Assembly (NCBI RefSeq): GCF_028743515.2
Contig: NZ_CP117969.2
Coordinates: forward strand, 191,001 to 255,000
Source of the DNA: Imtechella halotolerans
GTDB taxonomy: Bacteria; Bacteroidota; Bacteroidia; Flavobacteriales; Flavobacteriaceae
DNA: 64,000 nt
Reading direction: 5' to 3'
Shown here: one piece after another, positions 1 to 64,000 of the stretch
Numbering within the stretch: the stretch's first letter is position 1
Layout of the letters: the number at the start of each line of letters is the position of its first letter
Program-made: the position numbers and the translations under genes
Notes under the pieces: model-generated
The model's input: only the letters and a program-made list of their open reading frames with translations
Databases searched by the model: none
Told to the model about the DNA's origin: nothing

Positions 1-916
1 GGCTGTTTCTGATGACTTACTGTCTTCTGGAAATTCAGCTGATTTTGAATTTTCATTTTACACAGACAGTAATTTAAGTAACCAGATTAATAGTCCTTCG
101 TCCTTTACCAATACATCGAATCCGCAAATGGTGTATGTAAGGGCTAGGAATAGAGATACAGGTTGTGAAGGGAGTACAACTTTAGAATTAGAGGTGTTGC
201 CAAAACCTTTTGTGGCATTGCCTCCCAATGTGATATTATGTTCGGACGACACCAATGGGGTGTTGTTAGGAGCGGATTTAGGGAATAACATTTTGTATCA
301 ATGGAACAATGGCGCTACAACACCTACTATTACTGTGTTTACTCCTGGAGATTATTATGTCTTAATTACCGATACCATGACAGGATGTATATTTACAAGT
401 AATACAACGAGTGTTTCTCTAGCATCCGTTCCTGATTTTACCCCAGAAATTAGACAATCTCCAGCTTTTATGGGAAATCATACTATAGAAGTAGTGGTAA
501 GGGAATCAGGAGATTATGAGTATCGATTAGATAACGGAATGTATCAGATGTCAGGCGTTTTTACTAATGTGGTTCCAGGTCAACATTTTATTACCATTCG
601 AGAACGTAATGGTTGTGGAGAACTTGTGGTGGAGGCTTTGGTGTTGGACTATTTACGCTTTTTCACTCCTAATGGCGATGGGTATACAGATAATTGGAAT
701 ATAATAGGTTTAGAAAACCAACCGTCAGCAGAAATCTATCTGTTTGATAGGTATGGGAAGTTTATTAAGCAATTGGATCCAACAGGCCCTGGATGGGATG
801 GTACGTATAACGGAAGAATGCTTCCATCTACGGACTATTGGTTTAAAGTTATTTATACAGACCCAAGTGATAATTCAAAACGTGAGTTTAGGAGTCATTT
901 TAGTCTTAAAAGATAA
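1..916 (+). CDS. C-terminal part of an exported protein with a T9SS type B (gliding motility-associated) sorting domain
   Basis: The reading frame is open from base 2 to the stop at 914-916, so this is the 3' end of a longer gene cut by the window edge. An apparent ATG at 128 is internal, because the same frame continues upstream without a stop. The visible 304 residues hold Ig/PKD-like beta-rich repeats (for example a segment ending TTPTITVFTPGDYYVLITD) followed by a final ~85-residue module beginning FFTPNGDGYTDNW and containing EIYLFDRYGKFIKQL, GWDGTYNG and DYWFKV. That module is the gliding motility-associated C-terminal domain, the type B signal for the type IX secretion system. The protein is therefore expected to be moved across the outer membrane and released or surface attached, probably a large adhesin-like protein. 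What the missing N-terminal part does cannot be told. A hairpin terminator follows at once. Confidence 0.9.
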   Translation, partial: AVSDDLLSSGNSADFEFSFYTDSNLSNQINSPSSFTNTSNPQMVYVRARNRDTGCEGSTTLELEVLPKPFVALPPNVILCSDDTNGVLLGADLGNNILYQWNNGATTPTITVFTPGDYYVLITDTMTGCIFTSNTTSVSLASVPDFTPEIRQSPAFMGNHTIEVVVRESGDYEYRLDNGMYQMSGVFTNVVPGQHFITIRERNGCGELVVEALVLDYLRFFTPNGDGYTDNWNIIGLENQPSAEIYLFDRYGKFIKQLDPTGPGWDGTYNGRMLPSTDYWFKVIYTDPSDNSKREFRSHFSLKR

Positions 917-921
917 AAAGA

Positions 922-950
922 AAAGCCACTCGTAAGAGCGGCTTTCTTTA
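922..950 (+). terminator. Hairpin terminator after the T9SS-exported gene
   Basis: AAAGCC-a-CTC, loop gtaa, GAG-c-GGCTTT is followed by CTTT. It lies between two convergent genes and could serve either strand. Confidence 0.6.
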
Positions 951-968
951 AGTTGATATGGATAATAC

Positions 969-2504
969 TTAAAGTTTAATTCCTATACTCATCATTACAT
1001 TGTTGAATTTACTTGAGGTGGTAGCGGCATCAGTAAGTCCCACATTATATAGGGATCGATATGAGTCTTGCTTGGCGTGATCGTAAGCAATATCTAAAGA
1101 AACTGCGCCAAAATTATAGCCTATTCCAAGAGAGTATCCGTTAAGTTCTCCTACTGTTCTTTCGTTTTTATAAGGACTTTCCTCAAGTCGATAACCTGCG
1201 CGAAGACTTACATTGTCCACGCGTAATTCACCACCAATTCTGTATGAAGATGCATCCTTTAATTGGTTTGAAATGATTGAATTTTGATCTCTAAAATAAG
1301 AATCACTTGTTGGACGAAACTCTGCATTGGCATAATTTTTTCTACTGTAATCAAAACTTATTAGGCCGTATTTTCCAAATACATAGGCGAGACTTCCAGT
1401 AATCTTGGACGGGGTCATTAATTTATAGGTTTCGTAGATGTTGATCACATTGGGTTCCACAACATCGGTGAATTCCGTAAACGTTCCGTCTCCATTGTCT
1501 ACCTCACTTACAGTAAATAGTGATTGAATCAGCTCATCATTTATGTTATACCAGGTAGGGGATTGGTAGGTGGCACCAATTCTTAATTCATCAGACAATT
1601 TGGCTATAGCTCCTAATTGAAAGGAGAATCCAGATCCATAAGTTTTTAGATCGTTTTCAAAACCAATCTCCTGTATCGTTGAATTAGATGCAAATCCTAT
1701 TTCCGAAAGGTAGGTGTATTTGGAAAAATCAATCGCATGAGCGTTTAAGTTTGCTCCCAGATATAGCTTATCCTTGTATTGGGTGGCAAAGTTGAATGTT
1801 ATTTTGTAATTATATCCAGTGGTTGCCATAAAATACTCTTGATCTACTGTGCCGTATGAAGCATTTGAGACATATTGGGTGTTTTCTGGGTCATTAGATA
1901 TTGGATTTATGAGATAAGCTTGATAGGCAAGGAAAGCTTGTTGAGCTCCATAACCTCTATTTTCTCCTAACCAACGATAGACCTCCGTAACATTTTCCCC
2001 ATCATATACTTCGATGTCGTCAAGAGTTACGCCATTGGCATAAGATAAAAAATACTTGTCTATTGAATTATTTGGATTGAATCCTGCAACAAATACATTG
2101 TTGTTGAAGCTGTTTGAATTTTCCACATTAAAACCTACAGCAATTTTTCTCCAATTAGCTTCTTTAGATTGGTTGTTGAAGACCAAGACACCACCAATTT
2201 GACTAAGATCAAATTTAGACTTGGAATCAGTTGCTAAAGTTCCGAAGTAAAGTGAATTATTACGAATGCTGCTATTTCCAAATGTGGCACCAACTTCTCC
2301 TGTGGAAAACACAGCTGACCCAGCTGGATTGGCAGACATCGCGGATAGGTCACCACCTAAAGCCCCGAAAGCACCGCTTAGCGCTCTGTATCTTGCTGTA
2401 CCCCCTAACTGCTCACTTGAATAACGATAGGCGTCATTTATGTCTTGTGCTTGGGTGGTAGAAACTGCTAATGCAGCTATTAAGAAAGAGAAAACCTTTT
2501 TCAT
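969..2504 (-). CDS. OmpP1/FadL-family outer membrane protein
   Basis: A 511-residue exported protein. It starts with a clear signal peptide (MKKVFSFLIAALAVSTTQAQ), and the mature region opens with ALSGAFGALGGDLSAMSANPAG, the glycine/alanine-rich N-terminal plug signature of the FadL/OmpP1/TodX family. The rest alternates short polar and aromatic strands as in a beta-barrel (for example YGLISFDYSRKNYANAEF) and ends with a hydrophobic strand. FadL-type channels carry hydrophobic molecules such as long-chain fatty acids across the outer membrane; the substrate here is unknown. Flavobacterial homologues are often labelled hemin receptor, which the sequence does not support. An extended hairpin at 2541-2580 separates it from the lipoprotein gene upstream on the same strand, so it probably has its own promoter. 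Confidence 0.8.
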   Translation of the reverse strand: MKKVFSFLIAALAVSTTQAQDINDAYRYSSEQLGGTARYRALSGAFGALGGDLSAMSANPAGSAVFSTGEVGATFGNSSIRNNSLYFGTLATDSKSKFDLSQIGGVLVFNNQSKEANWRKIAVGFNVENSNSFNNNVFVAGFNPNNSIDKYFLSYANGVTLDDIEVYDGENVTEVYRWLGENRGYGAQQAFLAYQAYLINPISNDPENTQYVSNASYGTVDQEYFMATTGYNYKITFNFATQYKDKLYLGANLNAHAIDFSKYTYLSEIGFASNSTIQEIGFENDLKTYGSGFSFQLGAIAKLSDELRIGATYQSPTWYNINDELIQSLFTVSEVDNGDGTFTEFTDVVEPNVINIYETYKLMTPSKITGSLAYVFGKYGLISFDYSRKNYANAEFRPTSDSYFRDQNSIISNQLKDASSYRIGGELRVDNVSLRAGYRLEESPYKNERTVGELNGYSLGIGYNFGAVSLDIAYDHAKQDSYRSLYNVGLTDAATTSSKFNNVMMSIGIKL

Positions 2505-2535
2505 GTGTAAATGTTTTTTTTTGATTAAGAACGAA

Positions 2536-2580
2536 AAATAATGCCCATAATTATCTGATTTGTAGATATAATATGGGCAT
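2536..2580 (-). terminator. Extended inverted repeat, probable terminator of the lipoprotein gene
   Basis: ATGCCCATA at 2541-2549 pairs with TATGGGCAT at 2572-2580, and an inner partly paired arm (TTATCT with AGATA) extends the stem. Read on the minus strand it is followed by TTATTTTTCG. It sits between the stop of the 2601-3713 gene and the start of the FadL-type gene. Confidence 0.55.
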
Positions 2581-2600
2581 AAATGTTAGTAAGCTATGGA

Positions 2601-3713
2601 TCAGCCTCCTCTTCTTCCTCCTGAACTAGAACGTCCACCTGAACTACTGCTTGAACTTCTGGAAGAGCTGGAGCTGCTTCGAGTAGGAGCACTATAATTG
2701 GAGCTTCTAGAGGAAGATGATGGTGTATAGTTTGAACTTCTACGAGTTGTAGGAACACTGTTATTTGGCGTATAGGTCCTACTTCTATTCTGATAACTAG
2801 AAGGTGAGTAGGTTCTTGAACGCACATTGTTTACCGTCGTATTTGGTCTGGAAGTTGTTGAGTTATAGCTACGATTCGCAGTACTGGTTCGTGATCTATT
2901 GGTAGTACCATCCACACTAACACGAGTTCTTCCGGTATTGTAGTTATAATAACTATCCCTAGTTGTACGATTATTGTTTGCAGAAGTGTAAGCCCTGTTA
3001 GTAGTAGTTGAAGCGCGTCTAGTAGTCGCTACATTACGAGTACCGTAGGTAGTTCTTGAGCCTACAGTTGAATAGCTGCCTCGTCTTCCTGTATTGTAGG
3101 CCACATTGTTACTTCTGTAGTAATTGTAGTGTGGATAGTGATAGTATCCTCCACCATACCATCCATAGTACGATGGGTAGTAGTGGCTCCAACCAATCCC
3201 ATAGTATCCTCCCCAATAAGGATTGTAATATCCATTCCATGCAAATCCAGAATTCCAGTACCAAGGGTCATTCCATCCCCACCATCCTGAGTTCCAATAA
3301 TTATATCCTCTATACCAACGGTTCCATCCCCAATTGTTATTGTATATATTTATAGAGAAATCCGTGGTGTTATCTCCCCACCCGGCATAACTATTATAGT
3401 CGGATTCGTAATTTGGGTCGTAATCTCCGGTCCCTGAATAATTGTCAATATCCGTAAAATATAAACTATCGTTTTCGTTGGCTATTGCTTCGTATTCTTG
3501 GGCTTTATAATTAAAATAATCTCTATATATAGATCTGTTGTCGTCCTTTACAGGTCTTTCATATGAATTGTCCGATAGTGTTGAAGAGGAATAAATTCCG
3601 TCATTATCGTAGTATGATGCGCCTTGGAAGGAACCACAAGATGTCAAGAGCAGAAAACCTGCTACCGGAAGCACTTTGTGTACATTGTTTTTTAAAGGGT
3701 TGAGATTCTTCAT
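2601..3713 (-). CDS. Aromatic- and glycine-rich low-complexity lipoprotein
   Basis: Function not recognised. From the start chosen at 3713 (MKNLNPLKNN) the product has 370 residues. A lipoprotein signal with lipobox LLTSC places the lipidated cysteine near residue 26, so the protein should be anchored in the envelope. ATG codons at 3716 and 3740 are possible, but the signal peptide fits 3713 or 3716 best. After an acidic segment come about 110 residues extremely rich in Trp, Tyr, Gly and Asn (for example WNRWYRGYNYWNSGWWGWND), then about 170 residues almost wholly Ser, Thr, Arg and Asn, ending in a run of serines and GGRRGG. Such composition means an extended or disordered chain, not an enzyme. 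Homologues are sometimes misnamed vitellogenin or prolyl-tRNA synthetase, the latter presumably by transfer from the divergent neighbour proS. Confidence 0.75.
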   Translation of the reverse strand: MKNLNPLKNNVHKVLPVAGFLLLTSCGSFQGASYYDNDGIYSSSTLSDNSYERPVKDDNRSIYRDYFNYKAQEYEAIANENDSLYFTDIDNYSGTGDYDPNYESDYNSYAGWGDNTTDFSINIYNNNWGWNRWYRGYNYWNSGWWGWNDPWYWNSGFAWNGYYNPYWGGYYGIGWSHYYPSYYGWYGGGYYHYPHYNYYRSNNVAYNTGRRGSYSTVGSRTTYGTRNVATTRRASTTTNRAYTSANNNRTTRDSYYNYNTGRTRVSVDGTTNRSRTSTANRSYNSTTSRPNTTVNNVRSRTYSPSSYQNRSRTYTPNNSVPTTRRSSNYTPSSSSRSSNYSAPTRSSSSSSRSSSSSSGGRSSSGGRRGG

Positions 3714-3728
3714 CATTACTAAAATTTT

Positions 3729-3760
3729 ATTGTTGGACATAACAAAAATAGTTAGTTTTG
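3729..3760 (+). promoter_or_regulatory. Probable proS promoter (Bacteroidota type)
   Basis: TTG at 3730-3732, a 20-base spacer, then TAGTTTTG at 3753-3760 match the Bacteroidota -33 TTG/TTTG and -7 TAnnTTTG elements. Transcription would begin near 3767, upstream of both candidate proS starts. Confidence 0.6.
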
Positions 3761-3813
3761 CGCAAACTATTTGATATTTAACTAAGTCGCAATATTTGTG
3801 CCAAACTATAGCA

Positions 3814-5292
3814 ATGAGTAAGAGTTTAACAAAACGTAGTGAGGACTATTCTAAATGGTATAATGAATTGGTTGTCAAGGCCGATCTAGCCGAGAATTCC
3901 GGAGTAAGAGGTTGCATGGTTATTAAACCTTATGGATATGCCATATGGGAAAAGATGCAAGCTCAATTGGATAAAATGTTTAAAGAAACCGGACATGAAA
4001 ATGCCTATTTTCCACTTTTTGTGCCCAAAAGTCTATTTGAAGCTGAAGAAAAGAATGCGGAAGGTTTTGCCAAAGAATGTGCCGTAGTTACGCACTACCG
4101 ATTAAAAAATGATCCGGATAATAAAGGGAAACTGATGGTTGATCCAGAGGCCAAACTGGAAGAGGAGTTGGTGGTACGTCCTACTAGTGAGGCGATTATA
4201 TGGAGTACATATAAAAACTGGATTCAATCCTATAGAGATTTACCTATATTGATCAATCAATGGGCTAATGTAGTTCGTTGGGAAATGCGTACTCGATTGT
4301 TTTTACGTACTGCTGAGTTCTTGTGGCAAGAAGGTCATACGGCGCATGCAACACGTGAAGAGGCAATTGCTGAGGCTGTACAGATGATGGATGTATATGC
4401 TGAATTTGCTGAAAACTTTATGGCTGTTCCTGTTATTAAGGGGGTGAAGACTGAAAGCGAGCGTTTTGCTGGGGCAGAAGATACCTACTGTATTGAGGCT
4501 TTGATGCAGGATGGAAAAGCTTTGCAGGCAGGGACATCCCATTTTTTAGGACAGAATTTTGCTAAAGCTTTCGATGTTAAGTTTACTTCCAATGAAGGTA
4601 AGCAGGATTATGTTTGGGCAACTTCTTGGGGGGTTTCTACTCGATTGATGGGTGCTCTGATTATGACCCATAGTGATGATAATGGCTTAGTATTACCACC
4701 TAAACTAGCACCTATTCAAGTGGTTATTGTACCGATTTACAAAGGTGATGATCAATTAGAGGCCATTAGATCTCGAATTAATCCATTGATGAAGGAATTG
4801 CGTGATAAAGGTATATCCGTTAAATTTGATGATAGAGATACTCATAAACCAGGATTTAAATTTAATGAGTACGAATTGAAAGGGGTTCCTGTTCGTATTG
4901 CTATCGGGCAGCGAGATATGGAAAATAACACCTTTGAAATAGCTCGTAGGGATACCTTATCAAAGGAAACCGTTTCTGGAGAAGTAGTGGTTTCCTATAT
5001 ATCCAATTTATTAGAAGATATTCAAAATACGATTTTTCAGAAGGCATTAGACTATCGTGCAACACATATAACTGAAGTTACTTCATTTGATGAATTTGTG
5101 GAAGTGCTAGAGTCTAAGGGAGGATTTATATCTGCTCATTGGGATGGAACAGCCGAAACGGAAGAAAAAATCAAGGAACTTACTAAGGCAACCATCCGTT
5201 GTATTCCTATAGATGGTGTAGAAGAGGAAGGTATTTGTGTGTTTAGTGGAAATCCATCCAATCGTAAAGTGTTGTTTGCCAAAGCGTATTAA
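3814..5292 (+). CDS. proS: Prolyl-tRNA synthetase, archaeal/eukaryotic type
   Basis: Charges tRNA-Pro with proline in the cytoplasm. The 492-residue product belongs to the short class II group without the bacterial editing insert. Visible features are the N-terminal [17 protein letters not shown], class II motif 2 around [20 protein letters not shown], motif 3 around [15 protein letters not shown], an anticodon-binding domain beginning near [14 protein letters not shown], and the C-terminal zinc-binding-like extension typical of this type, ending in KVLFAKAY. An upstream in-frame ATG at 3796 would add six residues (MCQTIA) with no family counterpart, so the start at [11 protein letters not shown] is preferred. 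It is divergent from the lipoprotein gene. The tRNA-Glu pair and rpsT follow on the same strand but have their own promoter. Confidence 0.96.
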
Positions 5293-5321
5293 AAAAAATG
5301 CGATTTTTTTTTAATAAACTA

Positions 5322-5351
5322 TTGCTTCGTATCAAAATAGTTGTATTTTTG
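5322..5351 (+). promoter_or_regulatory. Promoter of the tRNA-Glu pair and rpsT
   Basis: TTG at 5322-5324, a 19-base spacer and TATTTTTG at 5344-5351 give a near-ideal Bacteroidota promoter, 24 bases before the first tRNA. Confidence 0.7.
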
Positions 5352-5375
5352 CATCCGCATTTTGAAACAAACAAC

Positions 5376-5447
5376 GGTCCGTTCGTCTAGGGGTTAGGAC
5401 GCCAGGTTTTCATCCTGGTAACAGGGGTTCGATTCCCCTACGGACTA
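5376..5447 (+). tRNA. tRNA-Glu (TTC), first copy
   Basis: A 72-base cloverleaf. The acceptor stem GGTCCGT pairs with ACGGACT, the anticodon stem CCAGG/CCTGG encloses loop TTTTCAT with anticodon TTC, and the T arm is AGGGG-TTCGATT-CCCCT. The discriminator base is A and CCA is not encoded. It is identical to the copy 59 bases downstream. Confidence 0.97.
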
Positions 5448-5506
5448 CAAAAGTTCTTTAAAAGGAATTACTGAAAGCAAATAAGTGAAATTCACTTAGT
5501 ACCAAT

Positions 5507-5578
5507 GGTCCGTTCGTCTAGGGGTTAGGACGCCAGGTTTTCATCCTGGTAACAGGGGTTCGATTCCCCTACGGACTA
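5507..5578 (+). tRNA. tRNA-Glu (TTC), second copy
   Basis: Identical over all 72 bases to the copy at 5376-5447, with the same anticodon TTC and uncoded CCA. The spacer between the copies is unrelated in sequence. It lies 62 bases before rpsT and is probably cut from one transcript with the first copy. Confidence 0.97.
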
Positions 5579-5640
5579 CTAAAACAAATTAACAGAAACG
5601 CAAATAGGTTTCTGACAACAAAAACAATTTTTAAGAAACA

Positions 5641-5898
5641 ATGGCAAATCATAAGTCAGCATTAAAGAGAATCAGAAGAAACGAGGCGGCTCGCTTGAGA
5701 AACAAATATCAGCATAAAACTACCCGTAATGCTATCAAGAAGCTACGTGGTTTAGAAGATGCTAAGGAAGCAGCTACTTTGTTGCCAACTGTAGTAGCCA
5801 TGATTGATAAATTGGCTAAAAGAAACATTATTCACAGCAATAAGGCTTCAAACTTGAAAAGTAGCTTAACAAAGCATGTGACTAAATTAGCCGCTTAA
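5641..5898 (+). CDS. rpsT: 30S ribosomal protein S20
   Basis: An 85-residue basic protein of normal length that binds 16S rRNA in the small subunit. It starts MANHKSALKRIRRNEAARLR, the standard S20 N-terminus, and keeps RNAIKKLRG and the C-terminal NIIHSNKASNLKSSLTKHV. It is downstream of two tRNA-Glu genes with no terminator between, so it is probably read from the tRNA promoter. A strong hairpin terminator follows at 5925. Confidence 0.98.
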   Translation: MANHKSALKRIRRNEAARLRNKYQHKTTRNAIKKLRGLEDAKEAATLLPTVVAMIDKLAKRNIIHSNKASNLKSSLTKHVTKLAA

Positions 5899-5924
5899 TT
5901 AAACGGTAATTTAGAATAGTATAT

Positions 5925-5951
5925 AGCGCTCCTATTAGGGGCGCTTTTTTT
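5925..5951 (+). terminator. rpsT terminator
   Basis: AGCGCTCC, loop TATTA, GGGGCGCT (with one G-T pair), followed by seven T. Confidence 0.85.
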
Positions 5952-6015
5952 ATTTATATCCCTAGTGTCTTGGATGGAGTTAGTAGATGTGAATGTATAT
6001 ATGGAAATTAGTAAT

Positions 6016-6050
6016 TAATGAAAAAGGACACCATTGGTGTCCTTTTTGGT
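6016..6050. terminator. Perfect hairpin, bidirectional terminator
   Basis: AAAAAGGACACC at 6021-6032, loop ATT, GGTGTCCTTTTT: a 12-bp perfect stem with A and T tracts on both sides. It is a second barrier after rpsT, or the end of a minus-strand transcript. Confidence 0.75.
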
Positions 6051-6265
6051 AAGTAGGAAGTTTTAATCTGATTTGGGGCAAATTATCTTCCAGTACGTTT
6101 TGTCTGTCTCGTTAAAATCTTTTAAGGTGTCTAATCTCATTAACATTTCAACACTGCTAAAGTAATATTTTTTTTCATATTACCGACTAAGTGTAATATA
6201 AATTCGATGAAATGCATTTAAAATCTATAAATTGTAGTATTAACCCTTCTTTTGAACTACCTAAT

Positions 6266-6296
6266 ATAAAAAAAACCCTCGAATAGAGGGTTTTGG
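6266..6296 (-). terminator. rho terminator
   Basis: AAAACCCTC, loop GAATA read with GAGGGTTTT; on the minus strand it is followed by a long T run. It lies just after the rho stop codon. Confidence 0.75.
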
Positions 6297-6317
6297 ATAA
6301 TAGATTTATAGGTAGTG

Positions 6318-8039
6318 TTATTGATTCATGGTAAGTAAAAACTCATCATTGTTTTTTGTTTGCTTGATACGATTTTCCATAAATTCCATAGCCTCTACAG
6401 GATTCATATCGGCTAGGTATTTACGCATAATCCACATGCGTTGTATGGTTACTTCATCTAAAAGAAGATCGTCACGTCGAGTAGATGAGGAAATAAGGTC
6501 AATGGCAGGGAAAATACGACGATTCGCGATGCGTCTATCGAGTTGTAATTCCATGTTACCCGTACCCTTGAATTCTTCAAATATAACTTCATCCATTTTA
6601 GAGCCAGTCTCGGTAAGAGCTGTAGCTATAATAGAAAGAGAACCTCCGCCTTCTATGTTACGAGCAGCACCAAAGAAACGTTTTGGTTTATGGAGTGCAT
6701 TGGCATCTACACCTCCACTTAGTACTTTTCCAGAGGCTGGTTGTACTGTGTTATATGCACGTGCTAATCTTGTGATGGAATCAAGAAGGATGACTACATC
6801 ATGACCACATTCCACTAATCTCTTCGCTTTTTCTAACACAATGTTAGCTACCTTAACATGCTCAGAAGCTTCTTTGTCGAACGTAGAGGCGATGACTTCT
6901 CCTTTTACACTTCTTTGCATATCGGTAACTTCTTCTGGTCGCTCATCAATAAGTAATATCATAAGATATACTTCAGGATGATTAGCAGCAATGGCATTAG
7001 CTACATCTTTTAGAAGCATTGTTTTACCTGTTTTAGGCTGTGAAACAATCATTCCACGTTGTCCTTTTCCAATTGGGGAAAACAAATCCATAATTCGTGT
7101 TGAAATGGTACTTTGTTTTTCTGCTAAATTGAATTTTTCGTTAGGAAACAAGGGTGTAAGATGTTCAAATGAAACACGATCGCGCACAACTTGCGGATCT
7201 AGTCCATTTATTTTACTCACTTTAATTAATGGGAAGTATTTTTCACCTTCTTTTGGCGGGCGTACCGCTCCTAATACGGTGTCTCCAGTTTTTAATCCAA
7301 ATAAACGTATTTGTGATTGTGAAACATATATGTCATCCGGAGAGGATAGGTAGTTGTAATCTGAAGAGCGTAGGAAACCGTATCCGTCTTGCATGATATC
7401 CAGTACACCTTCACAGTCCACAATTCCGTCAAATTCAAAATCAGGAGAACGGTATCTGTTCTTTTTTTCTTTATCAAAATTCTCATTTTGATTCTGAGAA
7501 TTTCCATGTTGATTTTGTTGTTGATTTTGTTGTTTGTTTTGGTGGTGTTGCTTGTTGTGTGGTTTCTTATTTGTATTTTGAAACTCTCGGCGTTCTCTTT
7601 TTTTGTTTTCTTCAGGGGCAGCAGGTGGTTGAGGAGTGTTTTTTACCTCTGAAGTTGGAGTTTCAGGGGTTGGTGATATTTTAGCCTCTGGGGTAGTGAC
7701 TTCAATGACTTTCTTTTTTTCAATTGGAGTACTAGGCTCTAGATTTTTTTCTACAGGAGTGTTGGTTTCCTTTTGAGGAGCTGCTTTACGCTCCTTGTCT
7801 TTTGGATTAGAGCTTCCTGCTTTATTATTTATTCGAGTACGTCTGTTTTTACGTTCTGCCGAAGGATTTTCCTCTTTGGTTTCAGTAATGGTGTTTTTAG
7901 GATTAGACGCTTGGATATCGAGTATTTGATATATAAGGTCTAGTTTTTTTAGAGTTTTGTATTTCGGAACGCTGATATTTGCAGCTATTTCCTGTAACTC
8001 AGAAAGCTTTTTTTCTTTTAAATCAGAAATGTCAAACAT
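6318..8039 (-). CDS. rho: Transcription termination factor Rho with long Asn/Gln-rich insert
   Basis: A hexameric RNA helicase that ends transcription. The 573 residues are longer than the ~420 of E. coli Rho. Residues 1-45 form the Rho N-terminal helical domain ([18 protein letters not shown]). Residues ~50-195 are a low-complexity, charged, Pro-rich and then Asn/Gln-rich insert ([20 protein letters not shown]). The RNA-binding cold-shock-like domain ([18 protein letters not shown]) follows, then the RecA-like ATPase with P-loop QPKTGKTM, Walker [18 protein letters not shown], and the conserved [21 protein letters not shown]. The order is typical of Bacteroidota Rho; in Bacteroides the disordered insert has been linked to phase separation. 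A -7 element TACTTTTG lies on the minus strand at 8077-8084, with no clear -33 partner. Confidence 0.97.
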
Positions 8040-8233
8040 GTAAATAGAAGATAAATTAAACGTTTTTGGGGGTCTTCAAAAGTAAATAATGATAAAGATG
8101 TTGTGATTTGAAGTACAAACGAACCTCGTATTGAGTAGGTTGCGAATTGATAGAGCAATATTACAAATTTATTTTAAAAAACAAACATTTTTTTACAAAA
8201 GAAGCGTTATTTTTGTAAGCCTAAAATCTGGCT

Positions 8234-8641
8234 ATGTTACAACGTATTCAAACGGTATATATGTTAGTGGTACTACTCATGAGTGGAATACTGCCGTTTT
8301 TATTTAGTGTATACAGTACAGCTTCTGGAGCAGTTTTTGCACATCAAGAGATGATGTTACTAGTTCTTTTTTTGATTTCTGCTTTATTAGCGATTATGGC
8401 TATCGTTCTTTTTAAAAATAGGAAATTACAATTTGTGTTAAACAGATTGAATATAATATTTAATCTTACTTTACTAGGAGTATTTGTATATCGTCTACTA
8501 ACTTTATCCGGAGAAGCGCAAGTTTCTGAGAAGGGTATTGGGATGTTTCTTCCTATCATTTCTATCGTGTTTTTAGTTATGGCTAATAAAGCCATAAAAA
8601 AGGATGAAGATCTTGTAAAATCTGTAGATCGATTGCGATAA
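8234..8641 (+). CDS. DUF4293 family membrane protein
   Basis: 135 residues with four predicted membrane helices: LVVLLMSGILPFLFSVY, the segment after HQEMMLLVLFLISALLA, FNLTLLGVFVYRLL, and FLPIISIVFLVMAN. The opening MLQRIQTVYMLVVLL and the basic tail match the DUF4293 family found throughout Bacteroidota, often beside rho as here. Function unknown. A -7 element TATTTTTG is at 8208-8215. A terminator follows. Confidence 0.8.
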   Translation: MLQRIQTVYMLVVLLMSGILPFLFSVYSTASGAVFAHQEMMLLVLFLISALLAIMAIVLFKNRKLQFVLNRLNIIFNLTLLGVFVYRLLTLSGEAQVSEKGIGMFLPIISIVFLVMANKAIKKDEDLVKSVDRLR

Positions 8642-8674
8642 ACCTATTATCTTAGTAGTATTAGTGCGTTGAAA

Positions 8675-8705
8675 GCCCGGATGTTTGCATCCGGGTTTTT
8701 GTTTT
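8675..8705 (+). terminator. Terminator after the DUF4293 gene
   Basis: CCCGGATG, loop TTTG, CATCCGGG, then TTTTTGTTTTTT. Confidence 0.85.
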
Positions 8706-8981
8706 TTAGAGGTTTGCGGTTGTAGGATCTATCATCATAGCGACTTCTGATATGACATCCGCAGGAAATCCAGATAGTTTAGAATGTTCCTTAATAGCAT
8801 CTTCACTTTCGGCTAAATAAACGCAATACGTTTTGTCTTTAGAAACAAAACTGTCAACCCATTGTACTTTGTGATTCATCGACTGGATTGCTTTACAAGA
8901 AGTGGTTGCGGCTTGTGCAATGTCTTCCTTACTGGAGGCACCAATGCCTGGTAAATTTCGTTCAACGACATACTTTTTCAT
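8706..8981 (-). CDS. DUF4242 domain protein
   Basis: A 91-residue cytoplasmic protein. It begins MKKYVVERNLPGIGASSKED and contains KVQWVDSFVSKDKTYCVYLA, matching DUF4242, a small ferredoxin-like-fold family related to the nickel-binding SCO4226 group. Family members usually have this length. No enzymatic role is established, and metal binding here is only inferred from the relative. It is a single gene converging on the DUF4293 gene. Confidence 0.7.
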   Translation of the reverse strand: MKKYVVERNLPGIGASSKEDIAQAATTSCKAIQSMNHKVQWVDSFVSKDKTYCVYLAESEDAIKEHSKLSGFPADVISEVAMMIDPTTANL

Positions 8982-9075
8982 AGTGGAGTTTTTAATAAAT
9001 TAAACTTTGAAATGTATAGTAGGTCATTCATGAAAGGATACCATTAAAGGTAGTGATTATTTGAATGTTATAAAA

Positions 9076-9106
9076 TAAAAAAGCTGCTTTATATAAAGCA
9101 GCTTTT
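9076..9106 (-). terminator. Terminator of the DUF4369 lipoprotein gene
   Basis: AAGCTGCTTTATATAAAGCAGCTT is a perfect palindromic stem; on the minus strand it runs into TTTTTTATTTTAT. Confidence 0.8.
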
Positions 9107-9126
9107 AAATATTAGGTAAAGGAAGT

Positions 9127-9852
9127 TTATTCTTTCTCGTTTTGTTCCTTTTTAAGTTCTTCAATGTACTTAGCCAGTTCTTGTCCATATTTAGAATTTG
9201 CCACCTCCGGTGTTAAGGAGTTATTAATGGTGTCTAAATATTTTAACTGAGCATCAAACACTTCGGAAAGAGCGATGTAAGGAGCGATATATGATTCCTT
9301 GTTATTGATGGCAAAATTAAGTGAGTAGAGATATCTTCGTAGCGCATTTCTGTCTGAAGCATTCTTTAAAGAGTCCGCTAATACAAAGTTCTTGTCTTGA
9401 ATAGCACGTATATGCTTTTCAATTAGTTCAAGATTTTTATCACTGAATTTTGATACCATCTTTTTGTATTCAACCAGTTTTTTATTAGTTTCTGAACCTT
9501 CTACTTTTGCATTAGGCTCAAAAAAATCACGGGTACTATTGATAGTAATGTTGCTCCCAGGCTCTCCGAAGAATAAAAGCCTGTCATTTAAGTTATTTCC
9601 ATCATTTTTATCTAGGTAGATGTAAAAAATTTCAGGACTCTCAATCGAAGTTTGGAAAGAAAAAGTTCCATTGCCATTTGCTTGGATGGAGTCTATATTA
9701 ATAATTTTTCCTTCTTCAACTCGCTGAAAGTAGATTTTACCTTTCTTTAGTCCTTCTATAGAACCCTCTACCTTCATCAGGTTGTTATCTTCTTTGGTGT
9801 TACATGATATAAGGGCCAAAACGGCTAAAACACAAACAAATATTTTTTTCAT
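9127..9852 (-). CDS. DUF4369 domain lipoprotein
   Basis: 241 residues from the chosen start MKKIFVCVLAVLALISCNTK. This gives a textbook lipoprotein signal with lipobox ALISC, and the longer frame starting at 9939 adds 29 residues that lack signal-like character. Residues ~30-120 form the beta-sandwich DUF4369 domain (KVEGSIEGLKKGKIYFQRVE), common at the N-terminus of Bacteroidota thiol-disulfide oxidoreductases. Here it is not followed by a thioredoxin domain: the C-terminal half is helical and charged and lacks a CxxC motif. Probably an envelope lipoprotein of unknown role. It lies just downstream of the DUF819 transporter on the same strand, with a 50-base gap. Confidence 0.75.
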   Translation of the reverse strand: MKKIFVCVLAVLALISCNTKEDNNLMKVEGSIEGLKKGKIYFQRVEEGKIINIDSIQANGNGTFSFQTSIESPEIFYIYLDKNDGNNLNDRLLFFGEPGSNITINSTRDFFEPNAKVEGSETNKKLVEYKKMVSKFSDKNLELIEKHIRAIQDKNFVLADSLKNASDRNALRRYLYSLNFAINNKESYIAPYIALSEVFDAQLKYLDTINNSLTPEVANSKYGQELAKYIEELKKEQNEKE

Positions 9853-9902
9853 TTCTTGAAAGTTAACAGGTCGCAAATATGCATAAAACTTTGTAATTCT
9901 CA

Positions 9903-11168
9903 CTATACCTTGGATGCAAATTCCATTAAATAAGCACATAGCATGGCTCCATAAGTGCCCACCACATATCCAAATACGGCTAATAATACTCCTACGGTAG
10001 CTAGGGAAGGGTGGAATGCAGCTGCAACTACGGGTGCAGATGCTGCACCTCCAACATTCGCTTGACTCCCAACTGCTAAGAAAAAGTAAGGAGCTTTGAT
10101 AAGTTTAGCGACTAGAATTAAAAGCCCAGCATGGATCGCCATCCACACCAAACCAATTGCAATTAGTCCTGGGTTTTCGAATATTTTCCCTAAGTCCATT
10201 TTCATTCCAATGGTCGCAACCAATACATAAATAAAAATACTCCCTATTTTACTTGCTCCTGCACCTTCGTAATTTTTAGCCTTCGTAAATGATAGAAGAA
10301 TGCCAATAAAAGTAGCGATGGTAACCATCCAGAAAAATTGGGATCCAAAAGAAGATAATGCATTTTCCTTATCACTAATAGATTCAAAAGTATTGATTAG
10401 ATAGCCAGAAATGCTATTTGCGCCCCAGTGAGCAATCCCAACCGAGGTAAATGCAATAGCAACCATCATAATGTAATCAGTTAGGGATGGGTTTCTGGTG
10501 ATATTGTCTGCAAATTGGGTAACCTTTCTTTTTAAGTCTTCAATTGCTGAGTTGTCTGCTTTTAACCAGCGATCAATTTTTTCTGTTTTACCAATTCCGA
10601 AAAGTAAGATGGCCATCCATATATTGGCTACTACAATATCGACTAAGACCATTCCTCCATACTTCTCAGGATTGTATTTGAAAATTTCTAACATTGCTGC
10701 TTGATTGGCGCCACCACCTATCCAACTCCCTGCGAGCGTGGCTAGACCTCTCCATACAGCATCAGGACCAGCACCTCCAACAGTTTCAGGTGAAACGATG
10801 GAGATAAGTAAAATAGCTAAAGGGCCGCCAATGATGATACCTACTGTTCCTGTAAAAAACATAATTAATGCTTTAGGACCAAGGTTGAAAATAGCCTTTA
10901 AATCAATACTTAATGTCATTAGAACTAATGAGGCAGGAAGTAAGTAACGACTTGCTACATAATAAAGGTTTGAAACACCATCCGAGATGATGCCTAAAGA
11001 GTTGAAGATTGCTGGGATAAGATAGCACATCAGTAGAGCGGGTACTACTTTGTAAAATTTATTCCAAAATCCGGTTTCGCGAGATGATGTGTAAAAAACG
11101 AATCCAAGGGAAAGCATGAGGATGCCTAGAACAATGGTGTCGTCCGTAAAAAAGGGTTGATTTTCCAT
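9903..11168 (-). CDS. DUF819 family membrane transporter-like protein
   Basis: 421 residues with about ten or eleven membrane helices. Family marks include ASRYLLPASLVLMTLSIDLK near residue 75, WRGLATLAGSWIGGGANQAA near 140, and the mirrored AVGSQANVGGAASAPVVAAA near 370. These paired glycine-rich broken-helix segments are what the DUF819 (YjcL-like) family shares with inverted-repeat secondary transporters. The substrate is unknown. It is possibly expressed together with the DUF4369 lipoprotein downstream. Confidence 0.8.
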   Translation of the reverse strand: MENQPFFTDDTIVLGILMLSLGFVFYTSSRETGFWNKFYKVVPALLMCYLIPAIFNSLGIISDGVSNLYYVASRYLLPASLVLMTLSIDLKAIFNLGPKALIMFFTGTVGIIIGGPLAILLISIVSPETVGGAGPDAVWRGLATLAGSWIGGGANQAAMLEIFKYNPEKYGGMVLVDIVVANIWMAILLFGIGKTEKIDRWLKADNSAIEDLKRKVTQFADNITRNPSLTDYIMMVAIAFTSVGIAHWGANSISGYLINTFESISDKENALSSFGSQFFWMVTIATFIGILLSFTKAKNYEGAGASKIGSIFIYVLVATIGMKMDLGKIFENPGLIAIGLVWMAIHAGLLILVAKLIKAPYFFLAVGSQANVGGAASAPVVAAAFHPSLATVGVLLAVFGYVVGTYGAMLCAYLMEFASKV

Positions 11169-11214
11169 GAAAAATTAGATTTTCACGAAAATAGAAAATT
11201 ATTTTATTGTGGCT

Positions 11215-12036
11215 CTATAAATCTTGAAATAGCTTTGAAAGATATAGAGCTACTCCATCTTCTTTGTGGTGGAGAGTTGTCGCCTTTGCAACGGCCAAAA
11301 CTTCAGGCCGGGCATTGGCAACGGCTACTCCATGACCTACGGCTGCAATCATTTCTACGTCATTATAATTATCTCCAAAAGCAATGGCTTCTTCAAGTTT
11401 AAAAGGGTATTCTAGGCCTAGTATTTGTTGAATTCCTGTAAGTTTAGAAACACTCTTAGGGGCTATTTCGATATAGGTGTCTTTTGAACGGTAGAGATGA
11501 AGTTGCTGGTCGTAATATTTTTTTAAATAAGTATAAGCAGCTTCAATGAGATGAGCTTCTCCCATACAGGTTACTTTATGTGCTCCTTTACCTTCTTGTT
11601 TCCATCGATTTAACACAGTGGAATTGCTTTCTATTTCTGGGGATACTTTGGTGTTGTTTTCTTCTCTTTGTGCCCAATAATCATAGGAGGGAGCATACCA
11701 TTCATTATTATGAAAAAGGCTAATATGGAATGGTTCATTTGAAATCTCTTGATTGTATCGAGATAAATCATTAAGGATGTCAATGGGAATTTCTGTAGAA
11801 TGGACTATTCTTTCGCCGGTTATCACAAGGGCACCGTTGTAGCAAACAAGTGGTCTTCCTTCTAATTGCGCTTGTTGTTGTAAGTGTGTCATTTGTTTTG
11901 GCATTCTTGCTGAAACAAATATTATTGGGTGTTGCTTATTTATCTTGGTAAGTTGATAAATAGTTGATTCGGATAGTTCTCTGTTGGCATCTAGTAAAGT
12001 GCCATCAATATCTGTAAATATGATTTTAAACGACAT
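11215..12036 (-). CDS. Cof-type HAD-IIB family phosphatase
   Basis: A 273-residue cytoplasmic hydrolase. HAD motif I is IIFTDIDGTLLD at the N-terminus (nucleophile and acid Asp in DIDG), motif II is IIFVSAR, and motif III/IV appear as K-L-T-G-I-Q and EAIAFGDNYNDVEMI near the C-terminus. The cap between them is the C2B type of Cof proteins, which dephosphorylate sugar phosphates, FMN or PLP. The start at 12036 shares its A with the TAA stop of the ribbon-helix-helix gene upstream (TAATG), which points to translational coupling. Last gene of the SPFH operon. Confidence 0.9.
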   Translation of the reverse strand: MSFKIIFTDIDGTLLDANRELSESTIYQLTKINKQHPIIFVSARMPKQMTHLQQQAQLEGRPLVCYNGALVITGERIVHSTEIPIDILNDLSRYNQEISNEPFHISLFHNNEWYAPSYDYWAQREENNTKVSPEIESNSTVLNRWKQEGKGAHKVTCMGEAHLIEAAYTYLKKYYDQQLHLYRSKDTYIEIAPKSVSKLTGIQQILGLEYPFKLEEAIAFGDNYNDVEMIAAVGHGVAVANARPEVLAVAKATTLHHKEDGVALYLSKLFQDL

Positions 12037-12206
12037 TAGGATTCTTCTTTTTTGGGTTTGGGGTCTCTTTTTGCATCTTTTAGGCTTTGCATTAGCATCC
12101 ATTCAATCTGCCCATTGGTGCTTCTGAATTCATCGGAAGCCCATTTTTCAATGGCTTTGAGCATTTGTTCATCGATGCGTAAGGCAAAAGCTTTCTTTTT
12201 AGACAT
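12036..12206 (-). CDS. 56-residue Arc-type ribbon-helix-helix DNA-binding protein
   Basis: A short frame in a tight operon. The product starts MSKKKAFALRIDEQMLKAIE, then KWASDEFRSTNGQIEWMLMQ and a basic tail ending KPKKEES. The pattern, a short strand with alternating residues (FALRID), helix A and helix B after SxNGQIE, is that of Arc/MetJ-type ribbon-helix-helix proteins, which bind DNA as dimers through the strand pair. It begins two bases after the alpha/beta hydrolase stop and its own stop overlaps the HAD start as TAATG. No toxin-like partner is evident, so a regulator of this operon is more likely than an antitoxin. This is inference. Confidence 0.85.
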   Translation of the reverse strand: MSKKKAFALRIDEQMLKAIEKWASDEFRSTNGQIEWMLMQSLKDAKRDPKPKKEES

Positions 12207-12208
12207 GA

Positions 12209-13144
12209 TTATTTAATAATGAATTCAACAAGAGCTTCAATGAGCTTAGATGACAGTGGATACGTGTCTTTATGATAGGAATTGATGTTTTCTTGAAACG
12301 AATTTATTTCCTTTAAAACATGGTTCATTTTTGGGATTATAGCTAAGGTGGCTTCAGGTTTTACCTGGTGAAGAATTCGTGCTTCCTCAGGACTGACCTG
12401 ACTATCTGAATCTCCATTTACAATGAGTATCTTTTGGGTTTTGATTTCATGGATTAACTGTGCTGGAACATATTGGTTCCAAGATTTTAAAAATTTTTGG
12501 TTTACTGGCGCGAAAATATTCATTAGAAAGGGATGTACTTTTTGAATGGTGTCTGTAGTCATTAGTTCTGTAAAATGTTCTCGGGCTTTGTCTCCTAAAG
12601 CTGTAGCTTGAGTGTTTAGCTGCTGTATTAATGTTTCTTCAATACTCATACTAGGTCCAGAAATCGAAACAAATTTTGTTACATCCTCTGATAAAGCGAG
12701 CATGGCAATTAAGGAACCTTGGCTATGTCCTATTACAACGATGTCGGAAAATCGCGGATCATTTTTAAAGTGTTCAATGGCTATTTGGGCATCCTTAACA
12801 AAATTGTTTATGGTAACATTGGAGGTCATGTATTTGCTGTTCTTAGCTGTAGCTGTTCGCTTATCATACCTGTAAAAGGCAATTCCGTACTTGTTTAGAG
12901 AGTCGGAAAGCTGTTTGATATAGTTGGCATTAATATTTACACCTGCTTGATTTCCATTGCGATCTACATTGCCCGAGCCGTGTATGAAAATTGCAACAGG
13001 AGGTTCGCTTGTAGTGCTTGGGATTGTTAAGGTACCTGGTAGAACGATACTGTCATTGTATAGTACTACTTTTTCTTCTATTATCTGAGAATAAGTGAAG
13101 AGTGAAATAAACAAGCAACTCAATAGAAAATTAAACTTCATCAT
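12209..13144 (-). CDS. Exported alpha/beta hydrolase
   Basis: 311 residues with a signal peptide (MMKFNFLLSCLFISLFTYSQ), hence periplasmic. The oxyanion-hole segment is VAIFIHGSGNVDRNG, the nucleophile elbow VVIGHSQGSLIA has the Ser in GHSQG, a likely acid lies in LIVNGDSDSQVSPEEA, and the His is in IPKMNHVLKE. This is the full triad arrangement of the alpha/beta hydrolase fold, esterase/acyl-aminopeptidase-like branch; the substrate is unknown. Its start overlaps the end of the upstream membrane-protein gene by 14 bases. Confidence 0.87.
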   Translation of the reverse strand: MMKFNFLLSCLFISLFTYSQIIEEKVVLYNDSIVLPGTLTIPSTTSEPPVAIFIHGSGNVDRNGNQAGVNINANYIKQLSDSLNKYGIAFYRYDKRTATAKNSKYMTSNVTINNFVKDAQIAIEHFKNDPRFSDIVVIGHSQGSLIAMLALSEDVTKFVSISGPSMSIEETLIQQLNTQATALGDKAREHFTELMTTDTIQKVHPFLMNIFAPVNQKFLKSWNQYVPAQLIHEIKTQKILIVNGDSDSQVSPEEARILHQVKPEATLAIIPKMNHVLKEINSFQENINSYHKDTYPLSSKLIEALVEFIIK

Positions 13145-13634
13145 TTTTTTCTTTATGTAATTTAAGTGCAGCTAGAAAGTCTTTAGGTTTTCTAGTGCCT
13201 ATGAGAATGTGGTTATTCTCGTTAAATTTTATTTTAATTACCTTATCCAAGCCAGCCATAGTTACAGAAGGTGTCTTCTTCATAATATTCCATCCTCCTA
13301 CATGATAACCATAATTGAAATAAGGATAACTGTCTTGATCAAAATCGATAATAGCTTCAAAAGGAATTGTTGTGTACTTGTTTTTAAACGGAGGATACCT
13401 AAATGACACTCCTATTGGGTCAATGCGAACCTCTTGACGTACAGTTGTTAGTAATAGAATAACTAATGCTTCTGTTACTAAAACAAAAAGTAGAGTATGA
13501 ATAATTTCCAAGCGAGCATGTTCCTCCGGGTTCTCTATATAGGCTTGATATAGAATACCGATGATTGTCAGAAGTGAAATGGATATCAATACGTATATCC
13601 ATTTAGGAAACCGCTGTATTTCGTGAAACACCAT
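13131..13634 (-). CDS. Two-helix membrane protein of unknown function in the SPFH operon
   Basis: 167 residues. Two N-terminal membrane helices (about residues 12-30, WIYVLISISLLTIIGILYQA, and 46-64, HTLLFVLVTEALVILLLTTV) are followed by a soluble ~95-residue beta-rich domain with VRIDPIGVSFRYPPF and KIKFNENNHILIGTRKPKDF. This layout recalls small membrane proteins with a PH-like (DUF304/bPH-like) domain, but the match is by appearance only. It lies between the SPFH gene and the hydrolase, overlapping the latter. Confidence 0.7.
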   Translation of the reverse strand: MVFHEIQRFPKWIYVLISISLLTIIGILYQAYIENPEEHARLEIIHTLLFVLVTEALVILLLTTVRQEVRIDPIGVSFRYPPFKNKYTTIPFEAIIDFDQDSYPYFNYGYHVGGWNIMKKTPSVTMAGLDKVIKIKFNENNHILIGTRKPKDFLAALKLHKEKNDEV

Positions 13635-13663
13635 TACAATTACTTTTCTAGATTTAGGTTTGT

Positions 13664-14524
13664 CTAATGATTTAAAGTACCAGTATTAACTACTGGAGAG
13701 GCTTCTTTGTCGCCGCACAAAATTACCATAAGATTGCTTACCATTGCCGCTTTTCTTTCTTCATCAAGATGTACAATCTCTTTTTTACTTAGTGCATCAA
13801 TTGCCATTTCCACCATGCTTACTGCTCCTTCTACTATTTTATGACGAGCGGCAACAATAGCGGTTGCCTGTTGTCTTTTTAACATGGCATTAGCAATCTC
13901 TTGAGCATAAGCGAGGTATCCTATTCGAGCCTCTAATACTTCTATTCCCGCCATTGCTAATCGTTCTTGAACTTCTTTTTCTAATGCTTCACTTACCTCG
14001 TTAACACTTGAGCGAAGGGTGATATCTTCATCATGACCATCGTCTGCAAAGTTGTCATAAGGGTACATGCTAGCAAGCTTTCTAACAGCGGCATCCGTTT
14101 GAACACGCACAAAGTTTTCATAATTATCAACATCAAATGCTGCTTTGTAAGTATCAGTTACGCGCCAAACTAGAATGGTACTGATCATTATAGGGTTACC
14201 TATTTTGTCATTTACCTTAAGTCTTTCACTGTCAAAATTACTAGCTCGAAGTGAAATTTTTTTCTTTGTATAGAAAGGGTTTACCCAAAAAAAACCGTTT
14301 TGCTTAATTGTTCCTACGTATTTACCAAACAGCAGTAAAACCCTTGATCCATTTGGGTTTACTAGTATGAACCCAGGAAAAATAAAAATAGCTGTGAATA
14401 TCAAGATGGTGAACCATGCGTTTTCATAGGAAAACAATAGGTAAATTCCTCCAAATAATAGAAATAAGGAGGTAAATAGCATTAAATAGCCATTGTTTGC
14501 GGAGATGTTTTTTTCTTGAGTCAT
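13664..14524 (-). CDS. SPFH/Band 7 domain membrane protein
   Basis: 286 residues. Two hydrophobic segments near the N-terminus (YLMLFTSLFLLFGGIYLLF and WFTILIFTAIFIFPGFILV) precede the Band 7 domain, which begins NPNGSRVLLLFGKYVGTIK and includes ISTILVWRVTDTYKAAFDVD. A long amphipathic region (EALEKEVQERLAMAGIEVLE) then leads to ANAMLKRQQATAIVAARHKI. SPFH proteins oligomerise on the membrane face and organise lipid or protein domains. First gene of a five-gene operon with only 29 bases to the next gene. In other genomes this SPFH subgroup often sits beside a small Arc-like protein, as here. Confidence 0.92.
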   Translation of the reverse strand: MTQEKNISANNGYLMLFTSLFLLFGGIYLLFSYENAWFTILIFTAIFIFPGFILVNPNGSRVLLLFGKYVGTIKQNGFFWVNPFYTKKKISLRASNFDSERLKVNDKIGNPIMISTILVWRVTDTYKAAFDVDNYENFVRVQTDAAVRKLASMYPYDNFADDGHDEDITLRSSVNEVSEALEKEVQERLAMAGIEVLEARIGYLAYAQEIANAMLKRQQATAIVAARHKIVEGAVSMVEMAIDALSKKEIVHLDEERKAAMVSNLMVILCGDKEASPVVNTGTLNH

Positions 14525-14637
14525 GAGAAGTGATATTATTTTGATATCACAAATATATTAAAATAAATAAATTAATACCAAAAAAATAGCTTCATTAAAT
14601 TAAATACTATGTTTATTTTTGAGAAAAATTATAGTGT

Positions 14638-15408
14638 ATGAAAAAAATCTTATTTGTGTTGTTTATAGCATCTCAAGCGATGCAGGCAAATTCATTTTTC
14701 TGGGGTAAAACAGGGCATAGAGTAGTTGGAGAAGTAGCTTCACAGTACCTTACACCTAAAGCGAAAAAGGAAATAAATAAATTATTAGATGGACAATCCT
14801 TGGCTTTGGTTGCAAACTTTGCTGATGACATTAAATCCGACAAAAGATTTCGTGAAGTGGATCCTTGGCACTATGTAAATATGTCCTTAGATAAGCATTA
14901 TGGAGAAGAGACAGTGAATGATAAAGGTGATATTTACACTGCTATTGAAAAGTGTTTGGTGGTGTTAAGAGACGATAAGGCGAGTAAAGATGATCGTGCC
15001 TTTTATCTAAAATTATTAGTTCATTTTATTGGAGATCTTCATCAACCTTTACATGTAGGGAGATCAGAAGACAAAGGTGGGAATGATATACAAGTACAGT
15101 GGTTTAACAGTGGAACTAATTTACATGCCGTTTGGGATTCCAGAATGATTGATAGTTTCGGAATGAGCTATACTGAAATGAAGGAAAACATGCCGGTATT
15201 AAGTAAAAAAGAAGTAAAAGCTGTTCAGGAAGGGACGGTTTTAGATTGGATGCATGAGTCTCAAGCATTGGCTAAAGAAGTATATGGCTCGGCTCAAATA
15301 GGTGAAAAATTAGGATATCAATATATGTATGCTTATTTCAATACAGCAAATGTACAATTGCAAAGAGGTGGAATTCGTTTAGCCAAGGTGCTAAATGAAT
15401 TGTTTTAA
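14638..15408 (+). CDS. Exported S1/P1-type nuclease
   Basis: 256 residues, a zinc-dependent nuclease/phosphodiesterase of the S1/P1 family. The signal peptide should be cleaved just before W22, because in P1 nuclease the mature N-terminal Trp and a His five residues later are zinc ligands: here W22 and H27 (WGKTGHRVVGEVA). Other expected ligands are D in VANFADDIK, H in DPWHYVNMSLD, and the cluster HFIGDLHQPLHVG followed by GGNDIQVQW and NLHAVWDS. All the ligand-bearing motifs are intact, so it is probably active on single-stranded nucleic acid outside the cytoplasm. Divergent from the SPFH operon; a terminator follows. Confidence 0.94.
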   Translation: MKKILFVLFIASQAMQANSFFWGKTGHRVVGEVASQYLTPKAKKEINKLLDGQSLALVANFADDIKSDKRFREVDPWHYVNMSLDKHYGEETVNDKGDIYTAIEKCLVVLRDDKASKDDRAFYLKLLVHFIGDLHQPLHVGRSEDKGGNDIQVQWFNSGTNLHAVWDSRMIDSFGMSYTEMKENMPVLSKKEVKAVQEGTVLDWMHESQALAKEVYGSAQIGEKLGYQYMYAYFNTANVQLQRGGIRLAKVLNELF

Positions 15409-15430
15409 ATTAGTATGATACAATGATTTA

Positions 15431-15476
15431 CAAAGGTGTCTTTACATTAATTGGTAAAGGCACCTTTCTTTTTTGT
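15431..15476 (+). terminator. Terminator after the S1/P1 nuclease gene
   Basis: AAAGGTGTCTTTAC pairs with GTAAAGGCACCTTT across a short AT loop, followed by CTTTTTTG. Confidence 0.8.
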
Positions 15477-15643
15477 GGGAATGATAAATCTTCTTACGTA
15501 CCTTTATTTTTGGGGATGTACTAATATTCCATTAAAGAAATCCTAAAAAATCCTAAAAAAACTGAAATAGTATAATTGTGTTTTGTGTATTTTTACAACT
15601 TATAATTGATAAAAGTCAATTTAATTAGCCCCCAATAAATTAA

Positions 15644-17725
15644 ATGATGCAAGCCGTTCATAAAAAACGCATAACTATATTGCCGTTGCTTGTTTTTGTA
15701 GGACTAATGATGCTGGTTACTTTTTTTTGGCAGCAGACAGTTTTTACACAAGCTCAGGACTTACAGGAGCAAGTGGAGCTTACAGGACGATTGGTATCTC
15801 AAGAATTTCTTTCGATAGTTAAAAGTGATATCGCTCCATTAGAAAATCTCAAAAATCGTATAGAAATTACGGACGGAGAGTATTTCGATTATTGGGAGTA
15901 TGATGCGGATCTTATTTTGTCTCAAAATAAATCATTTAAATTTATTGAGTGGATAGATAGCAGCATGGTGATACGGAAGATTAATCCCCATGTTGGAAAT
16001 GAGGGGGCATTAAATCTTGATATTTCCAAAGTAAGTTATAGGAAGGAAGATTGGTTAAAGCATGCCAAAGAACGAAAGATTAATTTCACTCCATGGGCTC
16101 CAATGACACAAGGTGGGCATGCCTTTCTTGTTGATATTCCGGTCTATTTTAAAGGTGCCTTTCAAGGTACTATTACTGCGGGAATGAACTTTACCGATAA
16201 TTTTTCCAAATTTGCTGCTGGGGTAGGTGATTTTGCCATCAAATTAGAGGATGAAATGGGGACTGTTTTTTACCAACATGAATTGGGTGAAGATTCCTCT
16301 CTTTCAAGTGGACTATCCTTTGTGAATGACTTACATGTTGATTCATTAGATCAGAAAAGTTGGAAACTCACAATTGTACCACCTCAAAGGGCTTCTTTTT
16401 TTAAAAGCGATCCCTTGCCTTTTTACATCTTTGTTTTCGGTATAATTTTATCCTTTCTTATAAGTGCCCTTATTTATTTTTTCTTAAAGACGCATTATAT
16501 CAATTCGGCTGTAATCGAAACTAATAAGGAGCTTTCAGAACTTAATATAAAATTGAGTAAAGAACGAAACAGGGCTCAGAAGGCATCGCGTGCTAAAACT
16601 GATTTCTTATCAAATATGAGCCATGAAATCCGTACTCCGCTTAATGCTATTCTTGGATTTATACAAGTTCTTAAGGATGCTGAAATGAAACCAAAGGATA
16701 GGGAGTACCTTGAATTAATGGATGAGTCATCTAAAAATTTACTTTCCTTAGTGAATGATATAATTGAAATTGATTTAATCGAGTCAGGAAAAATAAAATT
16801 AAACCTACACCCATTTAACCCATTTTTTAAAGTAGAAGGCTTAGTTCAACTGTTTAGACCTTCTTTTCAAGAAAAGGGATTGTATTTTAATTTTGAGTTT
16901 GAACGTTCTATGAGCGGTAGAGTGGTAGGGGATGAAGGTAAATTTACACAAGTAGTTGCTAATATCTTAAAGAATGCTTTAAAGTTTACCGATGCTGGAG
17001 GTGTAACCATTCTATATACAGAAAAAGTTATTGATAATAAATTGGATGTTGATGTTATGGTGAAGGATACCGGAATAGGTATTCCTAAAAGTAAACTGCA
17101 AAGTATTTTTTCACGTTTTACACAGCTTGAGTCCAGTACTAAAAAGAAACATGAAGGTAGTGGTTTAGGGCTTGCCATTAGTGAACAACTTATTACCATC
17201 ATGGGAGGGTCAATTGCAGTGAACAGTGCCGTAAATGAAGGTTCGGAGTTTAAGGTCTTTATTCCTTTTCAAATTGCTAGTACAAGTGATGTGGAACTGC
17301 AAAGAGAGAAGAAAAAATCATTACCGTCTTTATCTCTTTCTCATCTAAAAGCACTAATTGTAGATGATAACAGAATTAATATGATGGTGTTGTCGAAGTT
17401 ACTTGAGCCCAGTGGTATTGTACCAGATATGGTTGAGAATGGACGTGAGGCAGTAGAGAAGGTTAGGAATGGTTCGTATGACTTGGTTATGATGGATATT
17501 CACATGCCATTGATGAATGGATATGAGGCGACCAACATTATTCGTATGAGCAATAAGGATGTTATCATCGTAGGGTTTTCAGCCAATGTGACACGAGAAG
17601 CTATAGATAAGGCATTGTTTGTGGGAATGAATGACTATATAACTAAGCCTTTTACGAAAGAAAGACTTTATGAACTTCTCACTAAGTTTTTCGTTTCTGA
17701 ATCTATAAAATTACCCGAAAAGTAA
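15644..17725 (+). CDS. Hybrid sensor histidine kinase with receiver domain
   Basis: 693 residues. Membrane helix 1 is ~11-30 and helix 2 ~258-281 (FYIFVFGIILSFLISALIYF). The ~225-residue periplasmic part between them looks like a CHASE/PAS-type sensor (FKFIEWIDSSMVIRKINPH, GTITAGMNFTDNF). A coiled-coil linker (~285-315) leads to the HisKA domain with phospho-acceptor H327 (FLSNMSHEIRTPLNA). The HATPase domain shows ILKNALKFT, DTGIGIP and GSGLGLAIS. A receiver domain follows (~570-690) with acidic pocket VDDN and phospho-acceptor D618 (LVMMDIHMP). No Hpt or output domain is attached, so a separate Hpt protein is needed for a full phosphorelay. Its 3' end overlaps the convergent AlkB-like gene by 23 bases. 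Confidence 0.95.
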   Translation: MMQAVHKKRITILPLLVFVGLMMLVTFFWQQTVFTQAQDLQEQVELTGRLVSQEFLSIVKSDIAPLENLKNRIEITDGEYFDYWEYDADLILSQNKSFKFIEWIDSSMVIRKINPHVGNEGALNLDISKVSYRKEDWLKHAKERKINFTPWAPMTQGGHAFLVDIPVYFKGAFQGTITAGMNFTDNFSKFAAGVGDFAIKLEDEMGTVFYQHELGEDSSLSSGLSFVNDLHVDSLDQKSWKLTIVPPQRASFFKSDPLPFYIFVFGIILSFLISALIYFFLKTHYINSAVIETNKELSELNIKLSKERNRAQKASRAKTDFLSNMSHEIRTPLNAILGFIQVLKDAEMKPKDREYLELMDESSKNLLSLVNDIIEIDLIESGKIKLNLHPFNPFFKVEGLVQLFRPSFQEKGLYFNFEFERSMSGRVVGDEGKFTQVVANILKNALKFTDAGGVTILYTEKVIDNKLDVDVMVKDTGIGIPKSKLQSIFSRFTQLESSTKKKHEGSGLGLAISEQLITIMGGSIAVNSAVNEGSEFKVFIPFQIASTSDVELQREKKKSLPSLSLSHLKALIVDDNRINMMVLSKLLEPSGIVPDMVENGREAVEKVRNGSYDLVMMDIHMPLMNGYEATNIIRMSNKDVIIVGFSANVTREAIDKALFVGMNDYITKPFTKERLYELLTKFFVSESIKLPEK

Positions 17726-18281
17726 GATTAATACGTGGACCTATAGGCTTTGCCGTTTTGGCGAGTGTATGCAGCCATTGATGCTGTGTGTCTCCAGTCA
17801 TTAGTAGAAGACTGCCGTGTTCTAAAAGGATTTTATGTTGAAGTGCAGCATCATTGTGATGTTTTAGCTTAAAAAAACGCTCTGCCCCTAGGCTTAAAGA
17901 TGCAATTACAGGATTGATTCCCAATTCGGGTTCATTATCGGCATGCCAGCCATTACTGTCTTTTCCATCTCTGTATAGGTTCATTAAACAAGAATTGAAA
18001 TTTGTTTTCGATGAACAAGCTATTTTTTCGGCAATTTGGGATAATACAGGAGTGAACGGATGAGGTTGCATGGTAATGCCAGAGTAAGAATATGTTTTTT
18101 GATTTAAAGCATACCATGATGTAAGGCGAGGTTGCAGGTATCTTTTTCCAAAAATAGTGAGATAATCTTGTTGCCAAGGTGTCTCTTGAAGTAATATATC
18201 AAACAGAGAAGAGGCTTCTTCGTTGGTGTAGAAATTAGGGTAATAGTGAATATGAGATGTAACGTTTACGACTGTTTTCAA
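17703..18281 (-). CDS. AlkB-like 2-oxoglutarate/Fe(II) dioxygenase
   Basis: 192 residues. The iron ligands are visible as H113 and D115 (NGWHADNEPEL) and H171 (WLHTLAK); the 2-oxoglutarate-binding arginines are R183 and R189 in GPRINLTFR. The N-terminal YYPNFYTNEEASSLFD and MQPHPFTPVLSQIAE match ALKBH2/3-like bacterial proteins that remove alkyl groups from bases by oxidation. All key residues are present, so a DNA/RNA repair enzyme is likely. It is convergent with, and overlaps, the kinase gene. Confidence 0.92.
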   Translation of the reverse strand: MKTVVNVTSHIHYYPNFYTNEEASSLFDILLQETPWQQDYLTIFGKRYLQPRLTSWYALNQKTYSYSGITMQPHPFTPVLSQIAEKIACSSKTNFNSCLMNLYRDGKDSNGWHADNEPELGINPVIASLSLGAERFFKLKHHNDAALQHKILLEHGSLLLMTGDTQHQWLHTLAKTAKPIGPRINLTFRVIL

Positions 18282-18340
18282 GGTGTAAAGTGATAATGGT
18301 TATTCAATAATAATAGTTAATAAAAATAAATAATTGTAAG

Positions 18341-18751
18341 GTGAAACAGCGATTAAAGATTCTATATCCTGAATGGTGTTATACTTTCTTTAGATTGGTC
18401 TTGGGAGGATGGTTTTTTATTCATGGTGTTGGCAATATTATTTCTTATGATTCTTATTTCCAGCTTATCTATGTGTATTATGAAAAATCCATTGTATTTG
18501 ACATTCTTCTCACTATAACGCCTTTTTTGGAGTTTTTGACATCTCTTTTTCTGCTAATTGGGATGTATACAAGGATTACCTTATGGAATACTTTGGTGGC
18601 GATGCTTATTCACATTCTTTTTTACTTGTACTCAAAAAATTACGGGTTAATAGGATGGCATTTTTTTCTGTTCATTATAACTATTCTTCTCCTAAAATAC
18701 AGGAAGTATAATAGTCTTTCGGCTGATGCTAAGTTTGAAGGTGGTTTTTAA
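18341..18751 (+). CDS. DoxX-like small membrane protein
   Basis: 136 residues with four membrane helices. The first (FFRLVLGGWFFIHGVGNII) has the RLxLGxxFxxHG pattern of DoxX-type proteins. The later helices are FDILLTITPFLEFLTSLFLL, LWNTLVAMLIHILFYLY and HFFLFIITILLLKY. The start is a GTG at 18341; no ATG is available before the first helix. Function unknown. Its TAA stop shares the bases TTAA with the stop of the convergent gene. Confidence 0.7.
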   Translation: MKQRLKILYPEWCYTFFRLVLGGWFFIHGVGNIISYDSYFQLIYVYYEKSIVFDILLTITPFLEFLTSLFLLIGMYTRITLWNTLVAMLIHILFYLYSKNYGLIGWHFFLFIITILLLKYRKYNSLSADAKFEGGF

Positions 18752-19107
18752 TGCTGTAGATAGCTAAATGCCCAATATATTAGTACAAATTGTAGCGGGA
18801 TTCTAAGCATGAGTATCCATTTAGGAATGCGTTTGGTATTTTTTAGCATATAAAAGTGTACCGTTAAAAAAATGAGTAGCATCAAAATAAGCGCCATTAG
18901 GGCCGCTTTTTGAAATACAGGAATTAATACGCCTATACCAATAATAATTTCGGCAATACCACTCCAAAATACCATACTGTTTCTATAGGGGATATATCTA
19001 GGTACAATTTCTCTGTATTTGGTAGGTGCAATAAAATGGAATAAACCAGCAATGATGTAAATGGCAGACATGAGATACAAATGCCAAGGATGATTAGAAA
19101 TATCCAT
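18748..19107 (-). CDS. DoxX-like small membrane protein
   Basis: 119 residues from the ATG at 19107 (MDISNHPWHLYLM). A longer frame from 19149 would overlap the upstream gene and add a charged tail with no family support. Four membrane helices are present: LMSAIYIIAGLFHFI, FWSGIAEIIIGIGVLIPVF, LMALILMLLIFLTVHFYML and LRIPLQFVLIYWAF. AGLFHFIAPTKYREIVPRYI and SGIAEIIIGIGVL are typical of small DoxX/MauE-like proteins. It starts five bases after the stop of the 19113-19541 gene, so the two form an operon. Confidence 0.75.
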   Translation of the reverse strand: MDISNHPWHLYLMSAIYIIAGLFHFIAPTKYREIVPRYIPYRNSMVFWSGIAEIIIGIGVLIPVFQKAALMALILMLLIFLTVHFYMLKNTKRIPKWILMLRIPLQFVLIYWAFSYLQH

Positions 19108-19112
19108 ATATT

Positions 19113-19541
19113 TTAAGTTTTTGATTGTTTTTGTTTTCGTTCTAGACATTGCAGGTACTCCATCTTTCTAAATCGAAGCGCTTCCCAATCCTCATTAACC
19201 TTAAGGCTACTTACCTGCTCATAACATTCTTTAGTGAGTGGGGGCCAATGATAGTTGTCGGTTATATCTGTCGAATATTTTTTAGAAATTGTACGGGGAT
19301 GTGCAATCCATAAAATAACATCGTCTTTTAACTTTGGGAGTAAGGTTATAATTTGACTTTCGAATTCTTCAATCGTTTCTACAAAAACAAGGGCAAATTC
19401 TACTTTATTTACGAGTATAAGGGATTCAATAACATCAATACCCACTAGTTCTTGAAACTGTGCTACAAAACCATCTGGCTCATTTAATATGAGAATCTCT
19501 TGTTGATTTTCTAATTTTAGTTTTTGAAAAAGTGTTTTCAT
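19113..19541 (-). CDS. Hypothetical cytoplasmic protein, DUF3052-like
   Basis: 142 residues without signal peptide or membrane helix. The order of hydrophobic strands (ILILNEPDGF, FALVFVE, ILWIAHPRTISKKYSTDIT) and the WIAHPR...SKKYSTDI segment recall DUF3052, small alpha/beta proteins of unknown role. The C-terminus is basic and glutamine-rich (LERKQKQSKT). It is first in a two-gene unit with the DoxX-like gene. Confidence 0.6.
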   Translation of the reverse strand: MKTLFQKLKLENQQEILILNEPDGFVAQFQELVGIDVIESLILVNKVEFALVFVETIEEFESQIITLLPKLKDDVILWIAHPRTISKKYSTDITDNYHWPPLTKECYEQVSSLKVNEDWEALRFRKMEYLQCLERKQKQSKT

Positions 19542-19647
19542 GATTGGATGCTATAGTGTTCATTTAAAGGTACAAAAAAATGGTTGAACTTGGTAGTGAC
19601 TAATGCACCTTGATACTCAGCATACTATTTTTGTGGTGGTGCTTAAA

Positions 19648-19681
19648 TAGAAAAACCGCCTCAGTAATTGAAGCGGTTTGA
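19648..19681 (-). terminator. htpG terminator
   Basis: AAACCGC...GCGGTTT with an inner TCA/TGA pair; on the minus strand it ends in TTTTTC. Confidence 0.75.
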
Positions 19682-19702
19682 ATTTAGGGTATTTATAGAA
19701 TC

Positions 19703-21580
19703 TTATTTTATCATTTCAAAACTACGTTTGATAAAATGAGTAAGTTCTTCACCTTTTAGTAGCCCTTGAGATAATTTGGCTAAATCAAGTGATTGTTTTA
19801 TTAGGCGCTCTTGTTTAGCTTTAGTCTTTGTGGTGAGGATCTGAGTTGCCAATTCACTATTTGTATTGACCACCAAATTGTAAATTTCTGGGAAATTTCC
19901 AAAACCAAACATTCCCCCTCCTGTTTGTTGCATTTCTTTCATGCGGCGCATAAATTCGGGTTGTGTTATACGGAAAGGAGTTGCATCGCTTTCTAATGCT
20001 TCTAACTGAACAGTGTATTTTTCTTGAGGAATTGCTTCCGTCAAGGCAGTTTTAAGTGTTTCTTGTTCCTGGTCAGAAAGTTTTGATATGCGATCCTCTT
20101 CTTTTTTAATTAGATTTTCAATGGAATCAGAATCTACTCTTGTAAACGAAAGGTTTTCCTTTTCCTGCTCAAGCTTTTGCATAAGATGAGCTACTATTGG
20201 GGAATCTAGTAATAATACTTCATAGCCTTTAGCTTTAGCCTCTTCAATGTAGCTGTGTTGAGTTTCTTCATTACTTGCATAAAGTAGAATTGTTTTACCA
20301 TCTTTATCTGTTTGTAGAGGTTTTACTTTTTCAAGTAGCTCTTCCAAAGTGAAGTATTGATTGTCAACTGTTGGGTACAATGCAAAAGAAGAAGCCTTTT
20401 CAAAAAACTTTTCCTCTGAAAGCATACCGTATTCAATTACAATCTTAATGTCGTTCCATTTTTTTTCAAAATCTTCACGATTATCTTTAAACAACGATGA
20501 AAGTTTATCAGCTACTTTTCTGGTAATGTATGAAGAAATCTTTTTAACATTTCCATCTGCCTGAAGGTAAGAACGAGACACATTAAGCGGAATGTCCGGA
20601 GAGTCAATAACCCCGCGTAGCATAGTCAAAAATTCAGGTACAATTCCTTCCACATTGTCCGTTACAAATACCTGATTTTGGTAAAGTTGTATACGGTCCT
20701 TTTGCATACTAAGATCATTAGACAGCTTAGGGAAATAAAGAATTCCTGTAAGATTGAATGGATAGTCCACGTTTAAATGAATGTTAAACAATGGCTCCTC
20801 AAATTGCATAGGATATAATTCGCGATAGAAGTTTTTATAATCCTCATCCTTCAGCTCTGAGGGTTGTTTAGTCCAGGCGGGAGTTGGATTATTAATGATG
20901 TTGTCAATTTCTACCTGCTCTTCTTTAGCATCTTCTCCTTCTCCTATGGTGTTGGTCTCCGTACGGGTGCCAAACCTAATAGGTATTGGCATAAATTTAT
21001 TGTACTTTACTAGTAAGGTGCTAATACGTTGTTCTTCAATGAATTCAAGAGAATCTTCTGCGATATGTAAAATGATTTCCGTACCTCTTTCTGTCTTCTC
21101 ATGGGCCTCTAGTGTATATTGAGGAGATCCATCACAACTCCAATGTGCTGCAGGTTCATCTTTATAGGATTTTGTGATGATTTCTACTTTTGAAGCTACC
21201 ATAAAGGCAGAGTAAAAACCAAGACCAAAATGTCCTATTATACCAGAATCTTTAGCAGAGTCTTTATATTTATTCAGAAATTCCTCAGCTCCAGAAAAGG
21301 CGATTTGATTAATGTATTTTTCAACCTCCTGGGCGGTCATTCCTATTCCTTGATCTATAATATGGAGTTTTTTACCTTCTTTATCAATCCTAACATCTAT
21401 AATTGGATTTCCGTACGTAACATTGGCTTCACCAATACTGGTTAAGTGTTTTAGTTTAAGCGTAGCATCAGTTGCGTTAGAGATTAATTCTCGAAGAAAA
21501 ATTTCGTGATCACTATACAAGAATTTCTTGATTAGTGGAAAAATGTTTTCTACAGATACGTTAATATTTCCAGTTGTCAT
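19703..21580 (-). CDS. htpG: Molecular chaperone HtpG (Hsp90)
   Basis: A 625-residue cytoplasmic ATP-dependent chaperone of normal bacterial length. The GHKL ATPase domain (1-~230) shows EIFLRELISNATDA, the ATP-lid motif IIDQGIGMT, and GHFGLGFYSAFMVA. The middle domain contains LPLNVSRSYLQAD in its usual form (IPLNVSRSYLQADGNVKKI). The C-terminal dimerisation domain follows, without the eukaryotic EEVD tail. It is transcribed alone; a hairpin terminator follows the stop. Confidence 0.98.
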   Translation of the reverse strand: MTTGNINVSVENIFPLIKKFLYSDHEIFLRELISNATDATLKLKHLTSIGEANVTYGNPIIDVRIDKEGKKLHIIDQGIGMTAQEVEKYINQIAFSGAEEFLNKYKDSAKDSGIIGHFGLGFYSAFMVASKVEIITKSYKDEPAAHWSCDGSPQYTLEAHEKTERGTEIILHIAEDSLEFIEEQRISTLLVKYNKFMPIPIRFGTRTETNTIGEGEDAKEEQVEIDNIINNPTPAWTKQPSELKDEDYKNFYRELYPMQFEEPLFNIHLNVDYPFNLTGILYFPKLSNDLSMQKDRIQLYQNQVFVTDNVEGIVPEFLTMLRGVIDSPDIPLNVSRSYLQADGNVKKISSYITRKVADKLSSLFKDNREDFEKKWNDIKIVIEYGMLSEEKFFEKASSFALYPTVDNQYFTLEELLEKVKPLQTDKDGKTILLYASNEETQHSYIEEAKAKGYEVLLLDSPIVAHLMQKLEQEKENLSFTRVDSDSIENLIKKEEDRISKLSDQEQETLKTALTEAIPQEKYTVQLEALESDATPFRITQPEFMRRMKEMQQTGGGMFGFGNFPEIYNLVVNTNSELATQILTTKTKAKQERLIKQSLDLAKLSQGLLKGEELTHFIKRSFEMIK

Positions 21581-21718
21581 AATAATGATATTTTGTCAAA
21601 TTAAGTTATTCTAAATTAGCAAAGAAAATACCAATGCATAGGAAGGTGACAAAGTGACACAACTGTGTACTAATGTTAAAATTTGTTTAAGCTGTAATTA
21701 GAAACGGTAAACAATTCG

Positions 21719-21840
21719 TAAATTTGAGTAATCAAAAAATAATCACTTTTGCTATGAAAAAGGAAAGATTATAAATTGATTTGGTTGGTTAAGTTGGTAT
21801 AAAGTGCTTGGAAACAAGCACTTTATTTTTTTATAGGTAC
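21719..21840 (+). ncRNA. Candidate short transcript (sRNA or attenuated leader)
   Basis: TAAATTTG at 21719-21726 fits the Bacteroidota -7 consensus, although no -33 TTTG is at the right distance. A six-codon frame (MKKERL) at 21754-21774 follows, then GGTTGG/GTTGG repeats. Then a strong terminator: AAAGTGCTTG, loop GAAA, CAAGCACTTT, and eight T with one A. No gene lies between the -7 element and the terminator, so the unit would make an RNA of about 100 bases. It may be free-standing or a leader controlling the FabH-like gene about 110 bases further on. Confidence 0.4.
21805..21836 (+). terminator. Strong hairpin terminator in the htpG-FabH interval
   Basis: AAAGTGCTTG-GAAA-CAAGCACTTT is a 10-bp stem with a tetraloop, followed by ATTTTTTTAT. 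Confidence 0.8.
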
Positions 21841-21946
21841 TTCGCTTCACGCTATACTACTAATTTTCTACTATTGATAGTATACGTTTTTATGTATTAA
21901 TTCGTAGCTTTATACGAACGACTATTTTCTAATACTAACTTTTGAC

Positions 21947-22954
21947 ATGTACAATTCAAGAATATCAGGGCTAGGCTACTATGTGCCCAATAATGTAGTG
22001 ACCAATGACGATTTATCAAAAATTATGGAAACCAATGACGCGTGGATTCAAGAGCGTACGGGTATTCAAGAGCGTCGTCATGTAATTCAAGGCGAAGATA
22101 CAACCACTAGTATGGGAGTTAAGGCTGCCAAAATTGCTATTGAACGAGCTGGACTGACTAAGGATGATATTGATTTTATTGTTTTTGCTACCCTAAGTCC
22201 AGATTATTATTTTCCTGGTCCAGGTGTGTTGGTACAAAGGGATTTAGGAATGCGAACTGTTGGTGCCTTGGATATTCGAAATCAATGTTCTGGATTCGTT
22301 TATGGAATATCAATTGCGGATCAGTATATAAAGACAGGGATGTATAAAAATGTACTGGTTATTGGATCTGAATTGCATTCACGCGGCTTAGATATGACTA
22401 CTCGTGGAAGGGGAGTCTCTGTTATTTTTGGGGATGGTGCTGGAGCAGCTGTGCTTACGCGGGAAGAAGATACCACACAAGGTATTTTGTCTACACATTT
22501 ACATAGCGAAGGTCAGCATGCTGAGGAGTTGTCACTTATTGCTCCGGGAATGGGAAAACGTTGGGTTACGGATATTATCCATGATAATGATCCAAACGAT
22601 GAAAGTTATTTCCCGTATATGAATGGTCAATTTGTATTTAAGAATGCGGTAGTAAGGTTTAGTGAAGTAATTATGGAAGGATTACAAGCTAATAATTTAC
22701 AAGTATCAGACATTGATATGCTTATTCCACATCAGGCAAACCTGCGGATTTCTCAATTTATTCAACATAAATTTAAGTTGAATGACCATCAGGTTTTTAA
22801 TAATATTATGAAGTATGGAAATACCACGGCGGCTTCCATTCCGATAGCGCTTACCGAAGCTTGGGAGCAAGGCAAAATTAAACAGGGTGATACGGTTGTG
22901 CTGGCAGCTTTTGGTAGTGGATTTACTTGGGGAAGCGTAATCATGAAATGGTAA
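21947..22954 (+). CDS. Beta-ketoacyl-ACP synthase III (FabH-like)
   Basis: 335 residues with the complete thiolase-fold active site: C114 in IRNQCSGFVYG, H262 in LIPHQANLRISQ and N292 in MKYGNTTAASIP. FabH condenses acyl-CoA with malonyl-ACP. The conserved ERTGIQERR segment is near residue 36. Flavobacteria often carry more than one FabH-like protein; this copy is not in a fab/plsX operon but is followed 64 bases later by a fatty acid hydroxylase-like gene. It may therefore serve specialised lipids (branched-chain, sulphonolipid or sphingolipid) instead of bulk fatty acids, which is inference. Confidence 0.92.
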   Translation: MYNSRISGLGYYVPNNVVTNDDLSKIMETNDAWIQERTGIQERRHVIQGEDTTTSMGVKAAKIAIERAGLTKDDIDFIVFATLSPDYYFPGPGVLVQRDLGMRTVGALDIRNQCSGFVYGISIADQYIKTGMYKNVLVIGSELHSRGLDMTTRGRGVSVIFGDGAGAAVLTREEDTTQGILSTHLHSEGQHAEELSLIAPGMGKRWVTDIIHDNDPNDESYFPYMNGQFVFKNAVVRFSEVIMEGLQANNLQVSDIDMLIPHQANLRISQFIQHKFKLNDHQVFNNIMKYGNTTAASIPIALTEAWEQGKIKQGDTVVLAAFGSGFTWGSVIMKW

Positions 22955-23018
22955 TTCACAGGTGAGTATTTCTTACGGTTTTTTTGAAGAGCATAAAGTA
23001 ATTTAAAGGAATAAACTC

Positions 23019-23699
23019 ATGAAAAGACCAAAAGTTCACAATAGTGGACAAGCGCGCTTGTTTACTAATCGTTATCTAGAAATGCTCACTAAAGGCCATC
23101 CTTTGGTTATCTGGGGAATGTATATTCCACTTATTGGTTATTTGTTATATAGGGTGGTTGTCATGTATGAAATTTCTAGAGGAAAAGTATCGGTTATTTT
23201 TCTAGGCGGTATGGTATTTTGGACGTTTTTTGAATATATGGCACATCGGTTTTTGTTTCATTTACACAGTGAAAGGAGATTCTGGCAGCGTATAGGATAC
23301 ATTATGCACGGAAATCATCATGAATTCCCAAAGGATAAAACCCGTCTTTTTATGCCTCCAGTTCCCAGTTTATTATTATCAACCACCATCTTTGGTGTAT
23401 GTTATTTGGTTCTTGGAACGTATGCTTTGGCTTTTTTTCCTGGTTTTTTATTAGGATACTTATTGTACGCTTCTATGCATTATGCGATACATGCTTGGGA
23501 ACCTCCATTTAGGTTTATGCAACCCTTATGGAGGAATCATCATCTTCATCATTACCGTAATGAAGAACTTGGATTTGGAGTTAGTAGCACTGTTTGGGAT
23601 CGTATTTTTGGGACTATGTTTGATTTAAGGAAAGAAAAAGAAGATCCCCAAAAAAAGAAGGCTATTTTATTTGATAAGAAGGAAAAAGAAACCACATAA
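23019..23699 (+). CDS. Fatty acid hydroxylase/sterol desaturase superfamily membrane protein
   Basis: 226 residues with about four membrane helices and the full set of di-iron histidine boxes: HRFLFH (~77), HGNHHE (~97), HYAIH (~153) and HHLHHY (~173). The layout resembles the hydroxylase part of yeast Scs7/FA2H fatty acid 2-hydroxylases, which hydroxylate the acyl chain of sphingolipids. Many Bacteroidota make sphingolipids or sulphonolipids with 2-hydroxy acids, a plausible product. It probably shares a transcript with the FabH-like gene. The stop codon lies inside the terminator stem. Confidence 0.88.
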   Translation: MKRPKVHNSGQARLFTNRYLEMLTKGHPLVIWGMYIPLIGYLLYRVVVMYEISRGKVSVIFLGGMVFWTFFEYMAHRFLFHLHSERRFWQRIGYIMHGNHHEFPKDKTRLFMPPVPSLLLSTTIFGVCYLVLGTYALAFFPGFLLGYLLYASMHYAIHAWEPPFRFMQPLWRNHHLHHYRNEELGFGVSSTVWDRIFGTMFDLRKEKEDPQKKKAILFDKKEKETT

Positions 23700-23715
23700 C
23701 TATGTGGTTTTCTTT
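23688..23715 (+). terminator. Terminator overlapping the hydroxylase stop codon
   Basis: AAACCACATA-AC-TATGTGGTTT followed by TCTTTT; the TAA stop is in the loop region. Confidence 0.8.
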
Positions 23716-23810
23716 TATGTCTATATCTTTTTTACGCTACATTTTTTGTTGAGGTGTAACATTGCATGCAAAGAGATGTCTTTATAAAAATGTACGTAAA
23801 TAAAGATATT

Positions 23811-26309
23811 ATGACCTTTAATCTGCCAAGTGTACTTCTATTAGTTCTTCTTTTATCAATTTCAAACCTTCTGGCCCAAGATTCCATTCCGCGAAAAAGC
23901 ATTCATGCAGTACGAATTTCAACTCCTCCTAAAATCGATGGTGTTTTAGACGAGGAAGTATGGAATAATGCTACGGTAGCTTCTGGTTTTGTAGAAAGAA
24001 TGCCTACCAATGGACGTGCTATACCAGATAGTTTGCATACGGAGGTTAAAATTTTGTATGATGATAAAGGAATCTATTTTGGTGCGGTTATGAATGATCC
24101 ATCTCCAGAATTGATTTTAAAAGAGTTGACAGAAAGAGATGGCATTGGAAATGATGATTTCTTTTTTATACTTCTAAATGGATATAATGATAGGCAACAA
24201 AGCTTACAATTTATAATTACCGCTGCAGGGGTCCAATATGATGCAAAGATGACTAATGGTAAGGAGGATAGTTCGTGGAATGCAGTTTGGTATAGTGCTG
24301 TTGACATAAATGAACATGGATGGGTGGCAGAAATCTTTATCCCTTATTCTGAAGTTCGATTTCCAGAAGGAGATATTCAGGTATGGGGGCTTAATATGGA
24401 GCGAGAGTTTAGACGTGCTCGAACGCGGTACAGTTGGAATCATGTTGATAATACAAAGGGAGCCTTTTCAATATACGATGGAGAAATACATGGTATTAAG
24501 GATATAAAGACACCAACACGTTTAGCATTTCAACCCTATGTTTCTACCTATATTAATTCATATGATAAAACAACTGATGTTACAACCAATGCAGGAATGG
24601 ATATAAAGTATGGGATTAATGATGGCTTTACATTGGATATGATTTTAATACCTGATTTTGGGCAGACTAAATTTGACAATACGATCTTGAATTTATCCGC
24701 CTTTGAAGTTCAATATGCAGAGCAACGCCCTTTTTTTACAGAAGGAACAGAATTGTTTAGTATAGGAAATCTTTTTTATTCTCGACGTGTTGGAGATTTC
24801 CCAACGGGATATCCATCTTTAAAAACCAATGAGGTTATTTCAGATTTTCCTGCTAAAGTTAGTTTGTTAAATGCAATGAAGGTTTCTGGAAGGACAAAAA
24901 ATGGTTTAGGAATAGGCGTATTTAATGCCGTCACAGAAAGTGCAAATGCTCGAATATTAGACACGCTTACCGGCATATATAGAAAGGAACAAGTAGAGCC
25001 TTATGCCAATTATAATGTGTTGGTATTTGATAAGCGCTTCGGCCAAAATAATTCAGTATCATTTGTTAATACCAATGTGTTGAGGGAAGGATCGGGCAGG
25101 GATGCTAACGTATCTGGTTTGTATGCTAATATCACCAACAAAGAAAATACTTGGTATTACCAGGGAAATATAGAAGGAAGTTGGACCCAGTCAGATAAAA
25201 GTAAGTTTGGTTTAGAGGCTTCAGCGGGAACTAGTAAGATTAGTGGGCAACATCGGTATCAAGCCTCTATTTTTTTGAGAACGAAAGACTATGATATTGA
25301 TGATTTAGGATATACGGGTAGAACAAATTATATTAATTATTACGGGTATTATGGATATCGCTATCTTAAGCCTAGAGGTATTCTTAATACTATGTTTTTA
25401 AATTTTAACCTTAATTATAATCGAAGACTAGAACCTAGTTTGTACAACAACTTTAACTTTAATTTCAATTCAAGTTTTACTACTAAATCTTTTTATTCAT
25501 TTGGTGGAGGTTTTGAGTCATCTATTTTTGAGACCAATGATATTTATGAACCTAGAACATTTGGACGACATGTTAAAGTACCTGCTTTTTATTCAGGGTG
25601 GCTTTGGTTTGCAACAGATTATAGGAAGAAGTTTACCTTGAGTGAAGTGTATGTCGATTGGCTGGTGTACGATCAAAAAAACAGAGATAGATTGACTATG
25701 GCCGTGGAGCCACGGTATCGATTTTCAGACAAATGGAAACTTTTTTATAGATCTGAGCTCACCATGCATAGAAGGGAACCAGGGTATGTTTCCAGGAATG
25801 AAAGTGAAATATATTTTGGAGAAAGGAATCGTAATACCTTTGAAAATCGGTTGGAGTCGCAATATATTTTCAATAATAGGATGGCCTTAAGTTTTGCATT
25901 TAGACATTATTATGCGGAGGTAGATTATAATCGTTATTTTAATCTTGAAACCAACGGTGAATTAACCGAAAATAGCTCTTATTCAGCTCAACATGATGCG
26001 ACTTATAATAGCTGGAACGTGGATCTTCGATTTAGTTGGTGGTTTGCACCTGGAAGTCAGCTGTCTATATTGTACCGCAATGCTATAGAGTCCTATGATT
26101 TGGTGTCTGGAATGAATTTCTCGGATAACTTTACTCATTTATTTGATCAATCTCAACTTAATAGTGTCTCCATTCGAATTAATTATTTTTTGGATTATAA
26201 CCGAATGAGGGGTTGGTTGAAAAAACCTACCATTGAAAAAAGTGATGACTCTATGGTGTATTTTTCCAAAGGAAAAAATAAGGGTAGAAATGGACAATTT
26301 CTAAACTAG
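23811..26309 (+). CDS. DUF5916 outer membrane protein with CBM9-like N-terminal domain
   Basis: 832 residues from the start at 23811 (MTFNLPSVLLLVLLLSISNL), chosen because it gives a normal signal peptide; the frame reaches back to 23766. Residues ~25-230 form a carbohydrate-binding-module-9-like fold (TPPKIDGVLDEEVWNNATVA, GIYFGAVMND, GWVAEIFIPYSEVRF). The remaining ~600 residues are DUF5916, with many amphipathic strands and aromatic ends that suggest an outer membrane beta-barrel (LDMILIPDFGQTKFDNTILN, EQRPFFTEGTELF). The ligand and role are unknown; such proteins are common in marine Bacteroidota. Confidence 0.85.
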   Translation: MTFNLPSVLLLVLLLSISNLLAQDSIPRKSIHAVRISTPPKIDGVLDEEVWNNATVASGFVERMPTNGRAIPDSLHTEVKILYDDKGIYFGAVMNDPSPELILKELTERDGIGNDDFFFILLNGYNDRQQSLQFIITAAGVQYDAKMTNGKEDSSWNAVWYSAVDINEHGWVAEIFIPYSEVRFPEGDIQVWGLNMEREFRRARTRYSWNHVDNTKGAFSIYDGEIHGIKDIKTPTRLAFQPYVSTYINSYDKTTDVTTNAGMDIKYGINDGFTLDMILIPDFGQTKFDNTILNLSAFEVQYAEQRPFFTEGTELFSIGNLFYSRRVGDFPTGYPSLKTNEVISDFPAKVSLLNAMKVSGRTKNGLGIGVFNAVTESANARILDTLTGIYRKEQVEPYANYNVLVFDKRFGQNNSVSFVNTNVLREGSGRDANVSGLYANITNKENTWYYQGNIEGSWTQSDKSKFGLEASAGTSKISGQHRYQASIFLRTKDYDIDDLGYTGRTNYINYYGYYGYRYLKPRGILNTMFLNFNLNYNRRLEPSLYNNFNFNFNSSFTTKSFYSFGGGFESSIFETNDIYEPRTFGRHVKVPAFYSGWLWFATDYRKKFTLSEVYVDWLVYDQKNRDRLTMAVEPRYRFSDKWKLFYRSELTMHRREPGYVSRNESEIYFGERNRNTFENRLESQYIFNNRMALSFAFRHYYAEVDYNRYFNLETNGELTENSSYSAQHDATYNSWNVDLRFSWWFAPGSQLSILYRNAIESYDLVSGMNFSDNFTHLFDQSQLNSVSIRINYFLDYNRMRGWLKKPTIEKSDDSMVYFSKGKNKGRNGQFLN

Positions 26310-26351
26310 TACTTTGTAGCGGGACCTTATCGTTAAATTATAGGAATTGAA

Positions 26352-27392
26352 TTAGTTATTGGTATAGGAGTTTTTATTTGCAAATCGGACCAATGAAAGC
26401 ATTATAGGCACTTCAATGAGCACCCCCACTACAGTGACTAATGATGCTCCAGAGTTTAGACCAAACAGTGAAATTGCAACCGCTACAGCCAATTCGAAGA
26501 AATTACTGGCTCCAATCATTCCTGCTGGGGCGTTAATGCAGTAGGGTAGTTTCAAAAAGTATTTTCCAGTATACCAAGAGGTGAAGAAAATAAAATAGGT
26601 TTGAATGATCAGAGGGATCGCTATAAGAAGAATAGCGAATGGTTGATTTGTTATCTGTTCTCCTTGAAACGCAAATAGGAGGACGAGGGTGGTCAGTAGG
26701 GCTAGAATAGAAACTGGTTTTAATTTAGGCAGGAAAGTGGATGTGAACCATTGATTGCCTTTTTTCTTGATGAGCCATCGGTTAACTATAAAACCACTTA
26801 TAAGAGGAATGAGAACAAATACAACGACGGATGTAATTAATACTTCATGAGGAATAAAAACATCCGTAACCCCGATAAGCAACTGAACAATAGGAATAAA
26901 TGCAACCACAAGAATAAGGTCGTTTACCGATACCTGAACTAGGGTGTAATTTGCATCACCATCTGATAAGTAAGACCAGACAAACACCATTGCTGTACAG
27001 GGCGCCGCTCCAAGTAATATAGCTCCTGCCATATATTCAGAGGCAAGTTCTGGGGTTAGGTATGCCTGAAAAATATGGTGGAAGAATAGCCAGGCAAAAA
27101 AGGCCATGGTGAATGGTTTAATGAGCCAGTTAATGAATACTGTCAGCCCCAATCCTTTTTTGTTTTTCCCTACATTTTTTAATGAGCTAAAATCAATTTG
27201 TGCCATCATTGGGAATATCATCATCCATACTAAAATGGCTACCGGTATGTTTATTGAATAGAGATTCCAAGAACTAATAATTTCAATGGAATCACCAGCA
27301 ACTTTGCCAATAATAATTCCAATACCAATGCAAAGTAATACCCACAAGGTGAGGTTGCGTTCAAAAAAAGCCATTTGTTTTTTAGAAGCCAT
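26352..27392 (-). CDS. ACR3-family arsenite efflux permease
   Basis: 346 residues with about ten membrane helices. C132 in GAAPCTAMVFVWS corresponds to the essential cysteine of Acr3, and E305 in GASNFFELAVAVA to the conserved glutamate of a later helix. ACR3 permeases export arsenite (and sometimes antimonite). No arsR, arsC or arsenate reductase-like gene is visible in the window, so the gene stands alone between two outer-membrane protein genes. Relatives in the bile acid:sodium symporter superfamily are possible, but the cysteine context favours ACR3. Confidence 0.9.
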   Translation of the reverse strand: MASKKQMAFFERNLTLWVLLCIGIGIIIGKVAGDSIEIISSWNLYSINIPVAILVWMMIFPMMAQIDFSSLKNVGKNKKGLGLTVFINWLIKPFTMAFFAWLFFHHIFQAYLTPELASEYMAGAILLGAAPCTAMVFVWSYLSDGDANYTLVQVSVNDLILVVAFIPIVQLLIGVTDVFIPHEVLITSVVVFVLIPLISGFIVNRWLIKKKGNQWFTSTFLPKLKPVSILALLTTLVLLFAFQGEQITNQPFAILLIAIPLIIQTYFIFFTSWYTGKYFLKLPYCINAPAGMIGASNFFELAVAVAISLFGLNSGASLVTVVGVLIEVPIMLSLVRFANKNSYTNN

Positions 27393-27489
27393 AGTTTTTT
27401 AGTTTAGTTGATGAGCTCATTAAATATGCAAAATGAATACTCTCAATATGTAAATTTATATATCGCAATATTACGATTAATATAGTATC

Positions 27490-27527
27490 GAGCAAAAAAA
27501 TCCGGAAAAAAGTTCCGGATTTTTTCT
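27490..27527. terminator. Bidirectional hairpin terminator downstream of the outer membrane receptor
   Basis: AAAAAAATCCGGAA, loop AAAAAG, TTCCGGATTTTTT: A and T tracts on both sides. It serves the minus-strand receptor gene. Confidence 0.8.
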
Positions 27528-27582
27528 GCCTACTCTATACGTACTAACCAATGAAAATAAAGGTAGGCTATTGTAGCTAAGA

Positions 27583-30033
27583 TTATAAGATCCCCCCTCC
27601 AGCATTTTTAGTGTTGTTATCACGCTGTTTTCTGCTGGCAGCTCTATTTTTTCCACTTCCAAATCGATAGGACATCCCTAGATACCAAGTGCGACTTTCC
27701 CAATTGAATTTTCCTTCTTGTGCATAAGGACGCGTGGCTTCAAAGGCGAAATGTTGGGTGTCAAAAATGTCATTAAAATTGAAATTGATCATACCTCTAC
27801 CTTGAGCAAAGCTGTAACGTGCTCCAGTATTAACGAAATACATTGGCTTAGCCTTCATTTGTATTCCTTGGTTGGCACCACGGTACATTCCAAATACTGT
27901 TAATGAAAGGTTTTTAGTTACTGTAAAATTGTTGTTCATACGGGCATTCCACGATACATTATCTACTTCTACATTCTCCATAATGATATCATCGATGGTC
28001 GGGTTAGGGATAGCCGGATCTAGACTTTCTGTAAATGTGGACTGTTTTTGTGAAAATAAATCGAAACTTCCATTGATACTCCACCATTTTACAGGTCTGT
28101 AATTGGTTGATAATTCTACACCGTAGGCTGAAGTGTCATCAAAATTATCAAATGTTAAGATCGATTTGTTTAAATCAAGACGATCTACATATACTGCTCG
28201 GTTTATTTCATCCTTAATTTGTCTGTAAAATACACCAGCAGTCACACTACCATTTTTTAGTCTTCGGGTGTAGTTAACTTCTAAAGAATTGGTAAACTGC
28301 GGGATCAAGCTCTCATTTCCATAGGATGAAATCAATGGAGTGGACCATTCTCTTATTGGATTTACTTGCTCTAGTCCTGGACGGTCTACTCTTCGACTTA
28401 CACTCATCTGAAATTGATTTTTTTCAGAAGGTGAATAGGTAATAAAACCGGAAGGATAAATTTGAGTGTATTTATCGGTAAAGGCTCTAACACTATTGGT
28501 GTCTGCTTTCACTTCAACATTTTCTACACGTGCACCTAGTTGGTAAGACCATTTATCAAAGTTTTGGCCATAGGTCACATATCCTGAAAAAATATCCATT
28601 CCATATATAAAGCGTGTATCGGGAGTAGGACGTAATTGACCATTATTGTTGTATGACAATCCAGTGGAACTAAAGTCTACATCTGTTTCAAATAGACGAG
28701 CTTCTGCACCCAATTCTAATTTTGAATTTTCCGTTAATGGGTTCGCGTAGTCTAAATTTATAATAGATTGTTCTCTTTTAGTTTCAACATTATCTCTGTA
28801 TGCTGGGATGGAAGTATTTCCGGAGAATTGAAAGGTAGCCAACTCATCATTTTTGAAGCGATTATGATCCACTTCTAATTCAATAAAATGATCTCCTCCT
28901 TCGTTAAAAGTTCGTTTGTAGTCAAAGTTGTATTGGCCGCTTCTATTTTGATTGTCCGAAGAAAATGATTGTGCAAAATTAAGCATTGGATTCTCGTTGT
29001 ACACAATAGAAACATCTCCCATAAATGCACCATCATAAATATTCTGGTTGGTGAAAAATGATATGGTATTGCGATCGTTAAGGTAATAATCAACTCCTAG
29101 CTTGTATAAATAGGATTTATTATTGTTAAACATGTCAAGAAGTTGTTTGGAGTTTTCTCCAATTCTAAAAATAGTACCGTCATTTACGCTTTTACCAATA
29201 TTTGTTCCTGCATTTCCATAAAGGTTTACTTTGCCATTTCTGTAATTGAGATCAAGAGAGCTGTTAAACTTTGCTTCTTCTTGATGGCGTAAACCAATAT
29301 TTATATTCCCATTGAAGCCAATATTTGCATTTTTATGCAAAATGATATTGATTATTCCACTCATTCCTTCAGGATTGTATTTTGCTGAAGGATTCGTGAT
29401 GAGCTCAATAGACTTAATAGAAGTTGAGGGGATTTGTTTTAAAAGCTGAGCTACAGGAACATTAGATAATTTGCCGTCAACCATAACACGAACATTTGAA
29501 TTTCCACGTAATGACAAATCTCCAGTTTGAGAATCAACACTTACAGAAGGAATATTGTTCATAATTTCTGACGCGGTGGCTCCTGTGGTTACCAAATCCT
29601 TTCCAACATTAATTACCTTTCGGTCAATTTTTTGTTCAATGCTGGACCGTTCGGACACCACTTCTACACCTGATAATTCAGTGACACTTTCTTCTAAAAG
29701 AATGTCTCCTAAATTAACGTTTTGATTACGACGAGTAATATTGATTTCTTTGGTATAGGTGTGATAACCTACAAATTGAATTTCTACAATAAGATTTCCT
29801 GAAGGAATTCCTTTTACTTCGAAAGTACCGTCATCATTAGTGATACCACCAGTAACCGTGCTTTTATCAGTTTTGTTTTTAATTACAACAGCGGCAAAGG
29901 CGACAGGTTCCTTTAGGTTTTTATCTATAACCTTACCTTTAATAACTGCGTCTAATGGTTCGCCGATTGTTTTGCCAAATACGGTCGAAATACTGCACAA
30001 TAGAATGGTGCAGAACATAGCTACATTTTTCAT
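27583..30033 (-). CDS. TonB-dependent receptor-like outer membrane protein (CarboxypepD_reg, plug, OMP_b-brl_3)
   Basis: 816 residues from the ATG at 30033 (MKNVAMFCTILLCSISTVFG), preferred over 30072 because it gives a proper signal peptide. Residues ~30-115 are a carboxypeptidase regulatory-like domain (IKGKVIDKNLKEPVAFAAVV). The plug domain (~120-215) includes ATASEIMNNIPSVSVDSQTG and LSLRGNSNVRVMVDGK. The rest is a beta-barrel of the outer-membrane beta-barrel family 3 type (MSVSRRVDRPGLEQVNPIRE) with a terminal FRFGSG-like strand followed by a basic, asparagine-rich tail. No SusD partner is adjacent, so this is probably not a SusC glycan importer. The substrate is unknown. Confidence 0.88.
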   Translation of the reverse strand: MKNVAMFCTILLCSISTVFGKTIGEPLDAVIKGKVIDKNLKEPVAFAAVVIKNKTDKSTVTGGITNDDGTFEVKGIPSGNLIVEIQFVGYHTYTKEINITRRNQNVNLGDILLEESVTELSGVEVVSERSSIEQKIDRKVINVGKDLVTTGATASEIMNNIPSVSVDSQTGDLSLRGNSNVRVMVDGKLSNVPVAQLLKQIPSTSIKSIELITNPSAKYNPEGMSGIINIILHKNANIGFNGNINIGLRHQEEAKFNSSLDLNYRNGKVNLYGNAGTNIGKSVNDGTIFRIGENSKQLLDMFNNNKSYLYKLGVDYYLNDRNTISFFTNQNIYDGAFMGDVSIVYNENPMLNFAQSFSSDNQNRSGQYNFDYKRTFNEGGDHFIELEVDHNRFKNDELATFQFSGNTSIPAYRDNVETKREQSIINLDYANPLTENSKLELGAEARLFETDVDFSSTGLSYNNNGQLRPTPDTRFIYGMDIFSGYVTYGQNFDKWSYQLGARVENVEVKADTNSVRAFTDKYTQIYPSGFITYSPSEKNQFQMSVSRRVDRPGLEQVNPIREWSTPLISSYGNESLIPQFTNSLEVNYTRRLKNGSVTAGVFYRQIKDEINRAVYVDRLDLNKSILTFDNFDDTSAYGVELSTNYRPVKWWSINGSFDLFSQKQSTFTESLDPAIPNPTIDDIIMENVEVDNVSWNARMNNNFTVTKNLSLTVFGMYRGANQGIQMKAKPMYFVNTGARYSFAQGRGMINFNFNDIFDTQHFAFEATRPYAQEGKFNWESRTWYLGMSYRFGSGKNRAASRKQRDNNTKNAGGGIL

Positions 30034-30147
30034 GGATGTTTTGTTTTTTGATTGATGATTGATTACCTTCACTTAGGTAACTATCTAATTGACGAAAGAA
30101 GCTACCTTGCGTTACAAGGAACCTATAATTTTAACACTTTTTAACAA

Positions 30148-30507
30148 ATGAAATATACATTGGTAATGGGCGCTTCTTTAAAGCCGGACAGATATAGTTA
30201 CTTAGCCGTTAGTAGATTAGTGGCTGCGAATCACAAAGTTTCAGCCTTTGGAAGGCAGCAAGGCGTTATAGCAGGAATAGTTGTAGAAACGTCTCTAGAG
30301 GCATACCAAGGAGTTGATACTGTAACTTTGTATTTGAATCCCAAAGCCCAGAAGGAATACTATTCCTATATATGTTCGTTACAACCCAAACGCGTTATTT
30401 TTAATCCAGGAACTGAGAATCCTGAGTTTTATGATATTTTGAAGAAACATGCCATAGAAGTTGAGGTGGCTTGTACTCTGGTTCTTTTAGCAACAAACCA
30501 ATACTAA
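30148..30507 (+). CDS. CoA-binding domain protein
   Basis: 119 residues, a single Rossmann-like CoA_binding_2 domain. It begins YTLVMGASLKPDRYSYLAVS, then AFGRQQGVIAGIVVE, DTVTLYLNPKAQKEYY and RVIFNPGTENPEF. Such stand-alone proteins are related to the N-terminal domain of ADP-forming acyl-CoA synthetases and to YccU; their role is not settled. It is convergent with the DUF779 gene, overlapping it by four bases. Confidence 0.85.
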   Translation: MKYTLVMGASLKPDRYSYLAVSRLVAANHKVSAFGRQQGVIAGIVVETSLEAYQGVDTVTLYLNPKAQKEYYSYICSLQPKRVIFNPGTENPEFYDILKKHAIEVEVACTLVLLATNQY

Positions 30508-30863
30508 GGCGTTTTTGAAAAGAAGTCTTGCTCTTCTTTTGTAAATAAGCGGGAATGTATTATAAATCGTTTTCCCAAGGGAATTTCTAGAGAAAAGCTA
30601 GCTCCACGACCTTCGGTGATGTCTACCGTAATGTGTGTATGCTTCCAATAGGCATATTGATCTTGATTCATATAAAATTTGACTCCTTCCAGGGAACCTA
30701 GAAGAATATCACTTTCGTCAAGATACATATCACCTTCTTCAAAAAGCATGGGCGCAGAACCATCACAGCATCCTCCGCTTTGGTGAAAGATTAAAGCGCC
30801 ATGTTTTTCCTTCAGTAGATTAACTGTTTTAGCCGCTTCCTTTGTTATGGCAATTCTCTCCAT
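30504..30863 (-). CDS. DUF779 protein paired with aldehyde dehydrogenase
   Basis: 119 residues. The GALIFHQSGGCCDGSAPM motif with its paired cysteines and the segment YWKHTHITVDITEGRGASFS identify DUF779, whose genes often lie beside aldehyde or alcohol dehydrogenase genes. Its function is unknown; a metal- or cofactor-related role is suggested by the conserved CC and His residues but not shown. It follows the aldehyde dehydrogenase by 56 bases, with a hairpin between that may reduce its expression. Confidence 0.85.
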   Translation of the reverse strand: MERIAITKEAAKTVNLLKEKHGALIFHQSGGCCDGSAPMLFEEGDMYLDESDILLGSLEGVKFYMNQDQYAYWKHTHITVDITEGRGASFSLEIPLGKRFIIHSRLFTKEEQDFFSKTP

Positions 30864-30877
30864 AGTAGTAAAAATAA

Positions 30878-30910
30878 AAAGGCCAAAGTACAGAACAATG
30901 GCCTTTAGTA
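30878..30910 (-). terminator. Hairpin between aldehyde dehydrogenase and DUF779 genes
   Basis: AAAGGCCA and TGGCCTTT frame a 13-base loop; on the minus strand TTTTTATTTTTA follows. As it lies inside an apparent operon it may be a partial terminator or an RNA stabiliser. Confidence 0.55.
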
Positions 30911-30919
30911 AAGTTAAAA

Positions 30920-32416
30920 TTAAAAGAAACCAAGCTTGTTTTTATCATACGATATTAACATATTTTTGTTTTGACGATAATGATCCATCATCATTAGGTG
31001 GTTTTCCCTTCCAAAGCCAGACTTTTTATATCCCCCGAATGGTGCATGTGCTGGATACGCATGATAGCAGTTTACCCATACACGGCCAGCTTTAATGGCA
31101 CGAGGGATCTGATAGAGTTGATGGGCGTCCCTTGTCCATACACCTGCTCCAAGGCCATATAGAGTGTCATTGGCAATTTCAATTGCTTCGGCTTCATCCT
31201 TGAATTTAGTAACACAAACTACCGGGCCAAAAATTTCTTCTTGGAAAACGCGCATTTTATTATGTCCTTCCAAAATGGTAGGTTTTATATAAAATCCATG
31301 TGCCAAATCCCCTTCTTTATTTGCTTCTCCACCACAAAGAACTTTAGCTCCTTCTTCTATTCCTATTTTGATATATGACTGAATTTTTTCATATTGGTCA
31401 TTCGATGCCTGAGCTCCAATCATTGTACTGCTTTCATAAGGATTTGCCTGTACAATGGCCTTGGTTCTCTCTACTACTCTTGCCATAAATCGGTCATAGA
31501 TGTCTTCTTGAACAAGGATTCTAGAAGGGCATGTACATACTTCCCCTTGATTGAAAGCAAAAAGTACTGCTCCTTCAATAGCTTTGTCTAGATATGCATC
31601 ATCGGAGTCCATTACACTATTAAAAAAGATATTTGGAGATTTTCCCCCAAGTTCCATCGTAACAGGATTTAAGTTTTTGGAAGCATATTGCATTATTAGT
31701 TGGCCAGTGGTAGTTTCCCCAGTAAAGGCGACCTTGTCGATTCTTGAACTTGAAGCAAGTGGTTTTCCTGCCTCTGGACCAAATCCATGGACTACATTAA
31801 TAACTCCTGGAGGAAATATATCAGCAATTTTTTCCATGAGTAAAGTCGCTGATGAAGGCGTTTGTTCTGCGGGTTTAAGTATCACACAATTTCCTGTAGC
31901 AAGCGCTGGAGGTAATTTCCAAGAAAGCATTAATAATGGGAAATTCCAAGGAATAATTTGGCCAACAACACCCAACGGTTCTTTAATATTCATCGATAGG
32001 GTATTGGCATCGAGTTCTGTTGCCGATCCCTCTTCAGCACGAATACATGCGGCAAAATATCTCCAATGATCAACAGAAAGAGGTACGTCTGCATTCATAG
32101 TTTCGCGAATCGGCTTTCCATTGTCACAGGTTTCTACAAGTGCAAATTCTTCAAGATTGGCCTCAATAATGTCTGCAACCTTATTTAGAAGTGAGGCTCT
32201 GTGAGCGGCGGAGGTATTACCCCAACTTTCTTTGGCCGCATTGGCGGCATCTAGGGCCAGGTCAATATCCTCTTTTTGTGATCGAGGATATCTAGCTATA
32301 AGTGTGTTGTCTATAGGCGAGCGGTTTTCAAAATAGTCTCCTCCAATAGGTTTGACAAATTTTCCGTTAATGAAATTGTCATAATGTTCTTTGAATGAGG
32401 GTTTAGAATAGTTCAT
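30920..32416 (-). CDS. NAD(P)-dependent aldehyde dehydrogenase (ExaC/AcoD type)
   Basis: 498 residues that oxidise aldehydes to acids. The active-site residues are present: N158 region in [13 protein letters not shown]255 in [11 protein letters not shown] and the nucleophile C294 in [13 protein letters not shown]. Overall similarity and the paired DUF779 gene point to the acetaldehyde/chloroacetaldehyde dehydrogenase group (ExaC, AcoD). A divergent AraC-family gene and a direct-repeat operator in the shared 219-base promoter region suggest aldehyde- or alcohol-induced control. Confidence 0.93.
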
Positions 32417-32559
32417 AATTTTAAATTTAATTAGTTTGTAATCAGTAGTTTGCTTAAATTTGGTTGTTCAGTACTATTTTTAGCGATATAACATGGTAAT
32501 TGCTAAAAATTAATTATAATCTTAGGATTTATAAAGCTATTTTGATATATTCTTAAATT

Positions 32560-32596
32560 ATTGAACATATTTATTAATTTATTGTACATATCTATT
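32560..32596. promoter_or_regulatory. Direct-repeat operator, probable AraC-family binding site
   Basis: ATTGAACATATTTATT at 32560-32575 and ATTGTACATATCTATT at 32581-32596 agree at 14 of 16 positions and are 21 bases apart, two turns of the helix. Direct repeats with that spacing are how AraC-type dimers bind. The site lies 40-76 bases before the regulator's ATG and about 145 bases before the dehydrogenase start. Confidence 0.65.
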
Positions 32597-32635
32597 ATTG
32601 CTGTAAATGGGTAATGATTTTTTGTAATATTGAGT

Positions 32636-33553
32636 ATGAAACACTTGTTAAATCAACATAGAAATAATCGAAAACTATCCACCTTGGTAGAAAATAGAAC
32701 TACCTATAATGCCGACTACGCAGAATTGAACATTTATGAGACACATCAATATGCTGAAAAGGTTGCTTTACGTTTTGATTTTCCTATTATAGCCAGCATG
32801 CTTACTGGTAAGAAGGTCATGCATATTGAAGGGATGCCTTCATTTGATTTCTATCCGGGAGAATCCGTTGTTATGCCTACCAACAAAGAAATGGTTATTG
32901 ATTTTCCTTTAGCTACGGAATCTAATCCTACCCAATGTTTGGCATTAGGTATTGATACAAGTAAAATAGAGGAAGTAGTAGAAAAGTTTAATCATTACAT
33001 AACTATTGAAAAAGAAACTCCAAATTGGCGTCTAGATGATTCAACCTCCCATTTGATTAATAATGTTGATGTGAATCATTTAGTGGAGCGTCTTGTATAT
33101 ACTTTTACACACAATAACAGGTCGAAGGACGTTTTACTTGATCTTATGATTCAAGAATTAATTGTCCGGTTGTTGCAAACCAAGGCAAAGATTTTTTTAC
33201 TGAATGATAATGAAGGGGTGTTTAGTGATACTCGTATTGGAATGGTTATAAAGTATATTAAAAAAAATTTGACAGATCAGGACATTACTGTGGATCTTCT
33301 TGCAGAAAAAGCTTGCATGAGTGCTTCTCATTTTCATAAGAAGTTTAAAAATACCTTAGGGATTTCTCCCATTGATTATATTAATTCTGAAAAAATTAAA
33401 TTTTCCAAGAAACTTATAAAAGAGCATAAAAATTTGAGGATGTCAGAGATTGCTTATCAATCCGGATTTAATAATACCAGTTATTTTAATAGACAGTTTA
33501 AAAAGATGGAAATGATGACTCCTCAACAATTTAAAGTGTCGGTAATGACTTAA
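32636..33553 (+). CDS. AraC-family transcriptional regulator of the aldehyde dehydrogenase
   Basis: 305 residues from the ATG at 32636 (MKHLLNQHRN); a TTG two codons earlier is less likely. The N-terminal ~190 residues are a cupin-like AraC_N sensor domain (ALRFDFPIIASMLTGKKVMH). The C-terminal ~100 residues contain the double helix-turn-helix: DQDITVDLLAEKACMSASHF and the second HTH MSEIAYQSGFNNTSYFNRQF, followed by MTPQQFK. It is divergent from the aldehyde dehydrogenase and close to a direct-repeat site. It probably activates the dehydrogenase and DUF779 genes, as in other AraC-controlled exaC/acoD systems. Confidence 0.92.
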   Translation: MKHLLNQHRNNRKLSTLVENRTTYNADYAELNIYETHQYAEKVALRFDFPIIASMLTGKKVMHIEGMPSFDFYPGESVVMPTNKEMVIDFPLATESNPTQCLALGIDTSKIEEVVEKFNHYITIEKETPNWRLDDSTSHLINNVDVNHLVERLVYTFTHNNRSKDVLLDLMIQELIVRLLQTKAKIFLLNDNEGVFSDTRIGMVIKYIKKNLTDQDITVDLLAEKACMSASHFHKKFKNTLGISPIDYINSEKIKFSKKLIKEHKNLRMSEIAYQSGFNNTSYFNRQFKKMEMMTPQQFKVSVMT

Positions 33554-33612
33554 CTTGTAGATCATAGGTCTTTAGGACCTTAGTACTGAAGAATTCGCTA
33601 CTTTTTAGGGAT

Positions 33613-34065
33613 CTATCTTAGCAGCTTTTCAAAGCAAACACTATTTTCAACTCCTATATATGGTCCGTAGTTTTCAATTTGTAGATAGTTGTTTTTTTTA
33701 TAAAGCGCTATAGCTTCAGGTTGTTGTAGGCCTGTTTCAAGTATACAGCGCTTAAAGCCAAGTTCTTTGGTCCATTGTTCTAATTCACCAAGTATCATAG
33801 AGCCTACACCTTCTTGTCTATTTTCTTGTCTAGTAAACATGCGTTTAACTTCCATTGTTTCGTGATTGTACATTTTAATGGCACCACATCCTATTGCTGA
33901 AGAGTTCCCGTAGGCTATCACCACATTTTTAATGTGGTCTAAGGTGTTGAATTGGGCGTAAAAAGCATGATCTTCTCCATCGCGAATAGCCAAGTCGGCA
34001 TCTAATAATTTTATTAATTGAATAAAATCAGAATTTTCAGAAGAAGTCCTTCGTAAGGTTACCAT
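33613..34065 (-). CDS. GNAT family N-acetyltransferase
   Basis: 150 residues. The acetyl-CoA-binding motif A is visible as VKRMFTRQENRQEGVGSMIL (R/Q-x-x-G-x-G/A), with downstream CILETGLQQPEAIALYKKNN and the C-terminal YLQIENYGPY. The substrate is unknown; the form resembles small PhnO/YjgM-like acetyltransferases. It starts nine bases after the sodium symporter stop, so the two genes are co-transcribed. Confidence 0.88.
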   Translation of the reverse strand: MVTLRRTSSENSDFIQLIKLLDADLAIRDGEDHAFYAQFNTLDHIKNVVIAYGNSSAIGCGAIKMYNHETMEVKRMFTRQENRQEGVGSMILGELEQWTKELGFKRCILETGLQQPEAIALYKKNNYLQIENYGPYIGVENSVCFEKLLR

Positions 34066-34074
34066 TGTTTTGGA

Positions 34075-35538
34075 TTATGAGATGATAGCTGAATGTGCTT
34101 TATTTCGGATCAGGAGTAGCCCTAGAAAGGTAATAAATCCATTTACCATTAATATTTCGAATCCAAAAGCGAATCCGAACCATTGCATGCTATTAAGCAT
34201 AAGAAGGATGCTAATACCTACTGAACTAAGAGCAACTATTGGTACTAATTTGTCGTTTACTTTCCAGGGAGTAAATAGTCCAAAACTATACATTCCCAAT
34301 AAGGGGCCATATGTAAATCCAGCAAATAGAAAAACCTTGTCAATGACACTGGCGTCTTGAATGAAGTATCTAAAAATAAGAATAATGAAAATTGAAATAA
34401 ATACAAACATTAAGTGTACTTTTTTACGGATGGAAACCTGTTTTGCGATTTCGTATTTCTTTTCAATTTCTAATATGTCGATACTAAAGGAGGTAGTTAA
34501 AGAGGTTAAAGCGCTATCAGCACTAGAGTAGGCGGCAGCTATGAGTCCTAGTATAAAACAAAAGGCAGCCACTAGACCTAAATGTCCGTTAGCCAAAATC
34601 GGAAATAATTGATCTTTATGAGCGTCAATCCCATTTTTAAGAGCATACTCAGTAAATAATAATCCCATAACCAGAAACATTAGATTTACAAATGTTAGGA
34701 CTATGGTGAACCAGAACATATTTTTTTGAGCATCTTTAAGATTTCGGCAAGTAAGATTTTTTTGCATCATATCCTGATCTAATCCGGTCATAACAATTGC
34801 TATAAAGGCACCAGAAAAAAATTGTTTCCAAAAATAATCAGGAGAATGAGGGTTGTCAAAAAAGAAGGTGCGAGAGAATTCACTGTCAGCAACAAATTGT
34901 GAAAAATTGGCGATGTTTAGACCAAGATCTTCTGAGACCACTACTATGCACACTCCAACCGCTATCAACATGAAGAGTGTCTGTAAGGTATCTGTCCATA
35001 TTATGGTTTTAATGCCCGAACGAAAGGTGTATAGCCAAATTAAAAATATAGTAATGGAAACGGTAATCCAATAGGGAATATTGAGTTTGTCAAAGACTAA
35101 AGTTTGAAGTACATCTGCAACTAACATTAAGCGTAAGCAAGAGCCAACCGTGCGAGAAAGGATAAAAAATGAAGCACCAGTTTTATAGGAGAAATTACCA
35201 AAACGCTCCCCTAAATAAGTGTAAATAGAGGTCAGGTTCATTTTGTAATACAACGGAAGTAATACAGTTCCAATTACAAAATATCCTAATATATATCCTA
35301 GAACTAGTTGAAAATATACAAATTGAGAAGCTTCTACTTTTCCTGGAACTGAAATAAATGTAACACCACTTAATGAAGCACCGATCATTCCAAAAGCAAC
35401 TAAAAACCATGGCGACTGTTTGTTGGCTTTAAAGAAGGTGTCGTTGTTTTCTTGGTTTTTACGGCCCGACAGGTAGGAGAATAAAATCAATACACCAAAA
35501 TAGGCTACAATAAGAAATAAGATGGTAGTGGGTTGCAT
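34075..35538 (-). CDS. Sodium:solute symporter (SSS family)
   Basis: 487 residues from the ATG at 35538 ([20 protein letters not shown]); the longer frame from 35583 adds a non-membrane tail. About 13 helices are present. Family marks are the early broken helix [32 protein letters not shown], and the late segment [20 protein letters not shown] with the Na2-site serines. The substrate (sugar, amino acid or carboxylate) is unknown. It is divergent from recR with its start region overlapping the recR promoter area, and co-transcribed with a GNAT gene. Confidence 0.92.
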
Positions 35539-35619
35539 GGCGTCGTATTTACAGACGGCAAAGTACAAAAAACATTTTGCCAAGACCAGATGAACCTTAA
35601 AAATTGTAACTTCGCACTT

Positions 35620-36243
35620 ATGGATTTTTCGTCAAAACTTCTAGAAAACGCAGTGAATGAAGTGTCTCAATTACCTGGAATAGGTAAACGAACGGCGCTA
35701 AGGTTGGTATTACATTTATTAAAACAACCAGCTTCTCAAACAGCCCACCTATCCCAGGCATTACTTCAAATGCGAAATGAAATTAATTATTGCCAGCATT
35801 GTCATAATATATCAGATACTTCTATTTGTGAAATATGCGCAAGTCCTAAGAGAAATGAGCGACTAATTTGTGTTGTTGAGGATGTTAGAGATGTTATGGC
35901 TATAGAAAATACTGGACAATTTAAGGGTGTGTATCATGTACTTGGAGGAAAAATTTCACCTTTAGAAGGTATTGGTCCTCATAATTTACACATTAATACC
36001 TTGGTGGAAAAAGTAAGTCAAGGAAAGGCCGATGAACTTATATTTGCACTAAGTAGCACTATGGAAGGTGATACAACCAATTTTTATATCTTCAAACAAA
36101 TAGAGCCTTACGGTATTACAACCTCTACTATAGCCAGAGGAATTGCTGTGGGAGACGAGTTGGAATACGCTGATGAGGTTACCCTGGGTCGTAGTATTGT
36201 TAATCGCATTCCATTCGAGAATTCGTTAAAAAATAATTATTAA
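35620..36243 (+). CDS. recR: Recombination protein RecR
   Basis: 207 residues, of family length. The start [20 protein letters not shown] is chosen at 35620; the open frame runs back to 35533 but those codons overlap the divergent symporter and lack conservation. The helix-hairpin-helix is [18 protein letters not shown], the zinc finger is [16 protein letters not shown], and the TOPRIM domain begins [16 protein letters not shown]. RecR works with RecO/RecF to load RecA at gaps. Confidence 0.96.
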
Positions 36244-36771
36244 AATTTACGAATTTTTTCCTGTTCAATCAAAGTTAAAATGTGTGATGTTCCAAGATAA
36301 TTATTTCAGTGATTGGTCTTCAAATCCAAATAGAAAGCTATACGATTGGTTTGCAAAAAAAATCATAGAGTTTTTTCTTGGGTCAAGGAAATTACATAAT
36401 CTATGCATATAGTAGCGGACAGCTTTGTTTAAGTGGAACTAGTTTCCTGAGCGCTTCGTGTTGATTGTGAGAAAAATAGAAAGTTCAAAGTAGAGGATGG
36501 TTCTTATTAGAGATATAGCAAAACTATTTTTGAATGCCAAGTTCCTAAGTTGTTCAGGAATAATCCCTCAAAATGAAAAACTAAAAAACAACCAATTTAC
36601 CTTTAAAATACATCTAAAAAACAGTACTTTTATCATCCGAAGGAGTCCATGTGACCAACCGCAGAAAGTGGATTCATGATGATGAAAAATGATAATAAAA
36701 TATCAATAAAAATTCATTTTTTTAATTAATTTCGCAATCTGAAAACAAAAACAACCTTATAAATTATCAAA
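36244..36771. other. 528-base region without a convincing gene
   Basis: Two short plus-strand frames exist: 36287-36412 (41 codons, containing FSDWSSNPNRKLYDWFAKK) and 36497-36679 (60 codons). Neither has a recognisable domain or promoter. The first has a plausible amino acid mix and may be a small protein or the remnant of a decayed gene. The last ~50 bases before the E2 gene are the likely promoter (AT-rich, TTAATTTCGC at about 36724). Confidence 0.45.
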
Positions 36772-38088
36772 ATGGCAAAATTTGAGCTTAAGTTGCCCAA
36801 AATGGGGGAAAGTGTTGCCGAAGCAACCATAACGTCTTGGCTGAAAGAAGTAGGAGATACCATCGAAGCCGATGAGGCAGTTTTGGAAATTGCTACTGAT
36901 AAGGTCGACTCTGAGGTACCCAGTGAGGTTTCGGGAGTTTTGGTGGAGAAGTTATTCAATGTGGATGATGTAGTACAGGTAGGACAAACTATTGCAGTGA
37001 TTGAGACGGAGGCAGAGGTGTCGGTTTCAACTCAGGCAGTAGAAACCGTAGTTCCTGAGGCCGTAACGGCCGTGGAGGAAACTGTGGTGAAAGCGCAAGA
37101 GACGGTGGGGGCTACGATGGGAGTGACGGAAGATTTTTCAGCTTCTGAACGATTTTATTCTCCCCTAGTTAAAAATATTGCAAAACAGGAAGGGATTTCA
37201 TTAGCAGAATTAGAGGCTATTGTTGGAACTGGAAATGAAGGTCGTGTTACAAAAAATGATATACTAGCATATGTAGCCAATAGAGCGACAAAGAACACTC
37301 AGTCGGCTCCTGTGTCAGCTACTTCAGCTGAACAGCCTAGATCGGCAGTTTCTAATGTTGCTCCTGTATCGGTATCCATGGGCGATGAGATTGTTGAGAT
37401 GAGTCGAATGGGTAAACTTATTGCTCATCACATGATTCAAAGTATTCAAACCTCGGCTCATGTTCAGAGTTTCGTAGAGGTGGATGTAACTAATATTTGG
37501 AATTGGCGTAACAAGATGAAAAATGCATTTCAGCAGCGTGAAGGTGAAAGTTTGACCTTTACACCTATTTTTATGGAGGCTGTTGCTAAGGCGTTGCGTG
37601 ATTTTCCTCTGATGAATATTTCCGTTGATGGGGATAAAATCATTAAAAAGAAAAATATAAACTTAGGGATGGCTGCAGCACTTCCAGATGGAAATTTGAT
37701 AGTGCCAGTTATTAAGAATGCAGACCAATTGAATTTAGTGGGAATGGCCAAAGCAGTGAACGATTTGGCTGGTAGAGCTCGTGAAAATAAGCTAAAACCG
37801 GATGAAATTCAAGGAGGAACGTACACTGTAACTAATGTAGGTACCTTTGGAAGTGTCTTTGGAACTCCAATCATAAACCAACCACAGGTAGGTATATTGG
37901 CATTAGGGGCTATTCGAAAAGTGCCAGCTGTGATAGAAACTCCGGAAGGGGATTTTATAGGAATACGTTATAGAATGTTTCTTTCACACAGCTATGATCA
38001 CAGGGTGGTTAATGGCGCTTTAGGAGGTATGTTTGTAAAACGTGTTGCAGAGTATTTAGAAGGTTGGGATGTGAACAGACAACTATAA
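36772..38088 (+). CDS. 2-oxo acid dehydrogenase E2 component (dihydrolipoamide acyltransferase)
   Basis: 438 residues. The single lipoyl domain (1-~78) has lipoylation site K44 in EIATDKVDSEVPS. An Ala/Val/Glu-rich linker follows. The E1/E3-binding domain is at ~122-160 (YSPLVKNIAKQEGISLAELE). The catalytic domain (~205-435) ends with SYDHRVVNGALGGMFVKRVA. H410 of the DHRxxDG motif is present, but the usual Asp is Asn (N414). The enzyme transfers an acyl group to CoA in a pyruvate, 2-oxoglutarate or branched-chain dehydrogenase; the sequence looks most like the branched-chain/multi-substrate group. E1 and E3 are not adjacent. Confidence 0.92.
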   Translation: MAKFELKLPKMGESVAEATITSWLKEVGDTIEADEAVLEIATDKVDSEVPSEVSGVLVEKLFNVDDVVQVGQTIAVIETEAEVSVSTQAVETVVPEAVTAVEETVVKAQETVGATMGVTEDFSASERFYSPLVKNIAKQEGISLAELEAIVGTGNEGRVTKNDILAYVANRATKNTQSAPVSATSAEQPRSAVSNVAPVSVSMGDEIVEMSRMGKLIAHHMIQSIQTSAHVQSFVEVDVTNIWNWRNKMKNAFQQREGESLTFTPIFMEAVAKALRDFPLMNISVDGDKIIKKKNINLGMAAALPDGNLIVPVIKNADQLNLVGMAKAVNDLAGRARENKLKPDEIQGGTYTVTNVGTFGSVFGTPIINQPQVGILALGAIRKVPAVIETPEGDFIGIRYRMFLSHSYDHRVVNGALGGMFVKRVAEYLEGWDVNRQL

Positions 38089-38104
38089 ATGAATTTATTA
38101 TAAT

Positions 38105-38137
38105 TATAAAAACCCCGACAATGTTCGGGGTTTTTTA
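38105..38137 (+). terminator. Terminator after the E2 gene
   Basis: AAAAACCCCGA, short loop, TTCGGGGTTTTTT. Confidence 0.85.
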
Positions 38138-38174
38138 CTTGCATACGTTATCTTTGTCCTACAATTGATTTTTC

Positions 38175-38951
38175 ATGGAACTAAAACTCAACCGACCTAT
38201 TTGTTTTTTTGATTTAGAAACCACAGGTACTGATGTGGTAAATGATCGCATTGTAGAAATTGCCATCCTTAAGGTATACCCCAATGGGAATAAGGAAAGT
38301 AAAACATGGCTTGTGAATCCTCAAATGCCTATACCTCCAAGCGCAACAGCGGTACATGGTATTACCGATGAAAAAGTGGCAAATGAGCCTAGTTTTAAAG
38401 AATTGTCCAAACAGGTGCATTCCATGGTAAAGGATAGTGATTTGGCTGGATTTAATTCCGATAGATTTGATATTCCTTTATTGGCAGAAGAAATGCTTCG
38501 TGCTGAAATAGATTTTGATATGCGTAACAGGGTGTCAGTTGATGTGCAAACTATTTTTCATAAAATGGAAAAACGTACTTTGGCAGCTGCTTATAAATTT
38601 TATTGTAATAAAGAACTGGTTGATGCGCATAGCGCTGAGGCCGATACTATGGCAACCTATGAAGTGCTGAAGTCTCAATTGGAGAGGTATGATGAGCTGG
38701 AGAATGATGTAAAGTTTTTGGCTGATTTTACGACTCGTAAACAATCCGTAGATTTTGCTGGATTTATTGTGATGAATGAAAACGATGAAGAAGTTTTTTC
38801 CTTTGGAAAGCATAAAGGGAAAAGGGTAGAGGATATTCTAGAGGAGGAACCTGGATACTTTGGTTGGTTACTCAACGCTGATTTCCCACGTTATACCAAA
38901 AAAGTGTTAACAGCTATTAAACTTAGAAAACTAAATAATAAATTAGCATAG
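38175..38951 (+). CDS. DnaQ-like 3'-5' exonuclease with C-terminal DUF3820-like module
   Basis: 258 residues. The exonuclease domain (~8-175) has the DEDDh residues: D13 and E15 in FFDLETTGTD, D in LAGFNSDRFDIPLL, and HSAEADTMATYEVL with the final His and Asp. The C-terminal ~50 residues (FSFGKHKGKRVEDILEEEPG, then YFGWLLNADFPRYTKK) form a small module often attached to such exonucleases and similar to DUF3820. It resembles the proofreading epsilon subunit but stands alone, so a DNA or RNA trimming or repair role is more likely than replication proofreading. Confidence 0.9.
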   Translation: MELKLNRPICFFDLETTGTDVVNDRIVEIAILKVYPNGNKESKTWLVNPQMPIPPSATAVHGITDEKVANEPSFKELSKQVHSMVKDSDLAGFNSDRFDIPLLAEEMLRAEIDFDMRNRVSVDVQTIFHKMEKRTLAAAYKFYCNKELVDAHSAEADTMATYEVLKSQLERYDELENDVKFLADFTTRKQSVDFAGFIVMNENDEEVFSFGKHKGKRVEDILEEEPGYFGWLLNADFPRYTKKVLTAIKLRKLNNKLA

Positions 38952-39003
38952 TGGTTTTATTTTCAATCACTTATTTTAACTAACGAATAATAACTAACCT
39001 ATC

Positions 39004-39615
39004 GTGAAGATAATTTGTATAGGGCGAAATTATACAGAACATATAGCAGAACTTGCTAATGAACGCCCCTCACAACCGGTTATTTTTATGAAGCCAGATA
39101 CGGCAATTCATAATCCGGAACAAGATTTTTACATCCCCGAATTTACCAATGATATGCACTATGAAGTAGAACTTTTAGTCAAAATCAGTAAACTAGGTAA
39201 GCATATTGATGAGAAGTTCGCTTCAAATTATTATGACGAAATAGGACTGGGAATTGATTTTACTGCCAGAGATGTGCAAAATGAACTAAAAGCGAAAGGC
39301 CTCCCTTGGGAAAAGGCTAAAGCTTTTGACAGTTCTGCTGTGGTAGGTGCTTTTTATCCAAAAACCACCTATGAAGACATAAATAACATTCAGTTTAGCC
39401 TTGTGAAAAATGGGGCGCCCGTACAGATTGGAAATACCAGCCATATGTTGTGGAAGGTAAATGAGCTTATTGCTTATGTTTCCACTTTTTTTACACTTAA
39501 AAAAGGAGATATTCTCTTTACAGGAACACCGGCAGGTGTAGGGAAAATTTCACCTGGGGATAAGCTTGAAGGTTATTTAGAAAGTGAACATGTATTTTCA
39601 ATTGATATTAAATAA
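39004..39615 (+). CDS. Fumarylacetoacetate hydrolase family protein
   Basis: 203 residues, one FAH catalytic domain. It starts at a GTG (39004), directly before IICIGRNYTEHIAELANE; no upstream ATG is in frame. The metal ligands are the acidic residues in MHYEVELLVKI and GIDFTARDVQ. QIGNTSHMLWKVNELIAYVS and ILFTGTPAGVG are conserved. Family members hydrolyse C-C bonds of acylpyruvates or decarboxylate oxaloacetate; the short bacterial type is often acylpyruvase/oxaloacetate decarboxylase-like. Its TAA overlaps the ATG of the Hpt gene (TAATG). Confidence 0.92.
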   Translation: MKIICIGRNYTEHIAELANERPSQPVIFMKPDTAIHNPEQDFYIPEFTNDMHYEVELLVKISKLGKHIDEKFASNYYDEIGLGIDFTARDVQNELKAKGLPWEKAKAFDSSAVVGAFYPKTTYEDINNIQFSLVKNGAPVQIGNTSHMLWKVNELIAYVSTFFTLKKGDILFTGTPAGVGKISPGDKLEGYLESEHVFSIDIK

Positions 39616-39959
39616 TGGGAGTGTATAGCATACAAAAAATAGACGAATTGTCTGGTGGAGATGCCGACTTTGCGTTGTCAATTATTCAAGTGTTTTTGGA
39701 AGAAACGCCACAGGATATGTATAGTTTGGAACAGGCTATAGCAGCAGAAAATCATACTTTGATATATCAAGCTGCACATAAAATAAAACCCAATGTTGAT
39801 TTATTAGGGATGGTGCGCACACATCAACTAATCTTAGGTATTGAGCAGCAAGGGAGAAGCAATGGAGACCTGCAGCAAATAAGATCTGATTTTGCCGAAT
39901 CTAAAGAGCTGTTGGCTAAAGCTATGGAGCAAATAAAAGTAGATTATAAGCTAGACTAA
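39615..39959 (+). CDS. Stand-alone Hpt (histidine phosphotransfer) protein
   Basis: 114 residues. The four-helix bundle has phospho-acceptor H55 in the motif AAHKIKPNVDLLGM, the usual A-H-x-x-K-x-x motif of Hpt domains. N-terminal segment: ALSIIQVFLEETPQDMYSLE. Hpt proteins pass phosphoryl groups between the receiver of a hybrid kinase and a final response regulator. It is translationally coupled on both sides (TAATG with the FAH gene and TAATG with cinA). No kinase is adjacent; the hybrid kinase at 15644 in the same window lacks an Hpt and is a possible partner. Confidence 0.88.
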   Translation: MGVYSIQKIDELSGGDADFALSIIQVFLEETPQDMYSLEQAIAAENHTLIYQAAHKIKPNVDLLGMVRTHQLILGIEQQGRSNGDLQQIRSDFAESKELLAKAMEQIKVDYKLD

Positions 39960-41206
39960 TGAATGCCGAAATCATTACCATTGGCGATGAAATTCTTATA
40001 GGGCAAATTGTAGATACTAATTCTGCCTATATTGCTCAGGAGCTTAATAAAATAGGGGTTTCTGTGTATCAGATTACTTCCGTTCAAGATGATAAATCAC
40101 ATATATTAAAAGCGCTTAATGAAGCTGAGGTAAATGCAGATATTGTCATTGTAACCGGCGGATTGGGACCTACTAAAGATGATATTACTAAAGAGACTCT
40201 TTGTGATTATTTTGGAGATTCTTTGGTGATGAATCAGGAAGTATTAAAGAATATAGAACTTCTTTTTTCAAAACTTAGTGGAGCGCCGCCATTATCAGAG
40301 CTTAATAGGAGGCAAGCATTAGTCCCTTCCCGGTGTAAGGTGTTAATGAATGTCTATGGCACAGCGCCTGGTATGTGGATTGAAAAGAATGAAAAAACTT
40401 TTATTTCTTTACCGGGAGTTCCCTTTGAGATGAAGTCGCTAATTCAGACGTATGTGTTGCCAGATCTACAGGCGAAATATAATTGTCCTTATATTTTACA
40501 TCGCACGATTCTAACGGCAGGTATGGGAGAAAGTGCATTGGCTCAAAAGATCGAAGCGTGGGAAGATAGTTTGCCATCCTTTATTAAATTGGCCTATTTG
40601 CCTAATTTTGGAAAAGTAAGATTGCGGCTTACGGCTAAAGGAATGGATAAAGAGCTTTTAGAGCAAAGCGTAGCTGAAAATGTTACTATTCTTTATGAGC
40701 TAATAGGCGATATTATTTACGGAGAAGAGAGTGATGCTATAGAAGAAATAATAGGGAATTTACTGTTGGAGCGAGGTCAAACCATGGCTACTGCAGAAAG
40801 TTGTACTGGAGGTAAAATAGCTTCCAATATAACTAGTTATTCTGGAGCCTCTGCTTACTTTAAAGGTAGTGCTGTGACCTACGCAACCCAGTCTAAAATT
40901 GATGTTCTCGGGGTATCTTCTGAAGTGATAAACGAATTTTCTGTGGTTAGTTCCGAGGTAGCACAGGCAATGGCTTTAGGTGTAAAGCGCCTTTTTAACG
41001 TTGATTATGGAGTGGCAACAACAGGAAATGCAGGACCTTTGAAGGGTGATTCAGACGCAGAGGTCGGAACCGTATATATTGCAATTGCAGGGCCTAATGG
41101 GATTACCTCTGAAGAATTGCATTTAGGAAATCATAGAGAAAAAGTAATTAACAGGGCAGTAAATAAAGCAATGGAATTGCTGCAAAAAGAAATTTTAAAA
41201 AATTAA
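39959..41206 (+). CDS. cinA: CinA family protein (competence/damage-inducible; NMN amidohydrolase)
   Basis: 415 residues, full length. The N-terminal MoCF/COG1058 domain (1-~170) begins AEIITIGDEILIGQIVDTNS and includes VIVTGGLGPTKDDITKE. The C-terminal COG1546 domain (~255-413) has TMATAESCTGGKIASNITSY and GVATTGNAGP, the nicotinamide mononucleotide deamidase part. CinA recycles NAD by-products and in some bacteria is linked to competence. Its ATG overlaps the Hpt stop, so it depends on translation of that gene. Confidence 0.95.
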   Translation: MNAEIITIGDEILIGQIVDTNSAYIAQELNKIGVSVYQITSVQDDKSHILKALNEAEVNADIVIVTGGLGPTKDDITKETLCDYFGDSLVMNQEVLKNIELLFSKLSGAPPLSELNRRQALVPSRCKVLMNVYGTAPGMWIEKNEKTFISLPGVPFEMKSLIQTYVLPDLQAKYNCPYILHRTILTAGMGESALAQKIEAWEDSLPSFIKLAYLPNFGKVRLRLTAKGMDKELLEQSVAENVTILYELIGDIIYGEESDAIEEIIGNLLLERGQTMATAESCTGGKIASNITSYSGASAYFKGSAVTYATQSKIDVLGVSSEVINEFSVVSSEVAQAMALGVKRLFNVDYGVATTGNAGPLKGDSDAEVGTVYIAIAGPNGITSEELHLGNHREKVINRAVNKAMELLQKEILKN

Positions 41207-41216
41207 GAGGAAGTTG

Positions 41217-41248
41217 TTTGGCTATCCAGTTTTAATTTCGTTAATTTG
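41217..41248 (+). promoter_or_regulatory. Probable promoter of the rpmB-rpmG-DUF4295 operon
   Basis: TTTG at 41217-41220, a 20-base spacer and TTAATTTG at 41241-41248 (one mismatch to TAnnTTTG) lie 36 bases before the rpmB ATG. Confidence 0.55.
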
Positions 41249-41284
41249 CACCCTGTTTTGAAATAACAAAAAAGATTTAGAGAA

Positions 41285-41521
41285 ATGGCAAGAGTTTGCG
41301 AACTTACAGGTAAGAAAGCAATGGTAGGAAACAACGTTTCCCACGCGATGAATAAAACAAAGCGTAAATTTGACGCTAACTTGACAAAGAAGCGTTTCTA
41401 TATCCCTGAGGAAGATAGATGGATAACGTTAAAAGTTTCTACGTCGGCAATCAAGACTATCAATAAGAAAGGGATTGCTGCTGTTTTGAAAGAAGCTAAA
41501 GAAAAAGGATATTTAAAATAA
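41285..41521 (+). CDS. rpmB: 50S ribosomal protein L28
   Basis: 78 residues. [20 protein letters not shown] and the basic [20 protein letters not shown] are standard for L28. First gene of a three-gene ribosomal operon. Confidence 0.98.
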
Positions 41522-41545
41522 TATACTTTCTAAAATACGATAGAA

Positions 41546-41728
41546 ATGGCAAAGAAAGGTAATAGAATTCAGGTAATCTTAGAGTGTACAGAGCATAAAA
41601 CTTCTGGTATGCCTGGTACATCACGTTATATCACTACTAAGAATAAAAAGAACACTCCAGATAGAATGGAAATTAAAAAATTCAATCCTATCTTGAAGAG
41701 AATGACAGTTCACAAAGAAATTAAATAA
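41546..41728 (+). CDS. rpmG: 50S ribosomal protein L33
   Basis: 60 residues. It contains [20 protein letters not shown] and [15 protein letters not shown]. Only one cysteine (in ECTEH) is present, so this is the form without a zinc ribbon. It follows rpmB by 24 bases. Confidence 0.98.
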
Positions 41729-41740
41729 CAATAAAGAGTC

Positions 41741-41893
41741 ATGGCAAAGAAAACGGTAGCAACCTTACAAACAGCTTCAAAGAGATTGACCAAAGCTATT
41801 AAGATGGTTAAATCTCCTAAAACCGGTGCTTACACATTTGTAGAATCTGTAATGGCTCCGGAATTGGTAGATGATTTCTTGAAAAAGAAATAA
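41741..41893 (+). CDS. DUF4295 small ribosome-associated protein
   Basis: 50 residues, 12 bases after rpmG: MAKKTVATLQTASKRLTKAI followed by KMVKSPKTGAYTFVESVMAP and a C-terminal basic KKK. It is a Bacteroidota-specific family always found after rpmB-rpmG. A new large-subunit protein, bL38, has been reported in the Flavobacterium johnsoniae ribosome structure, and this family is my best candidate for it; that identification is from memory and not checked. A terminator closes the operon. Confidence 0.9.
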   Translation: MAKKTVATLQTASKRLTKAIKMVKSPKTGAYTFVESVMAPELVDDFLKKK

Positions 41894-41916
41894 TTCTCTA
41901 AATTTCAAAATATTAG

Positions 41917-41951
41917 CTGTCCACCAAATACCTTGGTGGACAGTTTTTTTA
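41917..41951 (+). terminator. Terminator of the rpmB operon
   Basis: CTGTCCACCAA, loop ATACC, TTGGTGGACAG, then TTTTTTT. Confidence 0.92.
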
Positions 41952-42049
41952 TGCATTCTTTTTAAGAATCGTCGTTCAGTGATTCTGAAACCACTTTAAA
42001 TTCCTAAATTTGCTCAGGTTAACAACCATTTGTTTTAAACCGAATTACT

Positions 42050-43003
42050 ATGAGTTTTTTTAAAAAAATATTCTCTTCTGACAAAAAGGAGACTCTAGAT
42101 AAGGGATTGGAGAAATCCAATTCATCTTTTTTTACCAAACTAAGCAAGGCAGTTGCAGGGAAATCAAAAGTAGACGATGAGGTATTAGATGATCTGGAGG
42201 AAATTTTAGTAAGCAGTGATGTTGGAGTTAATACTACGCTTAAGATAATAGAACGTATAGAAGCACGTGTAGCACGTGATAAATATCTAGGGACAGATGA
42301 GCTGAATGTCATTTTACGTGAGGAAATTGCTGGATTGTTATCTGAAACTAATACAGGGGAAGATACCGAATTTGTAGTTCCGACCAGTTCAAAACCGTAT
42401 GTGTTAATGGTAGTGGGTGTTAATGGTGTTGGAAAAACCACAACCATTGGTAAATTGGCACATCAGTTTAAAAAGCAAGGAAAAAAAGTGGTACTAGGAG
42501 CAGCTGATACCTTTAGGGCTGCTGCAATTGATCAATTGCAAGTCTGGGCTGACAGAGTAGATGTTCCTTTGGTAAAACAACAGATGGGGAGTGATCCTGC
42601 TTCGGTAGCCTTCGATACCCTGTCCTCTGCTATGAATCAGGATGCGGATGTAGTTATAATAGATACTGCTGGAAGATTACATAATAAGGTGAATCTTATG
42701 AATGAACTTTCTAAAGTAAAACGAGTAATGCAAAAAGTGGTACCTGATGCACCACATGATGTGTTATTAGTATTGGATGGTTCTACTGGTCAGAATGCAT
42801 TTGAGCAGGCTAAACAATTTACTAAAGCTACAGAGGTTACTTCTTTAGCTGTCACTAAACTTGATGGTACGGCAAAAGGAGGAGTGGTAATTGGTATATC
42901 TGACCAATTTCAAATTCCAGTCAAATACATAGGAGTGGGAGAAGGTATTGAACATCTACAAGTTTTTAATAAATATGAATTTGTAGATTCATTCTTCAAG
43001 TAA
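42050..43003 (+). CDS. ftsY: Signal recognition particle receptor FtsY
   Basis: 317 residues, the membrane-associated GTPase that docks SRP-ribosome complexes. The acidic A domain is short, and the N domain begins KAVAGKSKVDDEVLDDLEEI. The G domain contains the P-loop VGVNGVGKTTTIGKLAH, GAADTFRAAAIDQLQVWADR, DTAGRLHNKVNLMNEL and TKLDGTAKGG, ending in GEGIEHLQVFNKYEFVDSFF. Confidence 0.98.
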   Translation: MSFFKKIFSSDKKETLDKGLEKSNSSFFTKLSKAVAGKSKVDDEVLDDLEEILVSSDVGVNTTLKIIERIEARVARDKYLGTDELNVILREEIAGLLSETNTGEDTEFVVPTSSKPYVLMVVGVNGVGKTTTIGKLAHQFKKQGKKVVLGAADTFRAAAIDQLQVWADRVDVPLVKQQMGSDPASVAFDTLSSAMNQDADVVIIDTAGRLHNKVNLMNELSKVKRVMQKVVPDAPHDVLLVLDGSTGQNAFEQAKQFTKATEVTSLAVTKLDGTAKGGVVIGISDQFQIPVKYIGVGEGIEHLQVFNKYEFVDSFFK

Positions 43004-43029
43004 GTTATACCTAACGTATCGGTAAAGAT

Positions 43030-43065
43030 AGAAAGCCCCAACTCTAGTTCGGGCTTTTCGTTTTT
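43030..43065 (+). terminator. ftsY terminator
   Basis: GAAAGCCC, 12-base loop, GGGCTTTTC, then GTTTTTC. Confidence 0.7.
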
Positions 43066-43125
43066 CTTTAAACGATGTATCTTTAGGTGGTTGTATTAGA
43101 TATGTTTGGCTAAAATTAAATTCAT

Positions 43126-44802
43126 ATGAAATATTATACATTACTTCTGTGTACATTGTTTTTATTGGTTGCTTGTAAGAGTAGGCAAGGATCTAATACA
43201 TCTGTGGAGATATCAGAAGATATACCCTATGTACAAATGGATGACATCGGTGAGATCGAAACTCAACAGTCACACCCTTTGCCTAGGATGCGTTTTAAAA
43301 AGATAAACGCGCCTATGCGGGAGGTTTCAACTATATGGAACCCTTTTGAAAAGGAGCTCTCTTCTTTTTCCGAAGCTAAGTATAGATCAATGGTTCCTTA
43401 TGTGTTGGAGAAATCTATTCCAGAAATTCAAGAGGCTATTCGATACGGAATTTTTACCTATGAACAACTCACCCTGTTTTACATTTACAGAATTTATACC
43501 TACGAGAGTAATCCTCAAACACGATTGAATGCTATAATATCATTAAATCCAAATGCAGTTAGGGAGGCAAGAGCAAAGGATATTGCCTTTAAAGATAAAA
43601 GCTTAAAGCATCCTATATTTGGAATGCCAATATTGCTTAAGGATAATATTAATTTTGAAGGTATACCTACAACGGCAGGAGCAGCCGTTTTGAAAGACAA
43701 CCTAGGTAAGGATGCCTTTATTACATCTCAATTAAAAGCGCATGGAGCTATCATACTAGGGAAGTCGAATTTAAGTGAGTGGGCTTATTTTATGTGTGAA
43801 GGATGCCCCTTAGGGTATAGCGCTATGGGTGGACAGACATTAAATCCATACGGACGAAAATTATTTGAATCAGGAGGGTCTAGTTCTGGAAGTGGTGTTG
43901 CAACTGCTGCCAATTATGCGGTGGCGACTGTTGGTAGTGAAACTTCAGGATCTATTTTATCACCATCAAGTTTAAATTCCATAGTAGGTTTGAAGCCTAC
44001 GGTGGGCGTTTTAAGTAGGAGTGGTATTGTGCCTATCTCCAGTTTCTTAGATACTCCTGGGCCAATGACTAAAAATGTAACTGATAATGCTATTTTGTTA
44101 TCCGCCATGCTTGGTAAAGATAAAGCGGATAAAGCTACGGATACGGCAGTCTATATGCCCTCTTATCAACTAAAGGAATCTTCCACATTAAAAGGAAAAC
44201 GTTTGGGAGTTTTTAGCAGTTTGATGTCTGATTCTATTTATAATGAGGTGATTAATTTAATGAGAAGAGAAGGAGCTGAAATTGTGGTAATGGATCCTAA
44301 ACCTACTTCATTAAATGGCTTTCTTACCCTACTCACAGCTGATATGAAAAGAGATTTACCTTGGTATTTAAAGAACTATACCGGTAAAAATGTCAAGGTT
44401 CGCAGTGTTGAAGATGTGGTAGGATTTAATAGGAAAGATTCGCTTCTTTATATGCCGTACGGACAAGGTCTGTTTGAAGGAATTGTATCAGATACCACCT
44501 CCTTGGAAGAACTAGAGGATGTGAAAGCGAGCTTGAAACTTAGTGGTCGTACTTTTTTTAATTCTCTAATGGATTCCAATACCTTTGATGCTATATTGTC
44601 GATTAATAATTTTCATGCCTCTTATGCAGCAGTTGCACACTATCCGTGCCTTACTGTCCCTATGGGATATAAGAATAATGGGGAGCCAATTGGCCTTACT
44701 TTTATTGCAAAACCCTATCAAGAATTAGTACTTTTGGAGTTAGGATATGCTTTTGAAAGAGCTTCCAACGCACGTAAAATACCCGTATTATATAAGAATT
44801 GA
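43126..44802 (+). CDS. Lipoprotein amidase (amidase signature family)
   Basis: 558 residues. A lipoprotein signal with lipobox LLVAC puts the lipidated Cys at residue 17, so the enzyme is envelope-anchored, unusual for a family better known as GatA. The Ser-cisSer-Lys triad is K172 (MPILLKDNINFEG), S252 (SGGSSSGSG) and S276 (GSETSGSILSP); the usual GGSIR stretch is here SGSIL. Exported members of this group hydrolyse peptide, fatty or xenobiotic amides; the substrate is unknown. It is followed after only three bases by the helicase-like gene, with which it may share a transcript. Confidence 0.92.
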   Translation: MKYYTLLLCTLFLLVACKSRQGSNTSVEISEDIPYVQMDDIGEIETQQSHPLPRMRFKKINAPMREVSTIWNPFEKELSSFSEAKYRSMVPYVLEKSIPEIQEAIRYGIFTYEQLTLFYIYRIYTYESNPQTRLNAIISLNPNAVREARAKDIAFKDKSLKHPIFGMPILLKDNINFEGIPTTAGAAVLKDNLGKDAFITSQLKAHGAIILGKSNLSEWAYFMCEGCPLGYSAMGGQTLNPYGRKLFESGGSSSGSGVATAANYAVATVGSETSGSILSPSSLNSIVGLKPTVGVLSRSGIVPISSFLDTPGPMTKNVTDNAILLSAMLGKDKADKATDTAVYMPSYQLKESSTLKGKRLGVFSSLMSDSIYNEVINLMRREGAEIVVMDPKPTSLNGFLTLLTADMKRDLPWYLKNYTGKNVKVRSVEDVVGFNRKDSLLYMPYGQGLFEGIVSDTTSLEELEDVKASLKLSGRTFFNSLMDSNTFDAILSINNFHASYAAVAHYPCLTVPMGYKNNGEPIGLTFIAKPYQELVLLELGYAFERASNARKIPVLYKN

Positions 44803-44805
44803 TGT

Positions 44806-45429
44806 ATGTTTATAAAAAAGATGAATGAAAAATTGTCATTATCCCTTGCGCAGCATGGTTTGGAAATGGCAAATCCGATGCAAAAAGCAGTTTTTGGAAC
44901 GTTGAAAAGTGGTGCGGACACTGTAATCTTAGCACCTAAAAATGCAGGAAAAACAACCACTATGGTGATGTTGGTTATTCAACAATTGACAGCTGCTTTT
45001 GAGGATTCTCCACGCGCCCTAATAGTTGTTCCGGATAAAGAACGACTTCTTCACATGGAAGCACTTTTTAACCAATATGCTAAACATACAGATTTACGTG
45101 TATTTGCAACTCATGAAAAAACAGATATGGATGGTGATAAATATGAGATATCGTGTGGAATAGATGTGCTTATTGGGACACCTAAACGTTTATCTGATAT
45201 GTTTTCATCAGCAGGTTATAATGTAAATAAGCTCCATATGTGGATTATGGATGAATTGGATGAAATAGCCAAAAACCGACAGGAACATTTGTTGGATAGG
45301 CTCTCAATTAGTATTTCTAAAGTCCAACGCATTATGTGTTTAAATGAATATCACGAACGGGCGGTAGCTATGGCTGACAGGGTTGCACCCGATGCCAACT
45401 GGTTTGATTTTGAAGAGGAGGAGGACTAA
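44806..45429 (+). CDS. Stand-alone DEAD-box-like RecA1 domain protein
   Basis: 207 residues corresponding only to the first half of a DEAD-box RNA helicase. The Q-motif-like region is MANPMQKAVFGTLKSGADTV, the P-loop variant is APKNAGKTT, motif Ia is LIVVPDKERL, motif Ib is IGTPKRLSD and motif II is DELD in MWIMDELDEI. SAT motif III and the whole RecA2 domain are absent. The end (PDANWFDFEEEED) is acidic and looks like a true C-terminus, with a terminator 14 bases later. So it is a one-lobe protein and not a clear truncation. It may bind ATP/RNA or modulate a full helicase. Confidence 0.85.
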   Translation: MFIKKMNEKLSLSLAQHGLEMANPMQKAVFGTLKSGADTVILAPKNAGKTTTMVMLVIQQLTAAFEDSPRALIVVPDKERLLHMEALFNQYAKHTDLRVFATHEKTDMDGDKYEISCGIDVLIGTPKRLSDMFSSAGYNVNKLHMWIMDELDEIAKNRQEHLLDRLSISISKVQRIMCLNEYHERAVAMADRVAPDANWFDFEEEED

Positions 45430-45443
45430 TATAGTTAGTATAA

Positions 45444-45472
45444 AAAAAAACAGGCAATGCCTGTTTTTTTAT
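45444..45472. terminator. Bidirectional hairpin terminator
   Basis: AAAAAAACAGGCA-ATGCCTGTTTTTTT with A and T runs on both flanks, after the DEAD-like gene. Confidence 0.85.
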
Positions 45473-45863
45473 GCCTATTTATCGCTAGTTATTCATTTGA
45501 AATCTGATAGGAGTCAATCCAGTTATGAAATGCCTGGTCCATCTCTTAATCTCATGTAAATAATCTCCTAAAATAATCCCTAAATGATAGGCATAAGTAC
45601 CCATGTACAAAATACTAATATCAAGTATTAATAGTTGTTTTTTATTCGTTTCTGTTGGTTGTTTGTATTTTGGAAAAGCTATATGGAGGTGTTATAAATG
45701 TATATATAGAGGTTATTAATAGTTGAAGTAATTCGTTGAAGATTATCAGATTATTATTTAGAAGTTATAATTAGATTACCAATCGCATTCAAAATAATTG
45801 CAGGTAATTTTGAAAGAAGATATGTTCTTGATAGTTATCTTTGCGGCTTCAAAAAATGGACCT
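45473..45863. other. Intergenic region before the ABC-F gene
   Basis: On the minus strand a 39-codon frame at 45485-45604 (product beginning MGTYAYHLGIILGDYLHEIK) ends just before the bidirectional terminator and could be a small protein. On the plus strand TATCTTTG at 45836-45843 is a -7 element for the ABC-F gene, with TTTG at 45809-45812 (spacer 23, longer than usual). The rest is AT-rich and holds nothing I recognise. Confidence 0.4.
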
Positions 45864-47501
45864 ATGATTACAGTAAATGATATAGCGGTGGAATTTGGCG
45901 GAACTACACTATTTAGTGATGTTTCCTTTGCCATCAATGAAACAGATAAAATTGCCCTAATGGGAAAAAATGGTGCAGGGAAATCTACATTACTTAAAAT
46001 AATAGCTGGTGTGAATAAGCCTACCCGAGGGGGGATTTCAGCCCCTAAGGAAGCAGTGATAGCATATCTTCCTCAGCATCTACTCACAGAAGACAATTGC
46101 TCAGTTTTGGAGGAGACCTCTAAGGCGTTTGCTGGTATTTTTAAGATGAAGGCTGAAATTGATGCACTTAACGAGGAATTGACAGTACGCACGGACTATG
46201 AAAGCGATGCTTATATGAAACTAATTGAACAGGTCTCTGAATTAAGTGAAAAGTATTATTCAATAGAAGAAATTAATTATGAGGCTGAAGTCGAAAAAGT
46301 TTTAGTAGGACTAGGTTTCGAGCGAACAGACTTCCAACGACCAACTTCGGAGTTTTCGGGGGGGTGGCGTATGCGAATTGAACTGGCTAAAATTTTACTT
46401 CAAAAACCTGATCTAATTTTATTGGATGAACCTACAAACCATATGGATATTGAGTCCATTCAATGGTTGGAAGATTTTTTAATTAACCAGGCGAAGGCTG
46501 TAATGGTAATTTCTCACGACCGGGCTTTTGTCGATAATATAACTACACGAACCATAGAAGTTACTATGGGTAGAATATATGATTATAAGGCTAAATATTC
46601 ACATTATTTAGAACTGAGAAAAGATAGAAGGGCCCATCAGCAGAAGGCCTATGAGGAACAGCAAAAAATGATTGCTGAAACCCAGGAATTTATAGACCGT
46701 TTTAAAGGCACCTATTCTAAAACGCTGCAGGTGCAGTCTCGCGTAAAAATGTTAGAAAAACTAGAGTTGGTTGAAGTTGATGAAGTAGATACATCTGCAT
46801 TGCGTTTAAAGTTTCCACCTTCACCTAGATCCGGTCAGTACCCAATAGTTGTTAGTGAATTATCTAAACAATATGATAACCATGTTGTTTTTAAAAATGC
46901 TAGCATGGTGATTGAACGTGGAGAGAAGGTGGCATTTGTTGGGAAAAATGGAGAAGGAAAATCGACGATGGTCAAAGCCATTATGAGTGAGATAGGTTTT
47001 GAAGGTTCTTTGGAGGTAGGACATAATGTAAAAATAGGGTATTTTGCACAAAATCAAGCCTCGTTACTGGATGAAAACCTAACAGTTTTTGAAACAATTG
47101 ATCGTATTGCTGAAGGGGATATTCGTACAAAAATCAAGGATATATTGGGGGCTTTTATGTTTGGTGGTGATAATTCTACGAAAAAAGTGAAAGTGCTTTC
47201 AGGAGGTGAAAAAACAAGGTTAGCTATGATTAAGTTACTTCTTGAACCTGTAAATGTGCTTATTCTGGATGAACCTACAAACCATCTTGATATGAAAACG
47301 AAGGATATTATTAAGGAAGCTTTACGTGAATTTGATGGTACTCTTATACTAGTGTCTCACGATCGTGACTTTCTTGATGGATTAGTAACTAAGGTCTTTG
47401 AATTCGGGCATAAACGAGTGCGTGAACATTTTGAAGATATCAATGGGTTTCTTGCCATGAAGAAAATGGAGAATCTTCGAGAGATTGAACGAAAAAATTA
47501 A
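45864..47501 (+). CDS. ABC-F family ATPase
   Basis: 545 residues from the ATG at 45864 (MITVNDIAVEFGG); the frame can be read from a TTG at 45798, but those residues overlap the promoter and are not conserved. Two ATP-binding domains: Walker A GKNGAGKST and signature FSGGWRMR in the first, GKNGEGKST and LSGGEKTRL in the second, with Walker B LILLDEPTNHMD and VLILDEPTNHLD. The linker between (~230-310) is charged and helical. Like other ABC-F proteins it has no membrane part and acts on ribosomes, relieving stalled or blocked translation. A perfect AAGGAGG lies after the stop. Confidence 0.94.
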   Translation: MITVNDIAVEFGGTTLFSDVSFAINETDKIALMGKNGAGKSTLLKIIAGVNKPTRGGISAPKEAVIAYLPQHLLTEDNCSVLEETSKAFAGIFKMKAEIDALNEELTVRTDYESDAYMKLIEQVSELSEKYYSIEEINYEAEVEKVLVGLGFERTDFQRPTSEFSGGWRMRIELAKILLQKPDLILLDEPTNHMDIESIQWLEDFLINQAKAVMVISHDRAFVDNITTRTIEVTMGRIYDYKAKYSHYLELRKDRRAHQQKAYEEQQKMIAETQEFIDRFKGTYSKTLQVQSRVKMLEKLELVEVDEVDTSALRLKFPPSPRSGQYPIVVSELSKQYDNHVVFKNASMVIERGEKVAFVGKNGEGKSTMVKAIMSEIGFEGSLEVGHNVKIGYFAQNQASLLDENLTVFETIDRIAEGDIRTKIKDILGAFMFGGDNSTKKVKVLSGGEKTRLAMIKLLLEPVNVLILDEPTNHLDMKTKDIIKEALREFDGTLILVSHDRDFLDGLVTKVFEFGHKRVREHFEDINGFLAMKKMENLREIERKN

Positions 47502-47518
47502 AATTTTAAGGAGGATGA

Positions 47519-47558
47519 ATAAATGCGGTTAAGGTATAACCGCATTTATTTTTTTCCA
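47519..47558 (+). terminator. Terminator of the ABC-F gene
   Basis: AAATGCGGTTA, loop AGGTA, TAACCGCATTT, then ATTTTTTTCC. The stem covers the last codons of the convergent hydrolase gene. Confidence 0.85.
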
Positions 47559-48584
47559 AAGTTCGTTATCGAAGTTTGAAAGCGCAAAATTTTCTCCTTC
47601 GGCAACCTCTCCAAGTCTAATGATGACCAGGTCCTTACTGGGAACTATATATATCTTTTGATCGTTTTTTCCCAGAGCACAAAACATATCTAATGGAGCC
47701 TCGGGTATAAGAGTGCCGTTGAATTGCATCTGGGATTGTGGAAGTCTAAAGGACGCTTTTCCATTTAACCACCATAAATAGCCATACGAAAGATTAAGTT
47801 GTTGAGAGGTGTTCACTGCTTCTTGTACATATGATTTTGGTACAATTTGATCAGTATCCCACTTGCCTTCTGAGGCGATCATAAGACCAAAGCGTGCCAT
47901 GCTTCTTGCATTACTCCAATACACGCTTAAGTTATTAAGTTCTGTCCAAGTCCCTGTCATCCCTATTCTGTTTTTTATTTTGGAATTGAAATAGGTGCTC
48001 CATTCTTGTCCACTAGCTTGCTCAAGTAGGTCTTGTATGAGTACGTATACATTATGGTACGCCCATCTTGTACCTGCATCTGCGACATACTGTAAGTTTT
48101 CAGGAGAAACATTATCACCAGTAGAATCATCAAGTCCCGAAGTCATACTTAATAAGTGTTTAATTTGAATTAAATTCTCTTTTTCTAAAGGAGCGCTGGT
48201 CCACCCAGTCCCCAAATAATCAGACACTTTATGATTAATATCAATAAGACCTTCGTCTTGTGCAATACCCGCAGCTGTTGCTGTTAATGTTTTGCCTGCC
48301 GAAGCCCAGTACCATGGATTATTGGCAGAAAAACCATCGAAGTAATATTCTATAGCTATTCGACCATTTTTGAGGATGATAAAGGCTTTGGTGTTTTTTT
48401 TATCCAGATATTGGTATAATTCTTCTAATGCATTAGTGGACCATTGAAGCGATTCAGGAGTCACTGTTTCCCATGTGGTATTAGAGGTTGGAGGGAATTA
48501 GGTTTGAGAATTAGTTTGGGATGTGTCATCTTTTTGACATGCAATAAGACAAAAGAAACAACATAAAAGTAGGATTCGAGGCAT
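47529..48584 (-). pseudogene. Lipoprotein serine hydrolase (beta-lactamase class C type) with in-frame stop
   Basis: Reading from the ATG at 48584 gives a lipoprotein signal (MPRILLLCCFFCLIACQKDD, lipobox LIAC, Cys16). At codon 29 a TAA (48498-48500) interrupts the frame. The same frame continues as FPPTSNTTWETVTPESLQWS and then a complete serine hydrolase/beta-lactamase-like domain: SxxK motif WASAGKTLTATA, YxN-like segment in RWAYHNVYVLIQDLLE, and conserved LLSMTSGLDD. The domain itself has no other break. The only downstream start is GTG 48464, which would give a 311-residue product without an export signal. The gene is therefore either a fresh pseudogene, a sequencing error, or uses readthrough. 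Confidence 0.8.
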
Positions 48585-48715
48585 TTTGTTAGGGTTTATA
48601 AATTACTAAAATACATTTAAATTATTTGACAACTAAATCCACTACCGTATAACTAGCTGATTTATTTTCAATAGTATAATCTTAGGTTGGTCATCTTAAA
48701 TAAGGTTAAAAGTTG

Positions 48716-48723
48716 TACTTTTG
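48716..48723 (+). promoter_or_regulatory. -7 element of rimO
   Basis: TACTTTTG fits TAnnTTTG, 19 bases before the rimO ATG; the same sequence heads the AIR synthase gene. No -33 motif at the standard distance is seen (nearest TTG is 26 bases upstream). Confidence 0.45.
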
Positions 48724-48742
48724 CACTCCAAATTTCAAGATA

Positions 48743-50044
48743 ATGAGAACCAAGTCATTAAAAAAGAATACAATAAATGTAGTAACGTTAGGATGTTCCA
48801 AAAACGTATATGATAGTGAAGTCCTTATGGGGCAATTACGAGCTAATGGAAAGGAAGTTGTACATGAGGAAGAAGGTAACATTGTTGTGATTAATACCTG
48901 TGGTTTTATCAATAATGCTAAAGAAGAAAGCGTAAATACCATCTTGGAATTTATGCAGAAGAAGGAGGAGGGGCTTGTAGATAAAGTGTTTGTGACAGGT
49001 TGTCTTAGTGAGCGTTACAAGCCTGATTTGGAGAAAGAAATTCCCAATGTAGACCAATATTTTGGGACTTCAGACTTGCCAAGGTTGTTAAAAGCGCTAG
49101 GAGCTGATTACAAGCATGAACTTATAGGGGAGCGTTTGACAACAACGCCGAAAAACTATGCCTATTTAAAAATTGCTGAAGGTTGTGATCGTCCCTGTAG
49201 CTTCTGTGCTATACCTCTTATGAGAGGAACTCATAAAAGTACTCCGATTGAAGATTTGGTGATTGAGGCTCAAAAACTTGCGGCAAATGGAGTTAAAGAA
49301 TTAATACTAATTGCTCAGGACTTGACCTATTATGGCCTGGATTTATATAAAAAGCGTCGCTTAGCAGATTTGTTGCTTGCATTAGTAAAAGTGGAAGGGA
49401 TTGAGTGGATTCGTTTACATTATGCATTCCCAACCGGATTTCCAATGGATGTGTTGGAGGTAATGAAACAAGAGCCTAAAATATGTAATTATCTCGATAT
49501 TCCTTTGCAACACATTTCTGATTCCATCCTGAAATCAATGAGGAGAGGAACCACTCAGGAAAAGACAACTAAATTGTTGGAATCCTTTAGAGCTGCTGTA
49601 CCGGATATGGCAATTCGTACTACCCTAATTGTTGGATATCCAGGAGAGACTGAGGAGGATTTTGAAATTTTGAAGAACTGGGTTTCTGAAATGCGGTTTG
49701 AACGCTTAGGATGCTTTACCTACAGCCATGAGGAAAATACCCATGCTTATCAACTTATTGACGATGTGCCAGAGGAGGTGAAACAAGCACGAGCTTCAGA
49801 AATAATGGATATCCAATCTCAGATATCATGGGAGCTTAATCAAGAAAAGGTAGGGAAGACCTTCCGTTGTATAATTGATCGAAAAGAAGGAACTTATTTC
49901 ATAGGTAGAACTGAGTTTGATTCCCCTGATGTGGATAATGAGGTGTTAATTGATGCAACACAGCACTATGTAAAAATTGGAGAATTTGTAAATGTACATA
50001 TCACGGAAGCTGCTGACTTTGACCTTTATGGAGTGCCTCAATAG
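48743..50044 (+). CDS. rimO: Ribosomal protein S12 methylthiotransferase RimO
   Basis: 433 residues from the ATG at 48743 (MRTKSLKKNTINVVTLGCSK); the reading frame is open slightly further back. It adds a methylthio group to an aspartate of ribosomal protein S12. Three domains: UPF0004 (~10-125, cysteines in TLGCSKN, INTCGF and TGCLSERY), radical SAM (~135-365, cluster motif EGCDRPCSFCAIP) and TRAM (~370-433). All iron-sulfur ligands are present. Confidence 0.96.
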   Translation: MRTKSLKKNTINVVTLGCSKNVYDSEVLMGQLRANGKEVVHEEEGNIVVINTCGFINNAKEESVNTILEFMQKKEEGLVDKVFVTGCLSERYKPDLEKEIPNVDQYFGTSDLPRLLKALGADYKHELIGERLTTTPKNYAYLKIAEGCDRPCSFCAIPLMRGTHKSTPIEDLVIEAQKLAANGVKELILIAQDLTYYGLDLYKKRRLADLLLALVKVEGIEWIRLHYAFPTGFPMDVLEVMKQEPKICNYLDIPLQHISDSILKSMRRGTTQEKTTKLLESFRAAVPDMAIRTTLIVGYPGETEEDFEILKNWVSEMRFERLGCFTYSHEENTHAYQLIDDVPEEVKQARASEIMDIQSQISWELNQEKVGKTFRCIIDRKEGTYFIGRTEFDSPDVDNEVLIDATQHYVKIGEFVNVHITEAADFDLYGVPQ

Positions 50045-50068
50045 GTAGGAATAAAAAATATATTAAAT

Positions 50069-50096
50069 AGAAAGGGTTGCAAACTGCAACCCTTTC
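50069..50096. terminator. Bidirectional terminator between rimO and the metalloprotease
   Basis: AAAGGGTTGCA-AAC-TGCAACCCTTT, an 11-bp stem with three-base loop. Confidence 0.85.
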
Positions 50097-50118
50097 TTAT
50101 ATCTCTGAAAAACAGAAA

Positions 50119-52704
50119 TTACTTCACATCTTTTAACGCATTGTCAATACGAGTTACCAAATGTGTCTTATGTGCTTTGGTAGCCGTATCACCAGCTCCG
50201 TTAGCGGCAATACTACGTATGCTTTTCAAGTTTTGTAAAGCCATTGATTTAGCTAAATGAGAGTAACGTCCCTTACCTTGACCATTAAGCATATCAATAA
50301 GCATATTAGTATATTCCATTTGTAAGTTTTGACGGAAGTTATTTACACTTCCTTGGCTGTCAGCTGCAAAAATGGCTTTGTTTAAATCACTCATGAATTC
50401 TGCTAGCTTGTATTTGTTTCCGTACAATTCAGAATCACTAATACGTTGTAACGTATTGTAGTGTAAAAGATGATTTAATGCATTTTTTTGATACATCAAT
50501 ACTCGTGAATGGATTTTAGGATCTTCCGGACCACTAAAGAAATTAAATCCTCTTCGTTGCAACGCTAGGTGATTGTAAAGGTTACTAGGTAAGTTAAAAG
50601 CATCTTTACTAAATAGGTAGGTACTTAGGGTATTCATTGCTCTTTTTTGATCTGCATAACTTACCGGAGTGTATGGCTGTGTAGCACCTACTTGTCCTAC
50701 CATGGCACGATCCACATACACACCACCAATAAAGCGAGTGACAATATTTGCGGCACCTACATATTGACCAATAAGGGTGTTGAAGGACTGAGAGAACTCT
50801 TGATATGATTTTCCAGGTTTTTTAGATTTTTCTAATAAATCGGCATACATTCCATTAATAAGTTTCATACGATTGATAGAGTACAATATTTGATCATTAC
50901 TCATATCTCCTGTATTCACTCTTGGATCTATTGCTTTACCAGGAGAACGCATATCATCGGCATCATTTCCAAAAATATGCTCAGGCTTAGTTGACAGTGC
51001 TAATAAATCTTGCATTTGTTTCTCTGAGGCAAAAGGGGTATATCCGAATTGAATAGCCCATATGTCATAAGGTCCTACAGTTACCGTATAGTAGTTTCCT
51101 TGTTTTTTACCTGGATTTGCAACATTGATAGCTGTATAATCCATTACAGAGGCTGTTAGTGCTTTACCCTTCATAAAATCTGCATCATCAAGCTGTGCTG
51201 GAGAGTATAACTGACTGGCTTTCATGTTGTGGTTTAGACCTAACGTATGTCCTACCTCGTGCATAAGTAATTCAAGCATGGCCTCTTTTTTCATGCCTTC
51301 CATTTCATCGTCAGATGCATTCATTGCTTTTAATACTGCTTGCCCGAAAAGCATGTTTTCTTGCATAACTTCTCCAAAAGAGCAGTAGAAAGGTTCATGG
51401 GAATGAGTAGTTTCCACCGACTCTTCTTTAGGGTGAGAGTTGAATAACTTATCAAGTTTTACTCGATTGGTGTGGTAAACGTACTCAAGCATAATATCTG
51501 CACCTAAGATTTGTCCTGTTCTTGGATTTACAAAACTAGGACCGTATCCACCAAAAGGAGGTTGAGGAGAGGAAGTCCAACGCAAAACATTGTAACGTAC
51601 ATCCCCAGCATCCCAGGTAGCATCATCAGGTTGAACTTTTACTTGCATTGCATTCTTAAATCCTGCTTTTTCAAAAGCAATATTCCACTGTAAAACAGCT
51701 TCCGTAATAGTTTCACGGAATTCCATAGGAGTGGAGTTTTCAATCCACCAAACAATAGGTTCTACGGGCTCAGAAATAGCCGAATTTGGATCTTTTTTCT
51801 TAAGATGCCAACGATGTACTAAGTCTCTATATGGAGCTGCATCCGCAGTGGTCATATCAGTTACATTCGTAGTGAAATATCCTACTCTAGGATCGTCAAA
51901 GCGAGGAGTGTAATCGTTATTAGGTACTTCCATTAGGTTATGGAAAACCTTAATGGTTACATTTCTTCCATCAGTTACCGCCTCAGAACCACCATTTAAT
52001 ACAGAAGGGTTAGAGTACACGTAATCTACCACCATGTCTGTGTTTTTTGGATAATTTCGGATATCGGTAATTTTAGACTTATTCCCGTCTAGGTTACCTA
52101 ATCTAAAGGCCATAGGTGAAGAACCCGGGAAGGCTGGTGGCTTTACAGGAGAAAAAGTTTCTTTTAAGAATAGTTCATCCGCTTTAATTAGGTAAAGCCC
52201 TTTTTCTTTGTCCTCTGCTTCAATTTTTACGCTGCTTATAACGCTCTCAGAAATATTAGCGTCGGCAGATTTTGAAAGTTCACTTTCTGGGTTGAAATAG
52301 AAAGAAGTGTTTTGTTCAACAAATTCAATTTTGTTGTAAAATTTAACAATTTTAAAGATTTTTGAACCACGGTAAGAACCTCTGAAGGCTCCAGCGTCCA
52401 CAACCCCATTTGCTATTTGATTAAAATGGATAAACTCTTTGCCAATTTGATCTTCTGAGATGATCATTTGAATTGTACCTGAAGTGGTGTCTCGGTAAAT
52501 AGGGAAAAGTCCATCTAATTTTTCGTGACCTTTTACTAGATCACTGATCTTTTTTGTTTTGCTTTCTGCCGGCTTTGGTGCAGTAGCTGTTACAGGAGCA
52601 TTTTTACTCTTTCGGTCTTTTTTTTGAGCCTCAGCGGGCTGAAAAGAAAGAGCCATTGCTGCAAGTAAGACCAAAGTTTTGGTGTTCACATAATGGATTC
52701 GCAT
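50119..52704 (-). CDS. Exported zinc-dependent metalloprotease (DUF5117/DUF5118 type)
   Basis: 861 residues with a signal peptide (ALSFQPAEAQ cleavage region). The zinc site HEVGHTLGLNHNMKAS has H482, E483, H486 and H492, the extended HExxHxxGxxH of metzincins. Before it lie the DUF5118/DUF5117 N-terminal parts (DLVKGHEKLDGLFPIYRDTT, PIVWWIENSTPMEFRETIT). A serine-containing stretch after the site (SVMDYTAINV) supplies the Met-turn. Members are abundant in Bacteroidota and are thought to act on proteins in the envelope or outside. It is followed on the same strand, to the left, by no other gene; upstream at 52754 is a second exported peptidase. Confidence 0.9.
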   Translation of the reverse strand: MRIHYVNTKTLVLLAAMALSFQPAEAQKKDRKSKNAPVTATAPKPAESKTKKISDLVKGHEKLDGLFPIYRDTTSGTIQMIISEDQIGKEFIHFNQIANGVVDAGAFRGSYRGSKIFKIVKFYNKIEFVEQNTSFYFNPESELSKSADANISESVISSVKIEAEDKEKGLYLIKADELFLKETFSPVKPPAFPGSSPMAFRLGNLDGNKSKITDIRNYPKNTDMVVDYVYSNPSVLNGGSEAVTDGRNVTIKVFHNLMEVPNNDYTPRFDDPRVGYFTTNVTDMTTADAAPYRDLVHRWHLKKKDPNSAISEPVEPIVWWIENSTPMEFRETITEAVLQWNIAFEKAGFKNAMQVKVQPDDATWDAGDVRYNVLRWTSSPQPPFGGYGPSFVNPRTGQILGADIMLEYVYHTNRVKLDKLFNSHPKEESVETTHSHEPFYCSFGEVMQENMLFGQAVLKAMNASDDEMEGMKKEAMLELLMHEVGHTLGLNHNMKASQLYSPAQLDDADFMKGKALTASVMDYTAINVANPGKKQGNYYTVTVGPYDIWAIQFGYTPFASEKQMQDLLALSTKPEHIFGNDADDMRSPGKAIDPRVNTGDMSNDQILYSINRMKLINGMYADLLEKSKKPGKSYQEFSQSFNTLIGQYVGAANIVTRFIGGVYVDRAMVGQVGATQPYTPVSYADQKRAMNTLSTYLFSKDAFNLPSNLYNHLALQRRGFNFFSGPEDPKIHSRVLMYQKNALNHLLHYNTLQRISDSELYGNKYKLAEFMSDLNKAIFAADSQGSVNNFRQNLQMEYTNMLIDMLNGQGKGRYSHLAKSMALQNLKSIRSIAANGAGDTATKAHKTHLVTRIDNALKDVK

Positions 52705-52753
52705 AGATTGATGTAATTAAATTAATGTTTAGTTTTTAAGAGTGATATGTCTA

Positions 52754-55216
52754 TTATTTATTTCCTACAAAGAATAATGCATTAGCAAAAAACAACTTGC
52801 CATTTTCCCAAAATCCCCTAAAAAGTGGATTATCAACCATATATATGATTTGCCCATTTCCATAGCTTTGGTTTCCAAAAATGAGCGTATTCTTTAGTTG
52901 TTTTTTTGCTTCACTACCTGCAAAACCTGCAAAAGGTTCATTGTCTTCAAGATACACGGCATTTCCACTTTTAAGTAGTTGATACCCTTCACTTCCTAAT
53001 TTTAGAGTAAAATAGCTATCGTCATAACCAAAGGCCAAAGGGTTACTATTGTCTACTTTTGCCTTAAAGATGGCGCCTGTAATCATATTTTTAATATACT
53101 CCCGTTCGCTGTTTTGAAAAGGAGTTTTTTTAGCAGTATCGTCCTCTGATATATCTGTTGATTCAACTTTACGAATGGCATAATCGTTTCCTGTAAAATA
53201 TGAAATAGCATTTCCAATAACAATGAGTTTACCTCCTTCTTGAATCCAATTATTCAGTTTTTTCAGGCTGTCTCCCACAAAATAGTTACCATATAGTTCT
53301 GGGACTACTAATACATCGTAGTTGCTTAAATCAACTTTATTTATGGTTTGCTCATTTAAGACGGTAACAGGATAATTTAGTTGTTGTTCAAAGAAATGCC
53401 AAGTCTCACCCATGCTTAAAGAAGAAGTGGTTCCTTCCGCTAGAAGAGCAACCGTTATTTTTGGAACCATTTTTACTGATTCAGATCCAAAATCTTTTCC
53501 AACATCAACCATTCCAGTAGTAACGGCAGTTAATTCTTTGTTGTGTGAATTGGCAATTTGAATAAGTGTTTGATCAAAATTATTAAAATTTCGATTGTCT
53601 CCTCTCGTAACTATTAAACTTCCCTGGGTGAAGGTCTTTTGGTTTATTTGGAATGGCTTTTCAGTATAACGAACTCGAATATTATTTTGGAGTAATTCAG
53701 CTAAAAAACGAGCGTCTTGCAAACTATTCCAATCTCCTAAATAGGCATAAGAATCTTCAGATTTTATAGTAGAGATTGAAAGGGGTGCCCTTTGTAGTGA
53801 GGGGACTTCAGTCTGAGAGGCAATTGCTTCTAAGCCATATGCATAGGGTAGCGACCAGGCAGTTATATCGTATGTAAGTGAGTCACTTAGTTTGGTCTTC
53901 TGTTCAAAAAGTACCTTTATTATAGTTCCTTTAACTTGATTGGTGTTGATGACTAAATCTTGGTCAGTAGTTTGCATATTCCTTACTGATAGGCTGTTGT
54001 AGTCCATTCCTTTAACCGATGTTCCAGTCGCAAATCCATATTGAATTTGATGTGCATCCAGTAGTTTTTGTAAAGCCGCAAGTTTATCAGGATTTCCTCT
54101 TAAGACATAGCTTTTATGCTCGAATTTTCTCTGTGTATAAAAGTTTTTATATTCTTTGATTAGATTTTGAGTATTTAAAGAGGCTACTTCTACAGTAGAA
54201 AGTCCAGTGGTATGATGATGAGAAATTCGATCTTTAAGGGTAAGAGTGTCTCCATACCTTGTTATAATACCTAAACCTGCACGTCCGCTTCCTCCTTGTT
54301 CGTAGGTCATTCCTATGGCTCCATTATAGGTAGGATAAGTGTCACCATAGCTTGGATAGAGTAAATCAAATATTTCTTTGGTGAAATAGAACCATCCGTT
54401 GGCATCAAAATAACGAGCATGGTTTTTTCCAATAGTTGTTTGAAATTCTCTCTGGAATGGCGTAATGACCTCATGCAAAGGTTCAGCAGCTGGGGCAAAA
54501 TAGTAAGGAGCATCTACTCCCTGTTCATGGAAGTCTACATGAATATGTGGTAGCCACTGATTAAATAGGTTGAGACGTTGTTTACTTTCTATTTGAGTTA
54601 CCCATGCCCAATCTCTGTTTAAATCAAAAAGATAGTGATTTGCTCGACCTCCTGGCCAAGGTTCCTGGTGTTCTAAACTATTGGGATCAACATTAAAGGG
54701 GCTGTTTGCCTTCTGGTTATACCAGTTCACATAACGATCACGACCATCTGGATTCATACAAGGATCAATGATAACCACCGTATTCTCTAGCCAATTTTGT
54801 TTTTCTGTAAGCAATTCATATAGTGTTTGCATGGAAGCTTCGGTGCTCACAGATTCATTACCGTGAACATTGTAGCTTAACCATACTATAGCTTTATCAC
54901 TTGAATTGGTTTTTCCTTCTCTGTTAAGTCTATGAGCTCTTTGGATCTCATCCAACTGGTCCATATTGGATTCAGAAGAAATATAAACTGCTATTAGAGG
55001 TCTTTGTTCGTATGTTTTACCATAGTGTACTAACTTTACCTGCTTAGGGAGCATAGAGGCAATATATTGGTAATAATCCATTACCTGGTGGTGTCTTGAA
55101 AATCGTGTCCCTAATTCGTAACCCAAGAATTCAGAAGGTGATTGGATGGTTTGCGCAAACATGGAAGTTACTGCTAAATAGCAAAAAAGCAGGATTCCTA
55201 GGTGTTTGTTTTTCAT
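52754..55216 (-). CDS. Exported M14-family zinc carboxypeptidase
   Basis: 820 residues from the ATG at 55216 (MKNKHLGILLFCYLAVTSMF), which gives a good signal peptide; the frame extends to 55240. M14 zinc ligands are H118 and E121 in NVHGNESVSTEA and the His in HIHVDFHEQG; the catalytic Glu lies in GMTYEQGGSGR. The C-terminal half contains a class I glutamine amidotransferase-like fold (DVLVVPELYGNYFVGDSL, LIVIGNAISYF) common in large Bacteroidota M14 proteins. It is probably periplasmic or surface. It lies 49 bases upstream of the metalloprotease on the same strand, suggesting joint expression. Confidence 0.92.
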   Translation of the reverse strand: MKNKHLGILLFCYLAVTSMFAQTIQSPSEFLGYELGTRFSRHHQVMDYYQYIASMLPKQVKLVHYGKTYEQRPLIAVYISSESNMDQLDEIQRAHRLNREGKTNSSDKAIVWLSYNVHGNESVSTEASMQTLYELLTEKQNWLENTVVIIDPCMNPDGRDRYVNWYNQKANSPFNVDPNSLEHQEPWPGGRANHYLFDLNRDWAWVTQIESKQRLNLFNQWLPHIHVDFHEQGVDAPYYFAPAAEPLHEVITPFQREFQTTIGKNHARYFDANGWFYFTKEIFDLLYPSYGDTYPTYNGAIGMTYEQGGSGRAGLGIITRYGDTLTLKDRISHHHTTGLSTVEVASLNTQNLIKEYKNFYTQRKFEHKSYVLRGNPDKLAALQKLLDAHQIQYGFATGTSVKGMDYNSLSVRNMQTTDQDLVINTNQVKGTIIKVLFEQKTKLSDSLTYDITAWSLPYAYGLEAIASQTEVPSLQRAPLSISTIKSEDSYAYLGDWNSLQDARFLAELLQNNIRVRYTEKPFQINQKTFTQGSLIVTRGDNRNFNNFDQTLIQIANSHNKELTAVTTGMVDVGKDFGSESVKMVPKITVALLAEGTTSSLSMGETWHFFEQQLNYPVTVLNEQTINKVDLSNYDVLVVPELYGNYFVGDSLKKLNNWIQEGGKLIVIGNAISYFTGNDYAIRKVESTDISEDDTAKKTPFQNSEREYIKNMITGAIFKAKVDNSNPLAFGYDDSYFTLKLGSEGYQLLKSGNAVYLEDNEPFAGFAGSEAKKQLKNTLIFGNQSYGNGQIIYMVDNPLFRGFWENGKLFFANALFFVGNK

Positions 55217-55333
55217 GTTGGTTAAGGTTGTTGTGGTCAAATCTACACTAAATATACACTAAGTTGCAGTATCTTAACGTATTTTTAGTAATAGAATAAT
55301 GAAAGAAGTTTAAATTTACCCTTTTATTTTTAT

Positions 55334-56935
55334 ATGCCAACGGACTGTATAACCTTCAGAGAAACAGGATATTTTTCAAAACTAATCTGTGATTACATTG
55401 ACCAAGATCCAATGTTGGAGCCCTTCTATAATCGGTTTCCATCCTTGGGTAACTTGAAAGCTCAAATGGTAGAAAAGCAATCTACCTATGCCAAAGAAAC
55501 ACGTGCTATATTGACTGATTCGTTACATAATCAGTATAAAAATGTTGCTATTTCTGAAGCTACCCAAACCAATTTATCGGCCTTGTCGAAATCCAATACC
55601 TTTACTATTACTACTGGACATCAACTAAATATTTTTACGGGCCCGCTTTATTTTTTATATAAAATTGTATCCACCATAAACCTGGCAAAAGAGCTCAAAC
55701 AAGTCAATCCAGAAAATCATTATGTGCCGGTATATTGGATGGCTACAGAGGATCATGATTTTGAGGAGATTAATTACTTCACCCTGAATGGTAAAAAAAT
55801 CCGCTGGAATGCGCCAGCTGCAGGTCCTGTAGGAATGTTAGCTACAGAGGGGTTGGATGAGGTGTTCCATTTGTTCTCCCAAGAATTAGGGCTTGGAAAA
55901 GATGCGGACTATTTGAAAGCATTATTCAGTAATGCCTATCTTTCTCATACGACACTTACAGAGGCTACACGATATCTTGTAAATGAGCTTTTTGGAGCCT
56001 ATGGATTGGTTATTGTTGATGGCAATGATTCGGCACTTAAACGTTTGTTTATTCCTTACATGAAAACCGATATTTTCCAGCAGGAAGCTTATCATAAAGT
56101 AACGGAGAGTTGTGCCCAGCTATCTGCGGTAGATGCTACCTATCCTATCCAAGTAAATCCCCGGGAAATCAATTTGTTTTATCTAAAAAAAGGATCAAGA
56201 GAACGCTTAGTTAGGGAAGGGGATTATTTTAAAGTGCTTAACACCAGTGTACGTTTTTCGGAAGAAATGTTACATGAAGAACTTGAGCAGTATCCGGAAC
56301 GTTTTTCGCCCAATGTAATTTTAAGACCTTTATATCAAGAAGTAGTACTGCCTAACTTATGTTATATAGGAGGAGGTGGTGAAATAGCCTATTGGTTAGA
56401 ACTTAAATCATTTTTTGAGGCCTCACAGGTTCCTTTTCCAATACTGTTATTGCGCAATTCTGCATTGCTTATACCTCAAAAAGTAAAAGAAAAATTAAAT
56501 CGTATGGAAATAACTAATAAGCAGTTGTTTCTTAAAAGAGATGCTTTTATTAATCGTAAGGTTCGTGAAATAAGTAATATTGATATTGATTTTTCTCCTC
56601 AACGTAAAGCACTTCAAGAACAATTTGAATATTTGTATTCATTGGCCGAACAGACTGATTTATCTTTTATGAGCGCTGTTAAAGCACAGGAGGTAAAGCA
56701 ACTTAAAGGGCTGAATGCTCTTGAAAAGCGTCTATTAAAAGCACAAAAGCGAAAATTAGCAGATCAAGTTACCCGTATGACTGATTTACAAAATCAATTA
56801 TTTCCAGGTAAAGCCTTGCAAGAACGTACAGATAATTTTTCTCAGCATTATTTGCAATTTGGACCAGAACTAATTCCCGCCTTGCTAACCCATCTAAAAC
56901 CTTTGGAGTTTGGGTTTGCAGTTTTAGTGTTGTAA
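55334..56935 (+). CDS. bshC: Bacillithiol biosynthesis cysteine-adding enzyme BshC
   Basis: 533 residues, of family length (~530-540). The Rossmann-like core has TITTGHQLNIFTGPLYFLYK near 95, the conserved YWMATEDHDFEEINYF near 138 and ELKSFFEA; a coiled-coil region (~385-480) follows. BshC is thought to join cysteine to glucosamine-malate, the last step of bacillithiol. The bshA and bshB genes are not in the window. Its stop is adjacent to that of the convergent EEP-family gene. Confidence 0.93.
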   Translation: MPTDCITFRETGYFSKLICDYIDQDPMLEPFYNRFPSLGNLKAQMVEKQSTYAKETRAILTDSLHNQYKNVAISEATQTNLSALSKSNTFTITTGHQLNIFTGPLYFLYKIVSTINLAKELKQVNPENHYVPVYWMATEDHDFEEINYFTLNGKKIRWNAPAAGPVGMLATEGLDEVFHLFSQELGLGKDADYLKALFSNAYLSHTTLTEATRYLVNELFGAYGLVIVDGNDSALKRLFIPYMKTDIFQQEAYHKVTESCAQLSAVDATYPIQVNPREINLFYLKKGSRERLVREGDYFKVLNTSVRFSEEMLHEELEQYPERFSPNVILRPLYQEVVLPNLCYIGGGGEIAYWLELKSFFEASQVPFPILLLRNSALLIPQKVKEKLNRMEITNKQLFLKRDAFINRKVREISNIDIDFSPQRKALQEQFEYLYSLAEQTDLSFMSAVKAQEVKQLKGLNALEKRLLKAQKRKLADQVTRMTDLQNQLFPGKALQERTDNFSQHYLQFGPELIPALLTHLKPLEFGFAVLVL

Positions 56936-57991
56936 TTAGTAAACTAGACTAAATACTGCTAAAACCGCTTTATGGTCAGTTGGCCATATGGAGGCAGGAG
57001 GCAAAATTGGATCGTTCCCTTTTTCCTGAATTCTTTTTCCATATGCTACACTCCCCTTCGGACCAACAATGGCAGCCTTCTCTAGTTGTAATCCTTTTGT
57101 AGGGCTATAAAAAATATAATCAATTCGGTCTCTATCGTCAGCCTCAGGAGACCATGCTAGTTTGCTGATTGGAACATGAGGACAATCCGCAGGATACGTA
57201 AACCCTGGATGGGTTAGGGGATTTGGAAACATTTCTCTATACGCATCTTGGTATCCTTCTTCCTCTAATAAGGTGGTAACAGTCCAAGGGATAACGAGTC
57301 CTTGGTGATCATATAGATCTTTTGTAGCCATAGTCCAATCAAGGTGGGATGGTTCGTTAAAGTCTCCACCTAGAATGACAATACGCCCTTGATCCCTTTC
57401 TTTGGCTGCATCTTTTAAAAATAATTTAATGGCATCGTCCCGCATGGAAGCTGTATTGTCCGCTAAAATGGTTGGGATATCAGTAATAGGTGATATAAGC
57501 TTTTTCCAGGTAGAACCATCATAACCTCTGGGTAGATAAAGAGCACAATTGCGGTAGTCCAAATGGGCGGTATAAAAAGCAACCTTATTTCCTTTAAAAT
57601 CAATGATGGCTTTGTATACGCTTCCTTTATCATCCTTTTCAGGGAATATGACTTCATGAGAACTTATGGGGTAACGTGAAAGTATACCAGAATCATAGCT
57701 GAAAAAGGAATAAAATGTATGACCTTTTTCTTTGAGTGAGGCTACAATCCGATCACAAAATAGTGAGTTATTGTAATTACGAACTTCGCTAAGAGCAATA
57801 AAATCGGCGTCTAATCGTATAATTTCATTTACGATGGCCTCATAACCATTTTCTACAACAGTGCCCTCCTGCCAAATGTTAAACTGTAGTACAGTAAAGT
57901 GGTCCTTTGTCTGAGCTGAAGTGGGAGAGGTCAATAATAGAAAAGAAACCAAAGTGCAAAGAGTATTAAATGCGGTAAAAACCTTTTTCAT
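56936..57991 (-). CDS. Exported endonuclease/exonuclease/phosphatase family protein
   Basis: 351 residues from the ATG at 57991 (MKKVFTAFNTLCTLVSFLLL), preferred because it begins the signal peptide. EEP fold marks: VLQFNIWQEGTVV (Asn), FIALSEVRN (metal-binding Glu), AFYTAHLDYR (His), VILGGDFNEPSHLDW and the terminal PTDHKAVLAVFSLV (Asp-His). All active-site motifs are present. This superfamily hydrolyses phosphodiester or phosphomonoester bonds in DNA, inositol phosphates or sphingomyelin; the exported form suggests the last two. Confidence 0.9.
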   Translation of the reverse strand: MKKVFTAFNTLCTLVSFLLLTSPTSAQTKDHFTVLQFNIWQEGTVVENGYEAIVNEIIRLDADFIALSEVRNYNNSLFCDRIVASLKEKGHTFYSFFSYDSGILSRYPISSHEVIFPEKDDKGSVYKAIIDFKGNKVAFYTAHLDYRNCALYLPRGYDGSTWKKLISPITDIPTILADNTASMRDDAIKLFLKDAAKERDQGRIVILGGDFNEPSHLDWTMATKDLYDHQGLVIPWTVTTLLEEEGYQDAYREMFPNPLTHPGFTYPADCPHVPISKLAWSPEADDRDRIDYIFYSPTKGLQLEKAAIVGPKGSVAYGKRIQEKGNDPILPPASIWPTDHKAVLAVFSLVY

Positions 57992-58084
57992 TTTTTGAGG
58001 TGTTGTGTTGTTGGTGTTACAAATTGATGTAAACATAAGGCCTGATTGCTTGACAGGTTGTAAATTTGGCTAAAATTACGATTT

Positions 58085-59458
58085 ATGCACAATATAGATA
58101 TAGATTTAGTAGAAATGACATTGGATGTCATGAAATATGCCATTGGGCGTATTACCAATACAAATCCGGAGCTTGGCATTCCTAAAAAGGAAGAAGAGCT
58201 TAAAAAATTAGTAGGAGAGACTATTACTCCAGAAGGTATTGGTGGTGAACAAGCCTTTAAGCTATGGAGGGAAGTTCTGGTAAAAGCAACGGTTCCCATA
58301 GATCATCCACGGCACTTAGCATTTGTGCCTGCTTCACCTACAAGGGCTGCTGTGATGTTTGATCTAGTGACCTCGGCTTCTAGTATCCATGGAGCTTATT
58401 GGATGGAAGGTGCGGGAGGTATTTTTGCTGAAAATCAAGCTATGGAATGGTTGGTGTCACTAACAGGAATGCCTCAAGGAGCTTTTGGAGTGTTTACCAG
58501 TGGAGGAACGGCAGCTAACTTATCTGCAATGGTTACCGCACGTGAATATTGGAGGAGTTTAGATTCAACTAATGCACAAAGAAAGGGTCTTATGATAACC
58601 TCTATTGGAGCACATTCCTCTATTAAAGCTATGGCTAGAGTAATAGACACCGATATCTTATTAATAGATACTGAAGATATACTAAGTGGTGATAGGTTAG
58701 CTGAAGTCATAAATGAACTGCCAAATGAAGAAAGAGAAAGGTTGTTTGCAGTTGTGGCTACAGGAGGAACCACCAATGCAGGAATTATAGATGATTTAAA
58801 TGGAATTGCCAAGGTTTGCGGAAAGGAACATATTTGGTTTCATGTGGATGCAGCTTATGGCGGAGGGGCATTAGCTGCAGATTCAGTTCGCCATTTATTT
58901 AATGGAATTGAGCATGCGGATAGTGTTACAATAGATCCGCATAAATGGTTATTTTCACCCTATGATTGTGGTGCAGTAATTTATCGTAATCCTGAACTGG
59001 CTAAAAAAGCGCATTCCCAAGAAGGTTCTTATTTGGATATTTTTAAAGATGAAGGAGCTCATGGTTTTAACCCTTCAGATTATCAAATTCAGCTTACTCG
59101 TCGTGTCCGAGGACTTCCTTTGTGGTTTTCATTAGCCATGCATGGTACAGATAGGTACAAACAAGCCATAGAGCGAGGGATAGAGCTTGCCCAAATTGCT
59201 GGAAAAATGATAGAGAGTCATCCTGAATTGGAGTTGGTGCGCGATCCAAGTTTAAGTTGTGTTCTTTTTAGAAGAAAGGGGTGGACTCCGGAGGATTATA
59301 CCCATTGGACCTATACCAATCATCAAGAAGGTTTCGCGTTGGTGACACCTACTAAGTGGAAACAGGGAGCCACCTATGAAACGGTATCACGTTTCTGTTT
59401 TATCAATCCGGATACCACCGAAGCGGACATCGAAGCCATATTGAAAACGATGTTATAG
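58085..59458 (+). CDS. PLP-dependent decarboxylase (group II, amino acid decarboxylase-like)
   Basis: 457 residues. The PLP lysine is K287 in TIDPHKWLFSPYDCGAVIY; the His stacking on PLP is in WFHVDAAYGGG; TSGGTAANLSAMVTARE binds the phosphate. The pattern fits glutamate/aromatic amino acid decarboxylases of group II, but this family also includes enzymes with other outcomes, and the substrate cannot be set. N-terminal region (GEQAFKLWREVLVKATVPID) and LAFVPASPTRAAVMFDLVTS are typical. Confidence 0.9.
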   Translation: MHNIDIDLVEMTLDVMKYAIGRITNTNPELGIPKKEEELKKLVGETITPEGIGGEQAFKLWREVLVKATVPIDHPRHLAFVPASPTRAAVMFDLVTSASSIHGAYWMEGAGGIFAENQAMEWLVSLTGMPQGAFGVFTSGGTAANLSAMVTAREYWRSLDSTNAQRKGLMITSIGAHSSIKAMARVIDTDILLIDTEDILSGDRLAEVINELPNEERERLFAVVATGGTTNAGIIDDLNGIAKVCGKEHIWFHVDAAYGGGALAADSVRHLFNGIEHADSVTIDPHKWLFSPYDCGAVIYRNPELAKKAHSQEGSYLDIFKDEGAHGFNPSDYQIQLTRRVRGLPLWFSLAMHGTDRYKQAIERGIELAQIAGKMIESHPELELVRDPSLSCVLFRRKGWTPEDYTHWTYTNHQEGFALVTPTKWKQGATYETVSRFCFINPDTTEADIEAILKTML

Positions 59459-59486
59459 ATACAAAATCATATTTTTAGATTACCAA

Positions 59487-59522
59487 TAAAAAAAGTGCGA
59501 CGCAATGCCGCACTTTTTTATT
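59487..59522. terminator. Bidirectional terminator
   Basis: AAAAAGTGCG, loop ACGCAATGC, CGCACTTTTT, between two convergent genes. Confidence 0.85.
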
Positions 59523-59541
59523 GATACTAACGCTAAATGGG

Positions 59542-60456
59542 TTATTCTGATTTTTTATTTCCCTTTTTTATCAATGCTAATAAGGCAGATGATGGGATGG
59601 TAGCTTTTAGTACCATTTGAGTCTTTGATTCATCCTCTGAATGTTGAAGTGTTTTTGTGTAAGATACCGTTCCGATTACGTTGCCGTACTGATCAATAAT
59701 TGCTGCTCCGCTAGATCCTGCAGCATAGTCAGCTGAAATAGCCATAATGTTTCGGTATTGATTTGCATTAATTTCACTGAATTTGTCCGTTACCATTCCA
59801 GAGGAAAAAGCATAGAAAAATCCCTTTGGATGGCTAACAATGTATGTTTTGTCTCCAATTTCAGCATCCTTGGAGGCAATTCGTAATGAAGGTAATATTG
59901 TCCCGGCTGGATCGATTTTTAGAATGGCCAAATCATTCGATTTATCGGCAGTCAATACTTCTTTTACTGGAAATAGGGTACCATCCTTAAGCATTACTAC
60001 TAGTGCATCTCTTGAAGTTGTGTTATATTTTGTAACATATCCGTTTACAACATGGTAATTGGTTACTATAATGCCTTCTGAATCGATAATATAGCCAGAG
60101 GCTGGATAGGTATGTATACGATCACACAACACTCCCTTTTCATTCTTTTCTCCACATTTTCCTGCTGAAGAGACAATTACTGTGGCTGCTGAAACCTGCT
60201 CATATATCTTTGATGGGTTCAGCTTTTTTTTACGCATTGGTTGTAGGTTTATAGCTATCGGGTCGTAACCATTGGGTTTAAAAGTTGGGTCTATCGAATC
60301 TGCAGAAATAGTATTTCCTTCTTCAATTAGTTTACCTGCCTTGACAGCTAATTTTGTTTTGTATTGACGAATATTATTCTTGAAAAGTTGTTCTTGACCG
60401 CGGGTAGTGATCGAAAATAGTAGAAATACAAAGGATAGTTTTAATAAGTGTTTCAT
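59542..60456 (-). CDS. Exported trypsin-like serine protease
   Basis: 304 residues from the ATG at 60456 (MKHLLKLSFVFLLFSITTRG), giving a signal peptide; the frame reaches 60483. Catalytic His in IVTNYHVVNGY, Asp in KSNDLAILKID, Ser in YAAGSSGAAII (the usual GNSGG is GSSGA). The segment ICGDRIHT-type cysteine pair (GKCGEKNEKGVLCDR) may form a disulfide. No PDZ domain follows, unlike DegP. The role is unknown; envelope quality control or secreted proteolysis are possible. Confidence 0.88.
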   Translation of the reverse strand: MKHLLKLSFVFLLFSITTRGQEQLFKNNIRQYKTKLAVKAGKLIEEGNTISADSIDPTFKPNGYDPIAINLQPMRKKKLNPSKIYEQVSAATVIVSSAGKCGEKNEKGVLCDRIHTYPASGYIIDSEGIIVTNYHVVNGYVTKYNTTSRDALVVMLKDGTLFPVKEVLTADKSNDLAILKIDPAGTILPSLRIASKDAEIGDKTYIVSHPKGFFYAFSSGMVTDKFSEINANQYRNIMAISADYAAGSSGAAIIDQYGNVIGTVSYTKTLQHSEDESKTQMVLKATIPSSALLALIKKGNKKSE

Positions 60457-60981
60457 AATAGTAAGTAAAAATTCACCCAGCAATGGATTTGTTTATTGTG
60501 ATGTATTTAATTTCGCCTGCGAAGTTACGTTATTCAAGAAGATTGATTTTACACGAAAAAGTTAATTGAATGGTAAATGAATTCATTTTGTAAGAAAATG
60601 AGTTATGTCGCGGAAGTTTTGTTCTAAAAACTTTAAAATCTTAGCGATCTTAATGCAGTTTATGCTAGTATAGAAAACTAAATAACTTTTGCAAACGCAA
60701 TTTTTAAGGGGTATGTTAACCCTGTGTATTTCTTAGTAGCGAATTAAGGTAAGGGATTAAGGTAGAACCGGTTTGGGTTTTTATAAAGAATCTGGTTTTT
60801 ACTTATGACTGCAGACGTAGGAGTTGAAACATTGAAAATACGATGATTTTGGTGGTTGTTATGATTACATGGGAATAGTTTTTCATATTTTTTGTTTTGT
60901 ATGGATTCTTTTTTAGGAACCTTCAACTTTAGCTTGCCCTCCTTTTTATTAATATGTACTTTTGCACAAATCACACAACAT
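60457..60981. other. 525-base intergenic region before the AIR synthase gene
   Basis: It carries divergent start regions. The minus side (for the serine protease) has TAACTTCG, a weak -7-like box. The plus side has the AIR synthase promoter (listed). A 76-codon minus frame at 60744-60974 lacks conserved features and covers that promoter, so I do not call it. The middle part is AT-rich and I see nothing in it. Confidence 0.5.
60934..60964 (+). promoter_or_regulatory. Probable promoter of the AIR synthase gene
   Basis: TTG at 60934-60936, 20-base spacer, TACTTTTG at 60957-60964. The ATG at 60982 follows, leaving a short leader. Confidence 0.65.
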
Positions 60982-62160
60982 ATGAGTCAGGAAATAAGTA
61001 AACGTTACGCCCAGCGTGGTGTTTCCGCTGCAAAAGAGGATGTGCATAATGCCATTAAGAATGTAGATAAAGGCCTTTTTCCAAAGGCGTTTTGTAAAAT
61101 TGTTCCCGATTATCTTACGGGTGATGATGATTATTGTCTAATTATGCATGCAGATGGTGCAGGGACAAAATCTTCTCTGGCCTATATGTATTGGAAGGAG
61201 ACAGGTGATCTTTCCGTTTGGAAAGGGATAGCTCAAGACGCCCTTATAATGAATGTTGATGATCTTTTGTGTGTTGGAGCCGTAGATAATATATTATTGT
61301 CATCTACCATAGGTCGAAACAAAAATTTGATTCCTGGAGAGGTTATTTCAGCTATTATTAATGGGACTGAGGAGCTTATTTCAGAATTAAAGCAGTATGG
61401 GGTGACTATTCATTCCACTGGAGGAGAGACGGCTGATGTTGGAGATTTAGTGCGAACTATTATTGTTGACTCAACAGTGACAGCTCGCATAAAAAGAAGT
61501 GATGTTGTTGACAATTCGCGTATTCGCCCAGGTGATGTTATTGTTGGCCTAGCTTCTTATGGTCAGGCTACTTATGAAACCCAATATAATGGAGGTATGG
61601 GGAGTAACGGTCTTACCTCGGCAAGACACGATGTATTTGCTAATTATTTAGCTTCGAAATATCCTGAAAGTTTTGATGCAGCGGTACCAGAGTCCTTGGT
61701 GTACTCTGGGGGTGTCCAACTTACTGACGCGGTTGCTGATTCACCCTTGGATGCAGGTAAATTAGTACTTTCGCCAACACGTACCTATGCGCCAATTATA
61801 AAGGAGATTTTGACTAAATTTTCTTCTGAGGATATTCATGGAATGGTACATTGCAGTGGAGGAGCTCAGACTAAAGTATTGCATTTTGTGGATAATGTCC
61901 ATGTAATAAAAGATTCCTTATTTGAAGTTCCGCCTTTATTTCGATTGATTCAGGAACAATCTGGCACAGATTGGAAAGAAATGTACCAAGTTTTTAATTG
62001 TGGTCATCGCATGGAACTGTATGTTTCTCCTGAAATAGCAGATGCTATTATCGCAATCTCTAAAACATTTAATGTCGATGCACAGATTGTTGGTAGAGTA
62101 GAAGCAGCTGATACAAAAAAGCTAACCATTAAAAGTAACTACGGAACTTTTGAGTATTAA
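60982..62160 (+). CDS. purM: Phosphoribosylformylglycinamidine cyclo-ligase (AIR synthase, PurM type)
   Basis: 392 residues from the ATG at 60982 (MSQEISKRYAQRGVSAAKED); the open frame reaches 60892 but its first 30 codons lie across the promoter. PurM fold marks: RYAQRGVSAAKEDVHN, LIMHADGAGTKSSLAYMYW, NVDDLLCVGA, HSTGGETADVGDL (Asp ligand for ATP), VGLASYGQATYE and VHCSGGAQTKVL. It is somewhat longer than E. coli PurM (~345) and belongs to the Bacteroidota type often annotated AIR synthase-related. It closes the imidazole ring in purine synthesis. Confidence 0.9.
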   Translation: MSQEISKRYAQRGVSAAKEDVHNAIKNVDKGLFPKAFCKIVPDYLTGDDDYCLIMHADGAGTKSSLAYMYWKETGDLSVWKGIAQDALIMNVDDLLCVGAVDNILLSSTIGRNKNLIPGEVISAIINGTEELISELKQYGVTIHSTGGETADVGDLVRTIIVDSTVTARIKRSDVVDNSRIRPGDVIVGLASYGQATYETQYNGGMGSNGLTSARHDVFANYLASKYPESFDAAVPESLVYSGGVQLTDAVADSPLDAGKLVLSPTRTYAPIIKEILTKFSSEDIHGMVHCSGGAQTKVLHFVDNVHVIKDSLFEVPPLFRLIQEQSGTDWKEMYQVFNCGHRMELYVSPEIADAIIAISKTFNVDAQIVGRVEAADTKKLTIKSNYGTFEY

Positions 62161-62468
62161 TTTCTAAGATTTATTTATAGAATCATTCGATTCGATCCTA
62201 CTAAAAACGGCTGTTATTCAGTCTTTTTTAGTAGGATTATAGGTCGTTGTTGGCTATTCATTTTTGATTACTTTGTTTATTTTATTTTGATTAAAGTTTT
62301 TATTATTTGTAAACAATTTTATGTTTATAAAAATTTAAATATCTGAAAATCAGTAAAAAAAGTAAATTTCCTTGTAAACTTTATGATTTATATCATGTGG
62401 TTTTGTTGTAAATCTTTGGTATATTTACACCTATTCTTTGACTGTCTAACCTATCTACATAAAACATC
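62161..62468. other. Intergenic region between AIR synthase and nucleotide reductase genes
   Basis: It holds a long inverted repeat (next entry), then ~150 very AT-rich bases. No cobalamin riboswitch core is visible before the B12-dependent reductase. TTTG at 62402-62405 and TATATTTA at 62420-62427 are promoter-like but too close together (14 bases). Confidence 0.5.
62193..62238. terminator. Long inverted repeat, probable purM terminator
   Basis: TCCTACTAAAAA at ~62195 pairs with TTTTTAGTAGGA ending ~62236, enclosing an inner CTGTTATTCAG. There is no long T run after the stem on the plus strand, so termination is less certain. Confidence 0.5.
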
Positions 62469-64000
62469 ATGCATTTAAAAGAAAGTACTGCTGTCCCACA
62501 AGTATTTACGCAAGAAGAAGCTTTCGAAGCTTCGGTAACCTATTTTGGTGGAGACGACCTTGCAGCTCGGGTTTGGGTGAATAAATATGCCCTTAAAGAT
62601 TCTCAGGGACGTATATATGAACGTACCCCAGACGATATGCATCGCCGTATCGCTAAAGAAATTGCACGAATAGAGTTACGTTATCCTAACCCTATGAGTG
62701 AGGAGGAGGTGTATGATCTTATCAAAAATTTCAAATATATCGTGCCACAAGGTAGCCCTATGGCAGGTATAGGTAATCCATATCAGATTGCTTCATTATC
62801 CAATTGTTTTGTTATTGGGAATGAAGGTATGTCTGATTCCTATGGAGGAATTATGAAAATAGATCAGGAGCAGGTTCAATTAATGAAGCGTCGTGGAGGA
62901 GTTGGTCATGATTTGTCCCATATTCGTCCTAAGGGTTCAGCTGTTAAGAATTCAGCTCTTACATCGACAGGATTAGTGCCTTTCATGGAGCGCTATTCAA
63001 ATTCAACACGAGAAGTTGCGCAAGATGGACGTCGCGGTGCTCTGATGCTCTCTGTATCAATAAATCATCCTGATGCTGAGGATTTTATTGATGCCAAAAT
63101 GGAGCAAGGTAAGGTTACAGGCGCTAACGTTTCAGTTCGTATCGATGATGCATTTATGAATGCAGTAAAATCGCATGCACCTTATTTACAAAAATTTCCA
63201 ATACAAAGTGAAACGCCAAAAGTTAGCAAGGAAGTGGATGCTCAGCAGTTATGGCAAAAAATTGTTCATAATGCATGGAGATCAGCTGAGCCTGGTATTT
63301 TGTTTTGGGATACAATTATTAGAGAGTCGGTTCCGGACTGTTATTCCGATTTAGGGTTTAAAACTATTTCGACAAATCCTTGTGGAGAAATTCCATTATG
63401 TCCTTATGATTCGTGTCGTTTATTAGCAATTAACTTGTTCTCCTATGTGGAACAACCCTTTACTTCAAAAGCTGTTTTTAATTTTGAATTATTTAAAAAA
63501 CATATAGCTGCCGCACAGCGTATAATGGATGATATTATTGATTTAGAATTAGAGAAGATTGAGGCTATCCTTGCTAAAATTGATGCTGATCCTGAAGCGG
63601 ATGATATCAAACTTGTAGAACGTAATCTATGGGTGAATATTCGTAAAAAGGCATTGGAAGGTAGACGTACCGGAATAGGAATTACTGCTGAAGGTGATAT
63701 GTTGGCTGCCCTTGGTATTAAGTACGGTAGTGATAAAGGTGTTGCTTTTTCAGTGGAGATTCATAAAACCATTGCCGTAGAGGCATATAGGGCCTCAGTA
63801 TATGCGGCAAAGGAACGTGGAGCATTTTTAATATATGATGCAAAACGTGAAGAAAACAATCCATTTGTTTTACGTCTGAAAGAAGCGGATGAAAAGCTGT
63901 ATTATGATATGCTAGAATATGGTCGTAGAAATATCGCCTTGCTTACTATTGCGCCTACAGGTACCACTAGTCTTATGACACAAACTACCTCTGGGATTGA
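62469..64000 (+). CDS. nrdJ: Adenosylcobalamin-dependent (class II) ribonucleoside reductase, N-terminal part
   Basis: 510 codons are visible, and the frame runs off the window. It starts MHLKESTAVPQVFTQEEAFE without the ATP-cone of class I NrdA. Key stretches: QIASLSNCFVIGNEGMSDSY (first redox-active Cys), RRGGVGHDLSHIRPKG, ISTNPCGEIPLCPYDSCRL (the thiyl-radical Cys in NPCGE) and TIAPTGTTSLMTQTTSGI at the cut. The GGVGHDLS and NPCGEIPL segments are typical of class II NrdJ, which makes deoxynucleotides with vitamin B12 and without oxygen. The C-terminal thiol tail is outside the window. Confidence 0.9.
   Translation, partial: MHLKESTAVPQVFTQEEAFEASVTYFGGDDLAARVWVNKYALKDSQGRIYERTPDDMHRRIAKEIARIELRYPNPMSEEEVYDLIKNFKYIVPQGSPMAGIGNPYQIASLSNCFVIGNEGMSDSYGGIMKIDQEQVQLMKRRGGVGHDLSHIRPKGSAVKNSALTSTGLVPFMERYSNSTREVAQDGRRGALMLSVSINHPDAEDFIDAKMEQGKVTGANVSVRIDDAFMNAVKSHAPYLQKFPIQSETPKVSKEVDAQQLWQKIVHNAWRSAEPGILFWDTIIRESVPDCYSDLGFKTISTNPCGEIPLCPYDSCRLLAINLFSYVEQPFTSKAVFNFELFKKHIAAAQRIMDDIIDLELEKIEAILAKIDADPEADDIKLVERNLWVNIRKKALEGRRTGIGITAEGDMLAALGIKYGSDKGVAFSVEIHKTIAVEAYRASVYAAKERGAFLIYDAKREENNPFVLRLKEADEKLYYDMLEYGRRNIALLTIAPTGTTSLMTQTTSGI

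Follow-up and report, generated by a model that had tools for sequence, protein, structure and literature searches.

Does an early in-frame TAA in a serine hydrolase gene of Imtechella halotolerans mark a broken gene, a gene that is still expressed in some altered form, or an intact gene that has been misread in the assembly? The gene lies on the minus strand of a 64,000-nucleotide stretch of the genome (the window), where the frame that begins at ATG 48584 reads MPRILLLCCFFCLIAC-QKDDTSQTNSQT-stop-FPPTSNTTWETVTPESLQW and, beyond the stop (TAA, 48500-48498), stays open to a TAA ending at 47529. The stop is codon 29; it splits a complete lipoprotein signal from an open 322-codon frame for a PF00144 serine hydrolase, and as a result export signal and enzyme do not share one open frame in the window copy. 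The first in-frame candidate for a restart is GTG 48464, from which the remainder is 311 aa. A preliminary description had placed the TAA at codon 29, the lipobox cysteine at residue 16, the GTG and the 311-aa remainder, and all of these coordinates proved right.

Upstream of the stop, the signal peptide (48537..48584, minus strand) ends in the lipobox LIAC with Cys16, and orthologues have a Cys at the equivalent place. The four residues that follow, QKDD (48525..48536), fit C-X-K-(D/E)2, the signal reported as optimal for lipoprotein export in Capnocytophaga canimorsus (PMC5080379), and agree with the surface-exposed (LES) lipoproteins of Bacteroidota, in which X-K-(D/E)2 or a polar/acidic motif comes after the Cys; judged from this motif, the ancestral, uninterrupted protein was probably exposed at the surface of the cell. 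One or two acidic residues are found among the five after Cys in 78 of 84 sequences, window included. The linker TSQTNSQT (48501..48524) then leads from the export signal to the stop (48498..48500), which is followed by the segment FPPTSNTTWET (48465..48497), the GTG (48462..48464) and the hydrolase domain itself (47529..48464, 311 aa, with no further lesion). The downstream frame matches PF00144 with E 2.9e-25 (89.6 bits against a cut-off of 27), and no NCBIfam model scored above its own cut-off for the hydrolase. PF00144 serine hydrolases are defined by an SxxK nucleophile motif and a YxN motif, which in the window copy are S95AGK (S95-K98) and Y176HN (Y176-N178) in the numbering of the interrupted frame. 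Signal and linker thus lie before the stop and the catalytic domain after it without a second lesion, as had been described and as the frame itself, the orthologue alignment and the PF00144 match all bear out.

Translation is expected to begin at the ATG, since A occupies all four of the upstream positions (-3, -6, -12 and -13) that were reported as favourable (PMC6847099), compared with two (-3 and -12) at the GTG. A search for a Bacteroidota-type promoter upstream of the hydrolase returned near matches only, on which we do not rely.

To place the stop among relatives we assembled a comparison set in which 80 loci came from a single scan across species genomes and 31 more, the window's locus among them, from searches of 60 relatives and the genome itself; the window's genus is represented by this one genome, as a single strain. 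Of the other 110 loci, 94 match at E 1e-50 or better (local tblastn) and the remainder are distant paralogues. The set of 83 orthologues at a minimum of 60% identity omits the window locus, a locus with its own stop (L093), one identical duplicate and the nine homologues that fall short of 60% identity; one locus (L102) starts at a contig edge, and for two others (L110 and L015), which have no upstream in-frame ATG, we took the sequence from the open frame. In alignment, the pieces on either side of the window's stop form a single protein matching full-length orthologues whose frames continue through the stop column, and we are therefore dealing with one gene carrying one lesion. That column is Tyr in all 83 orthologues (TAT in 58, TAC in 25) and, once the nine distant homologues are added, in 91 of 92 sequences, with Phe in the other. 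The motif that this Tyr opens, YFPP, is kept with F in 81/83, the first P in 83/83 and the second P in 75/83, and an invariant Trp lies a few residues downstream. Because the Tyr is near-invariant, the stop replaces a specific residue and is not a natural gene boundary. A single base substitution suffices to explain it, as had been suggested from the sequence, though CAA, offered then as an example of the ancestral codon, is excluded by the Tyr column in 83/83 orthologues. Across the hydrolase family, the YFPP and WET segment (YFPP at window positions 48489-48500) is near-invariant and links the linker to the catalytic domain.

The stop is also private to this genome. When 397 genomes of the family were searched at E 1e-60, 146 had the gene; of the 149 matches they gave, the window's alone contains a stop, and a stop is present in none of the 83 aligned orthologues, as would be expected of a recent pseudogene. 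The other 251 genomes gave no match at that threshold. In Flavobacterium cyanobacteriorum TH021 (L093) a single in-frame TAG interrupts the hydrolase at codon 189 of an otherwise intact frame; it is an independent nonsense lesion, or an error, in the same gene as the window's. The many genomes lacking a match, together with this TAG, indicate that the gene is accessory. Its only other hit in the I. halotolerans genome has 25% identity, leaving no close substitute copy.

The surroundings of the gene agree with orthology. A divergent neighbour at 48713..50044 on the plus strand, which we take to be rimO, and a gene at 42050, presumably ftsY, have counterparts in the fetched flanks of 57/110 and 66/110 related loci, respectively, counts that run low because paralogue loci and short contigs are among the 110. 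Since the hydrolase has the same neighbours in relatives as in the window, the window gene is the ancestral copy. Hydrolase and ftsY are often nearer each other in the 110 loci than in the window, where the interval 44806-47501, between an amidase and the hydrolase, holds a 207-aa single-domain DEAD-box protein (PF00270) and what we presume to be an ABC-F-type ATPase; a search of the flanks of the 110 related loci turned up neither gene. Flavobacterial orthologues, about 63-69% identical over the hydrolase (80 loci) and often sharing rimO and ftsY as neighbours, differ from the window copy in having Tyr at the stop column and reading through. They have the window's layout of signal, linker, YFPP and domain; examples are those of Gelidibacter japonicus (L034), Meridianimaribacter flavus (L037) and Winogradskyella (L033).

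If ribosomes re-initiated at GTG 48464, 33 bases past the stop, a cytoplasmic hydrolase without export could still be made, as the frame past the GTG is intact and conserved and A stands at -3; we nevertheless consider this improbable. None of the aligned orthologues begins at the GTG (0/83), and all 83 carry a YFPP-type motif upstream, which excludes the GTG as the natural start; the preliminary description had named orthologues beginning at the GTG as a finding that would count against an interrupted gene. The GTG column is itself variable (Lys in 50/83, Val in 9/83), and the start context is weaker there than at the ATG. We agree with the earlier point that a product begun at the GTG would lose export, its signal lying upstream of the stop, but it would also lose the conserved YFPP/TWET segment, which is predicted to be ordered. 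An AlphaFold2 model of the L034 orthologue (mean pLDDT 85) was built on 37 sequences, namely the window protein and 36 of 90 listed rows, with L002 and L010-L014 removed for strand orientation; in this alignment S100, K103 and Y181 (L034 numbering) are invariant and N183 is nearly so. The model shows disorder through the linker up to about residue 30, and order sets in with the YFPP-type segment (pLDDT 87 for residues 31-40 and 94 for 41-50), suggesting that translation from the GTG would give a protein missing part of the fold in addition to its export signal. Among the solved structures listed as matches to the model, the nearest in fold are Lsa45 (8dc1), 6-aminohexanoate-dimer hydrolases (4gb7, 1wyb and others), PIB-1 (8rlj) and EstG (7u1c), with E 8e-17 to 1e-13. 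The SxxK and YxN motifs and the Pfam match of these PF00144 relatives recur in the window protein, whose gene differs in being interrupted; identity to the listed solved structures is only 11-20%, too low to assign a substrate.

A more elaborate version of the restart has the gene undergoing fission into two useful products, a 13-residue lipopeptide whose surface-export signal is complete, and a serine hydrolase that is restarted at the GTG and stays in the cytosol. We regard this as very improbable; were it true, the locus would show a fission step no more than about 1% neutral divergence old.

Could the stop instead be decoded? Low-level near-cognate decoding of the TAA, with no dedicated suppressor, would yield some full-length lipoprotein, and the downstream frame, which to date lacks relaxed constraint, and the presence of two tRNA-Tyr genes whose products might misread the codon are compatible with it. 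The genome's 43 tRNA genes (ARAGORN), however, include none with anticodon TTA, CTA or TCA. We sampled the same genome as the window plus 20 stretches of 20 kb (464 kb, about 15% of the genome), in which TAA ends 170 of the 242 frames of at least 250 codons, 61 of the 170 as TAA-T; as the main stop of these long frames, TAA is not reassigned. Here, too, the base after the TAA is T, and UAAU has been reported to terminate translation more efficiently than any other bacterial stop signal (PMC5289835), placing this stop in what that source describes as the strongest terminator context, at a column where no relative keeps a stop. Recoding or a suppressor tRNA was rejected on the tRNA complement and on the lack of any systematic in-frame TAA in the 464-kb sample. 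The suppressed stop that had been listed among the possibilities is thus unlikely, and we give occasional near-cognate decoding very little weight.

Phase variation or strain polymorphism, with regular gain and loss of the stop, had been raised as well, and beyond the fact that the lesion is single there is nothing in its favour. The change is a plain substitution, with neither a repeat tract nor an inversion at the site, leaving the proposal without a basis in the sequence. We know of no switching mechanism that acts on single substitutions at useful rates, and we consider this the scarcely credible end of the range.

How old, then, is the lesion? The window protein branches close to the base of the clade, and its root-to-tip distance is 0.41, on the slow side of the median of 0.47 (rank 71 of 84). 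None of the 84 has a longer terminal branch (0.358), a length that we attribute to the genus standing alone in the set and do not read as decay, since distant homologues have the same residue at each of the four near-invariant columns from which the window protein departs: residues 85, 182, 203 and 324, private relative to the 83 close orthologues, recur in 5, 7, 4 and 2 of the nine distant homologues, respectively. Accelerated decay was accordingly rejected. At 134 conserved columns the window protein has no residue that is unseen in the other 92 sequences, the 322 codons hold no further nonsense change, and the six residues that are unseen elsewhere all fall at variable columns. Counting 157 nonsense and 724 novel-missense paths as open, we obtain 1.0% as the upper 95% limit on the neutral divergence accumulated after the lesion, a bound which presumes that changes at conserved columns turned neutral at the moment of the lesion. 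When each sequence was left out in turn, 56 of 84, the window's included, scored zero; the window copy therefore behaves like a working gene. There is no sign of relaxed constraint after the lesion, a result that fits three cases alike: a lesion of very recent date, an artefact, and continued use of the gene.

An undecayed frame is also what an intact gene would show if the TAA existed in the assembly only, through a base-calling or assembly error, and many single-lesion bacterial pseudogenes were reported to be assembly errors in a published study (PMC11017572). We consider such an error unlikely here, but it carries real weight. The genome is a single contig with an estimated completeness of 99.86%, the stop site is not a homopolymer, and among 379 coding open frames in the 464-kb sample this gene alone looked split by an in-frame stop, giving the assembly no appearance of being error-rich. 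In that sample 25 of the 379 frames run at least 40 codons before an ATG; inspected by eye, 19 of the other 24 appeared to be GTG- or TTG-start genes, antisense frames and one remnant lacking its 5′ part, and among those inspected the hydrolase alone is preceded, in its own frame, by a 5′ piece that matches. In the same genome, a 171-codon coding stretch (L190:14069-14581, about 714069-714581 of the contig) matches the C-terminal part of PF13480 (GNAT acetyltransferase); its 5′ part is absent from every forward frame upstream, and it is a decayed gene remnant.

Taken together, we put the probability at roughly two in three (0.68) that the TAA is a real and very recent single-substitution nonsense allele of an accessory lipoprotein, for which a surface location is inferred. 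The ancestor would have been a single-copy, surface-directed lipoprotein with a PF00144 (class C beta-lactamase/esterase-like) serine hydrolase domain, in which one base substitution very recently turned the Tyr codon of YFPP into TAA. Ribosomes starting at ATG 48584 would now stop after 28 residues, and after processing a lipopeptide of about 13 residues (Cys16-Thr28) would remain, with the exported enzyme probably lost. The case is most likely an ordinary one, either a gene broken very recently or a sequencing error at a single base, both of which the preliminary description had listed and both of which we keep as candidates, the downstream frame being undecayed. It resembles the bacterial single-lesion pseudogenes, real or spurious, described elsewhere, which likewise show one nonsense change in an otherwise intact frame (PMC11017572).

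The locus offers a clear case of an accessory lipoprotein gene interrupted by one early nonsense codon and is useful mainly for annotation: the 311-aa open frame that begins at the GTG should not be annotated as a cytoplasmic hydrolase, and the stop site offers a good check on assembly quality. For the family, the conserved YFPP segment and the LES-like tail make the flavobacterial hydrolases encoded beside rimO candidate surface esterases or peptidases.
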